Source: Bradyrhizobium sp. 170
Lineage (GTDB): Bacteria > Pseudomonadota > Alphaproteobacteria > Rhizobiales > Xanthobacteraceae
Direction: 5' to 3'
Assembly: GCF_023101085.1 (NCBI RefSeq)
Contig: NZ_CP064703.1
Location: 6,386,001-6,450,000, forward strand
DNA: 64,000 nucleotides
Shown here: positions 1 through 64,000 of the stretch, piece by piece
How positions within the stretch are numbered: position 1 is the first letter of the stretch
How the letters are laid out: each line of letters begins with the position of its first letter
The notes under the pieces: generated by a model
The model's database searches: none
What the model saw: the letters and a program-made list of their open reading frames with translations, nothing else
Told to the model about the DNA's origin: nothing
Translations under genes and position numbers: made by a program

Positions 1-230
1 CCTGGCCTTCGGGCACTGAAGCGATGGATCAGCCGGGCGGTTAAGTGTTCGCCGATTACCGATCAAACCTCGAGTAAGCGGCGACGGAGATATCGGCTTC
101 TGGCCAGGCGCGATGGTGCCCCATAGGGGGCTTTCGATCCGGCAGCCGCCTAATTGGAAAGGTGCGTGGGCACGCTCTGGTTTACCCCTCCAATCGGGCG
201 TAGAGTGCACATCCAGCAAAGAAGGAGGGC

Positions 231-722
231 ATGATGAAAGCGGCCTTTCTTTCAATCCTGATCCTTGCACTTTCGACGAGCGCCGGCTTCGCCCAACAGC
301 CCGCGCAGTGCAGAAACTTTGAGGCGACAATTGCGCTTCAGATGACCAAAGAAGGTTGCTCAAGCCCGATCGACCTCTGCACCGTTGGAACGGTCATGAG
401 CAACGAGTCCGCTCTAAGCGGCGCCAAATGGCTTTTCACGGCGCACGGAATGGCCGAAACGGCTGGCTTGGCTTCGTTGCCTAAAGCACTGCAATCTTAC
501 GCGGGAACTGTGGTAGTCACGGCAAAAGGGGGAACATTCACGACCGCCACTGCTGGCATTTACGACACCGGATCGCAGGCCTTCAGCCAACTGGATAAGA
601 TCGTCAGCGGAACGGATCGATTCAGCAACACCACCGGCCGGCTTATTTTCCTCATCGGCATCGGTCGGCAAGGCGGCGGCTTTGATTCCCACGTTCGCGG
701 CGAATTGTGCGTGAACAACTAA
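231..722 (+). CDS. Small secreted protein of unknown function
   Basis: This 163-residue protein starts with a typical Sec signal peptide: a Lys near the start, a hydrophobic stretch and an Ala-Gly-Phe-Ala region with likely cleavage near residue 21. The rest is polar, contains several Cys residues (for example in the CSSPIDLC stretch near residues 43-50) and no transmembrane segment, so a periplasmic or exported protein is expected. A strong ribosome binding site (GGAGG) lies just before two adjacent ATG codons at 231 and 234; either could start. I recognise no family. It stands alone, with the next gene on the other strand. Confidence 0.75.
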   Translation: MMKAAFLSILILALSTSAGFAQQPAQCRNFEATIALQMTKEGCSSPIDLCTVGTVMSNESALSGAKWLFTAHGMAETAGLASLPKALQSYAGTVVVTAKGGTFTTATAGIYDTGSQAFSQLDKIVSGTDRFSNTTGRLIFLIGIGRQGGGFDSHVRGELCVNN

Positions 723-949
723 CGAGGCCGATCCGGTAACCTGAGGTGGAGATGGACCACTCGGGACCATAACCGCGCGGCGTTAACTTGCAAACCCCGC
801 TGTTGGCGGTCTCCTTCGTTTCAAGCCTAATCTAGCCTGCAGTGTTGCCTGTTGGCACTTCGGACCTCACGCGACGGGCAGACTTGAGTCCGCAAATGCG
901 CATCAAGAGGGACGTCCGCCGGCGACTCAGAATTTATCAGTTCCCGCCC

Positions 950-1360
950 CTAGCTGTGAAACTTCAGCCCGTCGACGATCTTGTCGATCACCTTGCGCTC
1001 GGCGCGCATCGCGAGCCCGACGAGATTGAGCTCGGCGCGGATCACTGCGCGCACCACCTCGCGGTTGGCGGCGTCGTGCGTGGTCTTGAACATGTCCTCG
1101 GTATAGACCGCGGGCGTGACGTTGCGCGCCAACGCCCGTTCAAGTGCGCGGGAAAGTGCGGCCCGGTCGGCGCCGTAGATCAGGATCGGTTGGCCGATCA
1201 GCGACAGATATTTCGTGCCCGAGGCGTCGCCATAGGGTTCGCCGATGCATTCGGGAAAGGCGGCGGCAATTCCGCCGGCGAGGAATGAAGCGACGTTGAG
1301 CTTCTGCCACGGTTCGAGATCGGTCCGGATCACGACCGCGATCTTGGTGTCGAATTGCAT
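950..1360 (-). CDS. DUF2000 family protein
   Basis: A 136-residue protein beginning MQFDTKIAVVIRTDL, which matches the conserved start of the DUF2000 family (small proteins related to peptidyl-tRNA hydrolase 2-like folds, function not established). The ATG at 1360 is preferred to the upstream codon at 1414 because it is preceded by GGGAG and because the upstream extension runs into a palindromic repeat (1375-1453). The family is about this length. No operon partner is obvious; the DUF4189 gene lies upstream on the same strand, across the repeat. Confidence 0.75.
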   Translation of the reverse strand: MQFDTKIAVVIRTDLEPWQKLNVASFLAGGIAAAFPECIGEPYGDASGTKYLSLIGQPILIYGADRAALSRALERALARNVTPAVYTEDMFKTTHDAANREVVRAVIRAELNLVGLAMRAERKVIDKIVDGLKFHS

Positions 1361-1374
1361 GATTACTCCCGATG

Positions 1375-1453
1375 ACATTCCGGGGCGGGTCGAAGGACGA
1401 ACTATGATGTGCATTGCACATCATAGTTCGCGCTAACACGCGCCCGGAATGAC
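1375..1453. repeat. Palindromic intergenic element with a perfect 33-base inner palindrome
   Basis: The outer arms read CATTCCGGGGCG and CGCCCGGAATG, the same termini as the longer element at 5894-6000. Inside them, 1398-1430 is a perfect inverted repeat: 16-base arms around one central T. The element lies between two minus-strand genes and could act as a transcription terminator for the DUF4189 gene upstream. Confidence 0.8.
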
Positions 1454-1463
1454 GATAACAGAA

Positions 1464-1856
1464 TCAGCCCTTGGCGTCGCAGGCCCAGGCGCGGATGACG
1501 CATTCCTTGCCGCCGAATTCGTAGCACTTCTTTGTCGCAGCATTGAGCGAGCTGGAAATTTTCGGCTTTACGGCATAGCCGTGGGGACCGCACGGATTGG
1601 TCATATCGACCGCGAGCGCGGCGCAGGCCCGATTCATGGTGAGCGCGGTGCAGTTGCCCTTGCACTGTTTCAGCGCCGCGGCACGCGCGGCGGCCTCGGC
1701 CGGATAGTCATAGGCCTGGCCGTAGGCGCCGCATTTGCCGACGGCGAAGGCGCCGGCCGCCCATGCTTTGGTGATGTAGCCCGAGACGCCCAGTATCAGC
1801 GTCAGCGCAAGGATAAAGAGCGCGCGGCGCTGTGCCGCGACGGTCGAAACGATCAA
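1464..1856 (-). CDS. DUF4189-type secreted protein
   Basis: A 130-residue protein with an N-terminal hydrophobic segment (about residues 11-33) that could be a signal peptide or anchor. The mature part has the DUF4189 pattern: GAFAVGKCGAYG, repeated Ala-rich helices and spaced Cys residues (CKGNC, CGPHGYAV, C-terminal CVIRAWAC), suggesting a disulfide-bonded periplasmic domain. The longest frame starts at a TTG codon at 1856; a later start would cut the hydrophobic segment. Molecular role is unknown. A 30-base-arm inverted repeat (1929-2008) lies just upstream. Confidence 0.7.
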   Translation of the reverse strand: MIVSTVAAQRRALFILALTLILGVSGYITKAWAAGAFAVGKCGAYGQAYDYPAEAAARAAALKQCKGNCTALTMNRACAALAVDMTNPCGPHGYAVKPKISSSLNAATKKCYEFGGKECVIRAWACDAKG

Positions 1857-1928
1857 AAGCCCCTCCCCCGAGGTAACGGACAGAATCTAGCCGGGAGGGA
1901 GTTTCAACTTGGTGAACGGAAGCTTTGC

Positions 1929-2008
1929 AGGGTGGGCAAAGCGAAGCGTGCCCACCATTTCTCTGCGATCGTGAAAGGATGGTGGGCACGCTTCGCTTTG
2001 CCCACCCT
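1929..2008. repeat. Intergenic inverted repeat, 30-base perfect arms
   Basis: 1929-1958 and 1979-2008 are exact reverse complements, separated by 20 bases. The arm begins AGGGTGGGCAAAGCGAAGCG. Elements of this kind (GGTGGGCAAAGCG families) are scattered in Bradyrhizobium genomes. It ends 6 bases from the stop codon of the molybdopterin-binding gene and may terminate that long operon. Confidence 0.85.
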
Positions 2009-2013
2009 ACGAT

Positions 2014-3618
2014 CTACGATCCTCGCGCCGCCTCCAGCGCCTGCGGGGTGTCGATATCGAGAAACGCGCTCTGGCCATCGACCGGGACTTCGGCGACGGC
2101 TTCGGCGTGCTTGGCGATCAGATGGCGGGCGCCGATATCGCCGTCGAGCGTCATCAGCTCCTTGAAGAAGCGGCGCGACCATAGCACGGGATTGCCCCGG
2201 CGGCCGTCGCTGACGGGCACGGCGATCAGATGGCCGCGGTCCGGCGCGAAGGTTTCGATCAACTGGTCGATCAGTTTTGCGGAGATCAGCGGCATGTCGC
2301 CGAGACAGACGACGGCGCCGTCGGCGTTTTCCGGCACCGCTGATATGCCGGCCTTGACCGAGGACGCCAGGCCACCGGCGAAATCCGGATTGCGGACGAA
2401 CTTTACGTTGAGGCCCGCCAAGGCCTGCTCGACGAGATCGGCCTGATGACCGGTGACGACGATCACGTCATTCGCTTTCGACGCCAGCGCCTGCTCGGCG
2501 ACGATCCGCACCAGCTTCTTGCCGTCGATTTCGGCCAAGAGCTTGTTGGGACCGCCCATCCGGGTCGAGCGCCCGGCGGCAAGCACGATTGCCGCGACAT
2601 TGCGGTTGGCTTCGAGATCGGCAACGGTGCGCGGCTGCGGCCGGGTGACGATTTCCATCAGGAGGCCGCCGACGCCCATACCGGTGAGTTCGGCGCGCGT
2701 GACCTTCAGCCCGGCGAGAAGGCGCATCAGCACCCAGTCAAAACCGTTTTCCACCGGCGAGCGCGCGCAGCCCGGTGCGCCCAGCACCGGCACGCCGCCG
2801 GCGCTGCCGATCAGCAGCAGATTGCCGGGATCGACCGGCATCCCGAAATGCTCGATCGCGCCGCCGATTTCGGTGATCGCAGCCGGGATCACGTCGCGGC
2901 GATCGGCGATCGCGGACGCGCCGAACACGATCACGAGTTCAGCGCCGAGGCCGAGCAATTCCTTGATGGATGCCGCGAGATCAGCCTCATCGTGCGGCAC
3001 GCGGCGCTCGGCAATGATGCTGGCGCCCGCCGGCGCGAGCCGTTCCGCCGTCACCCGCAAGGTCTTGTCGATCACCTTGGGCGAAAGCCCGGGCAGCAGG
3101 GTCGAGACCACGCCGACCTTCTTGATGGTGTAAGGCGCAATCCGCAGCGCGCCCTTGCCCGCGACATCAACGGCGGCATCGCGCAGCTTCGCCTCGACGC
3201 CGAACGGAATGAGCTTGACCGTCGCGATCATCTCGCCTTCGACGACCGGCTTGAAGGCAGCGAGCGTCGCAAAAGTTATGGCTTCGTCGACGCCGTTGAT
3301 GCGGTCGACCGCTGATCGATCCACCACCAGCACGCCGGCTTGCGCAGCGAATAGATTGGATCGGCCGGTAAAGGCGCGCTCGACATTGACGCCCTCGCCA
3401 GCAACAGCCTGCGCGATGCTGGCGGCCGCGACGTCTTCGGAGACGTCGCCCTCCTCCAGCCGCACCACGACGATTTCTTTCACGCCTGCCTTGTTGAGCG
3501 CCTCGACCTCGGCCGGCCCGATCGTGGTGCCTTTCTTCAGCACCAGCGACCCCTGCCGCAGCGTATGGACGGTGACGCCGCCAATCGCGTCGGCCGGACT
3601 GGCGGGACCGAACTTCAT
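2014..3618 (-). CDS. Molybdopterin-binding / molybdenum cofactor cytidylyltransferase fusion (MocA-like)
   Basis: A 534-residue two-domain protein. The N-terminal part (about 1-330) resembles the MoeA/MogA-type molybdopterin-binding region with glycine-rich stretches such as GSAGGVPVLGAPGCARSP. The C-terminal part (about 340-534) is a MobA/MocA-like nucleotidyltransferase: LAAGRSTRMGG near residues 344-354 is the NTP-binding loop, and GDMPLIS near 437 carries the metal-binding Asp. Enzymes of this type form the cytosine dinucleotide form of the cofactor used by xanthine dehydrogenase and CO dehydrogenase families, which fits its place as last gene of a cox cluster. Its ATG overlaps the upstream xdhC stop (ATGA, 3615-3618), indicating translational coupling. 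Confidence 0.9.
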   Translation of the reverse strand: MKFGPASPADAIGGVTVHTLRQGSLVLKKGTTIGPAEVEALNKAGVKEIVVVRLEEGDVSEDVAAASIAQAVAGEGVNVERAFTGRSNLFAAQAGVLVVDRSAVDRINGVDEAITFATLAAFKPVVEGEMIATVKLIPFGVEAKLRDAAVDVAGKGALRIAPYTIKKVGVVSTLLPGLSPKVIDKTLRVTAERLAPAGASIIAERRVPHDEADLAASIKELLGLGAELVIVFGASAIADRRDVIPAAITEIGGAIEHFGMPVDPGNLLLIGSAGGVPVLGAPGCARSPVENGFDWVLMRLLAGLKVTRAELTGMGVGGLLMEIVTRPQPRTVADLEANRNVAAIVLAAGRSTRMGGPNKLLAEIDGKKLVRIVAEQALASKANDVIVVTGHQADLVEQALAGLNVKFVRNPDFAGGLASSVKAGISAVPENADGAVVCLGDMPLISAKLIDQLIETFAPDRGHLIAVPVSDGRRGNPVLWSRRFFKELMTLDGDIGARHLIAKHAEAVAEVPVDGQSAFLDIDTPQALEAARGS

Positions 3619-4331
3619 GCCGCCTGCACCTTTGCGGTTTGCTTCTCGCCTTCCTTGGGCAGCCGCAGCTCGGCGGTGATCTCGGCCATGATCGCGACCG
3701 CGATCTCCGACGGCGACACCGCGCCGATGGAGAGGCCGATCGGCGCATGGATCCGGGCGAAGTCGGCATCTGAAGCGCCCTGCGCCTTCAGCCGCTCGGC
3801 GCGCTTGGCATGGGTCTTTCGCGAGCCCAGCGCGCCGATATAAAAGCAGTCGCGCTCGAACGCATGCAGCAGCGCCGGATCGTCGATCTTGGGATCATGC
3901 GTGACGGCGACGAACGCGGTGTAGTGATCGACGTTGAGCGGCGGCAACGCGACGTCGGGCCATTCAGCGATCAGCGGCACGTCCGGAAAACGCTCCGGGC
4001 TCGCGAAGGCCGTGCGCGGATCGACCACCGTCACGTCGTAATCGAGCGAACGCGCCAGCGGCGCCAGCGCCTGGCTGATATGAACCGCTCCGACGATCAC
4101 GAGGCGTGCCGTCGGCGCGTAGACGTTGAGGAACAGTTTTTTGCCGCCGCTCTCGATCATGCCGCTCTTGCCCATGCGGAGCTGCTTTGAGAGTTCGGCG
4201 CTCAACGGATCAGTCGCGATATCCTTGGCCTTCACTAGCCGCTGCTCGCCATTGGCAGTATCAGTGATCACGATGACAGGCCGGCGCGCAGCGCGCTCGG
4301 CGTTGACTTGGGTGAGTGTTTCGAGCTTCAC
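3615..4331 (-). CDS. XdhC family protein, C-terminal Rossmann half
   Basis: A 238-residue protein matching the C-terminal half of XdhC/CoxI proteins, which insert or protect the molybdenum cofactor during maturation of molybdenum hydroxylases. The Rossmann-like nucleotide-binding segment LVIVGAVHISQAL is near residues 77-89, with DPRTAFASPERFP about 30 residues later and the conserved YIGALGSRKTHAKR near 168-181. The N-terminal XdhC domain is encoded by the separate upstream gene. Both junctions are 4-base ATGA overlaps (4328-4331 and 3615-3618), so three consecutive genes are translationally coupled. Confidence 0.88.
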   Translation of the reverse strand: MKLETLTQVNAERAARRPVIVITDTANGEQRLVKAKDIATDPLSAELSKQLRMGKSGMIESGGKKLFLNVYAPTARLVIVGAVHISQALAPLARSLDYDVTVVDPRTAFASPERFPDVPLIAEWPDVALPPLNVDHYTAFVAVTHDPKIDDPALLHAFERDCFYIGALGSRKTHAKRAERLKAQGASDADFARIHAPIGLSIGAVSPSEIAVAIMAEITAELRLPKEGEKQTAKVQAA

Positions 4332-4657
4332 GACTGGCCCACCTTCTCGACGAAGACGCGGATAGTGCCGCCGCAGGACAGGCCGACATTCCAGGCGGTC
4401 TCGTCGGCGACGCCGAACTCCAGCATTTTTGGTTTGCCGCTGGCGATCACGTCCAGCGCCTCGGTGACGACGGCGCCCTCGACGCAGCCGCCGGAGACGG
4501 AGCCCAGGAAGGTGCCCTCATCGTTGATGACGAGGCTGGAGCCTGCCGGCCGGGGCGCGGAGCCCCAGGTCTCGACCACCGTCGCCAGCGCCACGCCGTG
4601 GCCGGCTTTTTGCCAGTTCTCGGCGGCCTGCAGAATGTCTTCGTCGCGGTTGAGCAT
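4328..4657 (-). CDS. XdhC/CoxI family protein, N-terminal half
   Basis: A 109-residue protein matching only the N-terminal XdhC_CoxI domain. Typical motifs are ATVVETWGSAPRPAGS (about residues 25-40), GSVSGGCVEGAVV (about 52-64) and the closing SCGGTIRVFVE. In many bacteria this domain is fused to the Rossmann half; here the two halves are separate genes overlapping by four bases. The expected role is maturation of the molybdenum hydroxylase whose subunits are encoded upstream. Confidence 0.88.
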   Translation of the reverse strand: MLNRDEDILQAAENWQKAGHGVALATVVETWGSAPRPAGSSLVINDEGTFLGSVSGGCVEGAVVTEALDVIASGKPKMLEFGVADETAWNVGLSCGGTIRVFVEKVGQS

Positions 4658-4670
4658 GGGAGAACCTCCT

Positions 4671-5876
4671 TCAGGCTGCCGATCGGATCAGGCTGCGATG
4701 GTGCGGCGGGGGCGGCGCGGAAAGCGCCTCGATCAGCCCTTCCATCGATGTCAAGTTATGCACCGGGCGGAATTCGTCAACGTGCGGCAGCATCATTTTG
4801 ATACCCTGCGCCTTGGCCTCGAAGGCGCTGTAGCGCAGCAGCGGGTTGAGCCAGATCAGGCGCCGGCAAGACCTATGCAGCCGGTCCATCTCGAAGGCGA
4901 GCTTGGCGTCGGCCTCCCGCTCCAGCCCGTCGGAGATCAAAAGCACGATCGCGCCCTGCCCGAGCACCCGGCGGCCCCACAATTTGTTGAAGCTGTGCAG
5001 CGAGGTCGCAATGCGGGTGCCGCCGGCCCAATCCTCGACCGACGACGAACAGCTCGCCAGCGCTTCATCCGGATCGCGCGCCCGCAGCGCCCGCGTCACA
5101 TTGGTGAGCCGCGTGCCGAACAGGAACACGGACACGCGCTTGCGGGCGTCGGTGATGGCGTGGAGGAAATGCAGGAACAGACGGGTATACTCGCTCATGG
5201 ACCCAGATATATCGAGCAACGCCACGATCGGCGCCGGCTTCTCGATCCGGCCGAGCTTTCTGATGTCGATGATCTCGCCGCCGGTGCGAAGGGAGCTGCG
5301 CAGCGTGCGGCGCATGTCGAGCCGCAACCCCTTGGCGTCGGGCTGGTAGCGACGGGTGCGCAGTTCGGCCTGCGGCAGCTTCATGTTGGCAATGGCGCGG
5401 GTGACCTCGGCGATCTCGGCCGCGCTCATCTGCGCAAAATCCTTCTTCTGCAGGATATCCTTGTCGGAGACCGACAGCCGCAGTTCCTGTTCCTGCACCT
5501 GCTCGGCCTCGTCGCGCATCGACGGCTGGGCCAAGGCCTCCTGCACGCGGCGCGAGGCCGGCGGCGGCTTCTTCTTGGCGTGGTCCGGCAGCGGCACCGA
5601 ATCCAGCATGTGCTTCCAGTCTTCGGCGGCGCGGAAGAACAGGTCGAACGCCTGCGCGAAGATCAGCATGTGCTCATGGCGCTTGACGAAGATCGCCTCC
5701 AGCGTGGCGTAGACATCGGCGCGGTTGCCGATCTCGATCGCCTGCATCGCGTTGAGCGCATCGATCACGGCGCCGGGACCGACGGGAATCCCGGCCGCAC
5801 GCAGCGCGCGGGCGAAGCCGACGACGTTATCGGCCATGTGGCCCGTGGGGGGATTGAGATGATCGATGGTGGTCAT
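4671..5876 (-). CDS. coxE: CoxE-like von Willebrand factor A domain protein
   Basis: A 401-residue VWA protein of the CoxE family, which works with the CoxD AAA ATPase in late maturation of CO dehydrogenase-type enzymes. The metal-ion-dependent adhesion site LLDISGSMSEY (DxSxS) is near residues 218-228, and the second conserved segment LLISDGLERE follows about 100 residues later. The start at 5876 (MTTIDHLNPP) is chosen because longer reading runs into an intergenic palindromic repeat (5894-6000) and gives an unrelated leader. It lies between coxD and the xdhC halves, with a 13-base gap to the latter. Confidence 0.9.
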   Translation of the reverse strand: MTTIDHLNPPTGHMADNVVGFARALRAAGIPVGPGAVIDALNAMQAIEIGNRADVYATLEAIFVKRHEHMLIFAQAFDLFFRAAEDWKHMLDSVPLPDHAKKKPPPASRRVQEALAQPSMRDEAEQVQEQELRLSVSDKDILQKKDFAQMSAAEIAEVTRAIANMKLPQAELRTRRYQPDAKGLRLDMRRTLRSSLRTGGEIIDIRKLGRIEKPAPIVALLDISGSMSEYTRLFLHFLHAITDARKRVSVFLFGTRLTNVTRALRARDPDEALASCSSSVEDWAGGTRIATSLHSFNKLWGRRVLGQGAIVLLISDGLEREADAKLAFEMDRLHRSCRRLIWLNPLLRYSAFEAKAQGIKMMLPHVDEFRPVHNLTSMEGLIEALSAPPPPHHRSLIRSAA

Positions 5877-5893
5877 GGTCGAACCAACTTCCG

Positions 5894-6000
5894 TCGTCAT
5901 TCCGGGGCGAGCGCAGCGAGAGCCCGGAATCCATTCCTCAGCGCCCATGCGGCTCGATGGATTCCGGGCTCGCGCCAAGTGGCGCGCCCCGGAATGACGA
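5894..6000. repeat. Intergenic palindromic repeat (GTCATTCCGGGGCG family)
   Basis: The element begins GTCATTCCGGGGCGAGCG and ends GCGCGCCCCGGAATGACG, with inner arms AGCCCGGAATCCAT and ATGGATTCCGGGCT. It has the layout of large imperfect hairpins common between genes in Bradyrhizobium. It lies inside the cox operon, between coxD and coxE, so it would be transcribed and form a long hairpin in the message. Confidence 0.85.
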
Positions 6001-6001
6001 G

Positions 6002-6907
6002 TCAGTCGCTCGTCGCTTCCTTCAAAACCTTCTGCAGCGTATCGCCCTGCATCCGCGCGATGTCGTCCTGGTATTTCAACAGCGCGCCGAGGGTATCGCC
6101 GACCATTTGCGGCGTCAGCGAACGGGCGTCGAGCTCGGTCAGCGCGGTGGCCCAGTCGATGGTCTCGGCCACGCCCGGCGACTTGTAGAAATCCTGGTCG
6201 CGCAGCGCCTGCACGAAGCGGACGACCTGCTGCGACAGCTTTGCGGAAATATCAGGCACGCGCGACTTGACGATCGCCAGTTCGCGCTCGGCCTCGGGGT
6301 AATCCACCCAGTGATAGAGACAACGCCGCTTCAGCGCGTCGTGAATCTCGCGGGTGCGGTTCGAGGTGATGATGACGATCGGCGGCTGCGGCGCCTTGAT
6401 GGTGCCGAACTCGGGAATCGTGACCTGGAAGTCGCTGAGGATTTCCAGAAGATACGCCTCGAACGCCTCGTCGGCGCGGTCGAGTTCGTCGATCAAGAGC
6501 ACCGGCGCACCGGCGACGTCAGGCTCCAGCGCCTGCAGCAGCGGGCGCTTGATGAGGAAGCGTTCGGCGAAAATATCCGACGACAATTGCTCGCGATCGG
6601 TATCGCCGGCGGCTTCCGCCAGCCGGATCGCGATCATCTGCGCCGCACTGCTCCACTCGTAGACGGCGGAGGCGACGTCGAGCCCCTCGTAGCATTGCAG
6701 GCGGATCAGCTTGCGCCCGAGCGCCGCCGACAGAACTTTTGCTATCTCCGTCTTGCCGACGCCGGCTTCGCCTTCGAGAAACAGCGGCCGGCCCATGCGC
6801 AGCGAGAGATACGTGACCGTCGCCAGCGACCGCTCGGCCAGATAGCCGCGCGAGGTCAACAGCTCGAGCATGCCATCGACGGATTTGGGCAACGCCGATG
6901 CACTCAT
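6002..6907 (-). CDS. coxD: MoxR-type AAA ATPase, CoxD-like
   Basis: A 301-residue AAA+ ATPase of the MoxR branch. Walker A is GEAGVGKT (residues 46-53) and Walker B is LLIDELDRAD (about 134-143); sensor 1 follows in VIITSNRTRE and the arginine-rich LKRRCLYHW segment comes after. Together with the VWA protein CoxE it is expected to act as a chaperone for CO-dehydrogenase-type active-site assembly in the cytoplasm. The ATG at 6907 is preferred over a TTG two codons upstream. A palindromic repeat separates it from coxE. Confidence 0.92.
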   Translation of the reverse strand: MSASALPKSVDGMLELLTSRGYLAERSLATVTYLSLRMGRPLFLEGEAGVGKTEIAKVLSAALGRKLIRLQCYEGLDVASAVYEWSSAAQMIAIRLAEAAGDTDREQLSSDIFAERFLIKRPLLQALEPDVAGAPVLLIDELDRADEAFEAYLLEILSDFQVTIPEFGTIKAPQPPIVIITSNRTREIHDALKRRCLYHWVDYPEAERELAIVKSRVPDISAKLSQQVVRFVQALRDQDFYKSPGVAETIDWATALTELDARSLTPQMVGDTLGALLKYQDDIARMQGDTLQKVLKEATSD

Positions 6908-6959
6908 GGGCAAACCTGTCCTGGGAAAGTCAATCTCGATACGCCGGTAATCGGCAAAC

Positions 6960-7763
6960 TTACTTCGCCGTCGCGGCTTCGACGGCGCGGCGCGTCAACA
7001 CGCCGATCAGGTGCGCGCGGTATTCGGCGCTGCCGTGCAGATCGCTGTTCAGGCCATCGGCAGACACCGAAATGCCGTCGAGCACCTTGTGCGAAAAACG
7101 CTTCTTCAGCGCTTCCTCGAACGCGGTGGCGCGGAACACGCCGTCCGAGCCCGCGCCGGTGACGGCGACGCGCACGTCGGACGGACGCTTGGCGACGAAC
7201 ACGCCGACCAGCGCGTAGCGCGAAGCCTGGTTGCGGAACTTGATGTAGGCCGCCTTCTTCGCCAGCGGGAACATCACCTTGGTGATGATCTCGTCGCTCT
7301 CGAGCGCCGTCGTGAACAGGCCCTGAAAAAACTCTTCCGCCTTGAGGCGGCGCTTGTTGGTGACGATGGTGGCGCCGAGCGCGAGCACCGCGGCGGGATA
7401 ATCCGCGGTCGGGTCGTTGTTGGCGAGCGAGCCGCCGATGGTGCCCTTGTGGCGCACCGCGGGATCGCCGATTCCGACGGCGAGTTCGGCGAGCGCCGGA
7501 ATGGCTTCGCCGACGATCGGCGACGTCGCGACGGCGTCATGTTTGGCGGTGGCGCCGATCACCAGCGCACGGCCCTTCATCTCGATGGCGTCGAGCCCTT
7601 CGATATGGGAGAGGTCGACCAGATGCGGCGGGCTGGCGAGCCGCTGCTTCATGACCGGCACCAGCGTGTGGCCGCCGGCGATCACCTTGGCGTCTTCGTT
7701 CTTCACCAGGAGATTGGCGGCCTGCCGCACGGTCGCCGGGCGATGATATTTGAATTCGTACAT
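6960..7763 (-). CDS. coxM: CO dehydrogenase-type medium subunit, FAD-binding (CoxM-like)
   Basis: A 267-residue FAD-binding subunit of the molybdenum hydroxylase family. The two signature FAD loops are present: AGGHTLVP (residues 29-36) and TIGGSLANNDP (about 109-119). The subunit passes electrons from the iron-sulfur subunit CoxS to an acceptor. The ATG at 7763 is preceded by AGGAAG and starts the conserved MYEFKYHRP; the longer frame has no family match. It follows coxS by 43 bases. Confidence 0.93.
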   Translation of the reverse strand: MYEFKYHRPATVRQAANLLVKNEDAKVIAGGHTLVPVMKQRLASPPHLVDLSHIEGLDAIEMKGRALVIGATAKHDAVATSPIVGEAIPALAELAVGIGDPAVRHKGTIGGSLANNDPTADYPAAVLALGATIVTNKRRLKAEEFFQGLFTTALESDEIITKVMFPLAKKAAYIKFRNQASRYALVGVFVAKRPSDVRVAVTGAGSDGVFRATAFEEALKKRFSHKVLDGISVSADGLNSDLHGSAEYRAHLIGVLTRRAVEAATAK

Positions 7764-7806
7764 TGAGAACTTCCTGATCGCGGTCGCGATGAAATCGATT
7801 TGTCGA

Positions 7807-8286
7807 TTAAGCGGATTTGGCCATCGCCTTGGCGCCGGCGGCGATCGACTGGACGATGTTCTGATAGCCGGTGCAGCGGCACAGATTGCCTTCGAGCTCC
7901 TCGCGGATGATTTGGTCCGAAAGATCATGCCCCTTGCGATTGACCAGATCGACCGCGGTCATGATCATGCCGGGGGTGCAGAAGCCGCACTGCAGGCCGT
8001 GGTGCTCGCGAAAAGCTTCCTGCATCGGATGCAGCGGCGCGCCGTCGGCGGCCAGGCCCTCGATGGTGCGGACCTCATGGCCGTCCGCCATGACCGCGAG
8101 CGTGGTGCAGGATTTTACCGCCTTGCCGTCGAGATGCACGACGCAGGCGCCGCATTGCGAGGTGTCGCAACCGACATGGGTGCCCGTCAGCCGCAGATTT
8201 TCCCGCAGAAACTGGACCAGCAGTGTACGGGGATCGACATTGGCGTTTACGGGGTTACCGTTCACGATCAGGGAAATCTTGGCCAT
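7807..8286 (-). CDS. coxS: CO dehydrogenase-type small subunit, [2Fe-2S] (CoxS-like)
   Basis: A 159-residue iron-sulfur subunit with two [2Fe-2S] sites. The plant-type ferredoxin cluster is bound by Cys40, Cys45, Cys48 and Cys60 ([10 protein letters not shown]); the second cluster uses Cys100, Cys103, Cys136 and Cys138 (CGFCTPGM and NLCRCTGY). The start at 8286 (MAKISL) matches the usual beginning of CoxS; an ATG seven codons upstream is also open. The catalytic large subunit gene, which usually adjoins it, is missing here. Confidence 0.94.
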
Positions 8287-8456
8287 CAGCACTCTCTTGA
8301 GCTGCACCGCCGCATATCGGCCGCGCAGGCGTTTAAAGTCATTCCAAATGCCATAATATGGGCCATCCCGGTAATGAGCAACCTCAGGAGCCCCTCGTCT
8401 GGGGCATGCCTAATGGACCTGGCGGGACTGCGGGACGGGGCTTGAGGCCTGCGTCA

Positions 8457-8507
8457 GAATCAGCCTTGCACGGGAATCAGCCCTGCACAGGAGTCAGCCT
8501 TGCACGG
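8457..8507. repeat. Three 17-base tandem repeats at the coxG 3' end
   Basis: Copies lie at 8457-8473, 8474-8490 and 8491-8507 (pattern GAATCAGCCTTGCACGG with two or three changes). The third copy contains the last codons and stop of coxG; the others are extra copies of that terminus downstream of the stop on the minus strand. The unit length is not a multiple of three, so each copy places TGA in a different frame. Confidence 0.8.
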
Positions 8508-8940
8508 CCTTGGCGAAATTGGCGAAGAACTCGTCGGCCAGTTTCTTGGCCGCGCCGTTGATCAGGCGCTGGCCGAGCTGGGCGAGCTTGCCGCCGATCT
8601 GGGCCTCGACATTATAGCTCAACAGGGTACCGCCATCCTTTTCGGCAAGCGCCACGGTGGCGCCACCCTTGGCAAAGCCGGCGACACCCCCCTCGCCTTC
8701 GCCCGAGATCTTGTAGCCGTTGGGCGGATCGAGATCGGTCAAATTGACCTTGCCCTTGAAGCGGGCGGAGACCGGCCCGACCTTCATTTTGGCGGTGGCG
8801 CGGAAGCCGTTGTCCTCGGTCTTTTCCAGCTCCTCGCAGCCGGGGATGCAGGCCTTCAGCACTTCCGGATCGTTCAGCTTGGCCCACACAGCCTCGCGCG
8901 ACGCCGCAAGCTGGACTTCGCCGTTCATCGTCATGGCCAT
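8494..8940 (-). CDS. coxG: CoxG-like SRPBCC family protein
   Basis: A 148-residue protein of the CoxG branch of the SRPBCC (START-like) superfamily, typified by VWAKLNDPEVLKACIPGCEEL and GEGEGGVAGFAKGGA. CoxG is membrane-associated and thought to recruit CO dehydrogenase to the membrane. The ATG at 8940 has a near-perfect AGGAGG eight bases upstream, which decides the start against the longer frame to 9048. It is the first gene of the minus-strand cluster and diverges from pcaB, so the promoter should lie between 8940 and 9115. Confidence 0.92.
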   Translation of the reverse strand: MAMTMNGEVQLAASREAVWAKLNDPEVLKACIPGCEELEKTEDNGFRATAKMKVGPVSARFKGKVNLTDLDPPNGYKISGEGEGGVAGFAKGGATVALAEKDGGTLLSYNVEAQIGGKLAQLGQRLINGAAKKLADEFFANFAKAVQG

Positions 8941-9114
8941 TGGGGGTGCCTCCTGGATCGCCTTAGATCGAAACTGATCTCCCCCAAGTAAAGCACGCCC
9001 GGGCCAAAAGGAAGGCCGCCTGACGCCATGAGCGATGCATATTCGCAAGTGCAGCAGAGCCAGCCTGACAAGGGCATTGGCAGCGACAGGCCGTAATGGT
9101 TAGGTCGCGCACAG

Positions 9115-10470
9115 ATGAGCACGTCCCTTTCCCCCCTGCTGGCTCCGATGCTGTCGAGCGCGGCGATGCGCGCGATCTGCGACGATGCCGCGACCCTGCA
9201 AAACATGCTGGATTTCGAGGCAGCGCTGGCGCGCGCCGAGGCCGCAGCCGGGGTGATTCCGGCTGACGCCGCCGGCCCGATCACGAATGCGTGCCGGGCC
9301 GAATCATTCGACCTCGCAGACCTGGCCAACGCCGCGACGAGGTCCGGCAATCTCGCCATCCCGCTCGTCAAGGCGCTGACGGCCAACGTCGCCAAGGTGG
9401 ATGCAGGGGCGGCGCGTTATGTCCATTGGGGCGCGACCAGCCAGGACGTCATCGATACCGGCGCCATGCTCGGCCTTCGCGCCGGCATCGACGCGCTGCT
9501 CGCCGACACCAATCGCGCGATCGCGGGCTTTGCCGGACTGGCGCGCCAGCACCGCCAAACCCCGGTGGTCGCCCGCACCTGGCTGCAGCATGCGCTGCCG
9601 ATGCCGTTCGCCCTGAAGCTCGCCGAATATGCCGCGGCGTTGCATCGCTCGAAGCTGCGGCTGCAGCGGGTGCGCAGCGAGACGCTGGCGCTGCAATTCG
9701 GCGGCGCCGCCGGCACGCTCGCCGCCCTCGGCGACAAGGGAATGCAGGTCTCAGAACGACTGGCCGCGGAACTCAAGCTGCCGCTATCAGACGCGCCCTG
9801 GCACACCCACCGCGACCGCATCGCGGACGCAGCCTCGGTATTCGCGATTATCGCCGGCACCTGCGGCAAGATCGCGCGCGATGTTTCGCTGATGATGCAG
9901 ACCGATGTCGGCGAAGCCTTCGAGCCCTCGGGCGAAGGCCGCGGCGGCTCCTCCACCATGCCGCACAAGCGCAATCCCGTCGCGGCAGCCAGCGCGCTGG
10001 CGGCGGCCACCATGGCCCCCAATCTCGCAGCGACGATCTTTGCGGCGCAGGTGCAGGACCATGAGCGCAGCGCCGGTCCCTGGCACGCGGAATGGTCGAC
10101 GCTGCCGACGCTGCTGCTGGTCACCTCGGGCGGGCTGGCGGCCATTGTAGATATCGCCGAGGGGCTGGAAGTCGACGCGGTGCGCATGCGTGTCAATCTC
10201 GACGCGACGGACGGACTTATCATGGCCGAGGCGGTGACGATGGCGCTGGCCGAAAAGATCGGCAAGAGCGACGCGCATCATCTGATCGAAGCGGCGAGCA
10301 AGAAAGCGGTCAAAGACAAGAAACATCTGCGCGATGTCCTGACGGCGGACGCCAAGGTCACCGCACAGCTCAGCGCTGATAAAATCACTGCACTGTTCGA
10401 GCCGATGGCCTATCAGGGCGCCTCGCAGGCCCTGATCGACCGCCTGCTCGCTTCGCTGGACGACAAATAA
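9115..10470 (+). CDS. pcaB: 3-carboxy-cis,cis-muconate cycloisomerase
   Basis: A 451-residue member of the fumarase/aspartase superfamily. The superfamily signature [13 protein letters not shown] is at about residues 278-290, and the start (LSPLLAPMLSSAAM) is typical of bacterial PcaB rather than of argininosuccinate or adenylosuccinate lyase. The enzyme converts 3-carboxymuconate to 4-carboxymuconolactone in the protocatechuate branch of the beta-ketoadipate pathway, in the cytoplasm. It is followed after 20 bases by pcaD and then pcaC, which are the next two steps. The ring-cleaving dioxygenase genes pcaGH are not in the window. Confidence 0.93.
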   Translation: MSTSLSPLLAPMLSSAAMRAICDDAATLQNMLDFEAALARAEAAAGVIPADAAGPITNACRAESFDLADLANAATRSGNLAIPLVKALTANVAKVDAGAARYVHWGATSQDVIDTGAMLGLRAGIDALLADTNRAIAGFAGLARQHRQTPVVARTWLQHALPMPFALKLAEYAAALHRSKLRLQRVRSETLALQFGGAAGTLAALGDKGMQVSERLAAELKLPLSDAPWHTHRDRIADAASVFAIIAGTCGKIARDVSLMMQTDVGEAFEPSGEGRGGSSTMPHKRNPVAAASALAAATMAPNLAATIFAAQVQDHERSAGPWHAEWSTLPTLLLVTSGGLAAIVDIAEGLEVDAVRMRVNLDATDGLIMAEAVTMALAEKIGKSDAHHLIEAASKKAVKDKKHLRDVLTADAKVTAQLSADKITALFEPMAYQGASQALIDRLLASLDDK

Positions 10471-10490
10471 GAGAGACCGGAGAACTCCAG

Positions 10491-11273
10491 ATGCCGATGA
10501 TCGACGCCGACGGGTGCCTGCTCAACGTATCCGTCGAAGGCCGCGACGGCGGACCGACGCTGATGCTGTCGAATTCGCTGGGCTCGACCATGCAGATGTG
10601 GGAGCCGCAAATGAAGGCGCTGACGCAGATGTTCCGCGTCATCCGCTACGACCGGCGCGGTCACGGCAAGTCGAGCGTGCCGCCCGGCCCCTATTCATTG
10701 GAGCGTTTCGGCCGCGACGTGCTGGCGATCCTCGACGACCTCAACATCGCAAAGGCCCATTGGTGCGGCCTGTCGATGGGCGGCATGGTCGGGCAATGGC
10801 TGGGCGCCAACGCATCAGACAGATTCGGCAAGATCGTGCTCGCCAACACCACCTGCCACTACCCGGACCCGACGCGCTGGAACGACCGCATCAAGGCGGT
10901 GAAGCAAGGCGGCATCGTAGCGGTCGCCGACGCCGTGATGGCGGGCTGGCTGACGGCGGATTTTCGCGAACGCGAACCGCAGATCGCGGCCAACATGAAG
11001 GCGATGATGCTGACCACGCCGGTCGAGGGTTACATCGCCTGCTGCGAGGCGCTGTCGACGCTCGACCAACGCGAGTTGCTGCCCAGGATCAAGAGCCCGA
11101 CGCTGGTCATCGCCGGCCGCCACGACATGTCGACGACGGTCGCGGACGCCGAATTCATGCGCAGCCGGATTCCCGGCGCCAGCATGACCATCCTCGATGC
11201 GGCGCATATTTCCAACGTCGAGCAGCCGCACGCCTTCACCGACGCGCTGGTGGGCTTTTTGACGCAACGCTAG
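10491..11273 (+). CDS. pcaD: 3-oxoadipate enol-lactonase
   Basis: A 260-residue alpha/beta hydrolase. The nucleophile elbow is GLSMGG with Ser95; the oxyanion-side LSNSLGSTMQMW near residue 27 and the catalytic His in AAHISNVEQP near residue 244 match PcaD. It hydrolyses 3-oxoadipate enol-lactone to 3-oxoadipate. GGAG precedes the ATG; a second in-frame ATG lies two codons on. It is 20 bases downstream of pcaB and separated from pcaC by a palindromic repeat. Confidence 0.93.
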   Translation: MPMIDADGCLLNVSVEGRDGGPTLMLSNSLGSTMQMWEPQMKALTQMFRVIRYDRRGHGKSSVPPGPYSLERFGRDVLAILDDLNIAKAHWCGLSMGGMVGQWLGANASDRFGKIVLANTTCHYPDPTRWNDRIKAVKQGGIVAVADAVMAGWLTADFREREPQIAANMKAMMLTTPVEGYIACCEALSTLDQRELLPRIKSPTLVIAGRHDMSTTVADAEFMRSRIPGASMTILDAAHISNVEQPHAFTDALVGFLTQR

Positions 11274-11290
11274 TTTCCGCAACCAAAGAC

Positions 11291-11366
11291 GTCATTGCGA
11301 GCGAAGCGAAGCAATCCATTTCACCGCTTGCCGAGACATGGATTGCTTCGCTTCGCTCGCAATGAC
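11291..11366. repeat. Intergenic inverted repeat, 29-base perfect arms
   Basis: 11291-11319 and 11338-11366 are exact reverse complements (GTCATTGCGAGCGAAGCGAA at the start). This is a third palindromic family of the window and is common in Bradyrhizobium. It lies between pcaD and pcaC and ends directly before the pcaC ribosome binding site. Confidence 0.88.
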
Positions 11367-11382
11367 GGGGAGAGAACGTACA

Positions 11383-11775
11383 ATGGACGACAACCAACGC
11401 CGCGACGACGGCATGGCGCAACGCCGCAAGGTGCTCGGCAATGAATGGGTCGACAAGTCGATCAAGAACCGCAACGCGTTCAACACCGATTTCCAGGACC
11501 TGATCACCCGCTATGCCTGGGGCGATATCTGGACCCGGCCGCATTTCGACCACCGCACCCGCCGCGTGCTCGTGATCGGCACCATGGTCGCGCTCGGGCA
11601 GTGGGATGAATTCCGCCTGCATGTGCGCGCAGCCCTTGCCGAAGGCGGCTTCACGCCCGAGGACATCAAGGAAATCCTGCTGCAGCAGGCGATCTATTGC
11701 GGCGTGCCGGCGGCCAACCACGCCGTCAAGGAAGCGGGCGCGATCATCGCCGAAATGGGTTTGCTGAAGAGCTAG
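11383..11775 (+). CDS. pcaC: 4-carboxymuconolactone decarboxylase
   Basis: A 130-residue member of the carboxymuconolactone decarboxylase (AhpD-like) family, with the typical core GDIWTRPHFDHRTR, TMVALGQWDEFRLH and YCGVPAANHA. It makes 3-oxoadipate enol-lactone for PcaD. The ATG at 11383 is preceded by GGGGAGAGAA and gives the usual length; the longer frame starts inside the palindromic repeat. Although pcaD and pcaC are often fused or adjacent, here a transcribed hairpin separates them. Confidence 0.93.
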   Translation: MDDNQRRDDGMAQRRKVLGNEWVDKSIKNRNAFNTDFQDLITRYAWGDIWTRPHFDHRTRRVLVIGTMVALGQWDEFRLHVRAALAEGGFTPEDIKEILLQQAIYCGVPAANHAVKEAGAIIAEMGLLKS

Positions 11776-11865
11776 CTCGCATACGACTGCGTGTATCGGC
11801 GCGAGCAAATGCCGGGTCGGCAGCATTGTAGCGCCGAGCCGGTGAAGTCCTGCCCAGGTGATATC

Positions 11866-13122
11866 TTGAATTCCGAACCCTCGACGAAACCCGTGGCGGC
11901 TTCCGGCTCGTTCGCGGCCATGAGGTCATCGCCCTATCGTGCCCAGTTCGCCGCCTATGTGCTGGCCATGATGGCCGACAATATCGAGCACGTGATCAGC
12001 TATTGGGTGGTGTTCCAGAAATTCCATTCCCCCGCGCTGGCGGGCTTTGCGGTGCTCTCGCACTGGCTTCCGTTCCTGCTGTTTTCGGTCGCCGTAGGCT
12101 CGCTGGCCGACCGGTTCGATCCGCGCCGCATCATCCAGTGCGGAATGCTGCTGTTCATCGTGGCCTCGGCGGGGTGGGGATTTTTCTTCATCACCGACAC
12201 GCTTGAGATGTGGCACGCGATGCTGCTGCTGGTCATCCATGGCTGCGCCGGCGTGCTGTGGCAGACGCCGAACCAGTTGCTGCTCTACGACATCGTCGGC
12301 CCCGCCAATCTGCCAAGCGCGGTGCGGCTGAACGCGACGGCGCGCTATCTCGGCATCCTGGTCGGTCCGGCCGTGGGCGGCGTCATCATGCTGGCGCTCG
12401 GTCCATCGCACGGCATCATTTTCAACACGCTGTTCTATCTGCCGATGCTGCTCTGGCTGTTCCGGGCGCCGACCAGAGCGAAGGACGCCGCACCCCGGCG
12501 CATCCCGGTCCGCGGGTTTGCCGACATCATGCAGACCATCCGTGACATCGGCACGCAGCGCGTCCTGACCTCGATGACGCTGCTCGCCGGGCTGACATCC
12601 TTCATGATCGGCAACGCCTACCACGCCCAGATGCCGGGTTTTGCCGGCGATCTCGGGCACGGCGATCCCGGCGTGTCCTACAGCGTGCTGCTGGCCGCTG
12701 ACGCCGCCGGCGCGCTGCTGGCGGGTATCGCGCTCGAAGCGTGGGGAAGGCTCAAGCCTGACCCCCGGACAGCCATCGTGCTGGCCATTCTATGGAGCCT
12801 GTCCCTGCTCGCGTTCGCGTCCGTCGGGATTTATACGCTTGCGATCGCGTTGCTGTTTGCCGCAGGCTTCTTCGAGCTATCGTTCAACACGATGGCGCAG
12901 GCGCTGGTCCAGATCAATGCCCCCGCCGACATCCGCGGCCGTGTTGTCGGCCTGTTCAACATGGCCGGGCTCGGCATGCGGGCCTTCAGCGGCATTACCG
13001 TGGGCCTCGCTGGTGCCGCGATCGGCATTCACTGGTCGCTCGGCGTGTCGGCCGCCGTGCTATTGGCTTTTCTGTGCGTCCTGTATCGCCGCGCGGCAAA
13101 GAGCGGCTCGTCGCCGAGCTAG
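11866..13122 (+). CDS. MFS transporter, EntS-like (MFS_3 family)
   Basis: A major facilitator superfamily protein of about 418 residues with roughly 11-12 hydrophobic segments. The cytoplasmic motif GSLADRFDPRRI after the second helix is the standard MFS motif A, and NAPADIRGRVVGLFNMAGLGMRAFSG resembles the enterobactin exporter type. The start is uncertain: a TTG at 11866 has AGGTGAT upstream; ATG codons at 11791 and 11920 are in the same frame. It follows pcaC by 90 bases on the same strand, so transport of an aromatic acid or product is possible, but the substrate cannot be read from sequence. Confidence 0.85.
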   Translation: MNSEPSTKPVAASGSFAAMRSSPYRAQFAAYVLAMMADNIEHVISYWVVFQKFHSPALAGFAVLSHWLPFLLFSVAVGSLADRFDPRRIIQCGMLLFIVASAGWGFFFITDTLEMWHAMLLLVIHGCAGVLWQTPNQLLLYDIVGPANLPSAVRLNATARYLGILVGPAVGGVIMLALGPSHGIIFNTLFYLPMLLWLFRAPTRAKDAAPRRIPVRGFADIMQTIRDIGTQRVLTSMTLLAGLTSFMIGNAYHAQMPGFAGDLGHGDPGVSYSVLLAADAAGALLAGIALEAWGRLKPDPRTAIVLAILWSLSLLAFASVGIYTLAIALLFAAGFFELSFNTMAQALVQINAPADIRGRVVGLFNMAGLGMRAFSGITVGLAGAAIGIHWSLGVSAAVLLAFLCVLYRRAAKSGSSPS

Positions 13123-13622
13123 GTCTGTTGAAGGGTCAGCCCGGCGGGCGCCGCGTCGGCCTGCGGCGGCGCGGGCCGCTCGATCAGCATGACGATAACC
13201 GTGCCGAGCATCATCAGGAGTTCGGCTGCATGCAGCCGAAGCGCTGAAGTCTCGCCGCCCTGCGAGGCCATCACCACGCCGGCAAAACTCATTACACTGC
13301 CGATCGCAAGCGCCATGCCGAGCGCTTCGTCGCAGCCGCCGGCCTTGCGGATCGACGCGCGGGTGATGAAAACCAGAAACATTGCAAGGAACGCCACCAC
13401 GGTCATGCGGGCGAGCGCCAACAGCAAGGCGACGCGGACGGTGGCCATCCCGGAAAGCTGCAGGTGATCGCTGACGAACAGCGCCAGCGAAATGTTCGGC
13501 CGATCATAGAGACCGTGGATCGGCGAAATGACGATCTTGAAGGCGATGATGGTCCATGCCGGAATGAAATAGGCCGCCAGCAGCGCGCCGTTGAATGTGC
13601 TGATCCGCCAGTTTCCGATCAT
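13119..13622 (-). CDS. Membrane protein of unknown function
   Basis: A 167-residue protein with four hydrophobic segments (about 11-33, 63-86, 100-118 and 128-148) and a polar, Pro/Ala-rich C-terminus. GGGAAG precedes the ATG at 13622. The gene converges with the MFS gene and their ends overlap by four bases. I recognise no family. Confidence 0.7.
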   Translation of the reverse strand: MIGNWRISTFNGALLAAYFIPAWTIIAFKIVISPIHGLYDRPNISLALFVSDHLQLSGMATVRVALLLALARMTVVAFLAMFLVFITRASIRKAGGCDEALGMALAIGSVMSFAGVVMASQGGETSALRLHAAELLMMLGTVIVMLIERPAPPQADAAPAGLTLQQT

Positions 13623-13811
13623 GCCGCTTCCCGCCTGGTCCGCGGCCCGAGCTGAGGCGGCGGATCGAGGGAGCGACGTAACTCCCCCAAACTGCCAGCG
13701 GCAATTTAAACCATTTGTTTACCTTAATTTCCCGGACCACCCATTTGCCTCCGGCTTGACCCGAGGGTTCATCGCACGAGTTCGGCCACGACGGTGGCGG
13801 GCCGAGCGCCA

Positions 13812-13844
13812 CAAAAGAAAAGCCCCGCCTTTCGGCAGGGCCTT
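13812..13844 (-). terminator. Rho-independent terminator of the 55-residue ORF
   Basis: Read on the minus strand, GCCCTGCC, loop GAAA and GGCGGGGC form an 8-base-pair stem (one G-T pair) followed by TTTTCTTTT. It lies 22 bases beyond the stop of the small Gln-rich ORF. Confidence 0.8.
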
Positions 13845-13866
13845 CTTTACTCACTCACCCGTCCGG

Positions 13867-14034
13867 CTAGCTGTCCTGATCGGGCATCTGCTTCCCCTGA
13901 CGGTTGGGGTTCGGCTTCTCGCGGCCTGGATCCTGCTGCTGCTGGCCCGGCTTTTGGCCGCCACCCTGCTGCTGCTGGCCGGGCTTCTGGCCCGGGTTCT
14001 GGTTCTGCTGGCCCGGATTGTTCTGATTGGTCAT
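13867..14034 (-). CDS. Small low-complexity Gln/Gly/Pro/Asn-rich protein
   Basis: A 55-residue protein starting MTNQNNPGQQNQNPGQKPGQ and built from repeated PGQ and QQQQ blocks, ending in a charged DPGREKPNPNRQ region. There is no hydrophobic segment, so it should be cytoplasmic and disordered. GGAGAT lies upstream of the ATG at 14034 and a convincing terminator follows the stop, which argues for a real, separately transcribed gene. Similar short proteins occur in Bradyrhizobium; I know of no function. Confidence 0.7.
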   Translation of the reverse strand: MTNQNNPGQQNQNPGQKPGQQQQGGGQKPGQQQQDPGREKPNPNRQGKQMPDQDS

Positions 14035-14309
14035 TAAGGGATCTCCGTTGTTTGACCATAGCCGGAGTAAACGGAGGGGCATGGCATTCGTTGCAAGGGA
14101 ACGCCGGTTCCGCCGCGATCATTGCGCGGCAAAGGCGTGGCAGCACTGTGAAGCGGGAACCCGTGCTGAAAAACTAGCTCTGTACAAGCCAAATAAGCCG
14201 CAGCCGGCGCTGTTGCCGCCCCCGGTTCCCACCTGTTAGAAAACGACACGACGCGTCGCATCGGGCTGCCGGAGCTCTCGCCGCGTCGCGGCTCTAACTA
14301 CGGCAGCGC

Positions 14310-15227
14310 ATGGATTATTTCGCCCAGCAACTGATCAACGGCCTCGTGCTCGGCTCGATCTACGGCCTGATCGCCATCGGCTACACGATGGTCTACGGCA
14401 TCGTCGGCATGATCAATTTCGCCCATGGCGATATTTTCATGATCGGCGGCTTCATCGCGCTGATCACGTTCCTGATCCTGGTCTCGTTCGGCCTGACCGC
14501 CATCCCCCTGATCCTGCTGGTGGTACTGCTGGTATCGATGGCGATCACGGCGCTCTATGGCTGGACGGTGGAACGCATCGCCTACCGACCGCTGCGGCAC
14601 TCGTTCCGCCTGGCGCCGATGCTCTCCGCAATCGGTATGTCATTCGTGCTGACCAATTATTCCCAGGTGGCGCAGGGCGCGCGCGTCAAACCGGTGCCGC
14701 CGATCATCACCGGCGGCTATACTCTGCACGAGGGCGCCGAAGGCTTCGTGGTGCAGCTTTCCAACGTCCAGATCATCGTCGTCATCACCACCGTGGTGCT
14801 GCTGGCGCTGTTCACCTGGCTGGTATCGCGCACCCGGCTGGGGCGCGACATGCGCGCCTGCGAGCAGGACCAGACCATGGCCTCGCTGCTCGGCGTCGAC
14901 GTCGACCGCACCATCTCCATGACCTTCGTGATCGGTGCCGCGCTGGCCGCCGTCGCCGGCATGATGTACCTGCTCTATTATGGGCTGGTCGACTTCTTCA
15001 TGGGCTTCGTCGCCGGCATCAAGGCGTTCACCGCCGCCGTGCTCGGCGGCATCGGCTCGCTGCCCGGTGCGATGCTGGGCGGGCTTCTGATCGGCCTGAT
15101 CGAGACGCTGTGGTCGGCCTATTTTTCGGTCGAGTACAAGGACGTCGCCGCGTTCTCGATCCTGATCGTGGTTCTGGTCTTCCTTCCGACCGGCCTGCTC
15201 GGCCGGCCCGAAGTCGAAAAAGTCTGA
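14310..15227 (+). CDS. livH: Branched-chain amino acid-type ABC transporter permease LivH
   Basis: A 305-residue inner-membrane permease with about eight hydrophobic segments. It shows the LivH pattern: NGLVLGSIYGLIAIGYTMVYGIVGMINFAHGD at the N-terminus and AVLGGIGSLPGAMLGGLLIGLIE near residues 247-270, the segment contacting the ATPases. It is the first of five genes (livHMGFK) for a hydrophobic amino acid or aromatic-acid importer. The stop overlaps the livM ATG (TGATG, 15225-15229). Confidence 0.95.
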   Translation: MDYFAQQLINGLVLGSIYGLIAIGYTMVYGIVGMINFAHGDIFMIGGFIALITFLILVSFGLTAIPLILLVVLLVSMAITALYGWTVERIAYRPLRHSFRLAPMLSAIGMSFVLTNYSQVAQGARVKPVPPIITGGYTLHEGAEGFVVQLSNVQIIVVITTVVLLALFTWLVSRTRLGRDMRACEQDQTMASLLGVDVDRTISMTFVIGAALAAVAGMMYLLYYGLVDFFMGFVAGIKAFTAAVLGGIGSLPGAMLGGLLIGLIETLWSAYFSVEYKDVAAFSILIVVLVFLPTGLLGRPEVEKV

Positions 15228-16558
15228 TGGACGGCCGCGTGAGCGCACCCCCCGCCGCCCAAACCTCGCGCGTTCCGGGCGCCGCCTTCATCTTCAAGAA
15301 AGCGCTGATCAGCGCGCTGGTGGCGCTGGTGCTGTTTTCGCTGATGATCGGCGTGCGCACCGAAGCGGGATCGGACGGACAACTGACCTACTGGACGCGG
15401 TTCGGCGACCTCGCCGCCATGGTCGCGGCCGTGTTCGGCGGCAGCATCCTCGTCGAGCTGCTGCGGCAATGGTGGGGACCGGTCGAGACCGTCAGGGTGG
15501 TCCCCGCTTCAGTGAAGTCGGCGCTTTCGTTCGCCGGACGCATGGTCGCGCCGGTGCTGCTGGTGTTCACGTTTCTGGTGCCGGTCCTGTTCTACGACGA
15601 GCGCTACATTCTCGACCTCGCCATCCTCGTGCTGACTTACGTGATGCTCGGATGGGGGCTCAACGTGGTGGTCGGCCTCGCCGGCCTGCTCGATCTCGGC
15701 TATGTCGCGTTCTACGCCGTCGGCGCCTATTCCTACGCGCTGCTGGCGACCAATTTCGGATTGTCGTTCTGGGTCTGCCTGCCGCTCGCCGGCATCCTCG
15801 CCGCCTTCTGGGGCGTGCTGCTCGGCTTTCCCGTGCTGCGGCTGCGCGGCGATTATCTCGCCATCGTCACGCTGGCCTTCGGCGAGATCATCCGCCTCGT
15901 CATCATCAACTGGCAGAGCCTGACCGGCGGGGCGAACGGCGTCACCGGCATTCCGCGTCCGACCCTGTTCGGCATCCCGCTCACGCCCGGCGACGACGGG
16001 CTTGCGGCCAGGCTCGGCATCGAATTTTCGCCGACGCACCGCATCGTGTTCCTGTTCTATTTGATCCTGGCGCTGGCGCTGCTCACCAACTGGGTCACGA
16101 TCCGCCTGCGCCGCCTGCCGATCGGACGTGCCTGGGAAGCCTTGCGCGAGGACGAAGTCGCCTGCCGCGCGCTCGGCATCAACACCACCACGACCAAGCT
16201 GACCGCGTTTGCGACAGGAGCGATGTTCGGCGGTTTTGCCGGCGCGTTCTTCGCGACCAGACAGGGTTTCATCAGCCCGGAATCCTTCACCTTCCATGAA
16301 TCGGCGCTGGTGCTGGCGATCGTGGTGCTGGGCGGCATGGGCTCGCAACTCGGCGTCGCGCTTGCAGCACTTGCCATGATCGGCGGCTTCGAACTGTTTC
16401 GAGGGCTCGACCAGTACCGCATGCTGGTGTTCGGCATGGCGATGGTGCTGTTGATGATCTGGCGGCCACGCGGGTTGATCGGCCACCGCGCGCCGACCGT
16501 GTTCCTCGAGCGCCAGCAAGCGATCTCGTCCGACCTCGTCAAGGAGGGCCACGGATGA
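15227..16558 (+). CDS. livM: Branched-chain amino acid-type ABC transporter permease LivM
   Basis: A 443-residue permease, longer than many LivM because of an N-terminal extension with two extra hydrophobic segments (about 22-42 and 60-80). The core starts near residue 110 and carries the LivM hallmarks GLNVVVGLAGLLDLGYVAFYAVGAY, LRLRGDYLAIVTLAFGEIIRLV and VVLGGMGSQLGVALAALAM. The ATG at 15227 overlaps the livH stop and the gene overlaps livG by four bases (ATGA), indicating translational coupling. Confidence 0.94.
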   Translation: MDGRVSAPPAAQTSRVPGAAFIFKKALISALVALVLFSLMIGVRTEAGSDGQLTYWTRFGDLAAMVAAVFGGSILVELLRQWWGPVETVRVVPASVKSALSFAGRMVAPVLLVFTFLVPVLFYDERYILDLAILVLTYVMLGWGLNVVVGLAGLLDLGYVAFYAVGAYSYALLATNFGLSFWVCLPLAGILAAFWGVLLGFPVLRLRGDYLAIVTLAFGEIIRLVIINWQSLTGGANGVTGIPRPTLFGIPLTPGDDGLAARLGIEFSPTHRIVFLFYLILALALLTNWVTIRLRRLPIGRAWEALREDEVACRALGINTTTTKLTAFATGAMFGGFAGAFFATRQGFISPESFTFHESALVLAIVVLGGMGSQLGVALAALAMIGGFELFRGLDQYRMLVFGMAMVLLMIWRPRGLIGHRAPTVFLERQQAISSDLVKEGHG

Positions 16559-17388
16559 GCGACGACCACATCCTATCCGTCGATCGCCTGTCGATGCGCT
16601 TCGGCGGCATCGTCGCCGTCAACGAACTCTCCTTCAATGCCGAGCGGCGCAAGATCACCGCGCTGATCGGGCCGAACGGCGCCGGCAAGACCACCGTCTT
16701 CAACTGCATCACCGGCTTCTACAAGCCCACATCAGGCGCCATGCGGCTCGCGCATAATGACGGCCCCGCCATCCAGCTCGAACGGCTGAACGATTTCCGG
16801 ATTTCCAAGCTGGCCAAGGTCGCGCGCACCTTCCAGAATATCCGGCTGTTTCCCGGCATGACGGCGCTGGAAAACCTGATGGTGGCGCAGCACAACGCGC
16901 TGATGCGCGCCTCCGGGCTGACGTTTCTGGGCCTGATCGGCGCACCGTCCTGGCGCAAGGCCGAGCAGGCCGCGATCGATCTGGCGCGGACCTGGCTCGA
17001 CCGCATCGGGCTCCTCGATCGTGCCGACGATGCCGCCGGCAATTTGCCCTATGGCGACCAGCGGCGTCTGGAGATCGCGCGTGCGATGTGCACCCAGCCC
17101 GCGCTGCTCTGCCTCGACGAGCCGGCGGCCGGCCTCAACGCGCGCGAAAGCGCCGCTTTAAGCGAATTGCTGCTCTCGATCCGCGCCGATCAGGGCACCT
17201 CGATCTTGCTGATCGAGCACGACATGAGCGTGGTGATGGAAATCTCCGACCACGTCGTGGTGATGGACCACGGCGTCAAGATCGCCGAAGGCACGCCGCA
17301 ACAGATCCGCGACGATCCCAAGGTGATCGCCGCCTACCTCGGCGCCGACGAGGAAGAAGCCATCGCCGTGATGGAGAGCGGAACGTGA
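16555..17388 (+). CDS. livG: ABC transporter ATP-binding protein LivG
   Basis: A 277-residue ATPase of the liv transporter. Walker A is GPNGAGKT (residues 39-46), the Q-loop lies in [18 protein letters not shown], the signature is [15 protein letters not shown] (the usual LSYG is LPYG here) and Walker B is [12 protein letters not shown], followed by the H-loop [11 protein letters not shown]. The C-terminal [18 protein letters not shown] is characteristic of LivG. The end overlaps the GTG start of livF. Confidence 0.95.
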
Positions 17389-18131
17389 CTGCCCCATCGA
17401 AGACGCCCCTGCTCGCGATCCGCTCGCTGCGCGCGGCCTACGGCAAGATCGAGGCGCTGAAGGGCGTCGATCTCGACATCAACGCCGGCGAAATTGTCGC
17501 CCTGATCGGGGCAAACGGCGCCGGCAAGTCGACCTTGATGATGACGATCTTCGGCCGGCCCCGCGCCCGCGCAGGGAGGATCGAATTCGACGGCCAGGAC
17601 ATCACCGACGTGCCGACGCATGAGATTGCGCGGCTGCGCATCGCCCAGTCCCCCGAGGGCCGCCGCATCTTCCCGCGCATGAGCGTGGCGGAAAACCTGC
17701 AGATGGGCGCCGACGCGACCGATAGCAGCGAGGCCGATCGGGCGAGCGGCCTGGAGCGCGTCTTCGCGCTGTTCCCGCGGCTCAAGGAACGCATGACCCA
17801 GCGCGGCGGCACGCTGTCCGGCGGCGAGCAGCAGATGCTGGCGATCGGCCGGGCCCTGATGAGCCGGCCGCGCCTGCTGATGCTGGACGAGCCGTCGCTC
17901 GGGCTGGCCCCCCTGATCGCGCGGCAGATTTTCGATGCGATCCGGACCCTGAACCGGCAGGACGGCCTGACCGTTCTGATTGTCGAACAGAACGCCAACC
18001 ACGCGCTGAAACTCGCCCATCGCGGCTATGTCATGGTCAACGGCCTGATCACCCTGTCCGGAACCGGCAGCGAATTGCTGCAGCGCCCGGAAATCCGCGC
18101 CGCCTATCTGGAGGGCGGCCGGCGGGAGTAA
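17385..18131 (+). CDS. livF: ABC transporter ATP-binding protein LivF
   Basis: A 248-residue ATPase, partner of LivG. Walker A is GANGAGKST (residues 42-50), the signature is [16 protein letters not shown], Walker B is [13 protein letters not shown] and the H-loop is VEQNANHAL, all typical of LivF. The GTG start at 17385 overlaps the livG stop and gives the usual family length; the longer frame runs back into livG. A 170-base gap separates it from the binding protein gene. Confidence 0.95.
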
Positions 18132-18301
18132 TGCTCCCCGCCTGCCCTTGGCGCGTGCTGCGGCAAGATGCGGCGAACGGATCGTGGATTTGCCCGAAAA
18201 TTGCCGATGACTTCGCCGTAAAATCAGCCGACAATGGGCGTGATTTTCGTACCCGGCCTGCCGGGCGCTTCCTGAAATCGACTGACCTGCGAGGATATCT
18301 C

Positions 18302-19420
18302 ATGAAATCACTGAAACTCATCGGCCTGGCTTTGGGCGCATCGTTGGCGCTGTCGACAACCGCGCTGGCGCAGGACATCTCCATCGCCGTGGCGGGCCCG
18401 ATGACGGGCGGCGAATCCGCGTTCGGCCGACAGATGAAGAACGGCGCCGAACAGGCGGTGGCCGACATCAACGCCGCCGGCGGCGTGCTCGGCAAGAAGC
18501 TGGCGCTGCAGGTCGGCGACGATGCCTGCGATCCCAAGCAGGCGCGCTCGGTGGCGGAAAAGTTCGCCAGCGCCAAGATCCCGTTCGTGGCCGGTCACTT
18601 CTGCTCGTCGTCGTCGATCCCGGCGTCGGAAGCCTACGCCGACGGCAACGTGCTGCAGATTACGCCGGCCTCGACCAACCCGCTGTTCACCGAGCGCAAG
18701 CTGTGGAACGTGGCGCGCGTCTGCGGCCGCGACGATCAGCAGGGCCTGGTTGCCGCCGACTACATCGTCAAGAACTACAAGGGCAAGAACGTCGCCATCC
18801 TCAACGACAAGTCCACCTACGGCAAGGGCCTCGCGGAGGAAACCAAGAAGGCGCTCAACAAGGCCGGCTACACCGAGAAGATGTTCGAATCCTACAACAA
18901 GGGCGACAAGGACTTTAACGCGATCGTGTCGCGGCTGAAGCGCGACAATATCGATCTGGTCTTTGTCGGCGGCTACCATCAGGAAGCCGGCCTGATCCTG
19001 CGCCAGATGCGCGACCAGGGCCTCAAGACGGTGTTGATGGCGGGCGACGCCCTGAACGACAAGGAATTCGCCTCGATCACCGGTCCGGCTGGCGAAGGCA
19101 CGCTGTTCACCTTCGGTCCCGACCCGCGCAACAAGGCGACCGCCAAGGCGATCGTCGAGAAGTTCAAGGCCAAGAACATCGATCCCGAGGGCTACACCCT
19201 CTACACCTATGCCGCGATGCAGGTCTGGACGCAGGCGGTGGCGAAGGCGAAGACCACCGATCCGAAGAAGGTCATGGAGACCATCAAGGCCGGCGAATGG
19301 GACACCGTGCTCGGCAAGCTTTCCTTCGATGCCAAGGGCGACATCAAGGTGATCGACTACGTCGTCTACAAGTGGGACGCCAAGGGCAACTACACCGAGA
19401 TCAATCCGAAGGGGTCCTGA
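18302..19420 (+). CDS. livK: ABC transporter substrate-binding protein LivK
   Basis: A 372-residue periplasmic binding protein. The Sec signal peptide covers residues 1-23 (cleavage after ALA). The mature protein has the type 1 periplasmic fold landmarks ISIAVAGPMTGGESAFGRQMKNG, GDDACDPKQA (Leu/Ile/Val-binding family) and HFCSSSSIPAS near residues 100-110. GAGGATAT precedes the ATG at 18302. The ligand is not certain: such proteins bind branched-chain amino acids or aromatic acids. The last 72 bases are repeated at 22881-22951 on the other side of an AT-richer insert. Confidence 0.94.
   Translation: MKSLKLIGLALGASLALSTTALAQDISIAVAGPMTGGESAFGRQMKNGAEQAVADINAAGGVLGKKLALQVGDDACDPKQARSVAEKFASAKIPFVAGHFCSSSSIPASEAYADGNVLQITPASTNPLFTERKLWNVARVCGRDDQQGLVAADYIVKNYKGKNVAILNDKSTYGKGLAEETKKALNKAGYTEKMFESYNKGDKDFNAIVSRLKRDNIDLVFVGGYHQEAGLILRQMRDQGLKTVLMAGDALNDKEFASITGPAGEGTLFTFGPDPRNKATAKAIVEKFKAKNIDPEGYTLYTYAAMQVWTQAVAKAKTTDPKKVMETIKAGEWDTVLGKLSFDAKGDIKVIDYVVYKWDAKGNYTEINPKGS
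19349..19420. repeat. Direct repeat, livK copy (left flank of insert)
   Basis: The last 72 bases of livK match 22881-22951 with three substitutions and one single-base deletion (TGGGACG here, TGGACG there). A similar terminator follows both copies. Together they bracket the three minus-strand genes at 19510-22714. Confidence 0.85.
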
Positions 19421-19450
19421 TTCCCCTCTTGCCAGCTTCGCGCGATCATA

Positions 19451-19478
19451 CGCCCCGGCTTGCCGGGGCGTTTTTTTT
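19451..19478 (+). terminator. Rho-independent terminator of the liv operon
   Basis: CGCCCCGG, loop CTTG and CCGGGGCG form a perfect stem, followed by eight T residues. It lies 30 bases after the livK stop. Confidence 0.95.
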
Positions 19479-19509
19479 GGAACGACAGCCCGTCGGAAGC
19501 GCGATTGAA

Positions 19510-20106
19510 CTAACCGTGCGCCGGCCTTCGATGTGTGGCCGACGACAAGGCCTGGAATACAATCGCGCCCGTTATCGAGATGATTATTGTGTAAAACTTC
19601 AGCCGTGTCAGTAAGGACGAAACCTGACCGTCACGCTTCGAAATCGTACCCGGCGCTCTGAGAAGCGAAACCAATGTAAGATCTTCAGCAACGTCTAATA
19701 TGCCGTACAACACTGCGCATGCAGTAAACAGCAGCAGCAGCAGATCCCGTGGCAAACCCGATAACCCGAAATGAATTATGATCCATACCCAAAAACTCGC
19801 TGAAGAGATCGAGAGCGCTATGGCAAATACAATATCGTTCCAGAGCAGGACCGGGCGAATATACATGTCAAGCAACGTTTGCTGCTCATCTAACCGATGT
19901 GATTCGAGGTGGCTAGCCACCCGCTTGAGATAGCTGCAATCGTAGCCTTCAAGCACTCTTCGTTCGGGGACAGGCAGGCTCTCGCCAAGACATTTGTCAA
20001 TTTTGTCTCGAGGCGCCACGTTCTTGACGAACGCGCCGACAGCTACAGCCAAGCCTATAGCGCTAATCGCAAGCAACAAATGGTACGACACAACAGCCTT
20101 CTCCAC
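19510..20106 (-). CDS. Membrane protein of unknown function, island gene 3
   Basis: A 198-residue protein with four hydrophobic segments (about 7-27, 85-112, 119-140 and 168-188). The stretch between the first two is polar, with two Cys residues, and probably lies on one side of the membrane. The start is a GTG at 20106. It is the last of three minus-strand genes (DUF2235, pentapeptide protein, this) spaced about 20 bases apart, so probably one transcript. Local composition is AT-richer than the flanking genes. No family recognised; an immunity or effector-anchoring role is only a guess. Confidence 0.65.
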   Translation of the reverse strand: MEKAVVSYHLLLAISAIGLAVAVGAFVKNVAPRDKIDKCLGESLPVPERRVLEGYDCSYLKRVASHLESHRLDEQQTLLDMYIRPVLLWNDIVFAIALSISSASFWVWIIIHFGLSGLPRDLLLLLFTACAVLYGILDVAEDLTLVSLLRAPGTISKRDGQVSSLLTRLKFYTIIISITGAIVFQALSSATHRRPAHG

Positions 20107-20127
20107 CCTCAGATGATTTTCGAACCA

Positions 20128-21336
20128 TCAACGGTCGCAAGATTTAGTTGAAAGACAACGTTTCACTCGAAAATCTTTCCCAAAAACATCGATCCCAAAT
20201 GGCTGAGCATCCTCAATCACGGCGAGCTCGGGATTGGTTGCTGGGTTGGATGGATCGATAGCTTTTCCCACACAGGCATCCGCAAGCATTTTCGACGTTA
20301 AACCTTTGGCATTAGAAAAATTGGCACGGCTAATGTCTGCTCGACAAAAATTCACTCCGCTCAAATCGGCATCGCGAAAATCTGCACCTGACAGCACCGC
20401 CCCTTCGAAATTTGCGTCTCGCAGCTTAGCGTACCGAAAGTCGGTCACCCAGCAACGATAGCGCTGCCACTCCAATGGCCCTCCGTCCCTTTCTGCCTTG
20501 TAGAGCTTATTCTTGATGGTATTCGCAGGAAACCCCGGCGTGGAAAAATCTCCAAGCTGAACTCCCCGAAGATCAGCTCCACTCAAGCTCGCGCCATAAA
20601 AGGAAGAGCGGTGGAAGTGTGATTGCGACATCTTCGCACACGAGAAATCGCGCCCGGAGAGGTCCAGGTTGTCGAGCTTCATATGCTCTAGCCAAAGCGG
20701 ACCACGATCGACGGACTGTTTTTCAGGGGCGCATTTGTCAGTCGTGAAATTGAGGCGGCTTGCAGCAAACTGCGGATGGCCCACCGCCTTCATCGCGACC
20801 TTTAGCACTGTGGGAGCTTCATCGCGATCGTCACGTAGCCCTTCAGTCGAAATCAGACGATCCTCACACTGGAGGGACCGCGTCATCATATTTTCCGCCT
20901 GATGGTCGGCGATGAATTGGGTCAAAACCTCACTAGCCTGCCGGTGGAACCTTTTCGGATCTTGGACTCCAAGAAGCTGTAGCGTCGTTACGCCCGCAAT
21001 TTTCGTTGTAAGGGAGGAATCCTTGCTGACGGTCTTTATTGCTTCTGTATACTGTGTCAGTCGCTCCTGCGCTGATCTCAATTCGAAGTCTGCAGTCCAT
21101 TGCTGAGTCGTGGTACCGAATTGGATCATGGTGGCCAAAAATGTAGCACCCAAGGCAATCGCCGTAAGAACCTGATAATTTGTCTGACGCAACCGGTCCT
21201 GAACCTCTAGCCGCCTCAGATCGGTTTCAGTAAAATGCGGTGGCACTTGATCGCGCGGCGCGGCCCACCAGAACCACAAGAACGTTGCCAGTCCCACGAA
21301 TATGACGAACCCGGCCAAGCCGAACAGTACAGCCAT
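20128..21336 (-). CDS. Membrane-anchored pentapeptide-repeat protein, island gene 2
   Basis: A 402-residue protein. Two hydrophobic segments lie at about residues 4-26 and 56-76, followed by a helical region (about 80-200). Pentapeptide repeats with the A(D/N)LxX pattern follow in two blocks, LDLSGRDFSCAKMSQSHFHR to LRGVQLGDF, and after a short insert YAKLRDANFEGAVLSGADFR to ISRANFSNA. Such repeats fold into a right-handed quadrilateral beta helix used in protein contacts. In many bacteria similar membrane-anchored pentapeptide proteins are of unknown role. It sits 19 bases downstream of the DUF2235 gene, and GC content is low for this genome (43 percent in 20281-20340 by count). Confidence 0.85.
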   Translation of the reverse strand: MAVLFGLAGFVIFVGLATFLWFWWAAPRDQVPPHFTETDLRRLEVQDRLRQTNYQVLTAIALGATFLATMIQFGTTTQQWTADFELRSAQERLTQYTEAIKTVSKDSSLTTKIAGVTTLQLLGVQDPKRFHRQASEVLTQFIADHQAENMMTRSLQCEDRLISTEGLRDDRDEAPTVLKVAMKAVGHPQFAASRLNFTTDKCAPEKQSVDRGPLWLEHMKLDNLDLSGRDFSCAKMSQSHFHRSSFYGASLSGADLRGVQLGDFSTPGFPANTIKNKLYKAERDGGPLEWQRYRCWVTDFRYAKLRDANFEGAVLSGADFRDADLSGVNFCRADISRANFSNAKGLTSKMLADACVGKAIDPSNPATNPELAVIEDAQPFGIDVFGKDFRVKRCLSTKSCDR

Positions 21337-21355
21337 TCTGAATCCCCAACTACAA

Positions 21356-22714
21356 TTACGTAAATCTATAGTTTAGTGCTTCAAGTCGACTTCTTGCAGC
21401 TTCGACTATTGCGTTTGCTCGAGCGCCATCGAGTCGAAATCCATCCCATCCGACAACTCCCAAACCGGATTCGTCGGAAGATGCTATGCCGGCCTCGATT
21501 TGCGAAAGTGCGGAGATCAGATTTCGCGGCAGGTAATTCCGGTATGAGCGCTGCGTAACCAGTCTTTTTCCCAAACGGAGCAGCGCACTAATGTGAACCA
21601 TTTCTCCGATCGGAACATTGTGTCGATCATAGCAAACGTCGACTTCCCATCGCGCGCGGCGGGCATTCCCGAAACAGTTTCCTATCGAACGATAGGCGAA
21701 GGGGCGAGCGGAAAAGATGCTTCGTCTGGCTTCGTGATGAGGCGACAGATAGGCAGCTCCAAACGCCAAAGAGTCGGGGTTCTTGCTCGCTATTGGAAAG
21801 TCATCGCAATGATACCGCAGTCGCCTTATCATCCAGTCGAGCGTTAGATCGTCGAGCGCACGCTGTGGTAACGAATCTCGCGTACGTTCTTCGATGTAGC
21901 CTCCACCAATATCCGAATGGGCACCGGGAAACCAAACTTGCTCTGCCTGGGATGAAACATGCTCAAACTTCGGTTGCCGCCAGAGAGTGGCTTCAAAAGC
22001 CTCTCGATGCTCATCTATGGCGAGTGCTTGAACGCTAACATCACATTTGGGGGACAGTCCGACATCATGAAACTCGAATAGATCCCTGTTCTCTCGTCTG
22101 AACCAGGCGATCGGAATTCCCAAAGCACCCACCGTGTCGAAAACGCCTAGAAACCTAATCTTCACGAGCGGCGTTGGGTGGGAATTCTTCCGTATTTCCG
22201 CCGCTTCCGTCGGCAAGCGATCCAACGGGCTGGTCCTATAATGATACCACGCTCGAGATTCATTGGCCGCGGTGCAACTCGACGCCCGCAACAACCCGAC
22301 TGCGTTGATGTATCCAACGAGTGAACGCGCCGTATACGAACCACGCGAAAAGCCGAATATGAAAATTTCATCTTCAGGCTCAAAGTGCCTTGAAAGAAAA
22401 AGGTATGCGCGCCGTACATTACGGCTCAGACCAGCTCCAAAGGCACCGCCTCTCACATTGTCAAGAAAGCCACCAGTACCTACGCCTCGTTCGTAGAAGA
22501 CGATGTACGGCGTGGTCCGTCCTCCCGCAGTATGAACTCTGTAGCTGATCGAAGTTTGATTCGACGCCGAGGCCGGAGTCGTGACGTCGGGCCTTGAAGG
22601 AATTGGGTCGAGACAGGTTGCGATATTTTCCCGCAGCCGCACAATGTTGGTATCGCTCACACCGATGTCGGCGTCATTCCAGGTCCCATCCAGCAACAAA
22701 ATAATGCGTTTCAA
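21356..22714 (-). CDS. DUF2235 alpha/beta hydrolase (Tle1-like phospholipase domain), island gene 1
   Basis: A 452-residue protein with the DUF2235 fold. The N-terminal LLLDGTWND (residues 5-13) is the conserved start, and GFSRGSYTAR carries the GxSxG nucleophile Ser123; GAHSDIGGGY further on holds the conserved Asp of the family. Characterised relatives include type VI secretion phospholipases (Tle1) and uncharacterised bacterial hydrolases. No secretion genes are nearby. No ATG fits the start; a TTG at 22714 puts the conserved motif at the usual place, and another TTG at 22783 is open. It heads an apparent three-gene operon of low GC content. Confidence 0.88.
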   Translation of the reverse strand: MKRIILLLDGTWNDADIGVSDTNIVRLRENIATCLDPIPSRPDVTTPASASNQTSISYRVHTAGGRTTPYIVFYERGVGTGGFLDNVRGGAFGAGLSRNVRRAYLFLSRHFEPEDEIFIFGFSRGSYTARSLVGYINAVGLLRASSCTAANESRAWYHYRTSPLDRLPTEAAEIRKNSHPTPLVKIRFLGVFDTVGALGIPIAWFRRENRDLFEFHDVGLSPKCDVSVQALAIDEHREAFEATLWRQPKFEHVSSQAEQVWFPGAHSDIGGGYIEERTRDSLPQRALDDLTLDWMIRRLRYHCDDFPIASKNPDSLAFGAAYLSPHHEARRSIFSARPFAYRSIGNCFGNARRARWEVDVCYDRHNVPIGEMVHISALLRLGKRLVTQRSYRNYLPRNLISALSQIEAGIASSDESGLGVVGWDGFRLDGARANAIVEAARSRLEALNYRFT

Positions 22715-22809
22715 ACCACACCCGTCAAAAAATATAGGTAAAATACACCCTTGAATTGTGGAAGAGCTTGGCAACGTCGTCAAGTGGGAAACCGGGTCGA
22801 GGCCGAGAG

Positions 22810-22951
22810 TCTGTCGCGCGGCGTGTCCGACCGGCCAAAGGAGATGGATGAAGGCCGGCGATTGAATGCTGTGCTCGTCAGTAATCGACTATGTCGTCTA
22901 CAAGTGGACGCCAAGGGTAACTACACCGAGATCAATCCGAAGGGGTCCTGA
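22810..22951 (+). pseudogene. Decayed remnant of a livK 3' end
   Basis: The last 71 bases (22881-22951) match the livK terminus, including the stop codon, with a one-base deletion that breaks the frame. Upstream, short matches such as AAGGCCGGCGA and GTGCTCG appear in the same order as in livK with a deletion of about 40 bases, so the remnant seems to reach back to about 22810. It is not translatable as LivK. The upstream limit is approximate. Confidence 0.7.
22881..22951. repeat. Direct repeat, second livK-end copy (right flank of insert)
   Basis: Partner of 19349-19420. It differs by three substitutions and one deleted base, so the duplication is not very recent. Confidence 0.85.
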
Positions 22952-22974
22952 CCCTTTCATCGATCAGAACGTCA

Positions 22975-23005
22975 AACGCCCCGGCTTGCCGGGGCGTTCA
23001 TTTTG
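22975..23005 (+). terminator. Terminator copy after the livK remnant
   Basis: AACGCCCCGG, loop CTTG and CCGGGGCGTT form a perfect 10-base-pair stem followed by CATTTT. The stem core is identical to that of the livK terminator at 19451; the T tract is interrupted. Confidence 0.85.
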
Positions 23006-23199
23006 GGTTCCAGATAATTTTTGGGCCACGGGAACTATTGGGTTCCCGCCGCATTGTGCAAACTGGGCTGAGTTCCATGTCATTGATTTCTCGACCTTAA
23101 CCGTTATTCCAACTTGATCTGCCGGAGGGGCAGCGGTTCTATCTGTGAAATCGCATTTCAGCCCAAGTGATTTGCGCGCGAACTGGCCGAGGAAACACT

Positions 23200-26100
23200 A
23201 TGAGTGACCTTTCCCCTGGAGCATCACCCTCCGTTCGCCGGGTCACCAAACCGCAATCACCCGCCGCCAACGGCACGCCCGACCCGATGCAGGACTTGCT
23301 GCACGCCTTGCAGGCGATGCGGTCGGGCGATTTCTCGGTACGGATGACCGGCGATCACCTCGGTATCGAGGGCAAGATCGCCGACACCTTCAATGAAATC
23401 GTCGCCGCCAACCAGAGAATGGCGCAGCAACTCGAGCACGTCGGCCAGGTCGTCGGCCGCGAAGGCAAGACAAGGCAGCGCGTCAAGTTCGACCTCTCGA
23501 GCGGCTCGTGGGCGGACATGGAAGGCTCCGTCAACACGCTGATCGACGACCTGCTGTGGCCGACCCGCGAAGTCACGCGCGCGGTCGCAGCCGTGGCCCA
23601 AGGCGACCTGCTGCAAACCGTGAAACTCGACGTCGACGGCCGCCCGCTGGGCGGCGAATTTTTGCAGTCGGCCAACATCGTCAACACGATGATCAAGCAG
23701 CTCGGCGTGTTCACCTCGGAAGTGACGCGCGTGGCGCGCGAGGTCGGCACCGAAGGCAAGCTCGGCGGCCAGGCCCAGGTGCCGGAAGTGACGGGCGTCT
23801 GGAAGGACCTGACCGAGAGCGTCAACTCGATGGCCAACAACCTGACCGGCCAGGTCCGCAACATCGCCGAGGTCACCATCGCGGTGGCCAACGGCGACTT
23901 GTCGAAGAAGATCACGGTGGACGTCCGCGGCGAGATCCTGCAGCTCAAGGAAGCCATCAACACGATGGTCGATCAGCTCCGCTCCTTCGCCTCCGAAGTG
24001 ACCCGCGTCGCCCGCGAAGTCGGCACTGACGGCAAGCTTGGCGGCCAGGCGATCGTCCCCGGCGTCGCCGGCACCTGGAAGGATCTGACCGACTCCGTCA
24101 ACGCGATGTGCGGCAACCTCACCGCCCAGGTCCGCAACATCGCCAACGTCACCACGGCGGTCGCCCGCGGCGATCTCTCGCGCAAGATCACGGTCGACGT
24201 CCGCGGCGAAATCCTGGAGCTGAAGGACACCATCAACACGATGGTCGACCAGCTCAACTCGTTCGCGTCCGAAGTGACCCGCGTCGCCCGCGAGGTCGGC
24301 ACCGAAGGCAAGCTCGGCGGTCAGGCCCAGGTCCCCGGCGTCGCCGGCACCTGGAAAGACCTCACCGACAACGTCAACTTCATGGCTTCCAACCTGACGG
24401 CGCAGGTCCGCAACATCGCCGACGTCGCGACCGCGATTGCGGGCGGCGACCTCTCCAAGAAGATCACCGTGAACGTCTCGGGCGAAATCCTTCAATTGAA
24501 GGAAACGCTCAACACGATGGTCGACCAGCTCAACGCCTTCGCGGGCGAAGTCACCCGCGTCGCGCGCGAAGTCGGCACCGAGGGACGGCTCGGCGGCCAG
24601 GCCAACGTGCTCGGCGTCGCCGGCACCTGGAAGGATCTGACCGAGAGCGTCAACTCGATGGCGAGCAATTTGACGGCGCAGGTCCGCAACATCGCCGAGG
24701 TGACGACCGCGGTCGCCAATGGCGACCTGTCGAAGAAGATCACGGTCGACGTGCGCGGCGAAATTTTGGAGCTGAAGGACACCATCAATACGATGGTGGA
24801 TCAGCTCAATGCGTTCGCCGGCGAAGTGACCCGCGTCGCGCGCGAAGTCGGCACCGAAGGCAAGCTCGGCGGCCAGGCCAACGTGCGCGGCGTCGCCGGT
24901 ACCTGGAAGGACCTCACCGACAACGTCAATTCGATGGCCGGCAACCTCACCGCTCAGGTCCGCAACATCGCCGAAGTCGCGACCGCGGTGGCGAAGGGCG
25001 ACCTGTCGAAGAAGATCACGGTCAACGTGTCGGGCGAAATCCTTCAGCTGAAGGAAACGCTCAATACGATGGTCGACCAGCTCAATGCGTTCGCCGGCGA
25101 AGTGACCCGCGTGGCGCGCGAGGTCGGCACCGACGGCAAGCTCGGCGGTCAGGCCGAAGTGCCTGGCGTCGCCGGCACCTGGAAGGATCTCACCGACAGC
25201 GTCAACTCGATGGCCGGCAATTTGACGGCGCAGGTCCGCAACATCGCCGAGGTGGCGACCGCGATCGCCGGCGGCGACCTCTCGCGAAAAATCACGGTCG
25301 ACGTGCGCGGCGAAATCCTGCAGCTCAAGGAAACGCTCAACACGATGGTCGACCAGCTCAATCGCTTCGCCGGCGAAGTGACGCGCGTGGCGCGCGAGGT
25401 CGGCACTGAGGGGCGATTGGGCGGTCAGGCCAACGTGCCCGGTGTCGCCGGCACCTGGAAGGACCTCACCGACAACGTCAACTCGATGGCCGGCAATTTG
25501 ACCGGCCAGGTCCGCAACATCGCCGAAGTCACGACGGCGGTGGCGAAGGGCGACCTGTCGAAGAAGATCACCGTCGACGTCAAGGGCGAGATTCTCGAGT
25601 TGAAGAACACCGTCAACACGATGGTGGATCAGCTCAACGCCTTCGCCTCCGAAGTCACCCGCGTGGCGCGCGAAGTCGGCACCGAAGGCAAGCTCGGCGG
25701 CCAGGCGCAGGTGCCTGAGGTGGCCGGCACCTGGAAGGATCTCACCGACAACGTCAACTTCATGGCCTCGAACCTCACCGCGCAGGTCCGCAACATCGCC
25801 GAAGTCGCCACCGCAATCGCCGGCGGCGACCTGTCGAAGAAGATCACGGTCGACGTGCGCGGCGAAATCCTGTTGCTGAAAGACACCCTCAATACGATGG
25901 TCGAGCAGCTACGTTCGTTTGCCGCCGAAGTGACGCGCGTGGCGCGCGAGGTCGGCACCGAAGGACGATTGGGCGGCCAGGCCGTGGTGCCCGGCGTCGG
26001 CGGCACCTGGAAGGATCTGACCGACAACGTCAACCTTTTGGCGGCCAACCTCACCACGCAGGTCCGCAACATCGCCGAAGTCACGACCGCGGTGGCCCGC

Positions 26101-29100
26101 GGCGACCTGTCGCGCAAGATCACGGTCGACGTGAAGGGCGAAATCCTCGAGCTGAAAAACACCATCAACACGATGGTCGATCAGCTCAACGCTTTTGCCG
26201 GCGAAGTGACGCGCGTCGCGCGCGAAGTCGGCACCGAGGGCAAGCTCGGCGGTCAGGCGCAGGTCCCCGGCGTCGCCGGCACCTGGAAGGACCTCACCGA
26301 CACCGTGAATTTCATGGCCGCCAATTTGACCGAACAGGTGCGCGGCATCGTCAAGGTCGTGACGGCGGTCGCCGACGGCGACCTGAAGCAGAACCTGACC
26401 GTGAAATCGAAGGGCGAAGTCGCGGCCCTTGCCGACACCATCAACAACATGACGGAGACGCTCGCGACCTTCGCCGACCAGGTCACCAGCGTGGCGCGCG
26501 AAGTCGGCGTCGAGGGACGGCTCGGCGGTCAGGCCAACGTGCCCGGCGCCGCCGGCACCTGGAAGGACCTCACCGGCAACGTCAACCTGCTCGCCGCCAA
26601 CCTGACCTCGCAGGTGCGCTCGATCGCCGAGGTGGCGACCGCCGTGACCAAGGGCGACCTGACCCGCTCGATCCAGGTCGACGCCCGCGGCGAAGTGGCC
26701 GAACTCAAAGACAACATCAATACGATGATCGGCAACCTCCGCCTGACGACGCAGGTGAACACCGAACAGGACTGGCTGAAGACCAACCTCGCCAAATTCA
26801 CCAACATGCTGCAGGGCCAGCGCGACCTCACCACCGTCGGCCGGCTGCTGCTGACCGAACTGGCGCCGCTGATCAACGCGCATATGGGCGTGATCTATCA
26901 GACCGAGAGTGCCGACAGCCCGCAGTTGCGCCTGCTCTCTTCCTATGCCGGCGACGGCGCCAATCCGAATCCGCAGGTCGTGCAGTTCGGCGAAGGATTG
27001 ATCGGCCAATGCGCGATGGACAAGCGTCAGCGGCTGGTGGCGGATATCCCGAGCGATACCGCGCCGATCAATTCGGGGCTGCTGCGCGTGATCCCGAAGA
27101 ACATCGTCGTGCTTCCGGTGCTGTTCGAGAACCAGGTGAAGGCCGTGATCGAGCTCTCCTCGATCAGCTCTTTCACCACCTCGCAGATGACCTTCCTCGA
27201 ACAACTGACCGACAGCATCGGCATCGTGCTCAACTCCATCGAGGCCACGATGCAGACCGAGGGACTGTTGAAGCAGTCCCAGCAGCTCGCCGGCGAACTG
27301 CAGACGCAGCAAAAGGAATTGCAGCAGACCAACGACCAGCTCGAACAAAAGGCCCAGCAGCTTGCCGAGCGCAACGTCGAGGTGGAAAGAAAGAACCAGG
27401 AAATCGAACAGGCCCGCCGCGCGCTCGAAGAAAAGGCGACCGAGCTTTCGCTGACCTCGAAGTACAAGTCCGAATTCCTCGCCAACATGTCGCATGAGCT
27501 GCGCACGCCGCTCAACAGCATCCTGATCCTCGGCCAGCAGCTCACCGAAAATCCGGAAGGCAATCTGTCGGCAAAACAGGTCGAATTCGCCCGCACCATC
27601 CACGGCGCCGGCACCGACCTGCTCAACCTGATCAGCGACATTCTCGACCTGTCGAAGATCGAATCCGGCACCGTGACGGTCGATGCCGAGGAGATCCTGA
27701 CGTCGAGCCTCCTGGAGACCGTCGGGCGGCCGTTCAGGCACGAGGCCGATAATCGCCGTCTGTCGTTCAATATCTCGGTCGACGAGAATCTGAGCCGCAG
27801 CATGGTGACCGACTCCAAGCGCCTGCAGCAGGTCCTGAAGAATCTGTTGTCGAACGCATTCAAGTTCACGGCCGAAGGCGGCGTGGAGCTGAACGTATCG
27901 GCCGCCGTCGGCGGCTGGAGCGCCGAACACCCGATCCTCAACCACGCGCCCGCCGTCGTCGCCTTCGAGGTGACTGACACCGGCATCGGCATTCCCCTGG
28001 AAAAGCAGAAGCTGATCTTCGAGGCGTTCCAGCAGGCGGACGCCGGCACCAGCCGCAAATACGGCGGCACCGGCCTCGGCCTTGCCATCAGCCGCGAACT
28101 CGCGGGCCTGCTGGGCGGCGAAATTCACCTGCGCAGCGCGCCCGGCAAGGGCTCTACCTTCGTGCTCTATCTGCCGCTGAAATATTCCGGTCCGACGGTT
28201 GCACCACGGGCCCCTGCCCCGTCGCCCTTCGCGTCAACGCCGGCGCTGCAGGTCGCTGCGACGCAGGAGCGGGTCATCGAGCAGTTGCCGGACGACCGCC
28301 TCAACCTCGAGCCGGGAGACACCATCCTCCTGATCGTCGAGGACGATCCGCATTATGCGCGGGTACTGATCGACCTGGCGCGCGACAAGAGCTTCAAGGT
28401 GCTGGTCGCCAGCCGTGGCGCTGAGGCGCTTGAACTCGCCAAGCAGTTCCAGCCGGCGGCGGTTTCGCTCGACGTCTTCCTGCCTGATATGCTGGGCTGG
28501 ACCGTGCTGAGCCAGCTCAAGCACAATCCGCTGACGCGGCACATTCCGGTACAGATCATCACGCTCGACGAAGACCGTCAGCATGCGCTGGCGCGCGGCG
28601 CGTTTTCCTTCGTCAACAAGCCGACGACGACCGAAGGCGTCAGCGCGGCGCTGTCGCAGATCAAGGAATATGCAAAACCGCGACGCAAGCGCCTGCTGAT
28701 CGTGGAAGACAATGCCGCCGAGCAGATGAGCATCACCGAATTGCTCGGCCACGACGACATCGAGATCCTCACCGCCGACACCGGCGCCGATGCGTTGTCG
28801 ACACTGCGGAACCAGCCGTGCGACTGCGTCGTGCTGGATCTGCGGTTGCCTGACATGAGCGGTTTCGAGGTGCTCGACCGGCTTCGCGACGACGAAGCGC
28901 TATCGAACATACCCGTCGTGGTGTTCACGGGGCGGGAACTATCGGCCGAGGAAGATGCGGAACTTCACACCATGGCGAGGAGCATCGTGGTGAAAGGCGT
29001 CGAGTCGCCGGAACGCCTGCTCGACGAAACGTCGCTGTTTTTGCACCGTGTGATCACGGAATTGCCGGTCGAAAAGCAGAGGATGCTCGAAAAGCTCAAT

Positions 29101-29490
29101 AGTTCCGATGAGGATCTCGTTGGCAAAACTGCACTTCTGGTGGACGACGACGCACGCAACATCTTCGCACTATCGAGCGTGCTCGAACGGCGTGGGATGA
29201 AGGTACTGACAGCGACGACGGGCCACGAAGCCATTGCGCTGGTCGAGTCCACCCCCAATATCGCAATCGTGCTGATGGATATCATGATGCCGCAGATGGA
29301 CGGCTATCAGACCATCGGCGTTATCAGGCAAAACCCGTCCTTCGGACGCCTGCCGATCATCGCGCTGACCGCCAAGGCGATGAAGGGCGACCGCGAGAAA
29401 TGTCTCGAAGCCGGCGCTTCGGACTATCTCGCCAAGCCCGTCAATACCGAGCAGTTGCTGCTCGCGATACGAATGTGGTTACACCGCTGA
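23200..29490 (+). CDS. Giant soluble hybrid histidine kinase with eleven HAMP-type repeats and three receiver domains
   Basis: A 2096-residue cytoplasmic hybrid kinase without transmembrane segments. Residues 1-170 hold two divergent HAMP-like units. Residues 171-1182 are eleven tandem 92-residue repeats ([19 protein letters not shown] to [12 protein letters not shown]), nearly identical also in DNA. A GAF domain follows (about 1195-1360), then a long coiled coil, HisKA with phospho-acceptor His1432 (SHELRTP), HATPase_c (DTGIGIP near 1592) and three receivers starting near 1708, 1830 and 1977. The poly-HAMP layout resembles fungal group III kinases (Nik1/Os-1), which sense osmotic stress; that is family knowledge, the stimulus here is unknown. 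The ATG at 23200 is preceded by GAGGAA. An HWE kinase gene follows after 7 bases. Confidence 0.93.
23710..26745. repeat. Eleven tandem 276-base coding repeats (HAMP units)
   Basis: Eleven in-frame units of exactly 276 bases (92 codons) encode the poly-HAMP stalk. Units 1-9 are highly similar; units 10 and 11 diverge toward the kinase end (for example [12 protein letters not shown]). The regular length makes the array prone to copy-number change by recombination and to assembly collapse. Confidence 0.9.
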
Positions 29491-29497
29491 CCGGCGC

Positions 29498-31000
29498 ATG
29501 CAGATGATGGATCAAGACAAGGTAAACATTCTTCTGGTTGACGATCAGCCGGCGAAGCTGCTCGCCTACGAAGTCATCCTGAAGGAACTCGGCGAGAATC
29601 TGGTCAAGGCCTCGTCCGGGCGCGAAGCGCTTGAGTTCCTGCTCAAGAACGATGTCGCCATCATCCTGGTCGACGTCTGCATGCCGGAACTGGACGGGTT
29701 CGAACTCGCCGCGATGATCCGCGAACATCCCCGCTTCCAGAAGACCGCGATGATATTCATCTCGGCGATACAAGTCAGCGACATCGACCGGCTGCGCGGC
29801 TACGAAATGGGTGCGGTCGATTACGTTCCGGTGCCTGTCGTGCCGGAGGTGTTGCGCGCCAAGATCAAGGTGTTTGCGGAGCTCTATCGCAAGACGCGCC
29901 AGCTCGAGCGCCTCAACGTCGAGCTCGAAGACCGCGTTCGCGCCCGTACCGCCGAACTGGAGGAATCTCACGCAAGACTGCTGGAAAGCGAACAGCGCCG
30001 CAGCCTGGCGATCGCAGCGGGCAAAATGGGGTCCTGGGACTGGGACTGGGTCAACGGCGACTGGATGTGGGACGAGGGCCAGTATCAGATTCTCGGCATC
30101 GAACCCGCCAGCTTCGAACTGACGCCGGCCAACATCCAGGCGCTGTTTCACCCCGACGACGTTCAGGGATTGCACGAGGCGTGGGCGAGCTTCGCCCGAG
30201 GGGCGAAATCATACGAAGCGGAATTCCGCATTGTCCGGCCGAACGGCGAGGTGCGCTGGTGCGCGGGAACGGCAGCGGCGAGCACCGACAAGGGCGGCCG
30301 CGTCATCCGCGTCAGCGGCGTCACCGTCGATATCACCGAACGCAAGCAGGCCGAAGAGCGGCAGACCCTGCTGGCGCGCGAAGTCGATCACCGCGCCAAG
30401 AACGCGCTCGCGCTCGCGCAATCCATCGTCCGGCTGACGCGTGGCGAGAACGTGAAGACCTACATCCGTTCGGTCGAAGGACGGATCAACGCGCTGGCGC
30501 GGGTGCACACCGTGCTTTCGCTGTCGAGCTGGCAAGGCGCCGAAATAGGGAAGCTGATCGAGGAGGAGCTGGCGCCTTATTCCACCGGCGAACAGATCGC
30601 GTTGCGCGGTCCTGAGGTTCAACTCGAGCCGGCAACGGCCCAGACCGTCGCGCTGGCGCTGCACGAACTCGTCACCAATTCGGCAAAGTACGGCGCCCTG
30701 TCGACGCTGTCGGGCCGGCTGTCGGTGAACTGGGAAGACCAGGCGGGCCTTCTCAAGATCATATGGGTGGAGACCGGCGGGCCGCCGGTCGAGAAGCCGG
30801 TGTCGCGGGGGTTCGGAACGCGCAGCGTGATCGCCAGCATCGAGTCGCAGCTCGGCGGCCAGGCGGATTTCGATTGGCGCCCGGAAGGCCTCGTTTGCTG
30901 CCTGTCAGTTCCCTTGCCGCAACGGCAGTTTGGCGCTGATCCGGTCCCGCTCCGCGAGATCGCCGTCGACGGCAACGGCTTGCGGCGCGCCGAGCGGTAA
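29498..31000 (+). CDS. Receiver-PAS-HWE family histidine kinase
   Basis: A 500-residue soluble protein. An N-terminal receiver domain (residues about 9-125) has the acidic pair in LLVDDQ and phospho-acceptor Asp59 (LVDVCMPELDG). A coiled coil and a PAS fold of the PAS_3 type (about 165-285, ending VTVDITERKQAEE) follow. The kinase core is of the HWE class: EVDHRAKNALA with His298 and the later ALHELVTNSAKYGAL, common in alphaproteobacteria. Three close in-frame ATG codons (29498, 29504, 29507) could start it. It lies 7 bases after the giant kinase, so co-transcription is likely and its receiver may take phosphate from it. Confidence 0.92.
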   Translation: MQMMDQDKVNILLVDDQPAKLLAYEVILKELGENLVKASSGREALEFLLKNDVAIILVDVCMPELDGFELAAMIREHPRFQKTAMIFISAIQVSDIDRLRGYEMGAVDYVPVPVVPEVLRAKIKVFAELYRKTRQLERLNVELEDRVRARTAELEESHARLLESEQRRSLAIAAGKMGSWDWDWVNGDWMWDEGQYQILGIEPASFELTPANIQALFHPDDVQGLHEAWASFARGAKSYEAEFRIVRPNGEVRWCAGTAAASTDKGGRVIRVSGVTVDITERKQAEERQTLLAREVDHRAKNALALAQSIVRLTRGENVKTYIRSVEGRINALARVHTVLSLSSWQGAEIGKLIEEELAPYSTGEQIALRGPEVQLEPATAQTVALALHELVTNSAKYGALSTLSGRLSVNWEDQAGLLKIIWVETGGPPVEKPVSRGFGTRSVIASIESQLGGQADFDWRPEGLVCCLSVPLPQRQFGADPVPLREIAVDGNGLRRAER

Positions 31001-31041
31001 CCGGGCGCTTGACGATTGGTTGGCAATGAGAGCCGGACGAG

Positions 31042-31440
31042 CTATCGCGCCGCCGCTGCGACGGCACCGGCCGATTGCCGGAGCGATCCCTGCGCCGCTT
31101 CGATCGCGCACATCAAATCCGGCGGGCGAAACGGCTTCTGCAGACGGACGACATCGGAGACCTCAGGCGTTTCGGACAGAAAGTCCAGCGCGGTCATTCC
31201 GGAAATCGCGACGACAGGCAAACCGGGCACGCGCCCGCGCAACGCTGCAATCAGATCGGAGCCGTTGGTGCCCTGCAGAAAGATATCGACGATCGCAAGA
31301 TCGAAGCTTGCTTCCTCGAACAGCTTCAATGCGGATGCGGCGCTTTCCGCCTCGACGATTTCGAACCGATTGATACGCAGCACGATGGAAATCATCGTGC
31401 GAACGTCGGCCTGATCGTCAACAACAAGCACGCGGGGCAT
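31042..31440 (-). CDS. Single-domain response regulator
   Basis: A 132-residue stand-alone receiver. The acidic pocket is VVDDQ (residues 6-10), the phospho-acceptor is Asp52 (IVDIFLQG) and the conserved Lys is Lys102 (LQKPF). There is no output domain, so it would act by protein contact or as a phosphate shuttle, possibly for the neighbouring kinases. It converges with the HWE kinase gene, leaving 41 bases between their ends. Confidence 0.9.
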   Translation of the reverse strand: MPRVLVVDDQADVRTMISIVLRINRFEIVEAESAASALKLFEEASFDLAIVDIFLQGTNGSDLIAALRGRVPGLPVVAISGMTALDFLSETPEVSDVVRLQKPFRPPDLMCAIEAAQGSLRQSAGAVAAAAR

Positions 31441-31599
31441 CGAAGCCTCCCGGATCGGTCGTGCAGCAGCTTACGTTGAAATTCGTCGATTTCGGCGGTT
31501 CCACAGGGTTTATTCAGCCGGTCGGTAAAGAGGCGGTTACCCTATTGTCGAGTTTTCCTTCCGGCATCGTCCGGTAATATGTCGCCTTGAGTTGATTCC

Positions 31600-31680
31600 C
31601 CCCGAGGCAACGCTAGCGTAGCCTCGGGGCTGCGATTCCAGCGGCGTCGATACCAGCGGCGTCGATACCAACGGCGCCAA
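31600..31680. repeat. Intergenic hairpin followed by short tandem repeats
   Basis: CCCCGAGGC (31600-31608) and GCCTCGGGG (31621-31629) form a perfect 9-base-pair stem with a 12-base loop. Directly after it, a 15-base unit (ACCAGCGGCGTCGAT type) is repeated about two and a half times (31637-31680). The 335-base gap 31441-31775 otherwise shows no gene; it must hold promoters of the divergent receiver and MASE4 kinase genes. Confidence 0.65.
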
Positions 31681-31775
31681 GTATCGGCTGGATGTCCGAC
31701 CGCGCCGGATGCATTGTTTTCGCGCGTTGAAGCTTTTGCCATGGCGCGTTCGCTGCCAGTTTGCCGGAGACGACA

Positions 31776-34559
31776 ATGGGTGACGAGCGCAACATCATCT
31801 TTCTTTCGACCAGGCCGGCGACCCGCCGCGATCGCGCCGCAGCGCTGGTTGTGGTCGGTGTCTCGGCGGTGCTGTTTACAATCGCCGTGCCGTTTGCCAC
31901 GGTGCCGCTTACTCCCGTTCCGGCGTTCATTGCGAGTTATCAATCCGCGCTCGCCATCAACGATCTGATCACGGCCGTTCTGTTGTTTTCGCAGTTTGCC
32001 CTGCTCCGGTCGCGGGCTCTGTTGTTGCTTGCGAGCGGTTACCTGTTCACCGCGGCCGCAGCCATCGTCCACGCCCTGTCCTTCCCGGGCGTGTTCTCTC
32101 CGACCGGACTTCTCAATTCGGGCCCGCAAACAACAGCCTGGCTCTACCAGATCTGGCACAGTGGATTTCCGCTTCTGGCGATTGGCTACGCATTGCTGAA
32201 GGACAGGGATGGCGGCCCCAAAATCAGCGGGTCAGTCGGCCGGGCACTGTTCGGCAGCGTCATCGCCGTCGGTGTTACGCTGTCGGTCGCGACCTGGATC
32301 GTGACCGCCGGGCACGACATCCTCCCCACGCTTCTGAGCGGCGCGCAGGGGCACTTCACCTCCGTCCTGATCGCAATCCTGTCGACCGAGCTCTTTCTCA
32401 GCTTCATGGCGCTGCTGATCCTGTGGTTCCGGCGGCCACACTCGGTGCTCGACATCTGGCTCATGGTCGTGATGTGCGCCTGGCTGTTCGACATCGCGTT
32501 GTCGGGAGTTGTCAACGCGGCAAGGTTCGATCTCGGCTTTTACGCCGGCCGTCTATACGGGCTGTGCGCCGCCAGTTTCGTACTGGGGATCCTCCTGGTC
32601 GATAACGTCGGCCTGCAGGCGAAGCTGGCGCGCCTGCTCGGATCGTTGCGTCTGCAAGCTGCCTCGGAAAGGGACCTCCGCACCGAACGCGAAAGTCTAT
32701 TCAGCGCGGTCGTGGAATCATCCAACGACGCCATCATCACCAAATTGCTTGATGGCACCATTACCGGCTGGAACGGAGCCGCCGAACGTCTGTTCGGCTT
32801 CACGGCGGCCGAAGCGTTGGGCAAGAGCATCAACATCATCGTCCCGCCGGAGCGGCGCGACGAGGTACGCAATATCGTCGAACGGATCGGCCGAGGCGAG
32901 CCGATTGAACATTACGAGACTTCACGCGTGCGCAAGGATGGCAGCACCGTCGACGTTTCGCTGAGCATCTCTCCAATCCGCCTGGCCTCCGGCAAGATCG
33001 TCGGCATCTCCAAAGCCGCGCGCGACATCACCGAAAGCAAGCGGACGCAACAGGCGCTCAGCCAGGAAATCGAGGAACGGCGACGCATCTTCGATTCCTC
33101 GAACGACCTGATCTTCGTGACCGACTCCGCGGGGAATTTCATCCAGGTCAGCCCGAGCGTCACCGCCATCCTCGGCTATCAGCCATCGGACATGGTCGGG
33201 CGCAGCGCGATCGAGTTTATCCATCCCGACGATCTCGAACACACCCGCAGAGAGATGCGGGCGGGGCGACAAGGACAGAGCAAGCGCAATTTCGAGACGC
33301 GCTATGTCAACAAGGAGGGCAAGGCGGTCGCGCTGAACTGGACCGGGAACTGGTCGGAGCCGGTCCGGCGCCACTTCTTCATCGGCCGGGACCTGACCGA
33401 AAAGCAGGCCGCGGAAGCCCAACTGCGCCATGCGCAGAAGATGGATGCGGTCGGCCAGCTCACGGGCGGCGTCGCGCACGACTTCAACAACATCCTGACC
33501 GTGATCACCGGCACCATCGGCATTCTGGAGGAAGCCGTCGCCGATCAGCCCCAGCTCGCCGCCGTCGCCAAGCTGATCGACGAAGCCGCCGAACGCGGGG
33601 CCAACCTGACCAAGCATCTGCTGGCCTTTGCCCGCAAGCAGCCGCTGCAGCCGGTTGAAGTCGACGTCAACGCGCTGGTGCTGGAGTCGGCGAAGCTGCT
33701 GCACCCGACGCTTGGCGAAAACATCGAAATCACGCCGCTATTGGCGGAAGATGCATGGACCGCGCTGGCCGATCCAAACCTGCTTACGACGGCCGTTCTC
33801 AATCTGGCAATAAATGCGCGCGATGCCATGCCCAACGGCGGCAAGCTCGCGCTCGAGACCAGCAACATCTTCCTCGACGAAAACTACGCGGGCATGCACA
33901 GCGAGGTCACGACCGGCAATTACGTGATGATCGCGGTCAGCGACACCGGCTCCGGAATCCCGTCCGCGCTGCTCGAACGGGTATTCGAACCGTTTTTCAC
34001 GACCAAGGAGGTCGGCCGGGGCACCGGCCTTGGCCTCAGCATGGTGTTCGGTTTCGTCAAGCAGTCGGGCGGGCACGTCAAGATCTACAGCGAGGAAGGC
34101 CACGGCACCTCCGTCAAGATCTACCTGCCGCGGGCGACGGGATTGCAGCAGACCACGGCGGAAGTGCTGGTCTCGGCTGACATCGAGGGCGGCAACGAAA
34201 CCGTCCTCGTCGTCGAGGACGATGCGCTGGTGCGCCGCTATGTGATGACCCAGATCGAGAGCCTGGGCTACACCACGCTGGAGGCGGCCAATGCTTCCGA
34301 CGCCTTGCGCTTCATCGACGAGGTCCCCGGCATCGACCTGCTTTTCACCGACGTGATCATGCCCGGCACCATGAACGGGCGCCAGCTCGTCGACGAAGCG
34401 CTGAAGCGGCGGCCGGGCCTCAAGATCCTGTTCACATCAGGATATACCGAGAACGCCATCGTCCATCATGGCCGCCTCGATTCCGGCGTGCTGCTGCTGG
34501 CAAAACCCTACCGCAAGTCCGAACTCGCCAGAATGATCCGGTTCGCGCTTGCCAGTTGA
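31776..34559 (+). CDS. MASE4-PAS-PAS hybrid histidine kinase with receiver
   Basis: A 927-residue inner-membrane hybrid kinase. The N-terminal 280 residues form a MASE4-type sensor with about seven hydrophobic segments (LLLASGYLFTAAAAIVHALSFPG is characteristic). Two PAS domains follow (about 305-420 and 430-545, the first ending ARDITESKRTQQ), then HisKA with His568 (VAHDFNNIL), HATPase_c (DTGSGIP) and a C-terminal receiver with Asp859 (LLFTDVIMPG). The VAHDFNNIL type of dimerisation box is common in rhizobial soluble-PAS kinases. The ATG at 31776 is preceded by GGAGACG. The stimulus is unknown. Confidence 0.92.
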   Translation: MGDERNIIFLSTRPATRRDRAAALVVVGVSAVLFTIAVPFATVPLTPVPAFIASYQSALAINDLITAVLLFSQFALLRSRALLLLASGYLFTAAAAIVHALSFPGVFSPTGLLNSGPQTTAWLYQIWHSGFPLLAIGYALLKDRDGGPKISGSVGRALFGSVIAVGVTLSVATWIVTAGHDILPTLLSGAQGHFTSVLIAILSTELFLSFMALLILWFRRPHSVLDIWLMVVMCAWLFDIALSGVVNAARFDLGFYAGRLYGLCAASFVLGILLVDNVGLQAKLARLLGSLRLQAASERDLRTERESLFSAVVESSNDAIITKLLDGTITGWNGAAERLFGFTAAEALGKSINIIVPPERRDEVRNIVERIGRGEPIEHYETSRVRKDGSTVDVSLSISPIRLASGKIVGISKAARDITESKRTQQALSQEIEERRRIFDSSNDLIFVTDSAGNFIQVSPSVTAILGYQPSDMVGRSAIEFIHPDDLEHTRREMRAGRQGQSKRNFETRYVNKEGKAVALNWTGNWSEPVRRHFFIGRDLTEKQAAEAQLRHAQKMDAVGQLTGGVAHDFNNILTVITGTIGILEEAVADQPQLAAVAKLIDEAAERGANLTKHLLAFARKQPLQPVEVDVNALVLESAKLLHPTLGENIEITPLLAEDAWTALADPNLLTTAVLNLAINARDAMPNGGKLALETSNIFLDENYAGMHSEVTTGNYVMIAVSDTGSGIPSALLERVFEPFFTTKEVGRGTGLGLSMVFGFVKQSGGHVKIYSEEGHGTSVKIYLPRATGLQQTTAEVLVSADIEGGNETVLVVEDDALVRRYVMTQIESLGYTTLEAANASDALRFIDEVPGIDLLFTDVIMPGTMNGRQLVDEALKRRPGLKILFTSGYTENAIVHHGRLDSGVLLLAKPYRKSELARMIRFALAS

Positions 34560-34628
34560 AGCATTCCCGGCGGCTGATATATCCGTGGATGGACCGCCAA
34601 CCTGACGCAGCCCCCACGGACCAGCGCT

Positions 34629-35624
34629 TTGAAAAACCTGCTCACCGATATTGCCGGCGTTCACGTCGGCCACGCCCATGACGCAGCGATCGCCTCCGGC
34701 GTCACCGCGATCATTTTCGATTCCCCTGCGGTCGCCTCGATCGACGTGCGCGGCGGCGGCCCCGGCACCCGTGATGACGCGATGCTCAAACCCGAGAGCA
34801 CGGTCGAGGCGATCGACGCCATCGCGCTTTCCGGCGGCTCAGCGCTCGGACTGGATGCGGCGGGCGGCATACAGGCATGGCTTGCCGAACAGGGCCGCGG
34901 CTTGAGAATCCGCGAGGCGGTTATTCCGATCGTTCCGGGCGCGATCTGTTTCGATCTGCTCAACGGCGGCAACAAGGCATGGGGACGCTTCCCGCCTTAT
35001 CGCGATCTCGCCTACGCCGCCGCGCGCGCGGCGAGCAGCGATTTCGCGCTGGGCAGCGTCGGCGCCGGCCTCGGCGCGACGACAGCCAATTTCAAGGGCG
35101 GCCTTGGCTCCGCTTCCGCGCAAACCGAAGGCGGCGCCATGGTCGGGGCGCTCGCCGTCGTCAACGCCGTCGGCAGCGTGACCGTTGGCGACGGACCATG
35201 GTTCTGGGCGGCGCCGTTCGAAACAGCCAACGAATTTGGCGGACGCGGACTGCCGCCCGCGTTCACGCAGGACATGCTGAGCGCACGCCTCAAGGGCGGC
35301 CCGGCTGCGGCGTCTTCGGAAAACACCACGCTGGTGGTCGTGGTCACGGACGCCATACTGACAAAAGCGCAGGCCAAACGGCTGGCGATGATCGCGCACA
35401 CCGGCATGGCGCGCGCCATCTATCCCGTCCATGCCACGACCGATGGCGACGTTGTGTATGCCGCCGCGACCGGCAAGCAGCCGATCGATCCGCGGTTCGG
35501 CCTCACCGAACTCGGCATGGTGGCGGCCAACACCGTTGCACGCGCAATCGCACGCGGCGTCCATAGTGCGACCGCGCTACCCTTTCTGGGTGCGCTACCG
35601 GCGTGGGGCGATCGCTTCGGTTAG
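34629..35624 (+). CDS. P1 family peptidase (DmpA/BapA type, N-terminal nucleophile hydrolase)
   Basis: A 331-residue member of peptidase family S58 (DmpA-like aminopeptidases), which are made as a precursor and cleave themselves before the nucleophile. Conserved segments are LTDIAGVHVGH at the start, VRGGGPGTRDDAML (about 40-53), LSGGSALGLDAAGG and the processing site region SSENTTLVVV with Thr233/Thr234. The start codon is a TTG at 34629 in a weak ribosome-binding context. Family members release N-terminal D-amino acids or beta-peptides; the real substrate is unknown. No operon partner. Confidence 0.9.
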   Translation: MKNLLTDIAGVHVGHAHDAAIASGVTAIIFDSPAVASIDVRGGGPGTRDDAMLKPESTVEAIDAIALSGGSALGLDAAGGIQAWLAEQGRGLRIREAVIPIVPGAICFDLLNGGNKAWGRFPPYRDLAYAAARAASSDFALGSVGAGLGATTANFKGGLGSASAQTEGGAMVGALAVVNAVGSVTVGDGPWFWAAPFETANEFGGRGLPPAFTQDMLSARLKGGPAAASSENTTLVVVVTDAILTKAQAKRLAMIAHTGMARAIYPVHATTDGDVVYAAATGKQPIDPRFGLTELGMVAANTVARAIARGVHSATALPFLGALPAWGDRFG

Positions 35625-35698
35625 AGCATGGTCCGGAAAAGTGGGTACCGGTTTTCCCTCGGGACAAACGCGAAGCGTTTGCCCGGGAGACCATGCTC
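35624..35698. repeat. Intergenic palindromic repeat (GAGCATGGTC family)
   Basis: It begins GAGCATGGTCCGGAAAAGTG and ends GGGAGACCATGCTC, with an inner hairpin AAACGCGAAGCGTTT. This is a fourth palindromic family, widespread in Rhizobiales. It follows directly on the peptidase stop codon. Confidence 0.85.
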
Positions 35699-35746
35699 AA
35701 GGCTAAGAACTACCGCAGTCCGAAGGGATCTCGCCGGGTCTCGTGT

Positions 35747-36499
35747 TCAGACGCTCACCGAGAGCGATGAAGTGGCGGCCGATGAAATCTGCTGGGCCTG
35801 CCGCTGGATCATCTGCTCGATGAAATTGTAGGACGATGCCGCTGATGTGGATGAGCTTTTACCCGCAGCCGACGTCATCGTTACCTTGGATCCGTCCGCA
35901 TAGGTGAGCGACGTCGTCACTGAACCGTCGCTGTTGGTGACGGATGTGCTGGAAGCGCCCTGCAGGGCCTGCGAGAGCGGATCGGAATTCGATCCGCCGG
36001 ACTCGCTGGCGGCATCATGATGAGGTTTTTTGCCGCCCTTCAGCGCCGATGCCAGTTCCTTGAGGCTCACCGAGCCGTCGCCGTCCTTGTCGAGCTTGCC
36101 GAACACGCTGTCGGCCTGCGCGATGTTGGTGCCGCCGGCGCCAAGCGCCTCTTCAAATTCCGACTTGCTGATCTTGCCGTCGCCATCGCCGTCGATCTGG
36201 CCGAACAGGTCTTTCAGCGCGGCGGAGCGGCTCTTGGATGCCGTGGTCGATCCCGCCGAGGACTGGCTTTGTGCGTCGAGCAGCGCGCTCATGGTCTGCG
36301 GCGATATCTGCGAACCGCCGCCGCCGGATCCGGAACCCGAGCCCGAGCCGACCGAAGCCGACGACCCCGAGGACATTAGATCGAACGGGCTCTTGGCGTC
36401 CTGGCTGCGGCCGGTGGATTGCGCGGACGACGACTTTGACGACGTCAGCGCCTTGAGGGCATCGATCGCCGACGACGCGGCGCCCAAAGCAAGGAACAT
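35747..36499 (-). CDS. EF-hand calcium-binding protein with low-complexity Ser/Gly regions
   Basis: A 250-residue protein with two canonical EF-hand loops: residues 103-114 (DGDGDGKISKSE) and 137-148 (DKDGDGSVSLKE), each with the Ca-ligand positions filled. A Ser/Gly-rich linker (about 43-63) precedes them and the C-terminus is Ser/Thr-rich with a YADGSKVTMTS segment. There is no classical signal peptide, only a mildly hydrophobic start. TTGGAG lies upstream of the ATG at 36499. It could be a calcium sensor or buffer; related proteins are annotated in Bradyrhizobium without function. Confidence 0.85.
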   Translation of the reverse strand: MFLALGAASSAIDALKALTSSKSSSAQSTGRSQDAKSPFDLMSSGSSASVGSGSGSGSGGGGSQISPQTMSALLDAQSQSSAGSTTASKSRSAALKDLFGQIDGDGDGKISKSEFEEALGAGGTNIAQADSVFGKLDKDGDGSVSLKELASALKGGKKPHHDAASESGGSNSDPLSQALQGASSTSVTNSDGSVTTSLTYADGSKVTMTSAAGKSSSTSAASSYNFIEQMIQRQAQQISSAATSSLSVSV

Positions 36500-36753
36500 G
36501 GCAAAACTCCAACAACGCCGCGCCGGTCGCGGCCGATAGCTCGTGCATGTTCCTCAGCAAGTGCCGTGCCATGCAGAAAAACCCAATAAAACCGGGCTTT
36601 CCCGCTTCCGTTCCGATCCCGCAAACCCGGCAATAGCTGCCCGTCGCGGCAGATTTTTCCGCCCACAGGAGACGTCCCGGGCTCATTGCCCCGGGCGCTC
36701 CTGCATGTTACGCGGGGCCGTTTCGCCCCTCGAAGAGTTTTGGGAAAGCGCAC

Positions 36754-37455
36754 ATGTCTCCGCAATTTGCGTCGCGTCCCCTCGTCATCGCACCGTCGAT
36801 CCTGGCGGCGGATTTCGCCAAGCTCGGCGAAGAAGTCCGCGCCGTGGACGCGGCGGGCGCCGACTGGATCCATCTCGACGTGATGGACGGGCATTTCGTG
36901 CCCAACATTTCCTACGGGCCTGATGTGATCAAGGCGATGCGCCCGCACACCAAGAAGATCTTTGACGCGCATCTGATGATCTCGCCTTGCGACCCCTATC
37001 TGGAGGCGTTTGCAAAAGCCGGCTGCGATCACATCACCGTTCACGCCGAGGCCGGGCCGCATCTGCATCGTTCGCTGCAGGCGATCCGCGCGCTTGGCAA
37101 GAAGGCCGGCGTCTCGCTCAACCCGGGCACGCCGGCGAGTGCGATCGAATATGTCATCGACCTGATCGATCTGGTGCTGGTCATGTCGGTCAATCCCGGC
37201 TTCGGCGGCCAGGCCTTCATCAAGTCCGCGCTCGGCAAGGTCAGCGACATCAGGGCGATGACGGCAGGACGTCCGATCGACATCGAGGTCGACGGCGGGG
37301 TGGCCCCTGACGTCGCCGGACAGTTGGCCGCCGCCGGCGCGAACGCGCTGGTCGCGGGCTCCGCGGTCTTCAAGGGCGGCACGATGGAAGCCTACAAGAC
37401 CAATATTTCCGCGATCCGTCACGCAGCGGCGCTGGCGCGCGGCGAAGCGGTGTGA
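36754..37455 (+). CDS. rpe: Ribulose-phosphate 3-epimerase
   Basis: A 233-residue TIM-barrel enzyme that interconverts ribulose 5-phosphate and xylulose 5-phosphate in the pentose phosphate and Calvin cycles. Signatures are [31 protein letters not shown] (metal-binding His and Asp), [14 protein letters not shown] and EVDGGVAPD, with the closing phosphate-binding [12 protein letters not shown]. Length fits the family. It stands alone between the EF-hand gene and a small membrane protein gene. Confidence 0.96.
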
Positions 37456-37514
37456 CGCGGACAAGCCTCCCTGCGCGCCGAACCATTCCTTGTGACCGCG
37501 CGACCAAGTAAGGC

Positions 37515-38069
37515 ATGGACGAACTCCGATCCACGATATTCTCCTCGATATTTTCCTTGGGCTTACGCCGGCTATTGACCGAAGCACTTCAACCCGGCGA
37601 GCGCGTGCTGTGGCAGAGCCAGCCTGACGGTATTGCCCGCATGATGATGTGGCGGTTTCTCTGGTGGATCGGATTTTCCTGGCTACTCGTCACCGCCGTC
37701 GCGATCTCCAGAGGCTGGATCGTTCAGTCGACCGTGCCCCTCTTGATGGTCGGCATCGCGATGGTCGCTGCCCCGTTCGTGATGCTGCTGCATGACCTGC
37801 AGACGCTTTTCGCAATCACCAACCGGCGGGCGCTGATCGTGCGAACGGCCTGGGGCAAGCGGACCGTGACGGCGACGCGCTTTAAAGACATGGACGCGGC
37901 ATTCGAGATAGCAGACATCGGCCGCGGCGCCGGCCACCTGAATTTTGCGTCGGGGCGCTCGACCCGCTCTCCCGACACGGATTACACCGGCCGCTACGGG
38001 TTCCGCTGCGTCAAAAACCCGTCAGAGGTTCGCGACATCCTCGAGCGCGCGCGTCGTTGCAACGCGTAG
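37515..38069 (+). CDS. Small membrane protein with PH-like C-terminal region
   Basis: A 184-residue protein with two adjacent hydrophobic segments (about 48-67 and 74-94). The region before them (LQPGERVLWQSQPDG) and after them (TLFAITNRRALIVR) matches the layout of bacterial PH-domain membrane proteins, where a beta-rich cytoplasmic domain follows a two-helix hairpin. The downstream gene encodes a separate exported protein. Function unknown. Confidence 0.75.
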   Translation: MDELRSTIFSSIFSLGLRRLLTEALQPGERVLWQSQPDGIARMMMWRFLWWIGFSWLLVTAVAISRGWIVQSTVPLLMVGIAMVAAPFVMLLHDLQTLFAITNRRALIVRTAWGKRTVTATRFKDMDAAFEIADIGRGAGHLNFASGRSTRSPDTDYTGRYGFRCVKNPSEVRDILERARRCNA

Positions 38070-38199
38070 CGGGCAGGAAAGCCACAGCAGGCGCGCGGCG
38101 AGCCATGGAACCCGAAAGTCCATGCTCCGGCCACAAAGCGTCACGCATCTCGCCATAAAGGCAGACCAGCATCCCGCCTTTCACGGATGGGACGAGAAT

Positions 38200-38580
38200 A
38201 TGATCAAGGCCTTCACCACCGCCGCAATGCTCCTGGTATTCGCTCCCTCCGCCGCGCTCGCGCAGCGCGCAGGCGATGCTGCACTGGGCGCGGTAGCCGG
38301 CGCCGTCGTGCTGGGCCCGGTCGGGGCCGTCGCCGGAGCCTTCGTCGGCTACACGGCCGGGCCTTCGATATCGCGGTCGTGGGGACTGGAAGGCTCACGG
38401 TCGTCGCGGCACCGGAGGCACTCTTCAAGGGACAGCGTGCGCGGCGCCAGGGCGGAGGCCGTAGGCGCCGCACCCAGTTCCGCCGGTCAGGCCGAACGGA
38501 CCGGCCGCGTCACCAGCTATCCCGTGCCGAACCCGCCGCGCTCCGCCAGCAAGCTACCGCCTGTCCAGCCCCTCGACTGA
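38200..38580 (+). CDS. Small exported glycine-zipper protein
   Basis: A 126-residue protein with a Sec signal peptide (residues 1-21, cleavage after ALA). A Gly/Ala-rich segment (GAVAGAVVLGPVGAVAGAFVG) follows, of the glycine-zipper kind that inserts into or associates with membranes, then a basic Arg/Ser-rich tail. The ATG at 38200 is chosen because it begins the signal peptide. No family named. Confidence 0.7.
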   Translation: MIKAFTTAAMLLVFAPSAALAQRAGDAALGAVAGAVVLGPVGAVAGAFVGYTAGPSISRSWGLEGSRSSRHRRHSSRDSVRGARAEAVGAAPSSAGQAERTGRVTSYPVPNPPRSASKLPPVQPLD

Positions 38581-38596
38581 ACACACGCGCCGCCTG

Positions 38597-40024
38597 CTAC
38601 GCGCTATCCCCCTGCCCCGACGCCACGGCCGACCGTGGCGGCCGCACCACCGTCACGGTGCAGGCGGCTTCGGCCGCGACCTTGGCCGAGACGCTGCCGA
38701 GCAACGTACGCAGCATCGAATTCTGCCGCGCGCCGATCACGATGTGATCGACATGGTTGACCCTGGTGAATTCCAGGATCGCGGCGGCGGGATCGATCGC
38801 CTCCAGCACATGCACCGTGAGCCGGCTTTCATCCAACTCCAGCGACTGCGCCCAGTGCCGCAGCGCGACCATGCGGTCGATATGCTTGTTGTTGCCCTGC
38901 TCGTCGAGCGTCCGGTCGATGGTGACGCGGCCGAGCCTGAGCACGTTCAGGCAGGCGAGCCGCGCCGACGGCAACGTCGCGAGGAGCTGCGCGGCGGTCC
39001 GGCGCAGGCATTCGTTGAGCGTTCCCGACGCCTCCTCGGTATCGATCGCAACGACCACGATCGGCCCCGACGCCAGTTGGGCCGCGACATCGGATTTCGG
39101 CTGCGGCAGCGTCAGGCCGCGATTGAAGCGGCGGCGCCACACCGTGGAGAGCGGATCGCGCTGCAGCCGCTCCGAGCGCGCCGTCAGCTTGACCTGCTCA
39201 GGGTGCGCCAGCTCGAACGCCAGTTGGGAAGCCGTCGGATGACGCCACACCGGCTCGATCTCGAGGCACCGCAGCACGATTTCCTGCAGCCATGGCGGAT
39301 AATCGGGCTTAAGCCTGCGCGGCGGATAGGGATCGCGCCAAAGCCTTCGCCGCATGCCGCGCAGCGTTTCGCTCTCGCCGAACGGCCGCTCGCCGGTGGT
39401 GAAGAAATACAACAGCACGCCCAGCGAAAACAAATCGCTGCGCGGATCGTCGCGAACGCCGAGCAAACGCTCCGGCGCCATGTACGGCGCGGTGCCGTAG
39501 GGCAGACGGAATTCCTCCTGCAGCAGGTCCGGCAACTGGTTGTGATGCGACAGGCCGAAATCGATCAGCACGCATTCGCCTGATGGCCGGAACATGATGC
39601 TGGACGGCTTGATGTCGTGATGAATGACGTTCTGCCGGTGAAGATCGGCCAGCGCGGTCGCGATCTTTCCAACGATCACCCACGCCTCTTCGTAAGGGAT
39701 CGGCAATTCGTCGATCCGGCTAAAGAGCGTCTTGCCGGGGATGCGCTCCATGACGACGTAGGGCTGCCAGTCGAAATCGCCGGTGCCGAAACAGCCCGGC
39801 ACGTGCGGGCCCGCCAGCCGCGGCACGATCATCTGCTCCATCTCGAAGCTGACGATCGCTGCCGGATCCTCGCCCTCGGCAACCCGCGGGACCTTCATTA
39901 ACAGCGGCACGCTGATGCCGGGATGCGTCACCGTCCACAGCGTCGCCATGCCGCCCTGGTGGATGCGCTCGCCGATGGTGAAGCCGTCGAGTTCCGCGCC
40001 CTGCTCTATCAAAGGCTTCACCAT
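38597..40024 (-). CDS. Serine/threonine protein kinase fused to a universal stress protein domain
   Basis: A 475-residue fusion. The Hanks-type kinase domain covers about 12-280: glycine-rich loop GERIHQGGMATLW, catalytic Lys44, catalytic loop HHDIKPSS with Asp137, DFG at 155-157 and APE at 183-185. The Asn that normally follows (KPSN) is Ser142, an unusual change at a Mg ligand. The C-terminal UspA domain (about 330-470) has the ATP-binding motif GARQNSMLRTLLGSVS. There is no transmembrane segment. The ATG at 40024 lies 4 bases beyond the stop of the metallophosphoesterase, so the pair forms an operon. Confidence 0.9.
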   Translation of the reverse strand: MVKPLIEQGAELDGFTIGERIHQGGMATLWTVTHPGISVPLLMKVPRVAEGEDPAAIVSFEMEQMIVPRLAGPHVPGCFGTGDFDWQPYVVMERIPGKTLFSRIDELPIPYEEAWVIVGKIATALADLHRQNVIHHDIKPSSIMFRPSGECVLIDFGLSHHNQLPDLLQEEFRLPYGTAPYMAPERLLGVRDDPRSDLFSLGVLLYFFTTGERPFGESETLRGMRRRLWRDPYPPRRLKPDYPPWLQEIVLRCLEIEPVWRHPTASQLAFELAHPEQVKLTARSERLQRDPLSTVWRRRFNRGLTLPQPKSDVAAQLASGPIVVVAIDTEEASGTLNECLRRTAAQLLATLPSARLACLNVLRLGRVTIDRTLDEQGNNKHIDRMVALRHWAQSLELDESRLTVHVLEAIDPAAAILEFTRVNHVDHIVIGARQNSMLRTLLGSVSAKVAAEAACTVTVVRPPRSAVASGQGDSA

Positions 40025-40028
40025 TCCC

Positions 40029-40769
40029 TCATTTCCCCACGAGCAGGCGATCGGCCAGCCAGTGCGGCAGGCCGTTGGCGCGGATACGGTCCGCGGCCGC
40101 CTCGACATCGTAAGGCACGCGGCAATAGGTGATCTCGCGCGACGTCGTATCGAGCATCGCGAACGAAGCCGCCGGGTCACCGTCCCGCGGCTGCCCGACC
40201 GAGCCGAGCACGGCGAGCCAGCGCCGGCCGCCGAGCAATTGTACCGGCACGTCTGACGTCGGGATGAAGCTCGTCATCTTTGCCGCCGAAGACATCGAAT
40301 AGAGCGCCGGCCGATGAATGTGTCCGCAGAAGGTGACATGGGCATCGGTGGCCGCGATGCTGCGCGCGGCGTCCGGCGTATCGCGTACATAGTGCCATCG
40401 CGCCGGATGCGAGGCTTCCGAATGCACGTAGAGGCGATCGCCTTCTTGCCGGGTCAGCGGCAACTCCGCCAGAAAACGCCGCTGCGGCGCGCTGAGCCTG
40501 CCGCGCGTCCACTCGATCGCGGCCTGCGCCGCGGCGTTCATGCTTTCTGACGGGGTGCTGATCGCGTGATCGTGGTTACCGATGACGGCGATGGCGCCGT
40601 CATCGACCAGGCTCATCACCGTATCGACCGCCCATTCCGGATCGGCGCCGTAGCCGACGACATCGCCGAGGCAGACGATCCGCTCCGCACCGCGCCCGCG
40701 CGCGAAATCGAGACACGCGCTGAACGCCTGCCGGTTGGCGTGGATATCGGCAAAGATGGCCAGCCGCAC
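40029..40769 (-). CDS. Calcineurin-like metallophosphoesterase
   Basis: A 246-residue phosphoesterase with all metal-binding motifs: DIHAN (Asp8, His10), GDVVGYG (Asp36), GNHDH (Asn65, His66), His116 and GHIHRP (His150, His152). Length and start match YfcE/MJ0936-like phosphodiesterases, a group that includes protein phosphatases and nucleotide diesterases. The GTG start at 40769 is preceded by GGGAGAAG. It is immediately upstream of the kinase-UspA gene; reversing that kinase is an attractive but unproven role. Confidence 0.9.
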   Translation of the reverse strand: MRLAIFADIHANRQAFSACLDFARGRGAERIVCLGDVVGYGADPEWAVDTVMSLVDDGAIAVIGNHDHAISTPSESMNAAAQAAIEWTRGRLSAPQRRFLAELPLTRQEGDRLYVHSEASHPARWHYVRDTPDAARSIAATDAHVTFCGHIHRPALYSMSSAAKMTSFIPTSDVPVQLLGGRRWLAVLGSVGQPRDGDPAASFAMLDTTSREITYCRVPYDVEAAADRIRANGLPHWLADRLLVGK

Positions 40770-40922
40770 GCGTCTTCTCCCTGCTCACTGTAGCAGCCAA
40801 GTCTGCGTCAGATTTGACTGACATCGACGCTTTCCGGTGGCGCCAGCATCCGACGTTAATGCAGCAAAATCGGAAATGCGCCACGCCTGCCCCTGGGGCA
40901 GGTCCCCGACCTGCCATGCATG

Positions 40923-42023
40923 TCAATTTGGCAGCGGAAAATGCCTGCCAGCCAGGATAGACCTCACCGTCTTCGCCTGCTCGGGGCCCTTTTGACCTGC
41001 CGCGGCGAGCAATGCGGTGGTGAACGCCAGCGGTTTTTCGGCGTCTACATTCGGCCATTTCATCGAACGCCAAGCAGCCACGACGATCGGGTCGCTGACA
41101 TCGCGGCCCAGCGTCGTTCGCATCGCCCAGAATGCTCCGCTCCAGGCTTCTCCTACGGCGTAGAAATCAAAGCCGGGGGATTTGCCTTTGACATCATCGT
41201 ACTTCTTGTCATTGGCCATATTGCGTATGAATGGCAGGTTCTGGCCGAAGGCTTTCGCAGCTATTTCGCCGAGCCGGGGATTGTTCAGGAAACTGCAACC
41301 CAAATAATCGGCGATGCCGGATTCGATCGCTGCGTAGGAACCTTGCTGCGGCTCCTTGTGCGTGGACGCCAGCACATGGTGGTTGTACTCCCGCAACGGG
41401 ACCGACGGATCCGCGGCAAGCTTCGGATCGATCACGATCACGTTGTCGGAATAATGCGCGTTTGGTCCGCCTTGCGTCGGCTCGATCTTCACGCGAACGC
41501 GCTCGCCCACGGCAAACCCGATCTTGTCGAGGCTGGAAACATAATCCTGCATCAGCTTGTCCAAGCTCTGCTTCAGGCTGTCGGTCAGGTTTTCCGAAGG
41601 TTCGAACGCAACCTTGCCGCTTGGCGCGGGAAGCGAGGGGCCAGTGCCCGGCGTACGCGCGGCCAGAAATGCGGTCACTTTTTTGGCGCGGTCCGGGTTC
41701 GCGATCAGCCCCGAACGCAGCAGAAATTCCAGGTTTCGTGCCGCAGCTTCGGTATCGCCGGTCTTCGTCATTTCGAGAATGCGCGCAGACTCGGCCTTGC
41801 TATCCTCCAGCGCGACCTGCTGCCCGCCGTTGACCACCGCAACGACGGCATTTCCAACCGCCGCCGCCGTCGCTGCCAAGATCGCGACCACCAGCGGGCT
41901 TCGCCATTTCGAGCTCGCCTGTTCGCGCTCCTTCACCGCAACTTCGCGGCCGCGCATTGCGATGTCGGCATGCCACTTCTCGCGGTCGAATTCGAACCTC
42001 TCCCGGTCTGAGACGTCAGACAT
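40923..42023 (-). CDS. Membrane-anchored protein with degenerate gluzincin-like motif
   Basis: A 366-residue protein. The first 42 residues are charged and probably cytoplasmic, one hydrophobic segment follows (about 44-65), and the rest should be periplasmic. In the C-terminal half, REYNHHVLAS (residues 211-220) and, 18 residues later, AIESGIADYLG (about 232-241) closely resemble the HExxH and (G/E)E-x-x-x-D-Y zinc-binding region of thermolysin/fungalysin-type peptidases (HEYGHHV ... GEGFADY). The first His ligand is Arg211, so zinc binding and activity are doubtful. No named family is recognised and no operon partner is seen. Confidence 0.65.
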   Translation of the reverse strand: MSDVSDRERFEFDREKWHADIAMRGREVAVKEREQASSKWRSPLVVAILAATAAAVGNAVVAVVNGGQQVALEDSKAESARILEMTKTGDTEAAARNLEFLLRSGLIANPDRAKKVTAFLAARTPGTGPSLPAPSGKVAFEPSENLTDSLKQSLDKLMQDYVSSLDKIGFAVGERVRVKIEPTQGGPNAHYSDNVIVIDPKLAADPSVPLREYNHHVLASTHKEPQQGSYAAIESGIADYLGCSFLNNPRLGEIAAKAFGQNLPFIRNMANDKKYDDVKGKSPGFDFYAVGEAWSGAFWAMRTTLGRDVSDPIVVAAWRSMKWPNVDAEKPLAFTTALLAAAGQKGPEQAKTVRSILAGRHFPLPN

Positions 42024-42114
42024 AGCTCTCGCCCCTTACGCATCACGGGGCAAGGATAAACGAGCTTGATTTCCTGCGATAGTTGTATTCGGGCGAGCCG
42101 CTCGGAGAGATGGT

Positions 42115-42711
42115 TCAGCGCTTGCGGGGCGCTTCCAAACCCTTGAGCACGAGCGCGAGCAGCGCGTCGATCCGTGCCGGGGCGCCCGGCTCATTCCATT
42201 CCTCGGCGTGGGCCGGATGGTGGAAGCGGCTTGTGGCATCGAAAATCGCGCGCGCCGTCACCTTGATGTCGGCGACCTCGAACGCGCCCTGCTTCAAGCC
42301 GTCGGACAGGATCAGGGCAATCTGATCGACCAGGCAGTCCTTGTGGCAGTTCACCGACTGGCAGGCCTCGCGGGCCAGCGCCAGGTAGGTCGCAAACATT
42401 TCGGGATCGTCGCCAAGCCGCTTGTGCTTGATCGAAAACATCGTGCGCAGCCACTTCTCCAGCCGAGCGGGCGCCGGGCCGGAAGTTTCTGCGATCTTCA
42501 GCAGAGGCGCGCTGAGACGGTCGAGCCAGCGCTTGGCCACCGCTTCGCGCAGCGAGGCCTTGCTGGGGAAATGGCGATAGACGCTGCCGTGGCTGACATC
42601 GAGCGCACGTGCAACGTCCACCACAGTGGCCTTGGCCAACCCGTAGCGGCGCAGAACGTCCTCGGTTACTTCCAGAATCCGTTCGGGGGTCAGAACCACG
42701 ACTTCGTTCAT
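42115..42711 (-). CDS. TetR family transcriptional regulator
   Basis: A 198-residue repressor-type protein. The helix-turn-helix lies at about residues 28-55 (VVDVARALDVSHGSVYRHF). The C-terminal ligand domain is specific to this protein, with a CxxxxxCHKDC cluster near residues 114-124 that might sense metal or redox. It appears to be the second gene after a 37-codon ORF, behind a promoter overlapped by a palindrome (42984-43005), which suggests autoregulation. The ligand is unknown. Confidence 0.92.
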   Translation of the reverse strand: MNEVVVLTPERILEVTEDVLRRYGLAKATVVDVARALDVSHGSVYRHFPSKASLREAVAKRWLDRLSAPLLKIAETSGPAPARLEKWLRTMFSIKHKRLGDDPEMFATYLALAREACQSVNCHKDCLVDQIALILSDGLKQGAFEVADIKVTARAIFDATSRFHHPAHAEEWNEPGAPARIDALLALVLKGLEAPRKR

Positions 42712-42777
42712 GCGCGCACCTGCGAAACGATGGGACGGGTGGTCATCTAATCCCCCTTAGGCAATCACCTTGGCGGG

Positions 42778-42891
42778 TTAATGTTTCGTCGCCGGTTCCA
42801 GCCGCTCGGCCTGGGCGGCCAGATGACGGGCGACGCTCTGGTTGAGCCAGCGCTGGATTTGGGCGGTCAGATGAATGAGATGGGTCGTCAT
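42778..42891 (-). CDS. 37-residue micro-ORF upstream of tetR
   Basis: A short ORF (MTTHLIHLTAQIQRWLNQSV at the start, ending LEPATKH) with an AAAGGA ribosome binding site seven bases before the ATG at 42891. The peptide is predicted to form one amphipathic helix. It lies 66 bases upstream of the TetR gene on the same strand and 76 bases after the proposed -10 box. It may be a small target protein or a leader peptide; no family is known to me. Confidence 0.55.
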   Translation of the reverse strand: MTTHLIHLTAQIQRWLNQSVARHLAAQAERLEPATKH

Positions 42892-42966
42892 AGCGTAGTC
42901 CTTTGCGAGTCCCCGGGCTCAAAAACCTTAAGAGCCGGGTGACGCCCAATACTGGCGTCGGCAATG

Positions 42967-42996
42967 GATATAGCATGTCTCGCTGACAGATTTCAA
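42967..42996 (-). promoter_or_regulatory. Predicted promoter of the micro-ORF/tetR operon
   Basis: On the minus strand, TTGAAA (42991-42996) and TATATC (42967-42972) stand 18 bases apart, a good sigma-70-type layout. The -35 box lies inside the palindrome at 42984-43005. Confidence 0.55.
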
Positions 42997-43005
42997 TATC
43001 TGTCA
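42984..43005. promoter_or_regulatory. Palindromic operator, probable TetR binding site
   Basis: TGACAGAT (42984-42991) and ATCTGTCA (42998-43005) are exact reverse complements around six bases. Its size suits a TetR dimer and it covers the -35 box of the predicted promoter, so binding would repress. Confidence 0.65.
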
Positions 43006-43053
43006 CTCAATAATCCGTGATTGTCGGGGTCCGCCTTGGTCTCGCGCCGAAGC

Positions 43054-43662
43054 CTATTGCTCGTCCTTCGGGGGCATCCGCGGCGGAAGCAGCGGGGTAA
43101 ACGCCACCCCGTCGCCATCGCGGGGCGCCGCGACCAATCCCCCGCCGGTCGAGGGATCGCCGCCCGACGTGTCCAGGATCATGCTGGGCGTGATGTACTC
43201 GCGGGCGGCCTGGAGCAGGCTGCCGCCGCCATCGCCAAAATCGGCGGCGCGACCGCCCTGCGGACGGCCGGCGGCGATTTCGCCCGCCGCCTTGTCGGTC
43301 TTTTCCGCAAGCCTGTCGCTGTAGGGAATGCGAAACGCCCGGGGAACGCCGCTCGGCCGATTTCCTTCGTCGAGGGTCTCGACCCAGAGATAGATTGAGC
43401 CCGGATCGCCCTCCAGCGAGTGCGGCTCCACGATGCGGGCCTGCAGCAATTTGAACGCTGCCGGCAGCCTGTCGACGGTGGCCCAGCCCAGCAGCCCGCG
43501 CACGCCGACAAAGCTTGCGATGTAGAACGCGCTCGTCACCACCACAGCGACCGCCTTGGCGGACCACGGCAGGCGCGCATAGACCACGACGATCAGCAGC
43601 AGCGCGCCGATCAGCGCGTAGCTGATGGAGAGCGTGAGGATGACGGATTGAAGGCTATTCAC
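43054..43662 (-). CDS. Membrane protein, third gene of ExbB-like operon
   Basis: A 202-residue protein with two hydrophobic segments near the N-terminus (about 7-28 and 36-58), a mixed domain (about 60-130) and a Gly/Pro-rich C-terminus without predicted structure. Its start overlaps the end of the upstream gene by eight bases. It has no recognised family; the context suggests it is a component of the ExbB-like membrane assembly. Confidence 0.75.
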   Translation of the reverse strand: MNSLQSVILTLSISYALIGALLLIVVVYARLPWSAKAVAVVVTSAFYIASFVGVRGLLGWATVDRLPAAFKLLQARIVEPHSLEGDPGSIYLWVETLDEGNRPSGVPRAFRIPYSDRLAEKTDKAAGEIAAGRPQGGRAADFGDGGGSLLQAAREYITPSMILDTSGGDPSTGGGLVAAPRDGDGVAFTPLLPPRMPPKDEQ

Positions 43663-44329
43663 GGCGCGGCATCCTCACGCCGGTTTTCGGATCGAGGTCC
43701 GCGCCGTTGGAGCGAACGTTGCGGAACGTCTCCATCAGCGACTTCTGCCGCTGCTGGACGTCGACCACCTTGCCTGCGGCGTCGAGCCAGAAGCGCACCG
43801 CCGTCTTCTCATCGCCGGTGTGGTCGAGCGTGAGCTTGTTGTCGAAGATCACCTGCGCGGTTGGATTGAGCTTCTGGACCTTCACGCTCACCGCGACGGG
43901 CTGCCCGGTGATGGCCTGAAAGTGCGAGACGTTGACGGTGTATTCGCCGGGGACGATGCCGCGCACCGTGACGATTTCCTCCCGGATCGGCGACAGGATC
44001 TTCTTGCCGGCGACGACGATGGAATCGTTCGCGCCGCCGCGGTCATCGCGGTCGAGGGTGAGGAAACCGGCTTCGCGCCGGCGGTACCAGGCGATGTTGC
44101 CGGCAGGGTCCTGCACGAACAGATCGAAGTCATCAGGATGATTGTCCGGCCAGTCCATCGTGATGAGGAATTCGGCCTTGGAATCGATATTGCCATCCTT
44201 GGCGTCCGGCGAAACCGCAAGCAGCGCCAGGAAGAACAGGAACGCGATCACCTGCAGCGCCTTGAACAGCATCACGCCTAGCGGGTCGAACGGCTCCTCG
44301 CGCGGATAGAGACCGAAGTCATCCATCAT
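43655..44329 (-). CDS. Single-span membrane protein with large periplasmic domain, partner of ExbB-like protein
   Basis: A 224-residue protein with one hydrophobic segment (about 20-42) and a long mostly beta periplasmic region (about 45-224). This topology is that of ExbD/TolR/MotB partners, but I see neither the conserved membrane Asp in the usual ExbD position nor a peptidoglycan-binding motif. The segment EFLITMDWPDNHPDDFDLFVQDPAGNIAWYRR is conserved-looking and may be a binding domain. The ATG at 44329 overlaps the stop of the ExbB-like gene (ATGA), so translation is coupled. Confidence 0.75.
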   Translation of the reverse strand: MMDDFGLYPREEPFDPLGVMLFKALQVIAFLFFLALLAVSPDAKDGNIDSKAEFLITMDWPDNHPDDFDLFVQDPAGNIAWYRRREAGFLTLDRDDRGGANDSIVVAGKKILSPIREEIVTVRGIVPGEYTVNVSHFQAITGQPVAVSVKVQKLNPTAQVIFDNKLTLDHTGDEKTAVRFWLDAAGKVVDVQQRQKSLMETFRNVRSNGADLDPKTGVRMPRRE

Positions 44330-45090
44330 GACGGCGTTCCAGGACGGCTTTCCAAGGCGGGCGTGACGTGGGTCTCGGTCAGCATGACGGCATCGGAAAA
44401 CACCCGCTGGGTCGCGGCATCGAGCATGTAGTATTGGATGCGGACGAGGATGGAGCCGATCAGGCCCGCCAGCGTCGTGTACATGGCCACCGCCATGCCG
44501 TCGCTCATCAGGCCCATCGATGTTTTCATGGCGGCCTTGTCGGCCGCATCGAGGGTTGCGATCGGCGCCAGCATGATGATGAAGCCGACGATCGTGCCGA
44601 GCAGGCCGAGCTTCATCAGCGTGTCGGAGACGAATGCGCCAAACCCGTTGGAGCCGCGCAAGCGGTCGGCGAGTGACCGCAGCAGCAGCGTCTGGTCGAT
44701 ACGCCCCGCGGCTTGCGCCTTGGCCTTCTGTACCAGGTTGCGGATGTGGTCCGGCACCAGGCCGCCCGGCAGGGCGCGCGCGTCGCCAAGTCCCCTCGCG
44801 CCGCCGGGCGCCGACAGGATGGCGCGGCAACGGCGCGTGATCTCGCCCTCACGCGCGATCGCGCGCGTCCGCCAGAAGCAATGGAAGCAGGTGACGAAAT
44901 AGAGGACGGCAATGACGCTCGAAATGTAGGTGCGGTCGGAACTGACCATCAGATGGAGCAGTCCATACCGCCACAACAGGACGACGGCGAACACCGACAA
45001 CCCGGTGAAGATCATCCACAACAGGAGGACACTGCGTTCGGACGTATCTGCGCCGGAGGACGCTGTCTCTGCGCTGGCCGTGGCACTCAT
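44326..45090 (-). CDS. MotA/TolQ/ExbB-type proton channel family protein
   Basis: A 254-residue inner-membrane protein with hydrophobic segments at about 22-45, 55-75, 158-181 and 197-219. The segment KLGLLGTIVGFIIMLAPIATLDAADKA followed by LMSDGMAVAMYTTLAGLIGSILVR is the diagnostic TolQ/ExbB/MotA channel region. Such proteins use the proton gradient to move a partner. It is the first gene of three and diverges from a two-component system that starts at 45306. Confidence 0.85.
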   Translation of the reverse strand: MSATASAETASSGADTSERSVLLLWMIFTGLSVFAVVLLWRYGLLHLMVSSDRTYISSVIAVLYFVTCFHCFWRTRAIAREGEITRRCRAILSAPGGARGLGDARALPGGLVPDHIRNLVQKAKAQAAGRIDQTLLLRSLADRLRGSNGFGAFVSDTLMKLGLLGTIVGFIIMLAPIATLDAADKAAMKTSMGLMSDGMAVAMYTTLAGLIGSILVRIQYYMLDAATQRVFSDAVMLTETHVTPALESRPGTPS

Positions 45091-45305
45091 GCTGCGTTAG
45101 CTCCCTGGCTGGGAAGAGCGGTTCCGCCCAAGGCCGGTCCGCGACGAAAATCCGTGCGTTTGGTTAGATCAGCGGGCCACAGCCGCGTCCAAAGACATAT
45201 GCCCAGGGTTGGTTGGGAAAATTTCCCGAGTTGCGCCTCGCCGGCTTGCATTTGGCGCGAATTAGCGGTGCTGTTGCACTCATCCGCACGTTGGGGAGTG
45301 ATCGC

Positions 45306-46682
45306 ATGCGCCTCGTCCTTCAGCTTGTCGGCCGCCTGTTCATCATCGTCATCCTGTGCCTGGGCGCGGCGACCGTCTGGGCGACGATCGACGCCCATCG
45401 CAGCGTCGATCGCGCCACGGCCGCTTCCGCCGAACGCATCTCGGTCGCGCTGGAGGCGCTCTACTGGCGCGAATTGCTGTTGCGCGGCAACAGGATGCGC
45501 GAGCAACTACTGCCGGCGCCGCAATGGCGCACCATTGAAACGATGGGGCTGATCTCGCCGGGCATCTGCGTCCAGATCGAGCCCGCCGGCGCGTTCGAGC
45601 GGCCGCTCTGCGGCCAGAGCAAGGGGATCGGCCAAGTTCCGCCGCACTGGTTCGCGGCCGCCGTGCAGAAATTGCTTGGAGATCACGCCGCGGTCGTCCG
45701 GCCGATCAGCGCGCGCGCAGCGAGCGCAGGCAGTGTCTCGGCCACCCCCGATCCGAATGCCGCCATCGCGCTGGCCTGGCAGCATATCCTCGACAACATC
45801 CACCTCGCGCTGCTGATGGCGGTGGCGATCGCGCTGCTCGCATCGCTGGCGATTGCGCATACGCTGGCGCCCGCACAGCAGATCGTTGCCGCCCTGCAGC
45901 GCATGGCGCGCGGCCAATACCGAACCTCGCTGCCGCGCTTCCGGTCGATGGACCTTGCCATGATCGGACAAGCGGTTGGAGAGCTCGGCGACCGTCTTGC
46001 GCAGGCCATGGAGGAACGTGCGGCGCTGACCCGGCGTCTATTGGAAATCCGCAGCGACGAGCGGCGCGCGCTTGCCCGCGACTTGCACGACGAGTTCGGA
46101 CAGAACCTGGCCGCGATCCTTGCCTTTGCCAACACGATCGAGGTCGCCAGCGCGCAGGCGCAGGACCAGAGCAGATGCGAGGTCGCCCAGGACGCGCGGA
46201 TGATCTCGCAAGCCACCCATCGCATCATGGCCTGCCTCCGGGATACCCTGAAGCGATTGCGCCATCCGCCGGCCGAGGAACTCGGGCTGGAGGCCTGCCT
46301 TGTCGATCTCGTCGACAACTGGCGGTCGGGGAATGCGACGCAGCCGATGATCCAGCTCGATCTCAAGGGCGATCTCGCCGACGTCCGCGGCGCCGTCGCC
46401 GCGACCGCCTACCGGATGGTTCAGGAATGCCTGACCAACTCGCTGCGGCACAGTTCGGCGCGCGGGGTCGTGCTGCGGATCGAGCGGCGCACGGGGGCGG
46501 AAAACGCCCTGCTGGTCCATGTCGAGGACGACGGCGGCGGCGATGCGGCCAAGGTGGCAGCATCCACCGGCTTCGGGCTGACAGGCATTCGCGAGCGGGT
46601 CGCCGCCCTTGGCGGCTCGCTGTCGATAGCGGATGCCAATCGCGGGGTGAGCGTGGCCGCCACGATCCCGCTTGCCGCCTGA
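45306..46682 (+). CDS. NarX/LiaS-type sensor histidine kinase
   Basis: A 458-residue membrane kinase. Two hydrophobic segments (about 7-27 and 169-189) enclose a periplasmic domain of about 140 residues, then a HAMP region and a HisKA_3 domain with His261 in ALARDLHDEFGQNL. HATPase_c follows, with MVQECLTNSLRHS and the closing GLTGIRERVAALGG typical of this class. The ATG at 45306 is chosen because GGGGAG stands seven bases upstream. It is followed by its cognate-type response regulator 13 bases later. Confidence 0.92.
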   Translation: MRLVLQLVGRLFIIVILCLGAATVWATIDAHRSVDRATAASAERISVALEALYWRELLLRGNRMREQLLPAPQWRTIETMGLISPGICVQIEPAGAFERPLCGQSKGIGQVPPHWFAAAVQKLLGDHAAVVRPISARAASAGSVSATPDPNAAIALAWQHILDNIHLALLMAVAIALLASLAIAHTLAPAQQIVAALQRMARGQYRTSLPRFRSMDLAMIGQAVGELGDRLAQAMEERAALTRRLLEIRSDERRALARDLHDEFGQNLAAILAFANTIEVASAQAQDQSRCEVAQDARMISQATHRIMACLRDTLKRLRHPPAEELGLEACLVDLVDNWRSGNATQPMIQLDLKGDLADVRGAVAATAYRMVQECLTNSLRHSSARGVVLRIERRTGAENALLVHVEDDGGGDAAKVAASTGFGLTGIRERVAALGGSLSIADANRGVSVAATIPLAA

Positions 46683-46695
46683 CGCGGTTCGTCGG

Positions 46696-47349
46696 ATGAG
46701 CACGCCGCAGACCCCAGGCATTTCGATCCTGCTCGTCGACGACCATCCCGTTGTCCGGCAAGGCTACCGGCGCGTCCTCGAACATCAGGACGATTTCCAG
46801 GTAGTGGCCGAGGCCGACAACGCAGCCGACGCCTACCGCGCCTTCAAGGCGCACACCCCCGACGTCGTGGTGATGGACATCCTGATGCCGGGCGCCAGCG
46901 GCCTCGAGGCCGTCAGGAACATCCGCTCGCGCAGTTCCGGCGCGCGCATTCTGGTCTTCAGCATGCACTGCGAGGCGGCGCAGGTGAAGGCGGCCTTCAA
47001 TGCCGGGGCGAACGGCTATGTGACGAAAGGCTCCGCCCCCACCGAGCTGATCCGGGCGATCCGTTCGATTGTCCGCGGCGAGCCGGCGATCAGCGACGAC
47101 ATTGCCCGCGTTCTGGCGATGGAAAGCCTCTCCCCTTCGGGATCGGTGCTCGATCAGCTCGGTGAGCGGGAAATCGAGATCCTCAGGCAGCTGGCAGCCG
47201 GCGCGACCACGGAGCAGATCGCCTCAAACCTCAATCTCAGCATCAAGACCGTGCAAAACTACCATTACCTGATCAAGACCAAGACCGGCATGCGAACGGA
47301 CGCGCAGCTTGTCCGCCTGGCCGTGGAGTGCGGACTGGCCAGTCTTTAG
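46696..47349 (+). CDS. NarL/LuxR-type response regulator
   Basis: A 217-residue regulator. The receiver has the acidic pair in LLVDDHPVVRQGYRR and phospho-acceptor Asp61 (VVMDILMPGASG). A LuxR-type helix-turn-helix lies near residues 155-205 (LGEREIEILRQLAAGATTEQ followed by the recognition helix SIKTVQNYHYLIK). It follows the sensor kinase by 13 bases. A start eight codons upstream is open but overlaps the kinase gene. The targets may include the divergent ExbB-like operon. Confidence 0.93.
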   Translation: MSTPQTPGISILLVDDHPVVRQGYRRVLEHQDDFQVVAEADNAADAYRAFKAHTPDVVVMDILMPGASGLEAVRNIRSRSSGARILVFSMHCEAAQVKAAFNAGANGYVTKGSAPTELIRAIRSIVRGEPAISDDIARVLAMESLSPSGSVLDQLGEREIEILRQLAAGATTEQIASNLNLSIKTVQNYHYLIKTKTGMRTDAQLVRLAVECGLASL

Positions 47350-47526
47350 CGGCGGCCCGGGCGCCCCGTCCCGAGCGGGCTTTTGCCCTGCCAGCGCAGG
47401 CCGGTTTTCCCGTCCCTGCGCCCCCGTATGGGTGGCCTCCCCTGACCCGATTTGCTAAGCCGTGACGTAAAAACAAATCGGCCGGGATCGCCTCGCGTCC
47501 CCGCCCTACGCTGCCCGGAGTTTTCG

Positions 47527-48834
47527 ATGATCCCCCGCTATACCCGCCCGGAAATGGCTTCCATCTGGGAGCCCCAGACCCGCTTCAAGATCTGGTTCGA
47601 GATCGAGGCGCATGCGGCTGATGCGCAGGCGGAAATCGGCGTCATCCCGAAGGAAGCCGCGAAGACGATCTGGGCCAAGGCCAGGGATGCGACCTTCGAC
47701 GTGGCGCGGATCGACGAGATCGAGCGCGAGACCAAGCACGACGTCATCGCCTTCCTGACCCATCTGGCCGAAATCGTCGGCCCAGAGGCCCGCTTCGTCC
47801 ATCAGGGCATGACCTCCTCCGACGTGCTCGACACCTGCCTCAACGTGCAGCTCACCCGCGCCGCGGACCTGTTGATATCGGACGTCGACAAGGTTCTGGC
47901 GGCGCTGAAGAAGCGTGCCTTCGAGCACAAGACGACGCCGACCATCGGCCGCTCCCACGGCATCCACGCCGAGCCGGTGACGTTCGGGCTCAAGCTCGCC
48001 TACGCCTATGCGGAATTTTCGCGCGCCCGCGAGCGCCTGGTCGCCGCTCGCAAGGAAGTCGCGACCTGTGCGATTTCGGGCGCCGTCGGCACCTTCGCGC
48101 AAATCGATCCGCGCGTCGAAGAACATGTCGCCAAGGCGATGGGACTGGTGCCGGAGCCGATCTCGACCCAGGTGATCCCGCGCGACCGTCACGCGATGTA
48201 TTTTGCGACGCTTGGCGTGATCGCCTCTTCCGTCGAGCGGCTGTCGATCGAAATCCGCCATCTGCAGCGCACCGAGGTGCTGGAAGCGGAAGAATTCTTC
48301 TCCGAGGGCCAGAAGGGCTCGTCGGCGATGCCGCACAAGCGCAATCCTGTCCTGTCGGAAAATCTCACCGGGCTTTCGCGCATGGTGCGCGCCTATGCGA
48401 TGCCGGCAATGGAAAACGTAGCCCTCTGGCATGAGCGCGACATCTCGCACTCCTCGGCCGAACGCATGATCGGGCCTGACGCCACCGTGACGCTCGACTT
48501 CGCGCTGATGCGCCTCGCCGGCCTGATCGAGAAGCTCTTGATCTATCCCGCCAACATGCAGAAGAACCTCGACCGCCTCGGCGGCCTCGTGCATTCGCAG
48601 CGGCTTCTGATCGCGCTGACGCAAAAGGGCGCCAGCCGCGAGGACGCCTACAAATACGTCCAGCGCAACGCCATGCCGGTCTGGCGCGGCGAAGGCGACT
48701 TCCAGACGCTGCTCAAGAAAGATCCTGACGTGAAGAAGCACCTGACCGATGCCGACATCGAGGAGCAGTTCGACCTCGGCTATCACTTCAAGCACGTCGA
48801 TACGATCTTCAAGCGCGTGTTCGGCGAGAGCTGA
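47527..48834 (+). CDS. purB: Adenylosuccinate lyase
   Basis: A 435-residue fumarase/aspartase superfamily enzyme acting twice in purine synthesis (SAICAR to AICAR, adenylosuccinate to AMP). Signatures are [10 protein letters not shown] near residues 65-75, [26 protein letters not shown] with the catalytic His region and [15 protein letters not shown] (the superfamily signature). The ATG at 47527 starts the conserved [10 protein letters not shown]; the longer frame has no match. It is transcribed alone. Confidence 0.96.
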
Positions 48835-49103
48835 TCGTTCCGCCGGCGCAAAGGGCCAAAACGCTAAATGGGAGAATTTCCAACCGGTGCAACCGCTTGG
48901 CGGGACTTCCCTCGCCCATCGGTCGAACCTGCCTGCGGGTGCCTTGAATTGACCCCTGGGCGCCCGCCCCAGCAGTTTTCCGGCCTTGCCAAGCCGATTT
49001 AAATCGTTCCAAATTGTCACATCCGCCGCCGACAACCGCCATGACGCCGCCGGCCCGTCATAAAGCAACCCAACGGTAACCGCAGATCGGCTAAGATCGC
49101 AGC

Positions 49104-49892
49104 GTGTCAGCCCCGCCCACCATCCTCGTCTTCGACTCCGGCCTTGGCGGCCTCACGGTCCTGCGCGAGATCGTCCGCGCGCGGCCCGACGCGCACTACG
49201 TCTATGTCGCCGACGATGCGTTCTTTCCCTACGGCCATCACGGCGAGCAGGAGATCATCGCCCGCGTGGTGCCGCTGATCGGCGAGTTGATCGCGCGCCA
49301 CGCCCCTGCTTTGGTGGTGATCGCCTGCAACACCGCTTCCACGCTCGTGATGTCGCATCTGCGCAGCGCCTATAGCGTGCCGTTCGTTGGCACCGTGCCT
49401 GCGATCAAGCCGGCCTGCGCCAGTTCGAAGACCAAACGCGTGTCGGTGCTCGGCACCAAGGGCACCGTCAAGCGCGAATACACCAGACGCCTGATCGACG
49501 ATTTCGCGCAAGGCTGCGACGTGACGCTGGTGGGATCGGCGGAACTCGCCTCGCTCGCCGAATCCGCCCTCAGCGGCAACGACGTGAGCGATGCGGATAT
49601 CGCGGCCGAGCTTGCCCCCTGCTTTGTCGGAAATGGCGGGGATCGCACCGACACCGTCGTGCTGGCCTGCACCCACTATCCGCTGCTGCTCGACCGCCTG
49701 ACAAGGCTCGCGCGGTGGCCGGTCGACTGGATCGATCCGGCACCCGCCATCGCCCGGCGCGTGGCTGACCTGCTCGGGTCTCCGGGCCGCGAAAGCGATA
49801 CGGCCGGCGCCGAGATGATCTTCACATCCCAGCGGCCACACACGCTGAGCCGGGCGCTGATGCCGTTTTTCGGCGGGCGCGTCCCGGCGTAG
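49104..49892 (+). CDS. murI: Glutamate racemase
   Basis: A 262-residue cofactor-independent racemase that makes D-glutamate for peptidoglycan. The two catalytic cysteines are Cys75 (ACNTAST) and Cys189 (ACTHYPLL), and VFDSGLGGLTVLREI near the N-terminus is the family signature. The start is a GTG at 49104 in a weak ribosome-binding context. The gene converges with the large cyclase gene. Confidence 0.95.
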   Translation: MSAPPTILVFDSGLGGLTVLREIVRARPDAHYVYVADDAFFPYGHHGEQEIIARVVPLIGELIARHAPALVVIACNTASTLVMSHLRSAYSVPFVGTVPAIKPACASSKTKRVSVLGTKGTVKREYTRRLIDDFAQGCDVTLVGSAELASLAESALSGNDVSDADIAAELAPCFVGNGGDRTDTVVLACTHYPLLLDRLTRLARWPVDWIDPAPAIARRVADLLGSPGRESDTAGAEMIFTSQRPHTLSRALMPFFGGRVPA

Positions 49893-49988
49893 AGTCTGTG
49901 GCGTGCAAAAACCGACTGTGGCACCCTCGGCGTTGTTTGCCAAGATCGTTTCAGTTCACCGTCGGGTATGCCGCGCGTACGGTGACTT

Positions 49989-52900
49989 CTACGCGCTTAG
50001 TTCGTCGAGCAGCGCCTTGGCTTCCTTCAGATCGGGCGTGTCGAAACCCTCGGTGAACCAGCCGTGGACCGACATGAGGGGTGCGCGGGCTTCATCGCGC
50101 TTGCCTTGGCCGCGCCAGAGCCGGGCAAGGCTGGTGGCGGCGCGGAGTTCCCAGAGCTTCGCGTCCTGTCGGCGCGCGATCGCGATGGCGTGGCGAAAGT
50201 CGGCCTCCGCTTCGGCTTCGGCGCCCGCGTGAGCGGTGAGCAACAGTTCGCCTCGGCGCCGATGAAGTTCGGCCTCGAACCACCGTACTCCCGATTTCTC
50301 GGTCAGAGCCAAGGCCTCGGACAGCCGGCCTAGACCCTCTTCGGGCCGCCCCGTCTTCGCGTGCGCGGTGGCAAGCTGCGCGAGGTAGAACGGAAGGATC
50401 CATGCCGCGCCGGACGCTTGGAACCCCTCGATGCCGCGCCTCAGCAAATCTATCCCCGCCTCGGCGTCGCCGGCCTCGACCAGCGTCCAGCCGCGATATG
50501 TCGTTCCCATCGCGAGGAAGAAGGCAAACCGTTGCTCCGTGGTCAGCGCAATCAGCTCTTCCGCCCGCCGGCGCACGGTGCGCGGATCCTCGAGCACGAA
50601 GTGCAGCCGGCAGGCGACGCTCAGCGCGAAGGCGAGGCTGATCGGGTGCGACAGCTCACGCGCCTCGGCCACGGCTTCCCTGCTCCGCGCCTGGGCCTGA
50701 TCGGCGAAGCCAAGAAGCCCGAGCGTCAGCGACAGGAAGGAGAGCATCGCCACGCGGGCGTTTTCGGCGAAGAGAACCGTTAGAGAGTGATGTTGCGCCG
50801 GGTCGTAGAAGGCGAGCCCTTGCTCGAGATGTGCACGCGCCGCGCCCAATCGTCCGCGATGGAGCCAGCTGTCGCCGACCGCCCGATGACCTGCCACCAA
50901 GGCGGCCCTATCTTCCTGTCGTGCGGCCAAGTTGAGCAGTTCCTCTGCGGCGCGATGCGATCGGTTCGTTTCAGCGCGCGTGTGATGATGCACGAACTCG
51001 CCCCACAGCGCCTTGAGCAGGTTCGGCGTGTCGTTCTGCAGCTCGCAGAGACGGCGCGCCCGCACGTAGGCCTTTCCGGTTTCTTCGGCCCCATGGCCCT
51101 TCGCGGCGATCAGCGCGCCGCCGAGCGCGAGTTGAAGTTCGAGTTCGGTACGCTGGCGCTCGGGGGTTTCCGGCAGCTCGAACAAGAGATCGAGCGCCTT
51201 CCGCATCTGCCTGATCGCTTCTGCCATCGCCGAGCGCGCCTTGGAACGCTGGCCCGCCTGCTGCCAATAAGAAACCGCCTTCTCGATCAGACCCGCATTC
51301 CCGCAATGATGCGCGAGGATCTCCGGATGCGCCTCGGCGGCCTTGGTGAATCTCTCCTCCAGCACGCGAGCGATCCGGGCGTGCAGCTCGCGGCGGTGGC
51401 CGCGCAGCAGGGTGCCGTACGCCGCGTCCTGCACCAATGCGTGTTTGAAGAGGAAATTGGCGTCGGGCGGTTCGCCGCGCCGAAACACCAGCCCGGCGCC
51501 GATCAGCCGGTCGAGCGCCGCTCGCAGCTCGCTGTCGCTCCGGTGCGCCACGGCGGCGAGCAGATCGTAGGAGAATTCCCGGCCGATGGCCGCGCCGACT
51601 TGCGCCACCTCCTTCGCGACAGGGCCGATACGGTCGAGCCGCGCCATCAGCGAAGCGTGCAAAGTGGGTGGCACCGTGAGCCCCGGAAGCGGCGCAGCGG
51701 AGACGGCTCGCGCGACCCCGGCAGCGGCTTCGAGCACCGCCTTGGTCAGTTCCTCGACGAACAGCGGTACACCATCCGTCCGCTCAGCGATCTCATCGAG
51801 GATCTCGCTCGGCAGTGTCCGGTTGCCGGCCACGCTCCGGATCAGCGCGGCGCTCGCGCCCTGGTCAAGGCGGTTCAGCACCATCGCGCTGACGTGGGAC
51901 TTCCCGGTCCAAGCGGACTGAAGCTCGGGGCGGAACGTGATCAGCAGCAGCACCGGCAGGCTCGCCACCCGCTCGACGGTCCGGTCCAGCAATTCGCGCG
52001 AGCTCGGATCGATCCATTGCGCGTCCTCGAAGAGGATCATGATTGAACGTCGTCGCGCCAGACTTTCAAGCTGCCGAACCAGAGCGTCGAGGCTCCTCTC
52101 CTTCTTTTGCTGCGGCGTAAGGGCAATCGGCAGGTAGCTATCGCAGGTCGGGATCGATAGCAGCTCGGCGAGGATTGCCACTTCCTCGTCCGGCGGCGAT
52201 GCCGGGGATAGCAGCGCGCGCAGCTTGTCGAGCCTGGCTTCCGGTCTGTCCTCGCGCTCGAAACCTGCGGCTCGCTGGAGCTGCGCGATGAAGGGATAGA
52301 GCGCGCTGTCCTGATGATGCGGCGAGCAGAAATAGCGCAACCGTGTGTGCGGCTCGCCCTCGATACGTTCCTGGAGAGCCGTGACCAAGCGCGACTTGCC
52401 GATCCCCGCCTCGCCGGCGAGCAGCACTACTTGCCCGGTGCCCGTTCGCGCGCGCCGCCACCGCCGCCCCAGCAGCTCGAGTTCCTCCTCGCGCCCGACC
52501 AGTGGGGTGAGTGCGGCCGCGTGCAGCGCCTCGAACCGGCTCTCCGCTGTGCCCTCGCGCAGCACCCGCCAGGCGCGCACCTGCGCGGCGAAGCCCTTCA
52601 ACGTCACCGGGCCGAGATCCTGGTAATCAAAGAGCCCGCCGATGAGCCGCCGCGTGTCCTCGGCGATCACCACCCCATCCGGTTCGGCGAGCGCTTGCAG
52701 CCGGGCGGCCAGATTCGGCGTCTCGCCGAGCACTGCCTGCGCCTCCGCCGCCTCGCTGCCGATCAGGTCGCCGACGATGACGAGACCAGTCGCTAGGCCG
52801 AGGCGAACCTGCAGCTCAAGGCCCGGCGGCGCGTGCGTAGCTGCGGCGATCTCGAGCGCGGCGCGCACCGCGCTTTCGGCATCATCTTCGTGCGCCGAGG

Positions 52901-53345
52901 GATGGCCGAACAGGATCAGCATGCCATCGCCGATGTAGCGGCTGATGCTGCCGCCATGTTTGCGGACGATCGCCGCCACGCCATCGCGGTACGCGGCGAT
53001 AACCTCCCGTAGATCTTCCGGATCGAGCTGTGCCGCAAGCGCCGTCGAGCCGACGAGGTCGCAGAACATCACCGTGAGCTGGCGGCGCTCGGCGGAAGAA
53101 CTTGGCACGGTTGGCAAGATCGACGGTTCGGCGACCCGCGGCACGGTGGGCGTCGACGCTCCGGCCGCTGCTGATACTTGCGCACCTCCGGTCGGCGTCA
53201 GCGCGGCACCGCAGTCGCCGCAGAACCTTTTACCCGACGGGTTTTCGGCCCCGCAGGCGGCACAGCGCACGGGGAGCGGCGCGCCGCAGTCGCCGCAGAC
53301 CTTCTTCCCCTCCGGATTGGCACTACCGCAGCTCGGGCAATCCAT
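49989..53345 (-). CDS. Adenylate/guanylate cyclase with double zinc ribbon, AAA ATPase and TPR regions
   Basis: An 1118-residue soluble protein. Residues 1-50 are a double zinc ribbon (Cys3, 6, 17, 20 and Cys28, 31, 42, 45). A class III nucleotidyl cyclase domain (about 87-265) has the metal Asp in TVMFCDLVGSTAL and the GDGMLILFG loop. An AAA ATPase of the STAND type (about 280-600) follows, with Walker A GEAGIGKS near 311-318 and Walker B-like LFEDAQWID. The C-terminal 450 residues are TPR-like helical repeats. Such proteins are common in Bradyrhizobium and their input signals are unknown. It stands alone on the minus strand. Confidence 0.92.
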   Translation of the reverse strand: MDCPSCGSANPEGKKVCGDCGAPLPVRCAACGAENPSGKRFCGDCGAALTPTGGAQVSAAAGASTPTVPRVAEPSILPTVPSSSAERRQLTVMFCDLVGSTALAAQLDPEDLREVIAAYRDGVAAIVRKHGGSISRYIGDGMLILFGHPSAHEDDAESAVRAALEIAAATHAPPGLELQVRLGLATGLVIVGDLIGSEAAEAQAVLGETPNLAARLQALAEPDGVVIAEDTRRLIGGLFDYQDLGPVTLKGFAAQVRAWRVLREGTAESRFEALHAAALTPLVGREEELELLGRRWRRARTGTGQVVLLAGEAGIGKSRLVTALQERIEGEPHTRLRYFCSPHHQDSALYPFIAQLQRAAGFEREDRPEARLDKLRALLSPASPPDEEVAILAELLSIPTCDSYLPIALTPQQKKERSLDALVRQLESLARRRSIMILFEDAQWIDPSSRELLDRTVERVASLPVLLLITFRPELQSAWTGKSHVSAMVLNRLDQGASAALIRSVAGNRTLPSEILDEIAERTDGVPLFVEELTKAVLEAAAGVARAVSAAPLPGLTVPPTLHASLMARLDRIGPVAKEVAQVGAAIGREFSYDLLAAVAHRSDSELRAALDRLIGAGLVFRRGEPPDANFLFKHALVQDAAYGTLLRGHRRELHARIARVLEERFTKAAEAHPEILAHHCGNAGLIEKAVSYWQQAGQRSKARSAMAEAIRQMRKALDLLFELPETPERQRTELELQLALGGALIAAKGHGAEETGKAYVRARRLCELQNDTPNLLKALWGEFVHHHTRAETNRSHRAAEELLNLAARQEDRAALVAGHRAVGDSWLHRGRLGAARAHLEQGLAFYDPAQHHSLTVLFAENARVAMLSFLSLTLGLLGFADQAQARSREAVAEARELSHPISLAFALSVACRLHFVLEDPRTVRRRAEELIALTTEQRFAFFLAMGTTYRGWTLVEAGDAEAGIDLLRRGIEGFQASGAAWILPFYLAQLATAHAKTGRPEEGLGRLSEALALTEKSGVRWFEAELHRRRGELLLTAHAGAEAEAEADFRHAIAIARRQDAKLWELRAATSLARLWRGQGKRDEARAPLMSVHGWFTEGFDTPDLKEAKALLDELSA

Positions 53346-53963
53346 GCCGCACCTGATCGCTCGGAGAAGGGTAGCGTATCACAGGAGCCTTTGAGGCGCT
53401 TCAGGGTAAGCCGGGGACCAGCGCCGCTGGCGCGGGCCTTGGAACCCTGAAAGTGGGACGAAAGAACTTCTTTTTTGATGCGCTTCATCCAGATCGGGCA
53501 GCGAATAATGAATGTCACCAAGCCGCTGCGGGACCAGATCGCCACCGCGGAATTCTGGTCAAGAGCAACGGCGATGGCATTCTGGCGAATTACCCGCCCG
53601 CGCCTTTCGATGCGCGTTGGGGACTGCTGCCAGTCCGACTGGCTTGCCTTTGCGGGCCGACCTCGCCGTGCATCCGCATCTGCGCCGCATCGAGGTCGAT
53701 ACGCCGAGCGTGGTTCGCATGAACTCAAGGGCCTGCCAACTGGCCCGAAAGGACAAGCTATGCAGTCGTCCCCGTGACTGCTCTTGAAGAGCGAACGGAC
53801 CTATACCTGAGGCAATCCGAATTCTGAAAATGACCAGAAGCCCACATCACGCGTTAGCAGACGCGCGACGCTGGCCTCTGCGTGCTGGTGGTTAGCCAAG
53901 ACGCGGCACGGCTACAACAGAACCGTGCCGGCGCTTGTACGCTGGAGTGCAGGATGCAAATTC
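53346..53963. other. Gene-poor stretch with a possible decayed cyclase fragment
   Basis: No convincing gene is seen in these 618 bases. In the plus strand, 53541-53597 could encode RGILVKSNGDGILANYP, which resembles the core of a class III cyclase (VKTTGDGLLVEFP in related proteins), but the flanking frames do not continue the match. It may be a decayed copy. The promoter of the large cyclase gene should lie near 53350-53450. Confidence 0.4.
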
Positions 53964-54431
53964 TTATGTAATGCCGAGGCCGGCCTTCGAGCATTGCTCG
54001 TCCTGGTCGCCGGTGACGCCGCTCACGCCCACGCCGCCGGTGACTTTGCCGTCGACCATGATCGGCAATCCGCCGGGCGAGGCGAAGACGCCGGGAAGTG
54101 TGGCCGTGGCCGGCCCGCCTTTGTTGATCGCCTCCATGAAGACGCGTGTCGGGCGCCGATAGGTCGCCGCGGCCCTCGCCTTACCGATGGCGATGTCCAT
54201 GCTGGCCGTCTGCGTGTTGTCCATGCGTTCGAAATACACAAGGAATCCGTGATTATCGACCACGGCGACCGCCACATTCCATCCGTTCTTCTGGCATTCG
54301 GCGACGACGCCGGCTGCGATCTTCTTCGCACCCGCGGCATTGACCTCTGTGCCGTAGTCGGGGCGCTTGTCTTGAGCAGATGCGCCGACGGTAAGGGCGG
54401 CAAGTGCGGCAGCGACCAGTATTGTCCTCAT
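53964..54431 (-). CDS. GlcG/HbpS family heme-binding-type periplasmic protein
   Basis: A 155-residue protein with a Sec signal peptide (residues 1-19, cleavage after ASA). The mature part has the GlcG/HbpS pattern: VAVAVVDNHGFLVYFERMD, ASMDIAIGKARAAATYRRPT, GVFASPGGLPI and GGVGVSGVTGDQDEQC. Members bind heme or degraded corrinoids or have unknown roles. GGAGGAG precedes the ATG at 54431. It stands alone. Confidence 0.88.
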   Translation of the reverse strand: MRTILVAAALAALTVGASAQDKRPDYGTEVNAAGAKKIAAGVVAECQKNGWNVAVAVVDNHGFLVYFERMDNTQTASMDIAIGKARAAATYRRPTRVFMEAINKGGPATATLPGVFASPGGLPIMVDGKVTGGVGVSGVTGDQDEQCSKAGLGIT

Positions 54432-54774
54432 CTTTGTCTCCTCCCTTGGGTTTATTGTGCGAGGGATTATACCGGGACGAAACGTCGATGTCCGGTCAAT
54501 GATGTCGCAAAGCCCTCTGGTTTAGGGCCGGCCGAACGCTCGGACTTGGGCGCACGCCTAGCCCAATTGCCGGCCTGCCATCCGTCCGATCTCCGCGAAG
54601 ACCGCTTCGAACTGCTTTGGGGTTGGCTTACCGCCTTGCGTTGCTGCCGCTTGCGCCGGAATCGTGGCGGGCAGAATGCGATGGGTTAAAACAATGTGGC
54701 TCGATGGCCCACGAATTATCCGTATGATACCGAGCGCCGGATTTTTTAATTCATTTGATTAGGGAGCTTCCGCC
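54432..54774. other. Intergenic stretch without a gene
   Basis: These 343 bases separate the divergent GlcG-like and aldolase genes. No ORF with coding features is seen. An AGGGAG ribosome binding site for the aldolase lies at its right end, and both promoters should be inside, but no clear -35/-10 pair could be chosen. Confidence 0.5.
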
Positions 54775-55554
54775 TTGACCTCCGCAAAACCTGCGCCGCT
54801 CAACCGTCTGCGACAGCTATGGCGGGAGGGACGCCCGACCTTCGGCGCGATCGCGACCATTCCCTCGATCCAGACGGTGCAGATCATGGCGCGTTCGGGG
54901 ATCGACTGGATCCTTGTCGACCTCGAACACGGCCCGATCGATCTCGGTTCGGCGCATGCGATGATCATGGCGACGTCAGGCACGCCGTGCGTGCCGTGGG
55001 TGCGGATCGCCGCCAACGAGCCATGGCTTGCGAAGGCGCCGATGGACATCGGCGCGCTCGGAATAAACTTTCCGATGATCTGCAGCCGCGCGGATGCCGA
55101 GAAAGCCGTGCGCAGCGTGCGCTATCCGCCGAAGGGCGACCGGCTGTGGGGGCCGTTCCACGCGCCGTTCCGCTGGGGCGTATCGATGACGGAATACATG
55201 GCGACCGCGGATGACGACATGATCTGCATAGTCACCATCGAGCATGTCGAGGCGGTCGAGCGCATCGACGAGATCATGGCGACACCAGGCATCGACCTCG
55301 CGGTGATCGGCCCCGGCGACCTTGCGACCTCCATCAACAGGCGCGGCCTGCCCGACGATCCCGAAGTGCTGGAGCTGATGGCCCGCGCCGAGGCCGGCAT
55401 CCTGAAAAGCGGGGTGCCGATCGGCGGCGTGGCACGCACGGCCGAGCAGGCCAACCGGATGATCGAGCGCGGCTATGTGGCGCTGGCGCTCGGCTTCGAC
55501 TGGTCGCTGTTCCAGCGCGGCATCGCGGCCAGCTTTGAGGGGATCAAGCGATAG
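54775..55554 (+). CDS. HpcH/HpaI family aldolase
   Basis: A 259-residue TIM-barrel class II aldolase of the HpcH/HpaI family, which cleaves 4-hydroxy-2-oxo acids such as those from aromatic degradation into pyruvate and an aldehyde. Markers are WILVDLEHGPID (about 44-55), PWVRIAANEP, GALGINFPMICSRADAE with the metal-site region, and LAVIGPGDLATS near residues 179-190. The start is a TTG at 54775 preceded by AGGGAG. A probable terminator lies at 55693-55724. Confidence 0.92.
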   Translation: MTSAKPAPLNRLRQLWREGRPTFGAIATIPSIQTVQIMARSGIDWILVDLEHGPIDLGSAHAMIMATSGTPCVPWVRIAANEPWLAKAPMDIGALGINFPMICSRADAEKAVRSVRYPPKGDRLWGPFHAPFRWGVSMTEYMATADDDMICIVTIEHVEAVERIDEIMATPGIDLAVIGPGDLATSINRRGLPDDPEVLELMARAEAGILKSGVPIGGVARTAEQANRMIERGYVALALGFDWSLFQRGIAASFEGIKR

Positions 55555-55692
55555 GTGCCGAGACGGCGGCAAGCCCTTCAAGGCCCTTGCGGTTTACGTC
55601 GCCTCGGGGGGGGGCGCCGCCGGGCTTACCGGGCGATCCCGGATACGAACCTTCTGGCGTCAAAACGCCTTGTTCGTGCTAGATGAGGTGAT

Positions 55693-55724
55693 GGCAGGCA
55701 GCTTGGGCGGCCTGCCGGCTTTTT
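55693..55724 (+). terminator. Probable rho-independent terminator after the aldolase gene
   Basis: GGCAGGC (55693-55699) and GCCTGCC (55710-55716) pair around a 10-base loop and GGCTTTTT follows. The distance of about 140 bases from the stop codon lowers confidence. Confidence 0.55.
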
Positions 55725-55756
55725 GATTGATCCATTGCGGAAACCCCGGCGGAGCG

Positions 55757-56536
55757 ATGCGCGGAACGGTTCGAAAAATCACACTACCGCGCCGCCTGGT
55801 CGCCGACCTCATGCACGCGTCGCTCCGCGTGCCCTTTGTTTCGCTCGCGCGTCCGCTTCATATCCGCGCCCTCCAGGAAGCCCGCGCGCAGGCCGCCGAG
55901 CGGCCGGGCTGGGCCGCGATCTTCGTCAAGGCATTCGCGCTGGTGGCGAAGGAAGAGCCGGTGCTGCGCACCCTCTACGTCAAATGGCCGATGCCCGCCT
56001 TTTACGAACTGCCCCGCAGCGTCGCGATGGTGGCAATCGCCAGGGTCGAGGACGGCCAGGATTGCGTACTGCCGCAAAAGGTCGCTGCACCGGATGAAAT
56101 GCCGCTTGCCGAGGTCGATGCCATGATCCGGCACGCCAAGGAGGCGCCGATCGACGAGGTGCCGGCGTTCCGGAAGATTTTGCGGACCACCCGGCTGCCG
56201 CTGCCGCTACGCCGCCTGTTCTGGGCGATCGGGCTGAATTTCGGCCGCCAGCGGGCCAATTATTTCGGCAGTTTTGGCGTGACCTCGGTGGCCGCCTATG
56301 GCACCGGCCAGCTCCACGCCATCAGCCCCGGGCCGTTTGTCGTGAGCTATGGGGTGGAAAAGCCTGACCAGACCATTGATGTCGTGCTGCGCTGGGATCA
56401 CCGGATTACCGACGCCGCCCCGATGGCCAGGGCGCTAAACCGGCTGGAACAGGTGCTGAACGGTGAAATTGCCGCCGAATTGCGGGCAAACCGGCAGCAA
56501 AGCGAGCCCAAACCGGTCCGGGCCGTCGCGACCTGA
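55757..56536 (+). CDS. 2-oxo acid dehydrogenase E2-like catalytic-fold protein
   Basis: A 259-residue protein resembling the catalytic domain of 2-oxo acid dehydrogenase acyltransferases, without lipoyl or peripheral-binding domains. RWDHRITDAAPMARALNRLE near the C-terminus corresponds to the active-site DHRxxDG motif; the Gly is replaced by Ala. YGTGQLHAISPGPFVVSYG precedes it. Stand-alone proteins of this kind occur in Bradyrhizobium and actinobacteria, of unknown substrate. The ATG at 55757 is preferred over a TTG ten codons upstream; it follows GGAG closely. Confidence 0.8.
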   Translation: MRGTVRKITLPRRLVADLMHASLRVPFVSLARPLHIRALQEARAQAAERPGWAAIFVKAFALVAKEEPVLRTLYVKWPMPAFYELPRSVAMVAIARVEDGQDCVLPQKVAAPDEMPLAEVDAMIRHAKEAPIDEVPAFRKILRTTRLPLPLRRLFWAIGLNFGRQRANYFGSFGVTSVAAYGTGQLHAISPGPFVVSYGVEKPDQTIDVVLRWDHRITDAAPMARALNRLEQVLNGEIAAELRANRQQSEPKPVRAVAT

Positions 56537-56573
56537 CCGGGGCCGATTTGGCCCGGAAACTGGGCCGTTTTCG

Positions 56574-56602
56574 TTGACAGAACGGCGGTTTCTCCCTAAG
56601 AA
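56574..56602 (+). promoter_or_regulatory. Predicted rpsD promoter
   Basis: A perfect -35 box TTGACA (56574-56579) is followed after 17 bases by TAAGAA (56597-56602), a weak -10 box. It lies about 150 bases before the rpsD start, leaving a structured leader. Confidence 0.55.
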
Positions 56603-56612
56603 CCCGCTTGCT

Positions 56613-56634
56613 CGCGGGCCGATTTCGGCCCGCG
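56613..56634 (+). promoter_or_regulatory. Perfect hairpin in the rpsD leader
   Basis: CGCGGGCCG, loop ATTT and CGGCCCGCG form a 9-base-pair stem near the start of the predicted transcript. No T tract follows, so it is more likely an RNA structure element than a terminator. Confidence 0.5.
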
Positions 56635-56752
56635 TTGCGTTTCGCGACCCGTGGTCTTCCCCGAGCTTTCGAGGCGGACCTGTCGGCCCCGGCCATGCCG
56701 GTGCACAGGAGGGCGCGTTTCCTCAATACTCAAACCTAATGCAGAGGACGCG

Positions 56753-57370
56753 ATGACAAAGCGCAGTGAGGCGAAATACAAGATCGATCGCCGTATGGGC
56801 CAGAATATCTGGGGCCGCCCGAAGAGCCCCGTGAACCGCCGTGAATACGGTCCCGGCCAGCACGGCCAGCGCCGCAAGGGCAAGCTGTCCGACTTCGGCG
56901 TGCAGCTCCGCGCCAAGCAGAAGCTCAAGGGCTACTACGCCAACATTTCCGAGCGCCAGTTCCACGGCATCTATGTCGAGGCCGGCCGGATGAAAGGCGA
57001 CACCGGTGAAAACCTGATCGGCCTCCTGGAGCGCCGCCTCGACACCGTGGTCTATCGCGCCAAGTTCGTGGCGACGATGTTCGCCGCGCGCCAGTTCATC
57101 AACCATGGCCACATCAAGGTGAACGGCCGCCGCGTCAACATTTCGAGCTACAAGCTCAAGCCCGGCGACCTCATCGAGATCAAGGAATCCTCCAAGCAGC
57201 TCACCCCGGTTCTGGAAGCAAGCCAGCTCGGCGAGCGCGACGTGCCCGACTTCATCGAAGCCGATCACGGCAAGATGACTGCAAAATTCACCCGCATCCC
57301 CGCGCTGTCGGACGTGCCGTTCGCGGTGCAGATGGAGCCGCATCTGATCGTCGAATTCTATTCGCGCTGA
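56753..57370 (+). CDS. rpsD: 30S ribosomal protein S4
   Basis: A 205-residue S4 protein, which binds 16S rRNA early in assembly of the small subunit. The N-terminal part has [20 protein letters not shown] and [15 protein letters not shown]; the S4 RNA-binding domain follows (about residues 94-155, [12 protein letters not shown] to [17 protein letters not shown]). The ATG at 56753 begins the conserved [14 protein letters not shown]; a longer frame reaches into the leader. Promoter, leader hairpin and terminator flank it, so it seems to be its own transcription unit. Confidence 0.97.
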
Positions 57371-57394
57371 TCGGTTTTCAGTTCCGAGATATCA

Positions 57395-57424
57395 AAGGCC
57401 CCGGTTTTTCCGGGGCCTTTTTGT
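57395..57424 (+). terminator. Rho-independent terminator of rpsD
   Basis: AAGGCCCCGG, loop TTTTT and CCGGGGCC form a strong stem followed by TTTTTTG. It starts 25 bases after the rpsD stop. Confidence 0.93.
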
Positions 57425-57453
57425 TTATGGCTGGTTCGGGTTACAATCGCCTG

Positions 57454-57669
57454 ATGTCGCAGACGACCGACAAACCGACCCGCGTCATGCCTTCGGCCGC
57501 ACCGACCGAAGCCGAACTTGCTGCCTGGGCTGACCTCCCCCGGGACGAGCAGGTCCGCCGCTATCAAGAGATGTTCAAGCATCCCGATTGCAACACCTTC
57601 ACCACAGACACGCCCGACGAGATCCTGGCCGCTGCCCGAAAGCGAGTAGCTGCTCGACGCCATGGCTGA
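57454..57669 (+). CDS. Small protein, possible antitoxin remnant
   Basis: A 71-residue protein, acidic in the middle and ending DEILAAARKRVAARRHG. The pattern (a 70-80-residue soluble protein whose end overlaps an ORF beginning MAEYRLT, the usual start of RelE/ParE toxins) is that of an antitoxin gene. There is no clear ribosome binding site; a promoter-like TTGTTT, 15 bases, TACAAT ends 6 bases before the ATG, so a leaderless transcript is possible. An alternative start at 57427 lies in the terminator tail. Family assignment is inference. Confidence 0.55.
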   Translation: MSQTTDKPTRVMPSAAPTEAELAAWADLPRDEQVRRYQEMFKHPDCNTFTTDTPDEILAAARKRVAARRHG

Positions 57670-57883
57670 GTACAGGCTTACGCAGATGATCAAGATTTCA
57701 AACTTCGATGCTGCAGATTGTCTCAGGAGTCCGCAGGCGATGGCCGACTGCCTTTCGGAGGCGCTGGCGACGGACGATCCCGAATTCATCTGCGATGCGC
57801 TTGATACGATCGCGCGGGCCGAGGGTATGACGCAGATCGCGGGCTTAGGCTCGTTGCCGAACCCATTGACGAAAACAAGGTAG
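57662..57883 (+). pseudogene. Truncated addiction-module antidote (HigA-like), fused to a toxin-type start
   Basis: A 73-residue frame. It begins MAEYRLTQ, typical of RelE/ParE toxins, but from residue 9 the sequence is that of a HigA-like addiction-module antidote: FDAADCLRSPQAMADCLSEA and DALDTIARAEGMTQIA. In intact antidotes a helix-turn-helix of about 35 residues follows; here it stops in an unrelated GLGSLPNPLTKTR. So the frame appears to be a deletion fusion of two modules, without a working DNA-binding region. A second start at 57686 would give only the antidote part. Confidence 0.6.
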
Positions 57884-57944
57884 CTTAAACGGCGCGCTGA
57901 TTGTCGGCCATAACCATAACAATGTGAGCGAGAGAGAATCCTCC

Positions 57945-59012
57945 ATGCACTACACCCCTGCCCCGCGCGATCCCAAGGCTGACCCCATCCGCATCAACCT
58001 GCTGTCTGATACGCAGACGCGCCCCACACAAGCGATGCGCGAAGCGATGGCGCGGGCCGAGGTTGGCGACGAACAGATCGGCGACGATCCGACGGTGAAC
58101 TTGCTGTGCGAACGTGTTGCTGACCTGCTCGGCAAGGAAGCGGCCGTGTTCATGCCGTCGGGCACCATGTGCAACGTCGCGGCTACGCTCTCCCATTGCC
58201 GGCCGGGGGACGAAATTCTCGCCCATGCCAGCGCGCATATCATTGCGCGCGAAGGCGGCGCGCATGCGGCCCTTGGCGGATTCCAGATCACGCCGCTGCC
58301 GGGCGACGACGGGCAATTCGCGCCGGAGACATTCCGCGCCGCGCTGCACCCGCGCTCGCGCTACCAGCCGCCGCAGACCGTCGTCAGCGTCGAGCAGACC
58401 GCCAATATCGGTGGTGGCACGATCTGGAAGAAAGCGGCACTTGATGAGGTGGTAAAGATCGCCAAGGCGCACGGGCTCATCACCCATATGGACGGCGCGC
58501 GGCTGCTGAATGCCTGCATAGCTACCGGGATATCGGCGCGCGATATGGCCGCGGGCTGGGATTCCGCATGGATCGATTTCTCAAAAGGCCTCGGCGCGCC
58601 GATCGGCGGCGTGATTGCGGGTTCGCGCGCCTTCATCGATGACGTCTGGCGCTGGAAACAGCGGCTCGGCGGGTCGATGCGGCAAGCCGGCATTGCTGCA
58701 GCCGCTTGCGTCTACGCGCTTGACCATCACGTCGACCGCCTCGCCGACGATCACGCCAATGCGCGTGCGCTGGCGCGCGGGCTGTCGCAGATCAACGGCA
58801 TCGAGGTGCAGCAACCCGAGACCAATCTGGTGTTCTTCAAGCCTGACGGCGCCGGCGTCGCCGGCGACAAAATGGTCGAGGCCTTGCGCAAGCGCGGCGT
58901 TCTGCTCGCGATGATGGACGGCCGCATTCGCGCCTGCACCCATCTCGACGTCAGCGCTGCGATGATCGAGGAGACGGTCGGCATCGTGCGCGAGATCGCA
59001 CGCGGGGCGTGA
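57945..59012 (+). CDS. Low-specificity L-threonine aldolase family protein
   Basis: A 355-residue PLP-dependent enzyme that cleaves threonine and related beta-hydroxy amino acids to glycine and an aldehyde. The Schiff-base lysine is Lys214 in WIDFSKGLGAPIGG; DTQTRPTQAMREAM near the N-terminus and MDGARLLNAC (the PLP-binding Asp) fit the family. The ATG at 57945 is preferred to a GTG seven codons upstream because GAGAGAGAA precedes it. It converges with the NdvC-like gene, six bases apart. Confidence 0.93.
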   Translation: MHYTPAPRDPKADPIRINLLSDTQTRPTQAMREAMARAEVGDEQIGDDPTVNLLCERVADLLGKEAAVFMPSGTMCNVAATLSHCRPGDEILAHASAHIIAREGGAHAALGGFQITPLPGDDGQFAPETFRAALHPRSRYQPPQTVVSVEQTANIGGGTIWKKAALDEVVKIAKAHGLITHMDGARLLNACIATGISARDMAAGWDSAWIDFSKGLGAPIGGVIAGSRAFIDDVWRWKQRLGGSMRQAGIAAAACVYALDHHVDRLADDHANARALARGLSQINGIEVQQPETNLVFFKPDGAGVAGDKMVEALRKRGVLLAMMDGRIRACTHLDVSAAMIEETVGIVREIARGA

Positions 59013-59018
59013 GCGAAC

Positions 59019-60587
59019 TCAGGCAACAGCAGCAGTGCGCGCCCGCCACAGCGCACTGCCGAGCAGGACATACACTGCCGCGGTCCACATCGCCTGCCAG
59101 TTCTCGAACCCTTCGTTGAAGACGACATAGACCGCCGCCATGGCGAACAGCCCGGCGAACACGGCCTCGGACAGCGGCCGCTCGCCGGATTTCGAACCGT
59201 TGAGGAATGCCAGCGTCCAGAACGGCACCACGGCCATGGTCAGGGCAGCGAAGGGGAAATCGCGCCAGCGCGCGTCGAATATCAGGCTGAGCGCGGTTTG
59301 CGCGGCAATGAGCGTCGTCACGATCAGCGTGACGCCCAGCATGTTGGCCATGAAGAACGGGGTCAGGCCCTTGGGCGGCCCCAACACTTCAAGAAACGAC
59401 GGAAGGCCGCGCCCCGACATCAATGCATAGGTGGACAGCAGCGGCGCGGTCACTGCCGCCGCCAGCAAAAAGCCCTGAACCAGCCAACCGCCGAGCCCGT
59501 AGCTTTCGTGAAGCATCTTGTCGGCGCTCACGCCCAGCAGGATTCCGCTGGCAGACGCTGATACGGCGACCGCGAGCCACGATGCCAATGGCGTCGGCGC
59601 CGGCCGGCGCTTCAGCGTGACCATGGCTACGGCGAATACGCCGATGCAAAGAAGCAGCCCGCTTCCCATCTGCAGCTTCCAGAACGGATAGTTGCTGATG
59701 GCCACCCCGGCCGGATATTTCAGCTTGCGTTCGATCCCGTCGAACAATCCCCAATAGCCGCCCACCGTTCCTTCCCAACGGCGCTTCCACGGCTCGTCAT
59801 AGGCCTCGAAAAAATTGACGCGAAAATTGTCCTGTCTCGCCCGCTCGAGAATTTGGGAAATGAAACGCGCCTGGTTGACGCGCGAAGCCAGCGCGCCGTC
59901 GCGCATCCGCCCATGGCTGGGCCAACCGGTCTCGCCGATCAGGATCTCCTTGCCGGGAAAGGCTGCCACCACCTGCTTGCGAATGCCGTCGACATGCGCG
60001 GCCGCATCCTCGGCGCGCGGCGGAACGTCCTCCCAATAAGGCAGGAAATGGGCGGTGACGAAATCGACGTCCTCGCCGACTTCGCGGTAACGCATCCAGA
60101 ATTCCCAAACGTCGGCATAGGTCACCGGAACGTCCACGCGCGGCTTGACCGAACGGATAGTGTCCCGAAGATCGCCCACGGTCATATCGCCGCGCAGCAG
60201 TACTTCGCTGCCGACGATGATCGCCGCGACCGTGCCGGGATGATCCTTCACCAGCGAGACCGCGGTGTTGATCAGGAGCGCGTTCTTTGCGCGATCACGC
60301 CCGATCCAGACGCCGAGCAGAACCTTCAATCCGACCCTGGACGCAAGCTCGGGCACCTTGTCGAGCCCGTTGTCGATGGAATAGGTGCGGATGCATTTGG
60401 AGACCTTGGCAAGTTCGCGTAAGTCCTCCGCGATCTGCTCCGGGCTGACGATCAGCGTCGGATCATGCGGCGTCTGATCGCCCCTGAACGGCGCGTAGGA
60501 AACGCACTCCAGCTTCGCCGCGTCATCGATCGGCGCGCGCGTCAGCGCCACCGGTGTGGCCAGCCACCACCACACCGCGGCAACCAT
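59019..60587 (-). CDS. ndvC: NdvC-like beta-(1-6) glucan synthase (GH17-type membrane protein)
   Basis: A 522-residue protein. An N-terminal hydrophobic anchor is followed by a glycoside hydrolase family 17-like domain (about 25-310) with the two catalytic glutamates Glu128 (VGSEVLL) and Glu219 (IGETGWPSHG). About eight hydrophobic segments follow (about 318-515). This layout fits NdvC of Bradyrhizobium, needed for beta-1,6 linkages in the periplasmic cyclic beta-(1-3),(1-6)-glucans that help in low-osmolarity growth and nodulation. No ATG, GTG or TTG lies between the upstream in-frame stop and 60587, yet the hydrophobic stretch continues upstream; see findings. Confidence 0.85.
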   Translation of the reverse strand: MVAAVWWWLATPVALTRAPIDDAAKLECVSYAPFRGDQTPHDPTLIVSPEQIAEDLRELAKVSKCIRTYSIDNGLDKVPELASRVGLKVLLGVWIGRDRAKNALLINTAVSLVKDHPGTVAAIIVGSEVLLRGDMTVGDLRDTIRSVKPRVDVPVTYADVWEFWMRYREVGEDVDFVTAHFLPYWEDVPPRAEDAAAHVDGIRKQVVAAFPGKEILIGETGWPSHGRMRDGALASRVNQARFISQILERARQDNFRVNFFEAYDEPWKRRWEGTVGGYWGLFDGIERKLKYPAGVAISNYPFWKLQMGSGLLLCIGVFAVAMVTLKRRPAPTPLASWLAVAVSASASGILLGVSADKMLHESYGLGGWLVQGFLLAAAVTAPLLSTYALMSGRGLPSFLEVLGPPKGLTPFFMANMLGVTLIVTTLIAAQTALSLIFDARWRDFPFAALTMAVVPFWTLAFLNGSKSGERPLSEAVFAGLFAMAAVYVVFNEGFENWQAMWTAAVYVLLGSALWRARTAAVA

Positions 60588-60820
60588 GCCCAGCGATACG
60601 AAGAAAAGCGCCAGCGGCGTGCGAAAGCCGATCGTCCTGCTCCCAAATCGGTGAATATATCCGCCTGTTTAGCGGCGCGCGGCAGCCCTGTCGACCCGCC
60701 GATATAGCCGGGCACAATTGCACCGAGACACGGAAGCGGTGATATTGGGCTTGCTTCAAACAAGAAGCATCAAGAGTAAGCCTTGTTTTTCTCAAAATGG
60801 ATCCCGGTGCGGCGAGTGAA

Positions 60821-62305
60821 ATGATGCCATTCAAGAGATTTTCAAGGCGGCAATTCGGCAGGATTGCGGGCTGGTCGGCGCTTGGCATGTCGATGCTGTC
60901 AGCCGGATCCGGACGGGCCCAATCGGACGCGGACAGCGAAACACGAAATCGAACCACCTCTTCCGGTTTTCCGAGCGGTTTTCTATGGGGTACGGCGACC
61001 TCGGCCTATCAGATCGAGGGGGCCGTGAACGAGGACGGCCGCGGTCCGTCGATCTGGGACCGCTTCGCCCACACGCGTGGCACCATCTCCGACAACAGCA
61101 ATGGCGATACCGCGACCGACCATTATCATCTGTACAAGGAAGACATCCAGTTGATGAAGGCGCTCGGCGCAAAGGCCTATCGATTCTCGATTGCATGGCC
61201 GCGCGTCTTCCCGGACGGAGCCGGCGCGCCAAATCCAAAAGGCCTCGATTTCTATAACCGCCTTGTCGACGAGTTGTTGGCCAACGGCATCGCGCCGTTT
61301 GCGACGCTGTACCATTGGGACCTGCCGCAGGCGCTGCAGGATCGCTTCGGCGGCTGGACCTCGCGCGACACGTCCAAGGCATTTGCGGATTACGCAGGCC
61401 ATGTCGCGGCGCGTCTGAGCGATCGCGTGACGAATTTCTTCACAATCAACGAATGCTCCCGGCTCGTTCATCTCGGCCACGGCATGGGCGCCGATGCGCC
61501 GGGCCTCAAACTATCCGAATCAGGATTGAAGCAGGTCCGTCATCACGTCGCGCTGGGCCACGGCCTTTCGGTTCAGGCGATCCGCGCCCATGGGCGTGCC
61601 GGAACGAGAGTCGGCCCGGCGGAAAATGCCGTGAGCTGCATCCCTGCCATCGAAACATCAGCCAATATCCGCGCCGCCGAGATGGCGACGCGCGAGCTCA
61701 ACGCCGGCTATTTGACTGTGATGATGGAGGGAAAATATACCGATGCCTACCTGGCGCAGGCCGGCCATGACGCGCCGAAATTCACGCCTGAGGATTTGCG
61801 CGTCATTTCGACTCCGATCGATTTCGTCGGACTGAATGTGTACATGCCCGACCATTATGTCGTGGCCGCCGACAACGAACGCGGCTTCACGCTGGCGCCG
61901 TTTCCGGCCTCGTTTCCGCACATGAAAGCGAGCTGGCTCAGGCCCGGCCCCGAGGCGATGTACTGGGTGCCGCGCCACGTGGCAAAGCTGTGGAACGTGA
62001 AGTCGATCTACATCACCGAGAACGGAACGTCGGGAAGCGACCAGCCGGCCGCGGACGGGACTATCTACGACGTCGATCGCATCATGTACCTGCGCAATTA
62101 TTTGACGCAGTTGCGGCGCGCGACGTCCGAGGGGGTGCCCGTGCTTGGATACTTCCTGTGGAGCCTGATGGACAATTTCGAATGGTCGGACGGATATGAA
62201 CAGCGCTTCGGCCTCTACCATGTCGACTTCGAGACCAAGCGCCGGACGCCCAAGCTGAGCGCTTCATTCTATCGCGAGACGATCGCGCGAAACGCGGTGG
62301 CGTAG
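60821..62305 (+). CDS. Tat-exported GH1 family beta-glucosidase
   Basis: A 494-residue glycoside hydrolase of family 1. The N-terminus has a twin-arginine signal (SRRQFGRIAG) and a hydrophobic stretch ending before residue 34, so it should be exported folded. The catalytic nucleophile is Glu400 (YITENGTS). The acid/base Glu211 sits in TINEC, where the usual motif is NEP; Pro is replaced by Cys. GFLWGTATSAYQIEGA is the conserved N-terminal motif. The ATG at 60821 gives the best Tat signal; an ATG at 60797 is also open. It diverges from the NdvC-like glucan synthase, suggesting beta-glucan turnover. Confidence 0.92.
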   Translation: MMPFKRFSRRQFGRIAGWSALGMSMLSAGSGRAQSDADSETRNRTTSSGFPSGFLWGTATSAYQIEGAVNEDGRGPSIWDRFAHTRGTISDNSNGDTATDHYHLYKEDIQLMKALGAKAYRFSIAWPRVFPDGAGAPNPKGLDFYNRLVDELLANGIAPFATLYHWDLPQALQDRFGGWTSRDTSKAFADYAGHVAARLSDRVTNFFTINECSRLVHLGHGMGADAPGLKLSESGLKQVRHHVALGHGLSVQAIRAHGRAGTRVGPAENAVSCIPAIETSANIRAAEMATRELNAGYLTVMMEGKYTDAYLAQAGHDAPKFTPEDLRVISTPIDFVGLNVYMPDHYVVAADNERGFTLAPFPASFPHMKASWLRPGPEAMYWVPRHVAKLWNVKSIYITENGTSGSDQPAADGTIYDVDRIMYLRNYLTQLRRATSEGVPVLGYFLWSLMDNFEWSDGYEQRFGLYHVDFETKRRTPKLSASFYRETIARNAVA

Positions 62306-62327
62306 TCAGGCGATCGTCAATCCTTTA

Positions 62328-63632
62328 TCAATCCTTGCGCAGGCCCTTGCCCAGCGCCTCAAACATCATCGTCTTCAGCGCCAGTTGGATCCGCCCGCCT
62401 TGCGTCGGAGCCTGCACCATGCAGACAACGAGCATGTCGTCCTGGGGGTCGACAAAATAGAAACTGCCGCCCGCACCGTCCCAGCGGTATTCGCCGAGCG
62501 GCCATGTCGTATTCGGCGGCGGTGAGGTGCGCACGGCAAAGCCGAGACCGAAGCCGCTGCTCGGGCCCGGGAAATAGAAGGGATCGTGAATGATCCTGGT
62601 CTCCGGCCCGATCTGATCCGACGTCATCAGCGCGACCGTTTCGGGCTTGAGGTACCGCTTGCCGTCCAGCTCGCCTCCATTCAGCAGCATTTGCAGGAAG
62701 CGGGCGTAGTCCCCGGCCGTCGAGACCAGGCCCGCTCCGCCGGATTCCCAGCGCCGCGGCAACGCCGGGTCCCTCATTCCGGCCACCCGAAAACGATCGA
62801 CGGGAAATGCCTGGGCAATGCGCGACCACTTCGATTCATCTGCGACATAGTATGCGGTCTCGGACATGCCGAGAGGATCGAACAATCTTTGCTTTTCGAA
62901 TTGAAACAGCGTTTGCCCCGAGGCCACCTCGATGACGCGGCCGAGCACGTCGGTTGAATGGCTGTAGTTCCAGCGCACTGCGGGCTGATCGGCGAGCGGC
63001 AGTGTCGCGATCCGGTCGGCGAATTCGGCGTTATCGAAGTCGCCGGCGTATAGCTGGGGTTTGGCATAGAGCTTCTGCACCGCGGTTTCGCCGAAGAAGC
63101 CGTAAGTGATACCCGACGTGTGCCGCAGCAGATCCCTGATCGTGATCGGGCGCTTCAACGGCTCGAGCTTAAGCGGATACTGTCCTGCTTCATCGGAAAG
63201 ATCGACGCCGACTTTCGCATCCGCAAAGGCGCGAATGTATTTCGACACGGGATCATCGAGGGCCAGCTTGCCGTCGTCGACCAGCATCATTGCGGCAACC
63301 GACGTGACGGCTTTCGACATCGAATAGATCTGGAAAATCGTGTCCGGCGTCATCGGCTGGCCGGTCGCCGGATCGCGCACGCCGAAACTTTGCAAATAGA
63401 CCGGCTTGCCGTGCTGCTGGATCAGCAGGACTGCGCCGGGAATCTTGCCGGTCGTGACTTCGTTGCGAACGTAGTCGGCGATCTGTTCAAGGGCCGCGCG
63501 TGAGAAAGTTGGCGCATTCGGCGCTTTCGGCTCGGCTCGCACGTCGCGCAGCCATCCGGCGGCCAGGAGAATGGCCAGCGCCGCTACAATAAGGGTGCGC
63601 CCTGCGGCGCCGCTAGTTCTCCAGCGCTTCAT
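62328..63632 (-). CDS. Serine hydrolase, class C beta-lactamase/esterase family
   Basis: A 434-residue protein with an N-terminal signal segment (about 12-33). The penicillin-binding fold carries the SxxK motif SMSK at 104-107 and a YxS motif at Tyr223 (YSHS), followed by WDGAGGSFYFVD near the C-terminus in place of the KTG loop. Such enzymes act as esterases, peptidases or beta-lactamases in the periplasm; the substrate is unknown. The start overlaps the end of the next upstream paralogue by 20 bases. Confidence 0.9.
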   Translation of the reverse strand: MKRWRTSGAAGRTLIVAALAILLAAGWLRDVRAEPKAPNAPTFSRAALEQIADYVRNEVTTGKIPGAVLLIQQHGKPVYLQSFGVRDPATGQPMTPDTIFQIYSMSKAVTSVAAMMLVDDGKLALDDPVSKYIRAFADAKVGVDLSDEAGQYPLKLEPLKRPITIRDLLRHTSGITYGFFGETAVQKLYAKPQLYAGDFDNAEFADRIATLPLADQPAVRWNYSHSTDVLGRVIEVASGQTLFQFEKQRLFDPLGMSETAYYVADESKWSRIAQAFPVDRFRVAGMRDPALPRRWESGGAGLVSTAGDYARFLQMLLNGGELDGKRYLKPETVALMTSDQIGPETRIIHDPFYFPGPSSGFGLGFAVRTSPPPNTTWPLGEYRWDGAGGSFYFVDPQDDMLVVCMVQAPTQGGRIQLALKTMMFEALGKGLRKD

Positions 63633-64000
63633 AGACCAACTGCTTCAGCGTCCGCTGGACGCGCTGGCGCTCTGTCGGCGTCTGCTCCAGCACCACGAAG
63701 AACATGTCCTGCTTGCGGTCGACCACCATATAGCAGCCGGCCGCGCCGTCCCATTTCAGTTCGCCGAGCGATCCCGGCGGCGGCGGCTTGGCGTTGCCGG
63801 GGTCGGTGCGCACGGCGAGCCCAAGCCCCATGCCGAAACCGTCACCGGGGAAATAGTAATGGTCCCGCGCAACACCAGAGCCCTTGCCGGCATGGTCCGA
63901 TGTCATCAGCTCGAACGTCTTCGGGCTGAGATAGGTCTTGCCCTCGAACGTACCGCCATTGAGCAGCATTTGCGCAAATTTCGAGAAGTCCGACATGGTC
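63613..64000 (-). CDS. Serine hydrolase paralogue, C-terminal part (cut by the window edge)
   Basis: The last 129 codons of a second serine hydrolase of the same family. FAQMLLNGGTFEGKTYLS parallels FLQMLLNGGELDGKRYLK in the next gene, and both share LMTSD and a closing VVDRKQDMFFVV or VDPQDDMLVV. The SxxK motif lies beyond the window. It overlaps the downstream paralogue by 20 bases, so the two are a tandem duplicate pair likely translated from one message. Confidence 0.88.
   Translation of the reverse strand, partial: TMSDFSKFAQMLLNGGTFEGKTYLSPKTFELMTSDHAGKGSGVARDHYYFPGDGFGMGLGLAVRTDPGNAKPPPPGSLGELKWDGAAGCYMVVDRKQDMFFVVLEQTPTERQRVQRTLKQLVYEALEN

Follow-up and report, generated by a model that had tools for sequence, protein, structure and literature searches.

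A gene island beside livK in Bradyrhizobium that very probably brought in a new livK 3′ end and displaced the native one

The 3′ end of livK, including its stop codon and terminator, is present twice in the 64-kb stretch of DNA analysed here (the window), at 19349-19480 (inner end) and at 22881-23006 (outer end), with three opposite-strand genes lying between the two. This arrangement raises the question of which end is native to the locus and by what route the other end and the three genes arrived. The original prediction, which had reported this duplication, regarded the outer copy as the altered one and as the sign of an old event, and offered two origins: an element that integrated at the livK 3′ end and restored the gene, or a tandem livK copy that decayed and received cargo. 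Alignment of the 132-bp inner end with the 126-bp outer end gave 114 identities, 10 mismatches, and 10 gap positions, with a score of 88.5 compared with a maximum of 8.0 in 500 shuffles, and thus the duplication itself was borne out. The features of the locus, with origins worded according to the interpretation developed below, are as follows.

18302-19420, plus strand: livK, branched-chain amino-acid ABC transporter substrate-binding protein (Pfam PF13458, E 8e-57), intact, its last part taken as incoming
19286-19296, plus strand: 11-nt stretch AAGGCCGGCGA, the same in the inner and outer copies, at the left limit of the repeat
19349-19420, plus strand: inner livK 3′ end, in frame, from the alignment of the copies
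19421-19449, plus strand: inner spacer, presumed incoming, at shuffle level when compared with the livK downstream regions of relatives
19450-19471, plus strand: inner terminator-like stem followed by a T-run, from the sequence
19510-20106, minus strand: small 198-aa protein containing hydrophobic segments, without a family in Pfam, NCBIfam, or PADLOC; eight relatives listed, including the protein itself
20128-21336, minus strand: pentapeptide-repeat protein, 402 aa, with a hydrophobic N-terminus (PF00805, E 1e-22)
21356-22714, minus strand: Tle1-like/DUF2235 hydrolase (PF09994, E 5e-72), probable TTG start, ORF extendable to 22783
22715-22847, no strand: island right end, upstream region of the hydrolase gene; short weak matches only, in four other genomes
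22848-22951, plus strand: probable displaced native livK 3′ end, a pseudogene with a 1-nt deletion and a net loss of about 32 nt, from sequence comparison
22952-22974, plus strand: probable native livK-terminator spacer; its match to relatives (tested as 22952-22975) was equalled by 0 of 300 shuffles
22975-22998, plus strand: probable native livK terminator-like stem, from comparison with relatives
22999-23199, no strand: native intergenic region from the livK terminator to the kinase gene, joined without a break to the outer livK end in relatives with an empty site
23200-29490, plus strand: gene for a giant hybrid histidine kinase, flanking the site on the right, named from its repeat and domain pattern

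The outer copy was found to reach further upstream than the original prediction had placed it, as collinear livK sequence extends to about 22848, with a gap at which some 32 nt net are missing (3 nt in place of 35 nt of the intact gene). The local score of the livK match across this gap was reached by 0 of 2,000 dinucleotide shuffles, while livK sequence upstream of 22848 was not significant (1,323 of 2,000 shuffles). The 11-nt stretch at the left limit corresponds to livK nt 985-995. In addition to the 1-nt deletion, the outer copy has two T fewer in its terminator tail. The livK reading frame is intact despite the island; its product differs from that of the relative G022 at 8 amino acids over 372 aa and scored below the cut-off of NCBIfam NF011933.

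The island is 3.4 kb in size, with three cargo genes, and is atypical in composition and sporadic in distribution, as expected of a horizontally acquired genomic island. Its GC content is 52.5%, compared with 64.1% for the window without the island, and the GC3 of its genes is 52-58% vs 86-90% for livK, livF, and the kinase gene; the lower GC reported for the three genes was likewise reproduced (43.3% at 20281-20340 vs 65.0% at 16561-16620). No full-length DNA match to the island was detected in the 264 other genomes of the genus (two candidates scored per genome), where, terminator aside, its DNA gave only partial or short matches. A search for strains with an empty site and a single livK end, as the original prediction had proposed, found 22881-23080 to be unbroken in 31 of these 264 genomes (matches covering 1-200 or 4-200 of the query; 265 genomes searched, including the source genome). 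In these relatives one continuous block runs from the outer end through its terminator and on to the kinase gene, and a single livK was present at G022 and at each of the other empty-site loci read directly. A missing GC dip, or the three genes being carried by all relatives with the repeat confined to this strain, had been named as grounds against the idea; the lowest-GC 3.4-kb windows of the 64 kb lie at the island, and the island was present in no other genome searched.

The two ends were compared with relatives to establish polarity. The single livK end of G022 was 94.7% identical to the outer copy over 133 bp, but 85.1% identical to the inner end over 134 bp. The outer spacer and post-terminator sequence matched relatives in a way that none of 300 shuffles equalled, whereas those of the inner end were equalled by 84 and 64 of 300 shuffles, respectively, and were also unlike those of the outer copy. 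Three coding sites differ between the copies: the inner allele is found in most of 30 relatives, and the outer alleles in 2, 8, and 2 of the 30, which include the close relatives G022, G254, and G272. For the coding sequence alone the outer copy was not closer to G022 (95.8% over 72 nt for the outer, 97.1% over 140 nt for the inner). A GATTG variant of the outer copy, which is one site in the decayed stretch, was shared with G022 and G051. Overall, we consider it very probable that the island was acquired and that the native livK end survives, displaced and in decay, as the outer copy, with the inner end having arrived with the island.

If the outer copy is native, most of the differences between the two ends would be allelic rather than the result of decay; the 1-nt deletion, the 32-nt loss, and the two missing T of the terminator tail look like decay. 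The polarity read from these comparisons is the reverse of the one in which the outer copy was the altered end. Nor does the great age that had been assigned to the event follow from the changes in the outer copy, since its spacer, flank, and alleles at the three coding sites occur in close relatives.

Our preferred reading, to which we assign a probability of roughly 60%, is that an incoming livK end, its terminator, and a convergent cassette recombined into the livK-kinase interval, with a homologous left join and an illegitimate right join. The incoming DNA would have carried (i) a livK 3′ end from another lineage; (ii) the terminator of that gene; and (iii) just behind it, the convergent three-gene cassette in the order small membrane-type protein, pentapeptide-repeat protein, and Tle1-like hydrolase. 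The target would have been the livK-kinase interval of this Bradyrhizobium lineage. A left join in register inside livK would cause the gene to take over the incoming 3′ end and terminator and would thereby keep its frame, while a right join at about nt 980 of the resident livK would strand its last 140 nt, together with the native spacer and terminator, next to the kinase gene, where this remnant is now decaying. The assignment of the two joins is drawn from the junctions, where livK is in register on the left and ends abruptly at about 22848 on the right; a donor with the cassette behind livK was not found in the genus search. The left crossover gave no signal by which to locate it, as livK is too conserved, and the right join had no clear microhomology. 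For homology-facilitated illegitimate recombination (HFIR) as the route we put the odds at about even. It is favored by the lack of a tyrosine integrase within 410 kb and of any other displaced livK tail in 80 genomes, and also because, from its left limit onward, the outer copy is native wherever a feature can be assigned, which a right-hand illegitimate join gives automatically.

HFIR has been used to model how effectors are displaced in the T6SS clusters of Vibrio cholerae, and for orphan rhs 3′ ends (PMC5361080). In that account, too, homology anchors the incoming module, and a remnant of the native 3′ part ends up downstream of it; however, the arriving 3′ part and the one that it displaces are different effectors, whereas the two livK ends code for the same end of LivK and the island has an unrelated convergent cassette as cargo. 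Microdiversity loci, small variable segments of bacterial genomes which their authors attribute partly to homology-assisted illegitimate recombination (PMC2884548), are likewise short insertions between conserved genes, but in that account flanking repeats accompany 10-18% of segments and are mostly <30 bp, compared with a gene end and terminator of about 160 bp in the livK island.

The main rival, which we regard as unlikely though not negligible, is the remnant of an integrase-bearing, site-specific element whose attP contained the livK tail and terminator. This element would have inserted near livK nt 985-995 and repaired the gene, and its integrase would have been lost afterward. The identical 11-nt stretch at the left limit of both copies and the native appearance of the outer copy from that limit onward would fit such an element, and the anatomy is the same as that of e14 in the icd gene of Escherichia coli, in which the prophage displaces a 163-bp icd end and itself provides the new 3′ end (PMC6379469). 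As presented in that source, e14 and the livK island have in common that the 3′ end of a protein gene is hit, the gene is completed by the incoming end, and the native tail persists as a short pseudogene beyond the insertion. However, e14 is a prophage that uses site-specific recombination (PMC6379469), whereas the livK island is 3.4 kb with three cargo genes and no recombinase, and the terminator is duplicated as well; completion of the gene and a displaced tail are shared, while a recombinase and reuse of the site by related elements (80 genomes) were not found. Pfam and NCBIfam scans detected no recombinase among the three island proteins, and the closest Phage_integrase (PF00589) matches in the chromosome, in a search for tyrosine integrases, were 413 and 457 kb away, in agreement with the predicted lack of an integrase. 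Of the 84 other multi-match genomes, 80 were examined for another insertion that had displaced a livK tail, and none had one, although fragmented assemblies could hide it. Of 10 proteins downstream of livK in other lineages (chosen from 16 loci), none was an integrase and four had no family. The hydrolase was also unmatched in a collection of 50,697 phage records, and a phage origin for it was set aside. Acquisition at the livK 3′ end and restoration of the gene were upheld; integration targeted to that end fits the anatomy, with site-specific integration being only one possible route. Integrases, too, restore gene ends, a point that was counted against HFIR. Transposition was rejected, as no transposase was among the three proteins and what is repeated is the end of a gene with its terminator rather than a short target duplication.

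A Campbell-type single crossover, by which circular DNA with a livK fragment and the cassette is integrated whole through homologous recombination, would need no integrase to arrive at the same arrangement. The crossover could lie at any point of the shared stretch of about 260 nt, yet the native-type features of the outer copy (the single-site GATTG variant, the three coding alleles, and the spacer) would place it in the first ~15 nt, and we find this route improbable. Disfavored still further, to the point of being very improbable, is a tandem duplication of livK with decay of the second copy and later insertion of cargo. Two livK ends of which the outer is decayed are what it would leave, and the distant genome G122 does have two full-length livK ends 1.4 kb apart; however, copies made in one event would share their spacer, and the inner spacer and post-terminator sequence resemble neither those of the outer copy nor those of relatives, with one livK at the empty-site loci read.

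Returning to the cassette of the preferred reading, the livK ends enclose three minus-strand ORFs of 198, 402, and 475 aa. Translation of the hydrolase probably starts at a TTG near 22714, judging from the start points of its relatives. Similar to other PF09994 Tle1-like/DUF2235 hydrolases, it matches the full catalytic domain and has the GFSRG motif, which is invariant in 11 aligned sequences; it differs in being paired with a pentapeptide-repeat gene in a genome with no match to the T6SS sheath protein VipB (PF05943), the one T6SS component searched (an E. coli control was positive). Delivery of the hydrolase by a resident T6SS is therefore unlikely. The hydrolase family is common, with the protein matched in 97 of 149 genomes, and the hydrolase-pentapeptide pair was found again elsewhere in the genus. 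PADLOC anti-phage models gave one weak hit to the three proteins (E 0.034), judged to be chance, as were the short matches of the right end (about 22715-22850), of which two were in lon-like ORFs and one in another ORF. A plasmid origin was also discarded, as the 206 plasmid records matching the hydrolase and the 25 matching the pentapeptide protein were all <60% identical. It is conceivable, though doubtful, that the three genes are a conserved, T6SS-independent conflict cassette (Tle1-like hydrolase, membrane-anchored pentapeptide-repeat partner, and small membrane protein) which spreads integrase-free by carrying the 3′ end and terminator of its neighbor; if so, its landing would heal the very gene that it broke.

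The livK island appears to illustrate clearly a route, already known in bacteria, by which small gene islands are gained, here integrase-free or integrase-lost and with the direction of change readable from the sequence: the incoming DNA would have completed the gene that it entered, and the native end would have become the remnant. When duplicated gene ends are read in the opposite polarity, the native end is mistaken for a mutated copy. The locus also draws attention to the pairing of a Tle1-like hydrolase with a pentapeptide-repeat protein, which is recurrent but little studied and is found here in a genome where no T6SS sheath gene was detected.

The repeat-flanked island behind livK is real and was well described in outline by the original prediction, with a direction of change opposite to the one given there. 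The window covers 6386001-6450000 of one 9.195-Mb contig, and the site comprises the following features.

Features of the livK site
18302-19420, livK; its 3′ end, stop codon and terminator are repeated at 22881-23006
19510-20106, minus strand, 198-aa membrane-type protein, assigned to no family in Pfam, NCBIfam or PADLOC
20128-21336, minus strand, pentapeptide-repeat protein (PF00805, E 1e-22) whose N-terminus is hydrophobic as read from the sequence
21356-22714, minus strand, Tle1-like/DUF2235 hydrolase (PF09994, E 5e-72)

Alignment of the inner and outer livK ends returned 114 identities, 10 mismatches and 10 gap positions at a score of 88.5 (highest of 500 shuffles, 8.0), and a search of the own genome with the outer end recovered both copies and one 30-nt match elsewhere. 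The repeat finder started the outer copy at 22881; collinear livK sequence was found to reach upstream to ~22848, consisting of AAGGCCGGCGATTG, GTGCTCG, and then 3 nt versus 35 in the intact gene. At its collinear place this stretch had a score reached by 0 of 2000 dinucleotide shuffles, while neither the next stretch upstream of ~22848 (1323 of 2000) nor the one before it (748 of 2000) was significant. When the upstream part was aligned with the whole livK gene, 1 or 2 of 500 simple shuffles did as well; thus, the support for this extension leans on collinearity. Elsewhere in the window, two 57-nt direct repeats (53200-53331; 72% identical, 75 nt apart) probably represent a repeated protein motif. 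In composition, the island genes were 52.5% GC versus 64.1% for the rest of the window, with a GC3 of 52-58% versus 86-90% for livK, livF and the kinase gene; the two values counted by hand to call the island AT-richer (43 percent at 20281-20340 and 65 percent at 16561-16620) were correct on recount.

The genus search covered 265 genomes, the own one included. Among the matches listed, the block 22881-23080 (outer livK end, terminator and gap) was uninterrupted, with rows covering 1-200 or 4-200, in at least 31 of the 264 other genomes. In loci read directly, G022 being one example, one livK end is followed by the gap and then by the kinase; G053 fits an empty site on a contig that stops within the block. 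Empty sites with a single livK end, which the original prediction had linked to integration, do therefore exist in related Bradyrhizobium, and the insertion is private to this lineage among the genomes compared. In G001 a different ORF sits between the sole livK terminator and the gap, and the livK end is not duplicated; this insertion (L054, 1780-3560) is a convergent 472-aa ORF, which we take to be DUF1254-like. Searches at 16 more distant loci did not detect the kinase next to livK.

The single livK end of G022 was 94.7% identical to the outer copy over 133 bp versus 85.1% to the inner end over 134 bp. When compared with the livK downstream regions of relatives (up to 86 loci, several genomes counted twice), the spacer of the outer copy and the sequence after its terminator each scored above all 300 shuffles, whereas 84 of 300 shuffles did as well as or better than the inner spacer, and 64 of 300 as well as or better than the sequence after the inner terminator. 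At the three coding sites that differ, the outer alleles do occur among 30 relatives, in 2, 8 and 2 of them (the first two sites in G254 and G272, the last two in G022). Counter to a native outer end, most of the 30 carry the inner allele at each site. Residue 332 is Glu in the inner end and Asp in G022; the outer copy still has the GAT codon. Within the coding part, the outer copy (95.8% over 72 nt) is not closer to G022 than the inner (97.1% over 140 nt); hence, the case for the polarity comes chiefly from the non-coding sequence, in which the contrast is clear. From these sequence comparisons we conclude that the outer livK end is native and the inner end incoming, which reverses the polarity of the original prediction.

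On the left side livK is in register, and on the right side livK homology ends abruptly at livK nt 980-985. Homology-facilitated illegitimate recombination (HFIR; PMC3240628, PMC5361080 and PMC2884548) would combine anchoring by homology in livK at the left end with illegitimate joining at the right end; by this route the outer copy would necessarily be native throughout, as is observed. No donor with the cassette behind livK was found in the genus search, so that HFIR is a route we infer. The main rival is a site-specific element whose attP carries the livK tail, similar to e14-icd, the E. coli prophage at the icd 3′ end (PMC6379469). It also predicts a wholly native outer copy; however, the island is without a recombinase, no PF00589 match lies within 410 kb, and no second displaced livK tail was detected in 80 of the 84 other genomes with at least two tail matches (G118, G293, G294 and G324 omitted), where second matches were livK ends, either full-length or paralogous, or short stretches distant from livK. 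Campbell insertion is improbable, as its crossover would have to fall within the first ~15 of roughly 260 shared positions, and a decayed tandem livK duplication, the other origin considered in the original prediction, is more improbable still, as it fails on the spacers. Separately, a distant genus genome (G122:C18:19314-20853) has two full-length livK ends on the same strand, 1.4 kb apart (79% and 78% to the query). The own genome (contig C1) holds four triplets of neighbouring tyrosine recombinases, equal in score (near 2747040, 3611365, 5961747 and 6879182), and seven further integrase matches sharing one score, probably recent copies of mobile elements.

Full island DNA was not found elsewhere in the genus, with two candidates scored per genome yielding only partial or short matches outside the terminator. 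The hydrolase belongs to a common family, matched in 97 of 149 genomes at E 0.001, with best identities of 46-56% among the matches listed in other genomes. The own genome had no match to VipB, which makes it unlikely that the hydrolase is an effector of a resident T6SS. Among 11 wider cargo loci (L097-L107), full-length hydrolase and pentapeptide genes were adjacent in four (G106, G107, G242 and G319), a weaker pentapeptide match adjoined the hydrolase in two (G026 and G016), and the hydrolase (G125 and G129) or the membrane gene (G248 and G281) stood alone in two each. The remaining locus, G318, had remnants of both: 34 hydrolase N-terminal residues, 7 nt, then pentapeptide residues 294-344 (L106, 8332-8593), apparently derived from the same pair by deletion. 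Near the pair in G242 (L099, 11595-14476), an ORF with a long unrelated tail, whose start presumably resembles ribosomal protein S3, adjoins another ORF that we take to be possibly CHAT-like. None of the partner genes were found near more distant hydrolases in 13 smaller loci (1.5-kb flanks). Hydrolase relatives of 74-78% identity came from short contigs with jgi, lgn or ena labels, which are probably metagenomic. The own hydrolase's cluster (P0009) has two member sequences and a 3558-base contig, making a second source possible. Equal contig sizes among hydrolase and pentapeptide matches (8353, 22110, 8906, 4036 and 3732), and between one membrane-protein and one pentapeptide match (5392), suggest, short of proof, shared contigs. 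In the 534-aa database protein P0188, the hydrolase C-terminal part runs into the N-terminal 269 residues of the pentapeptide protein, which may be a genuine fusion or an artefact of the reading frame.

Titles and abstract openings of the papers listed by literature searches described neither livK as an integration site nor a cassette of DUF2235 with pentapeptide repeats, and those on islands in protein genes of Bradyrhizobium described neither site nor cassette. Overall, the event is a fresh example of a kind already known, and the cassette it carries is unstudied; our guess is that its hydrolase is a lipid hydrolase that acts, with a membrane-anchored partner, in competition or defence.
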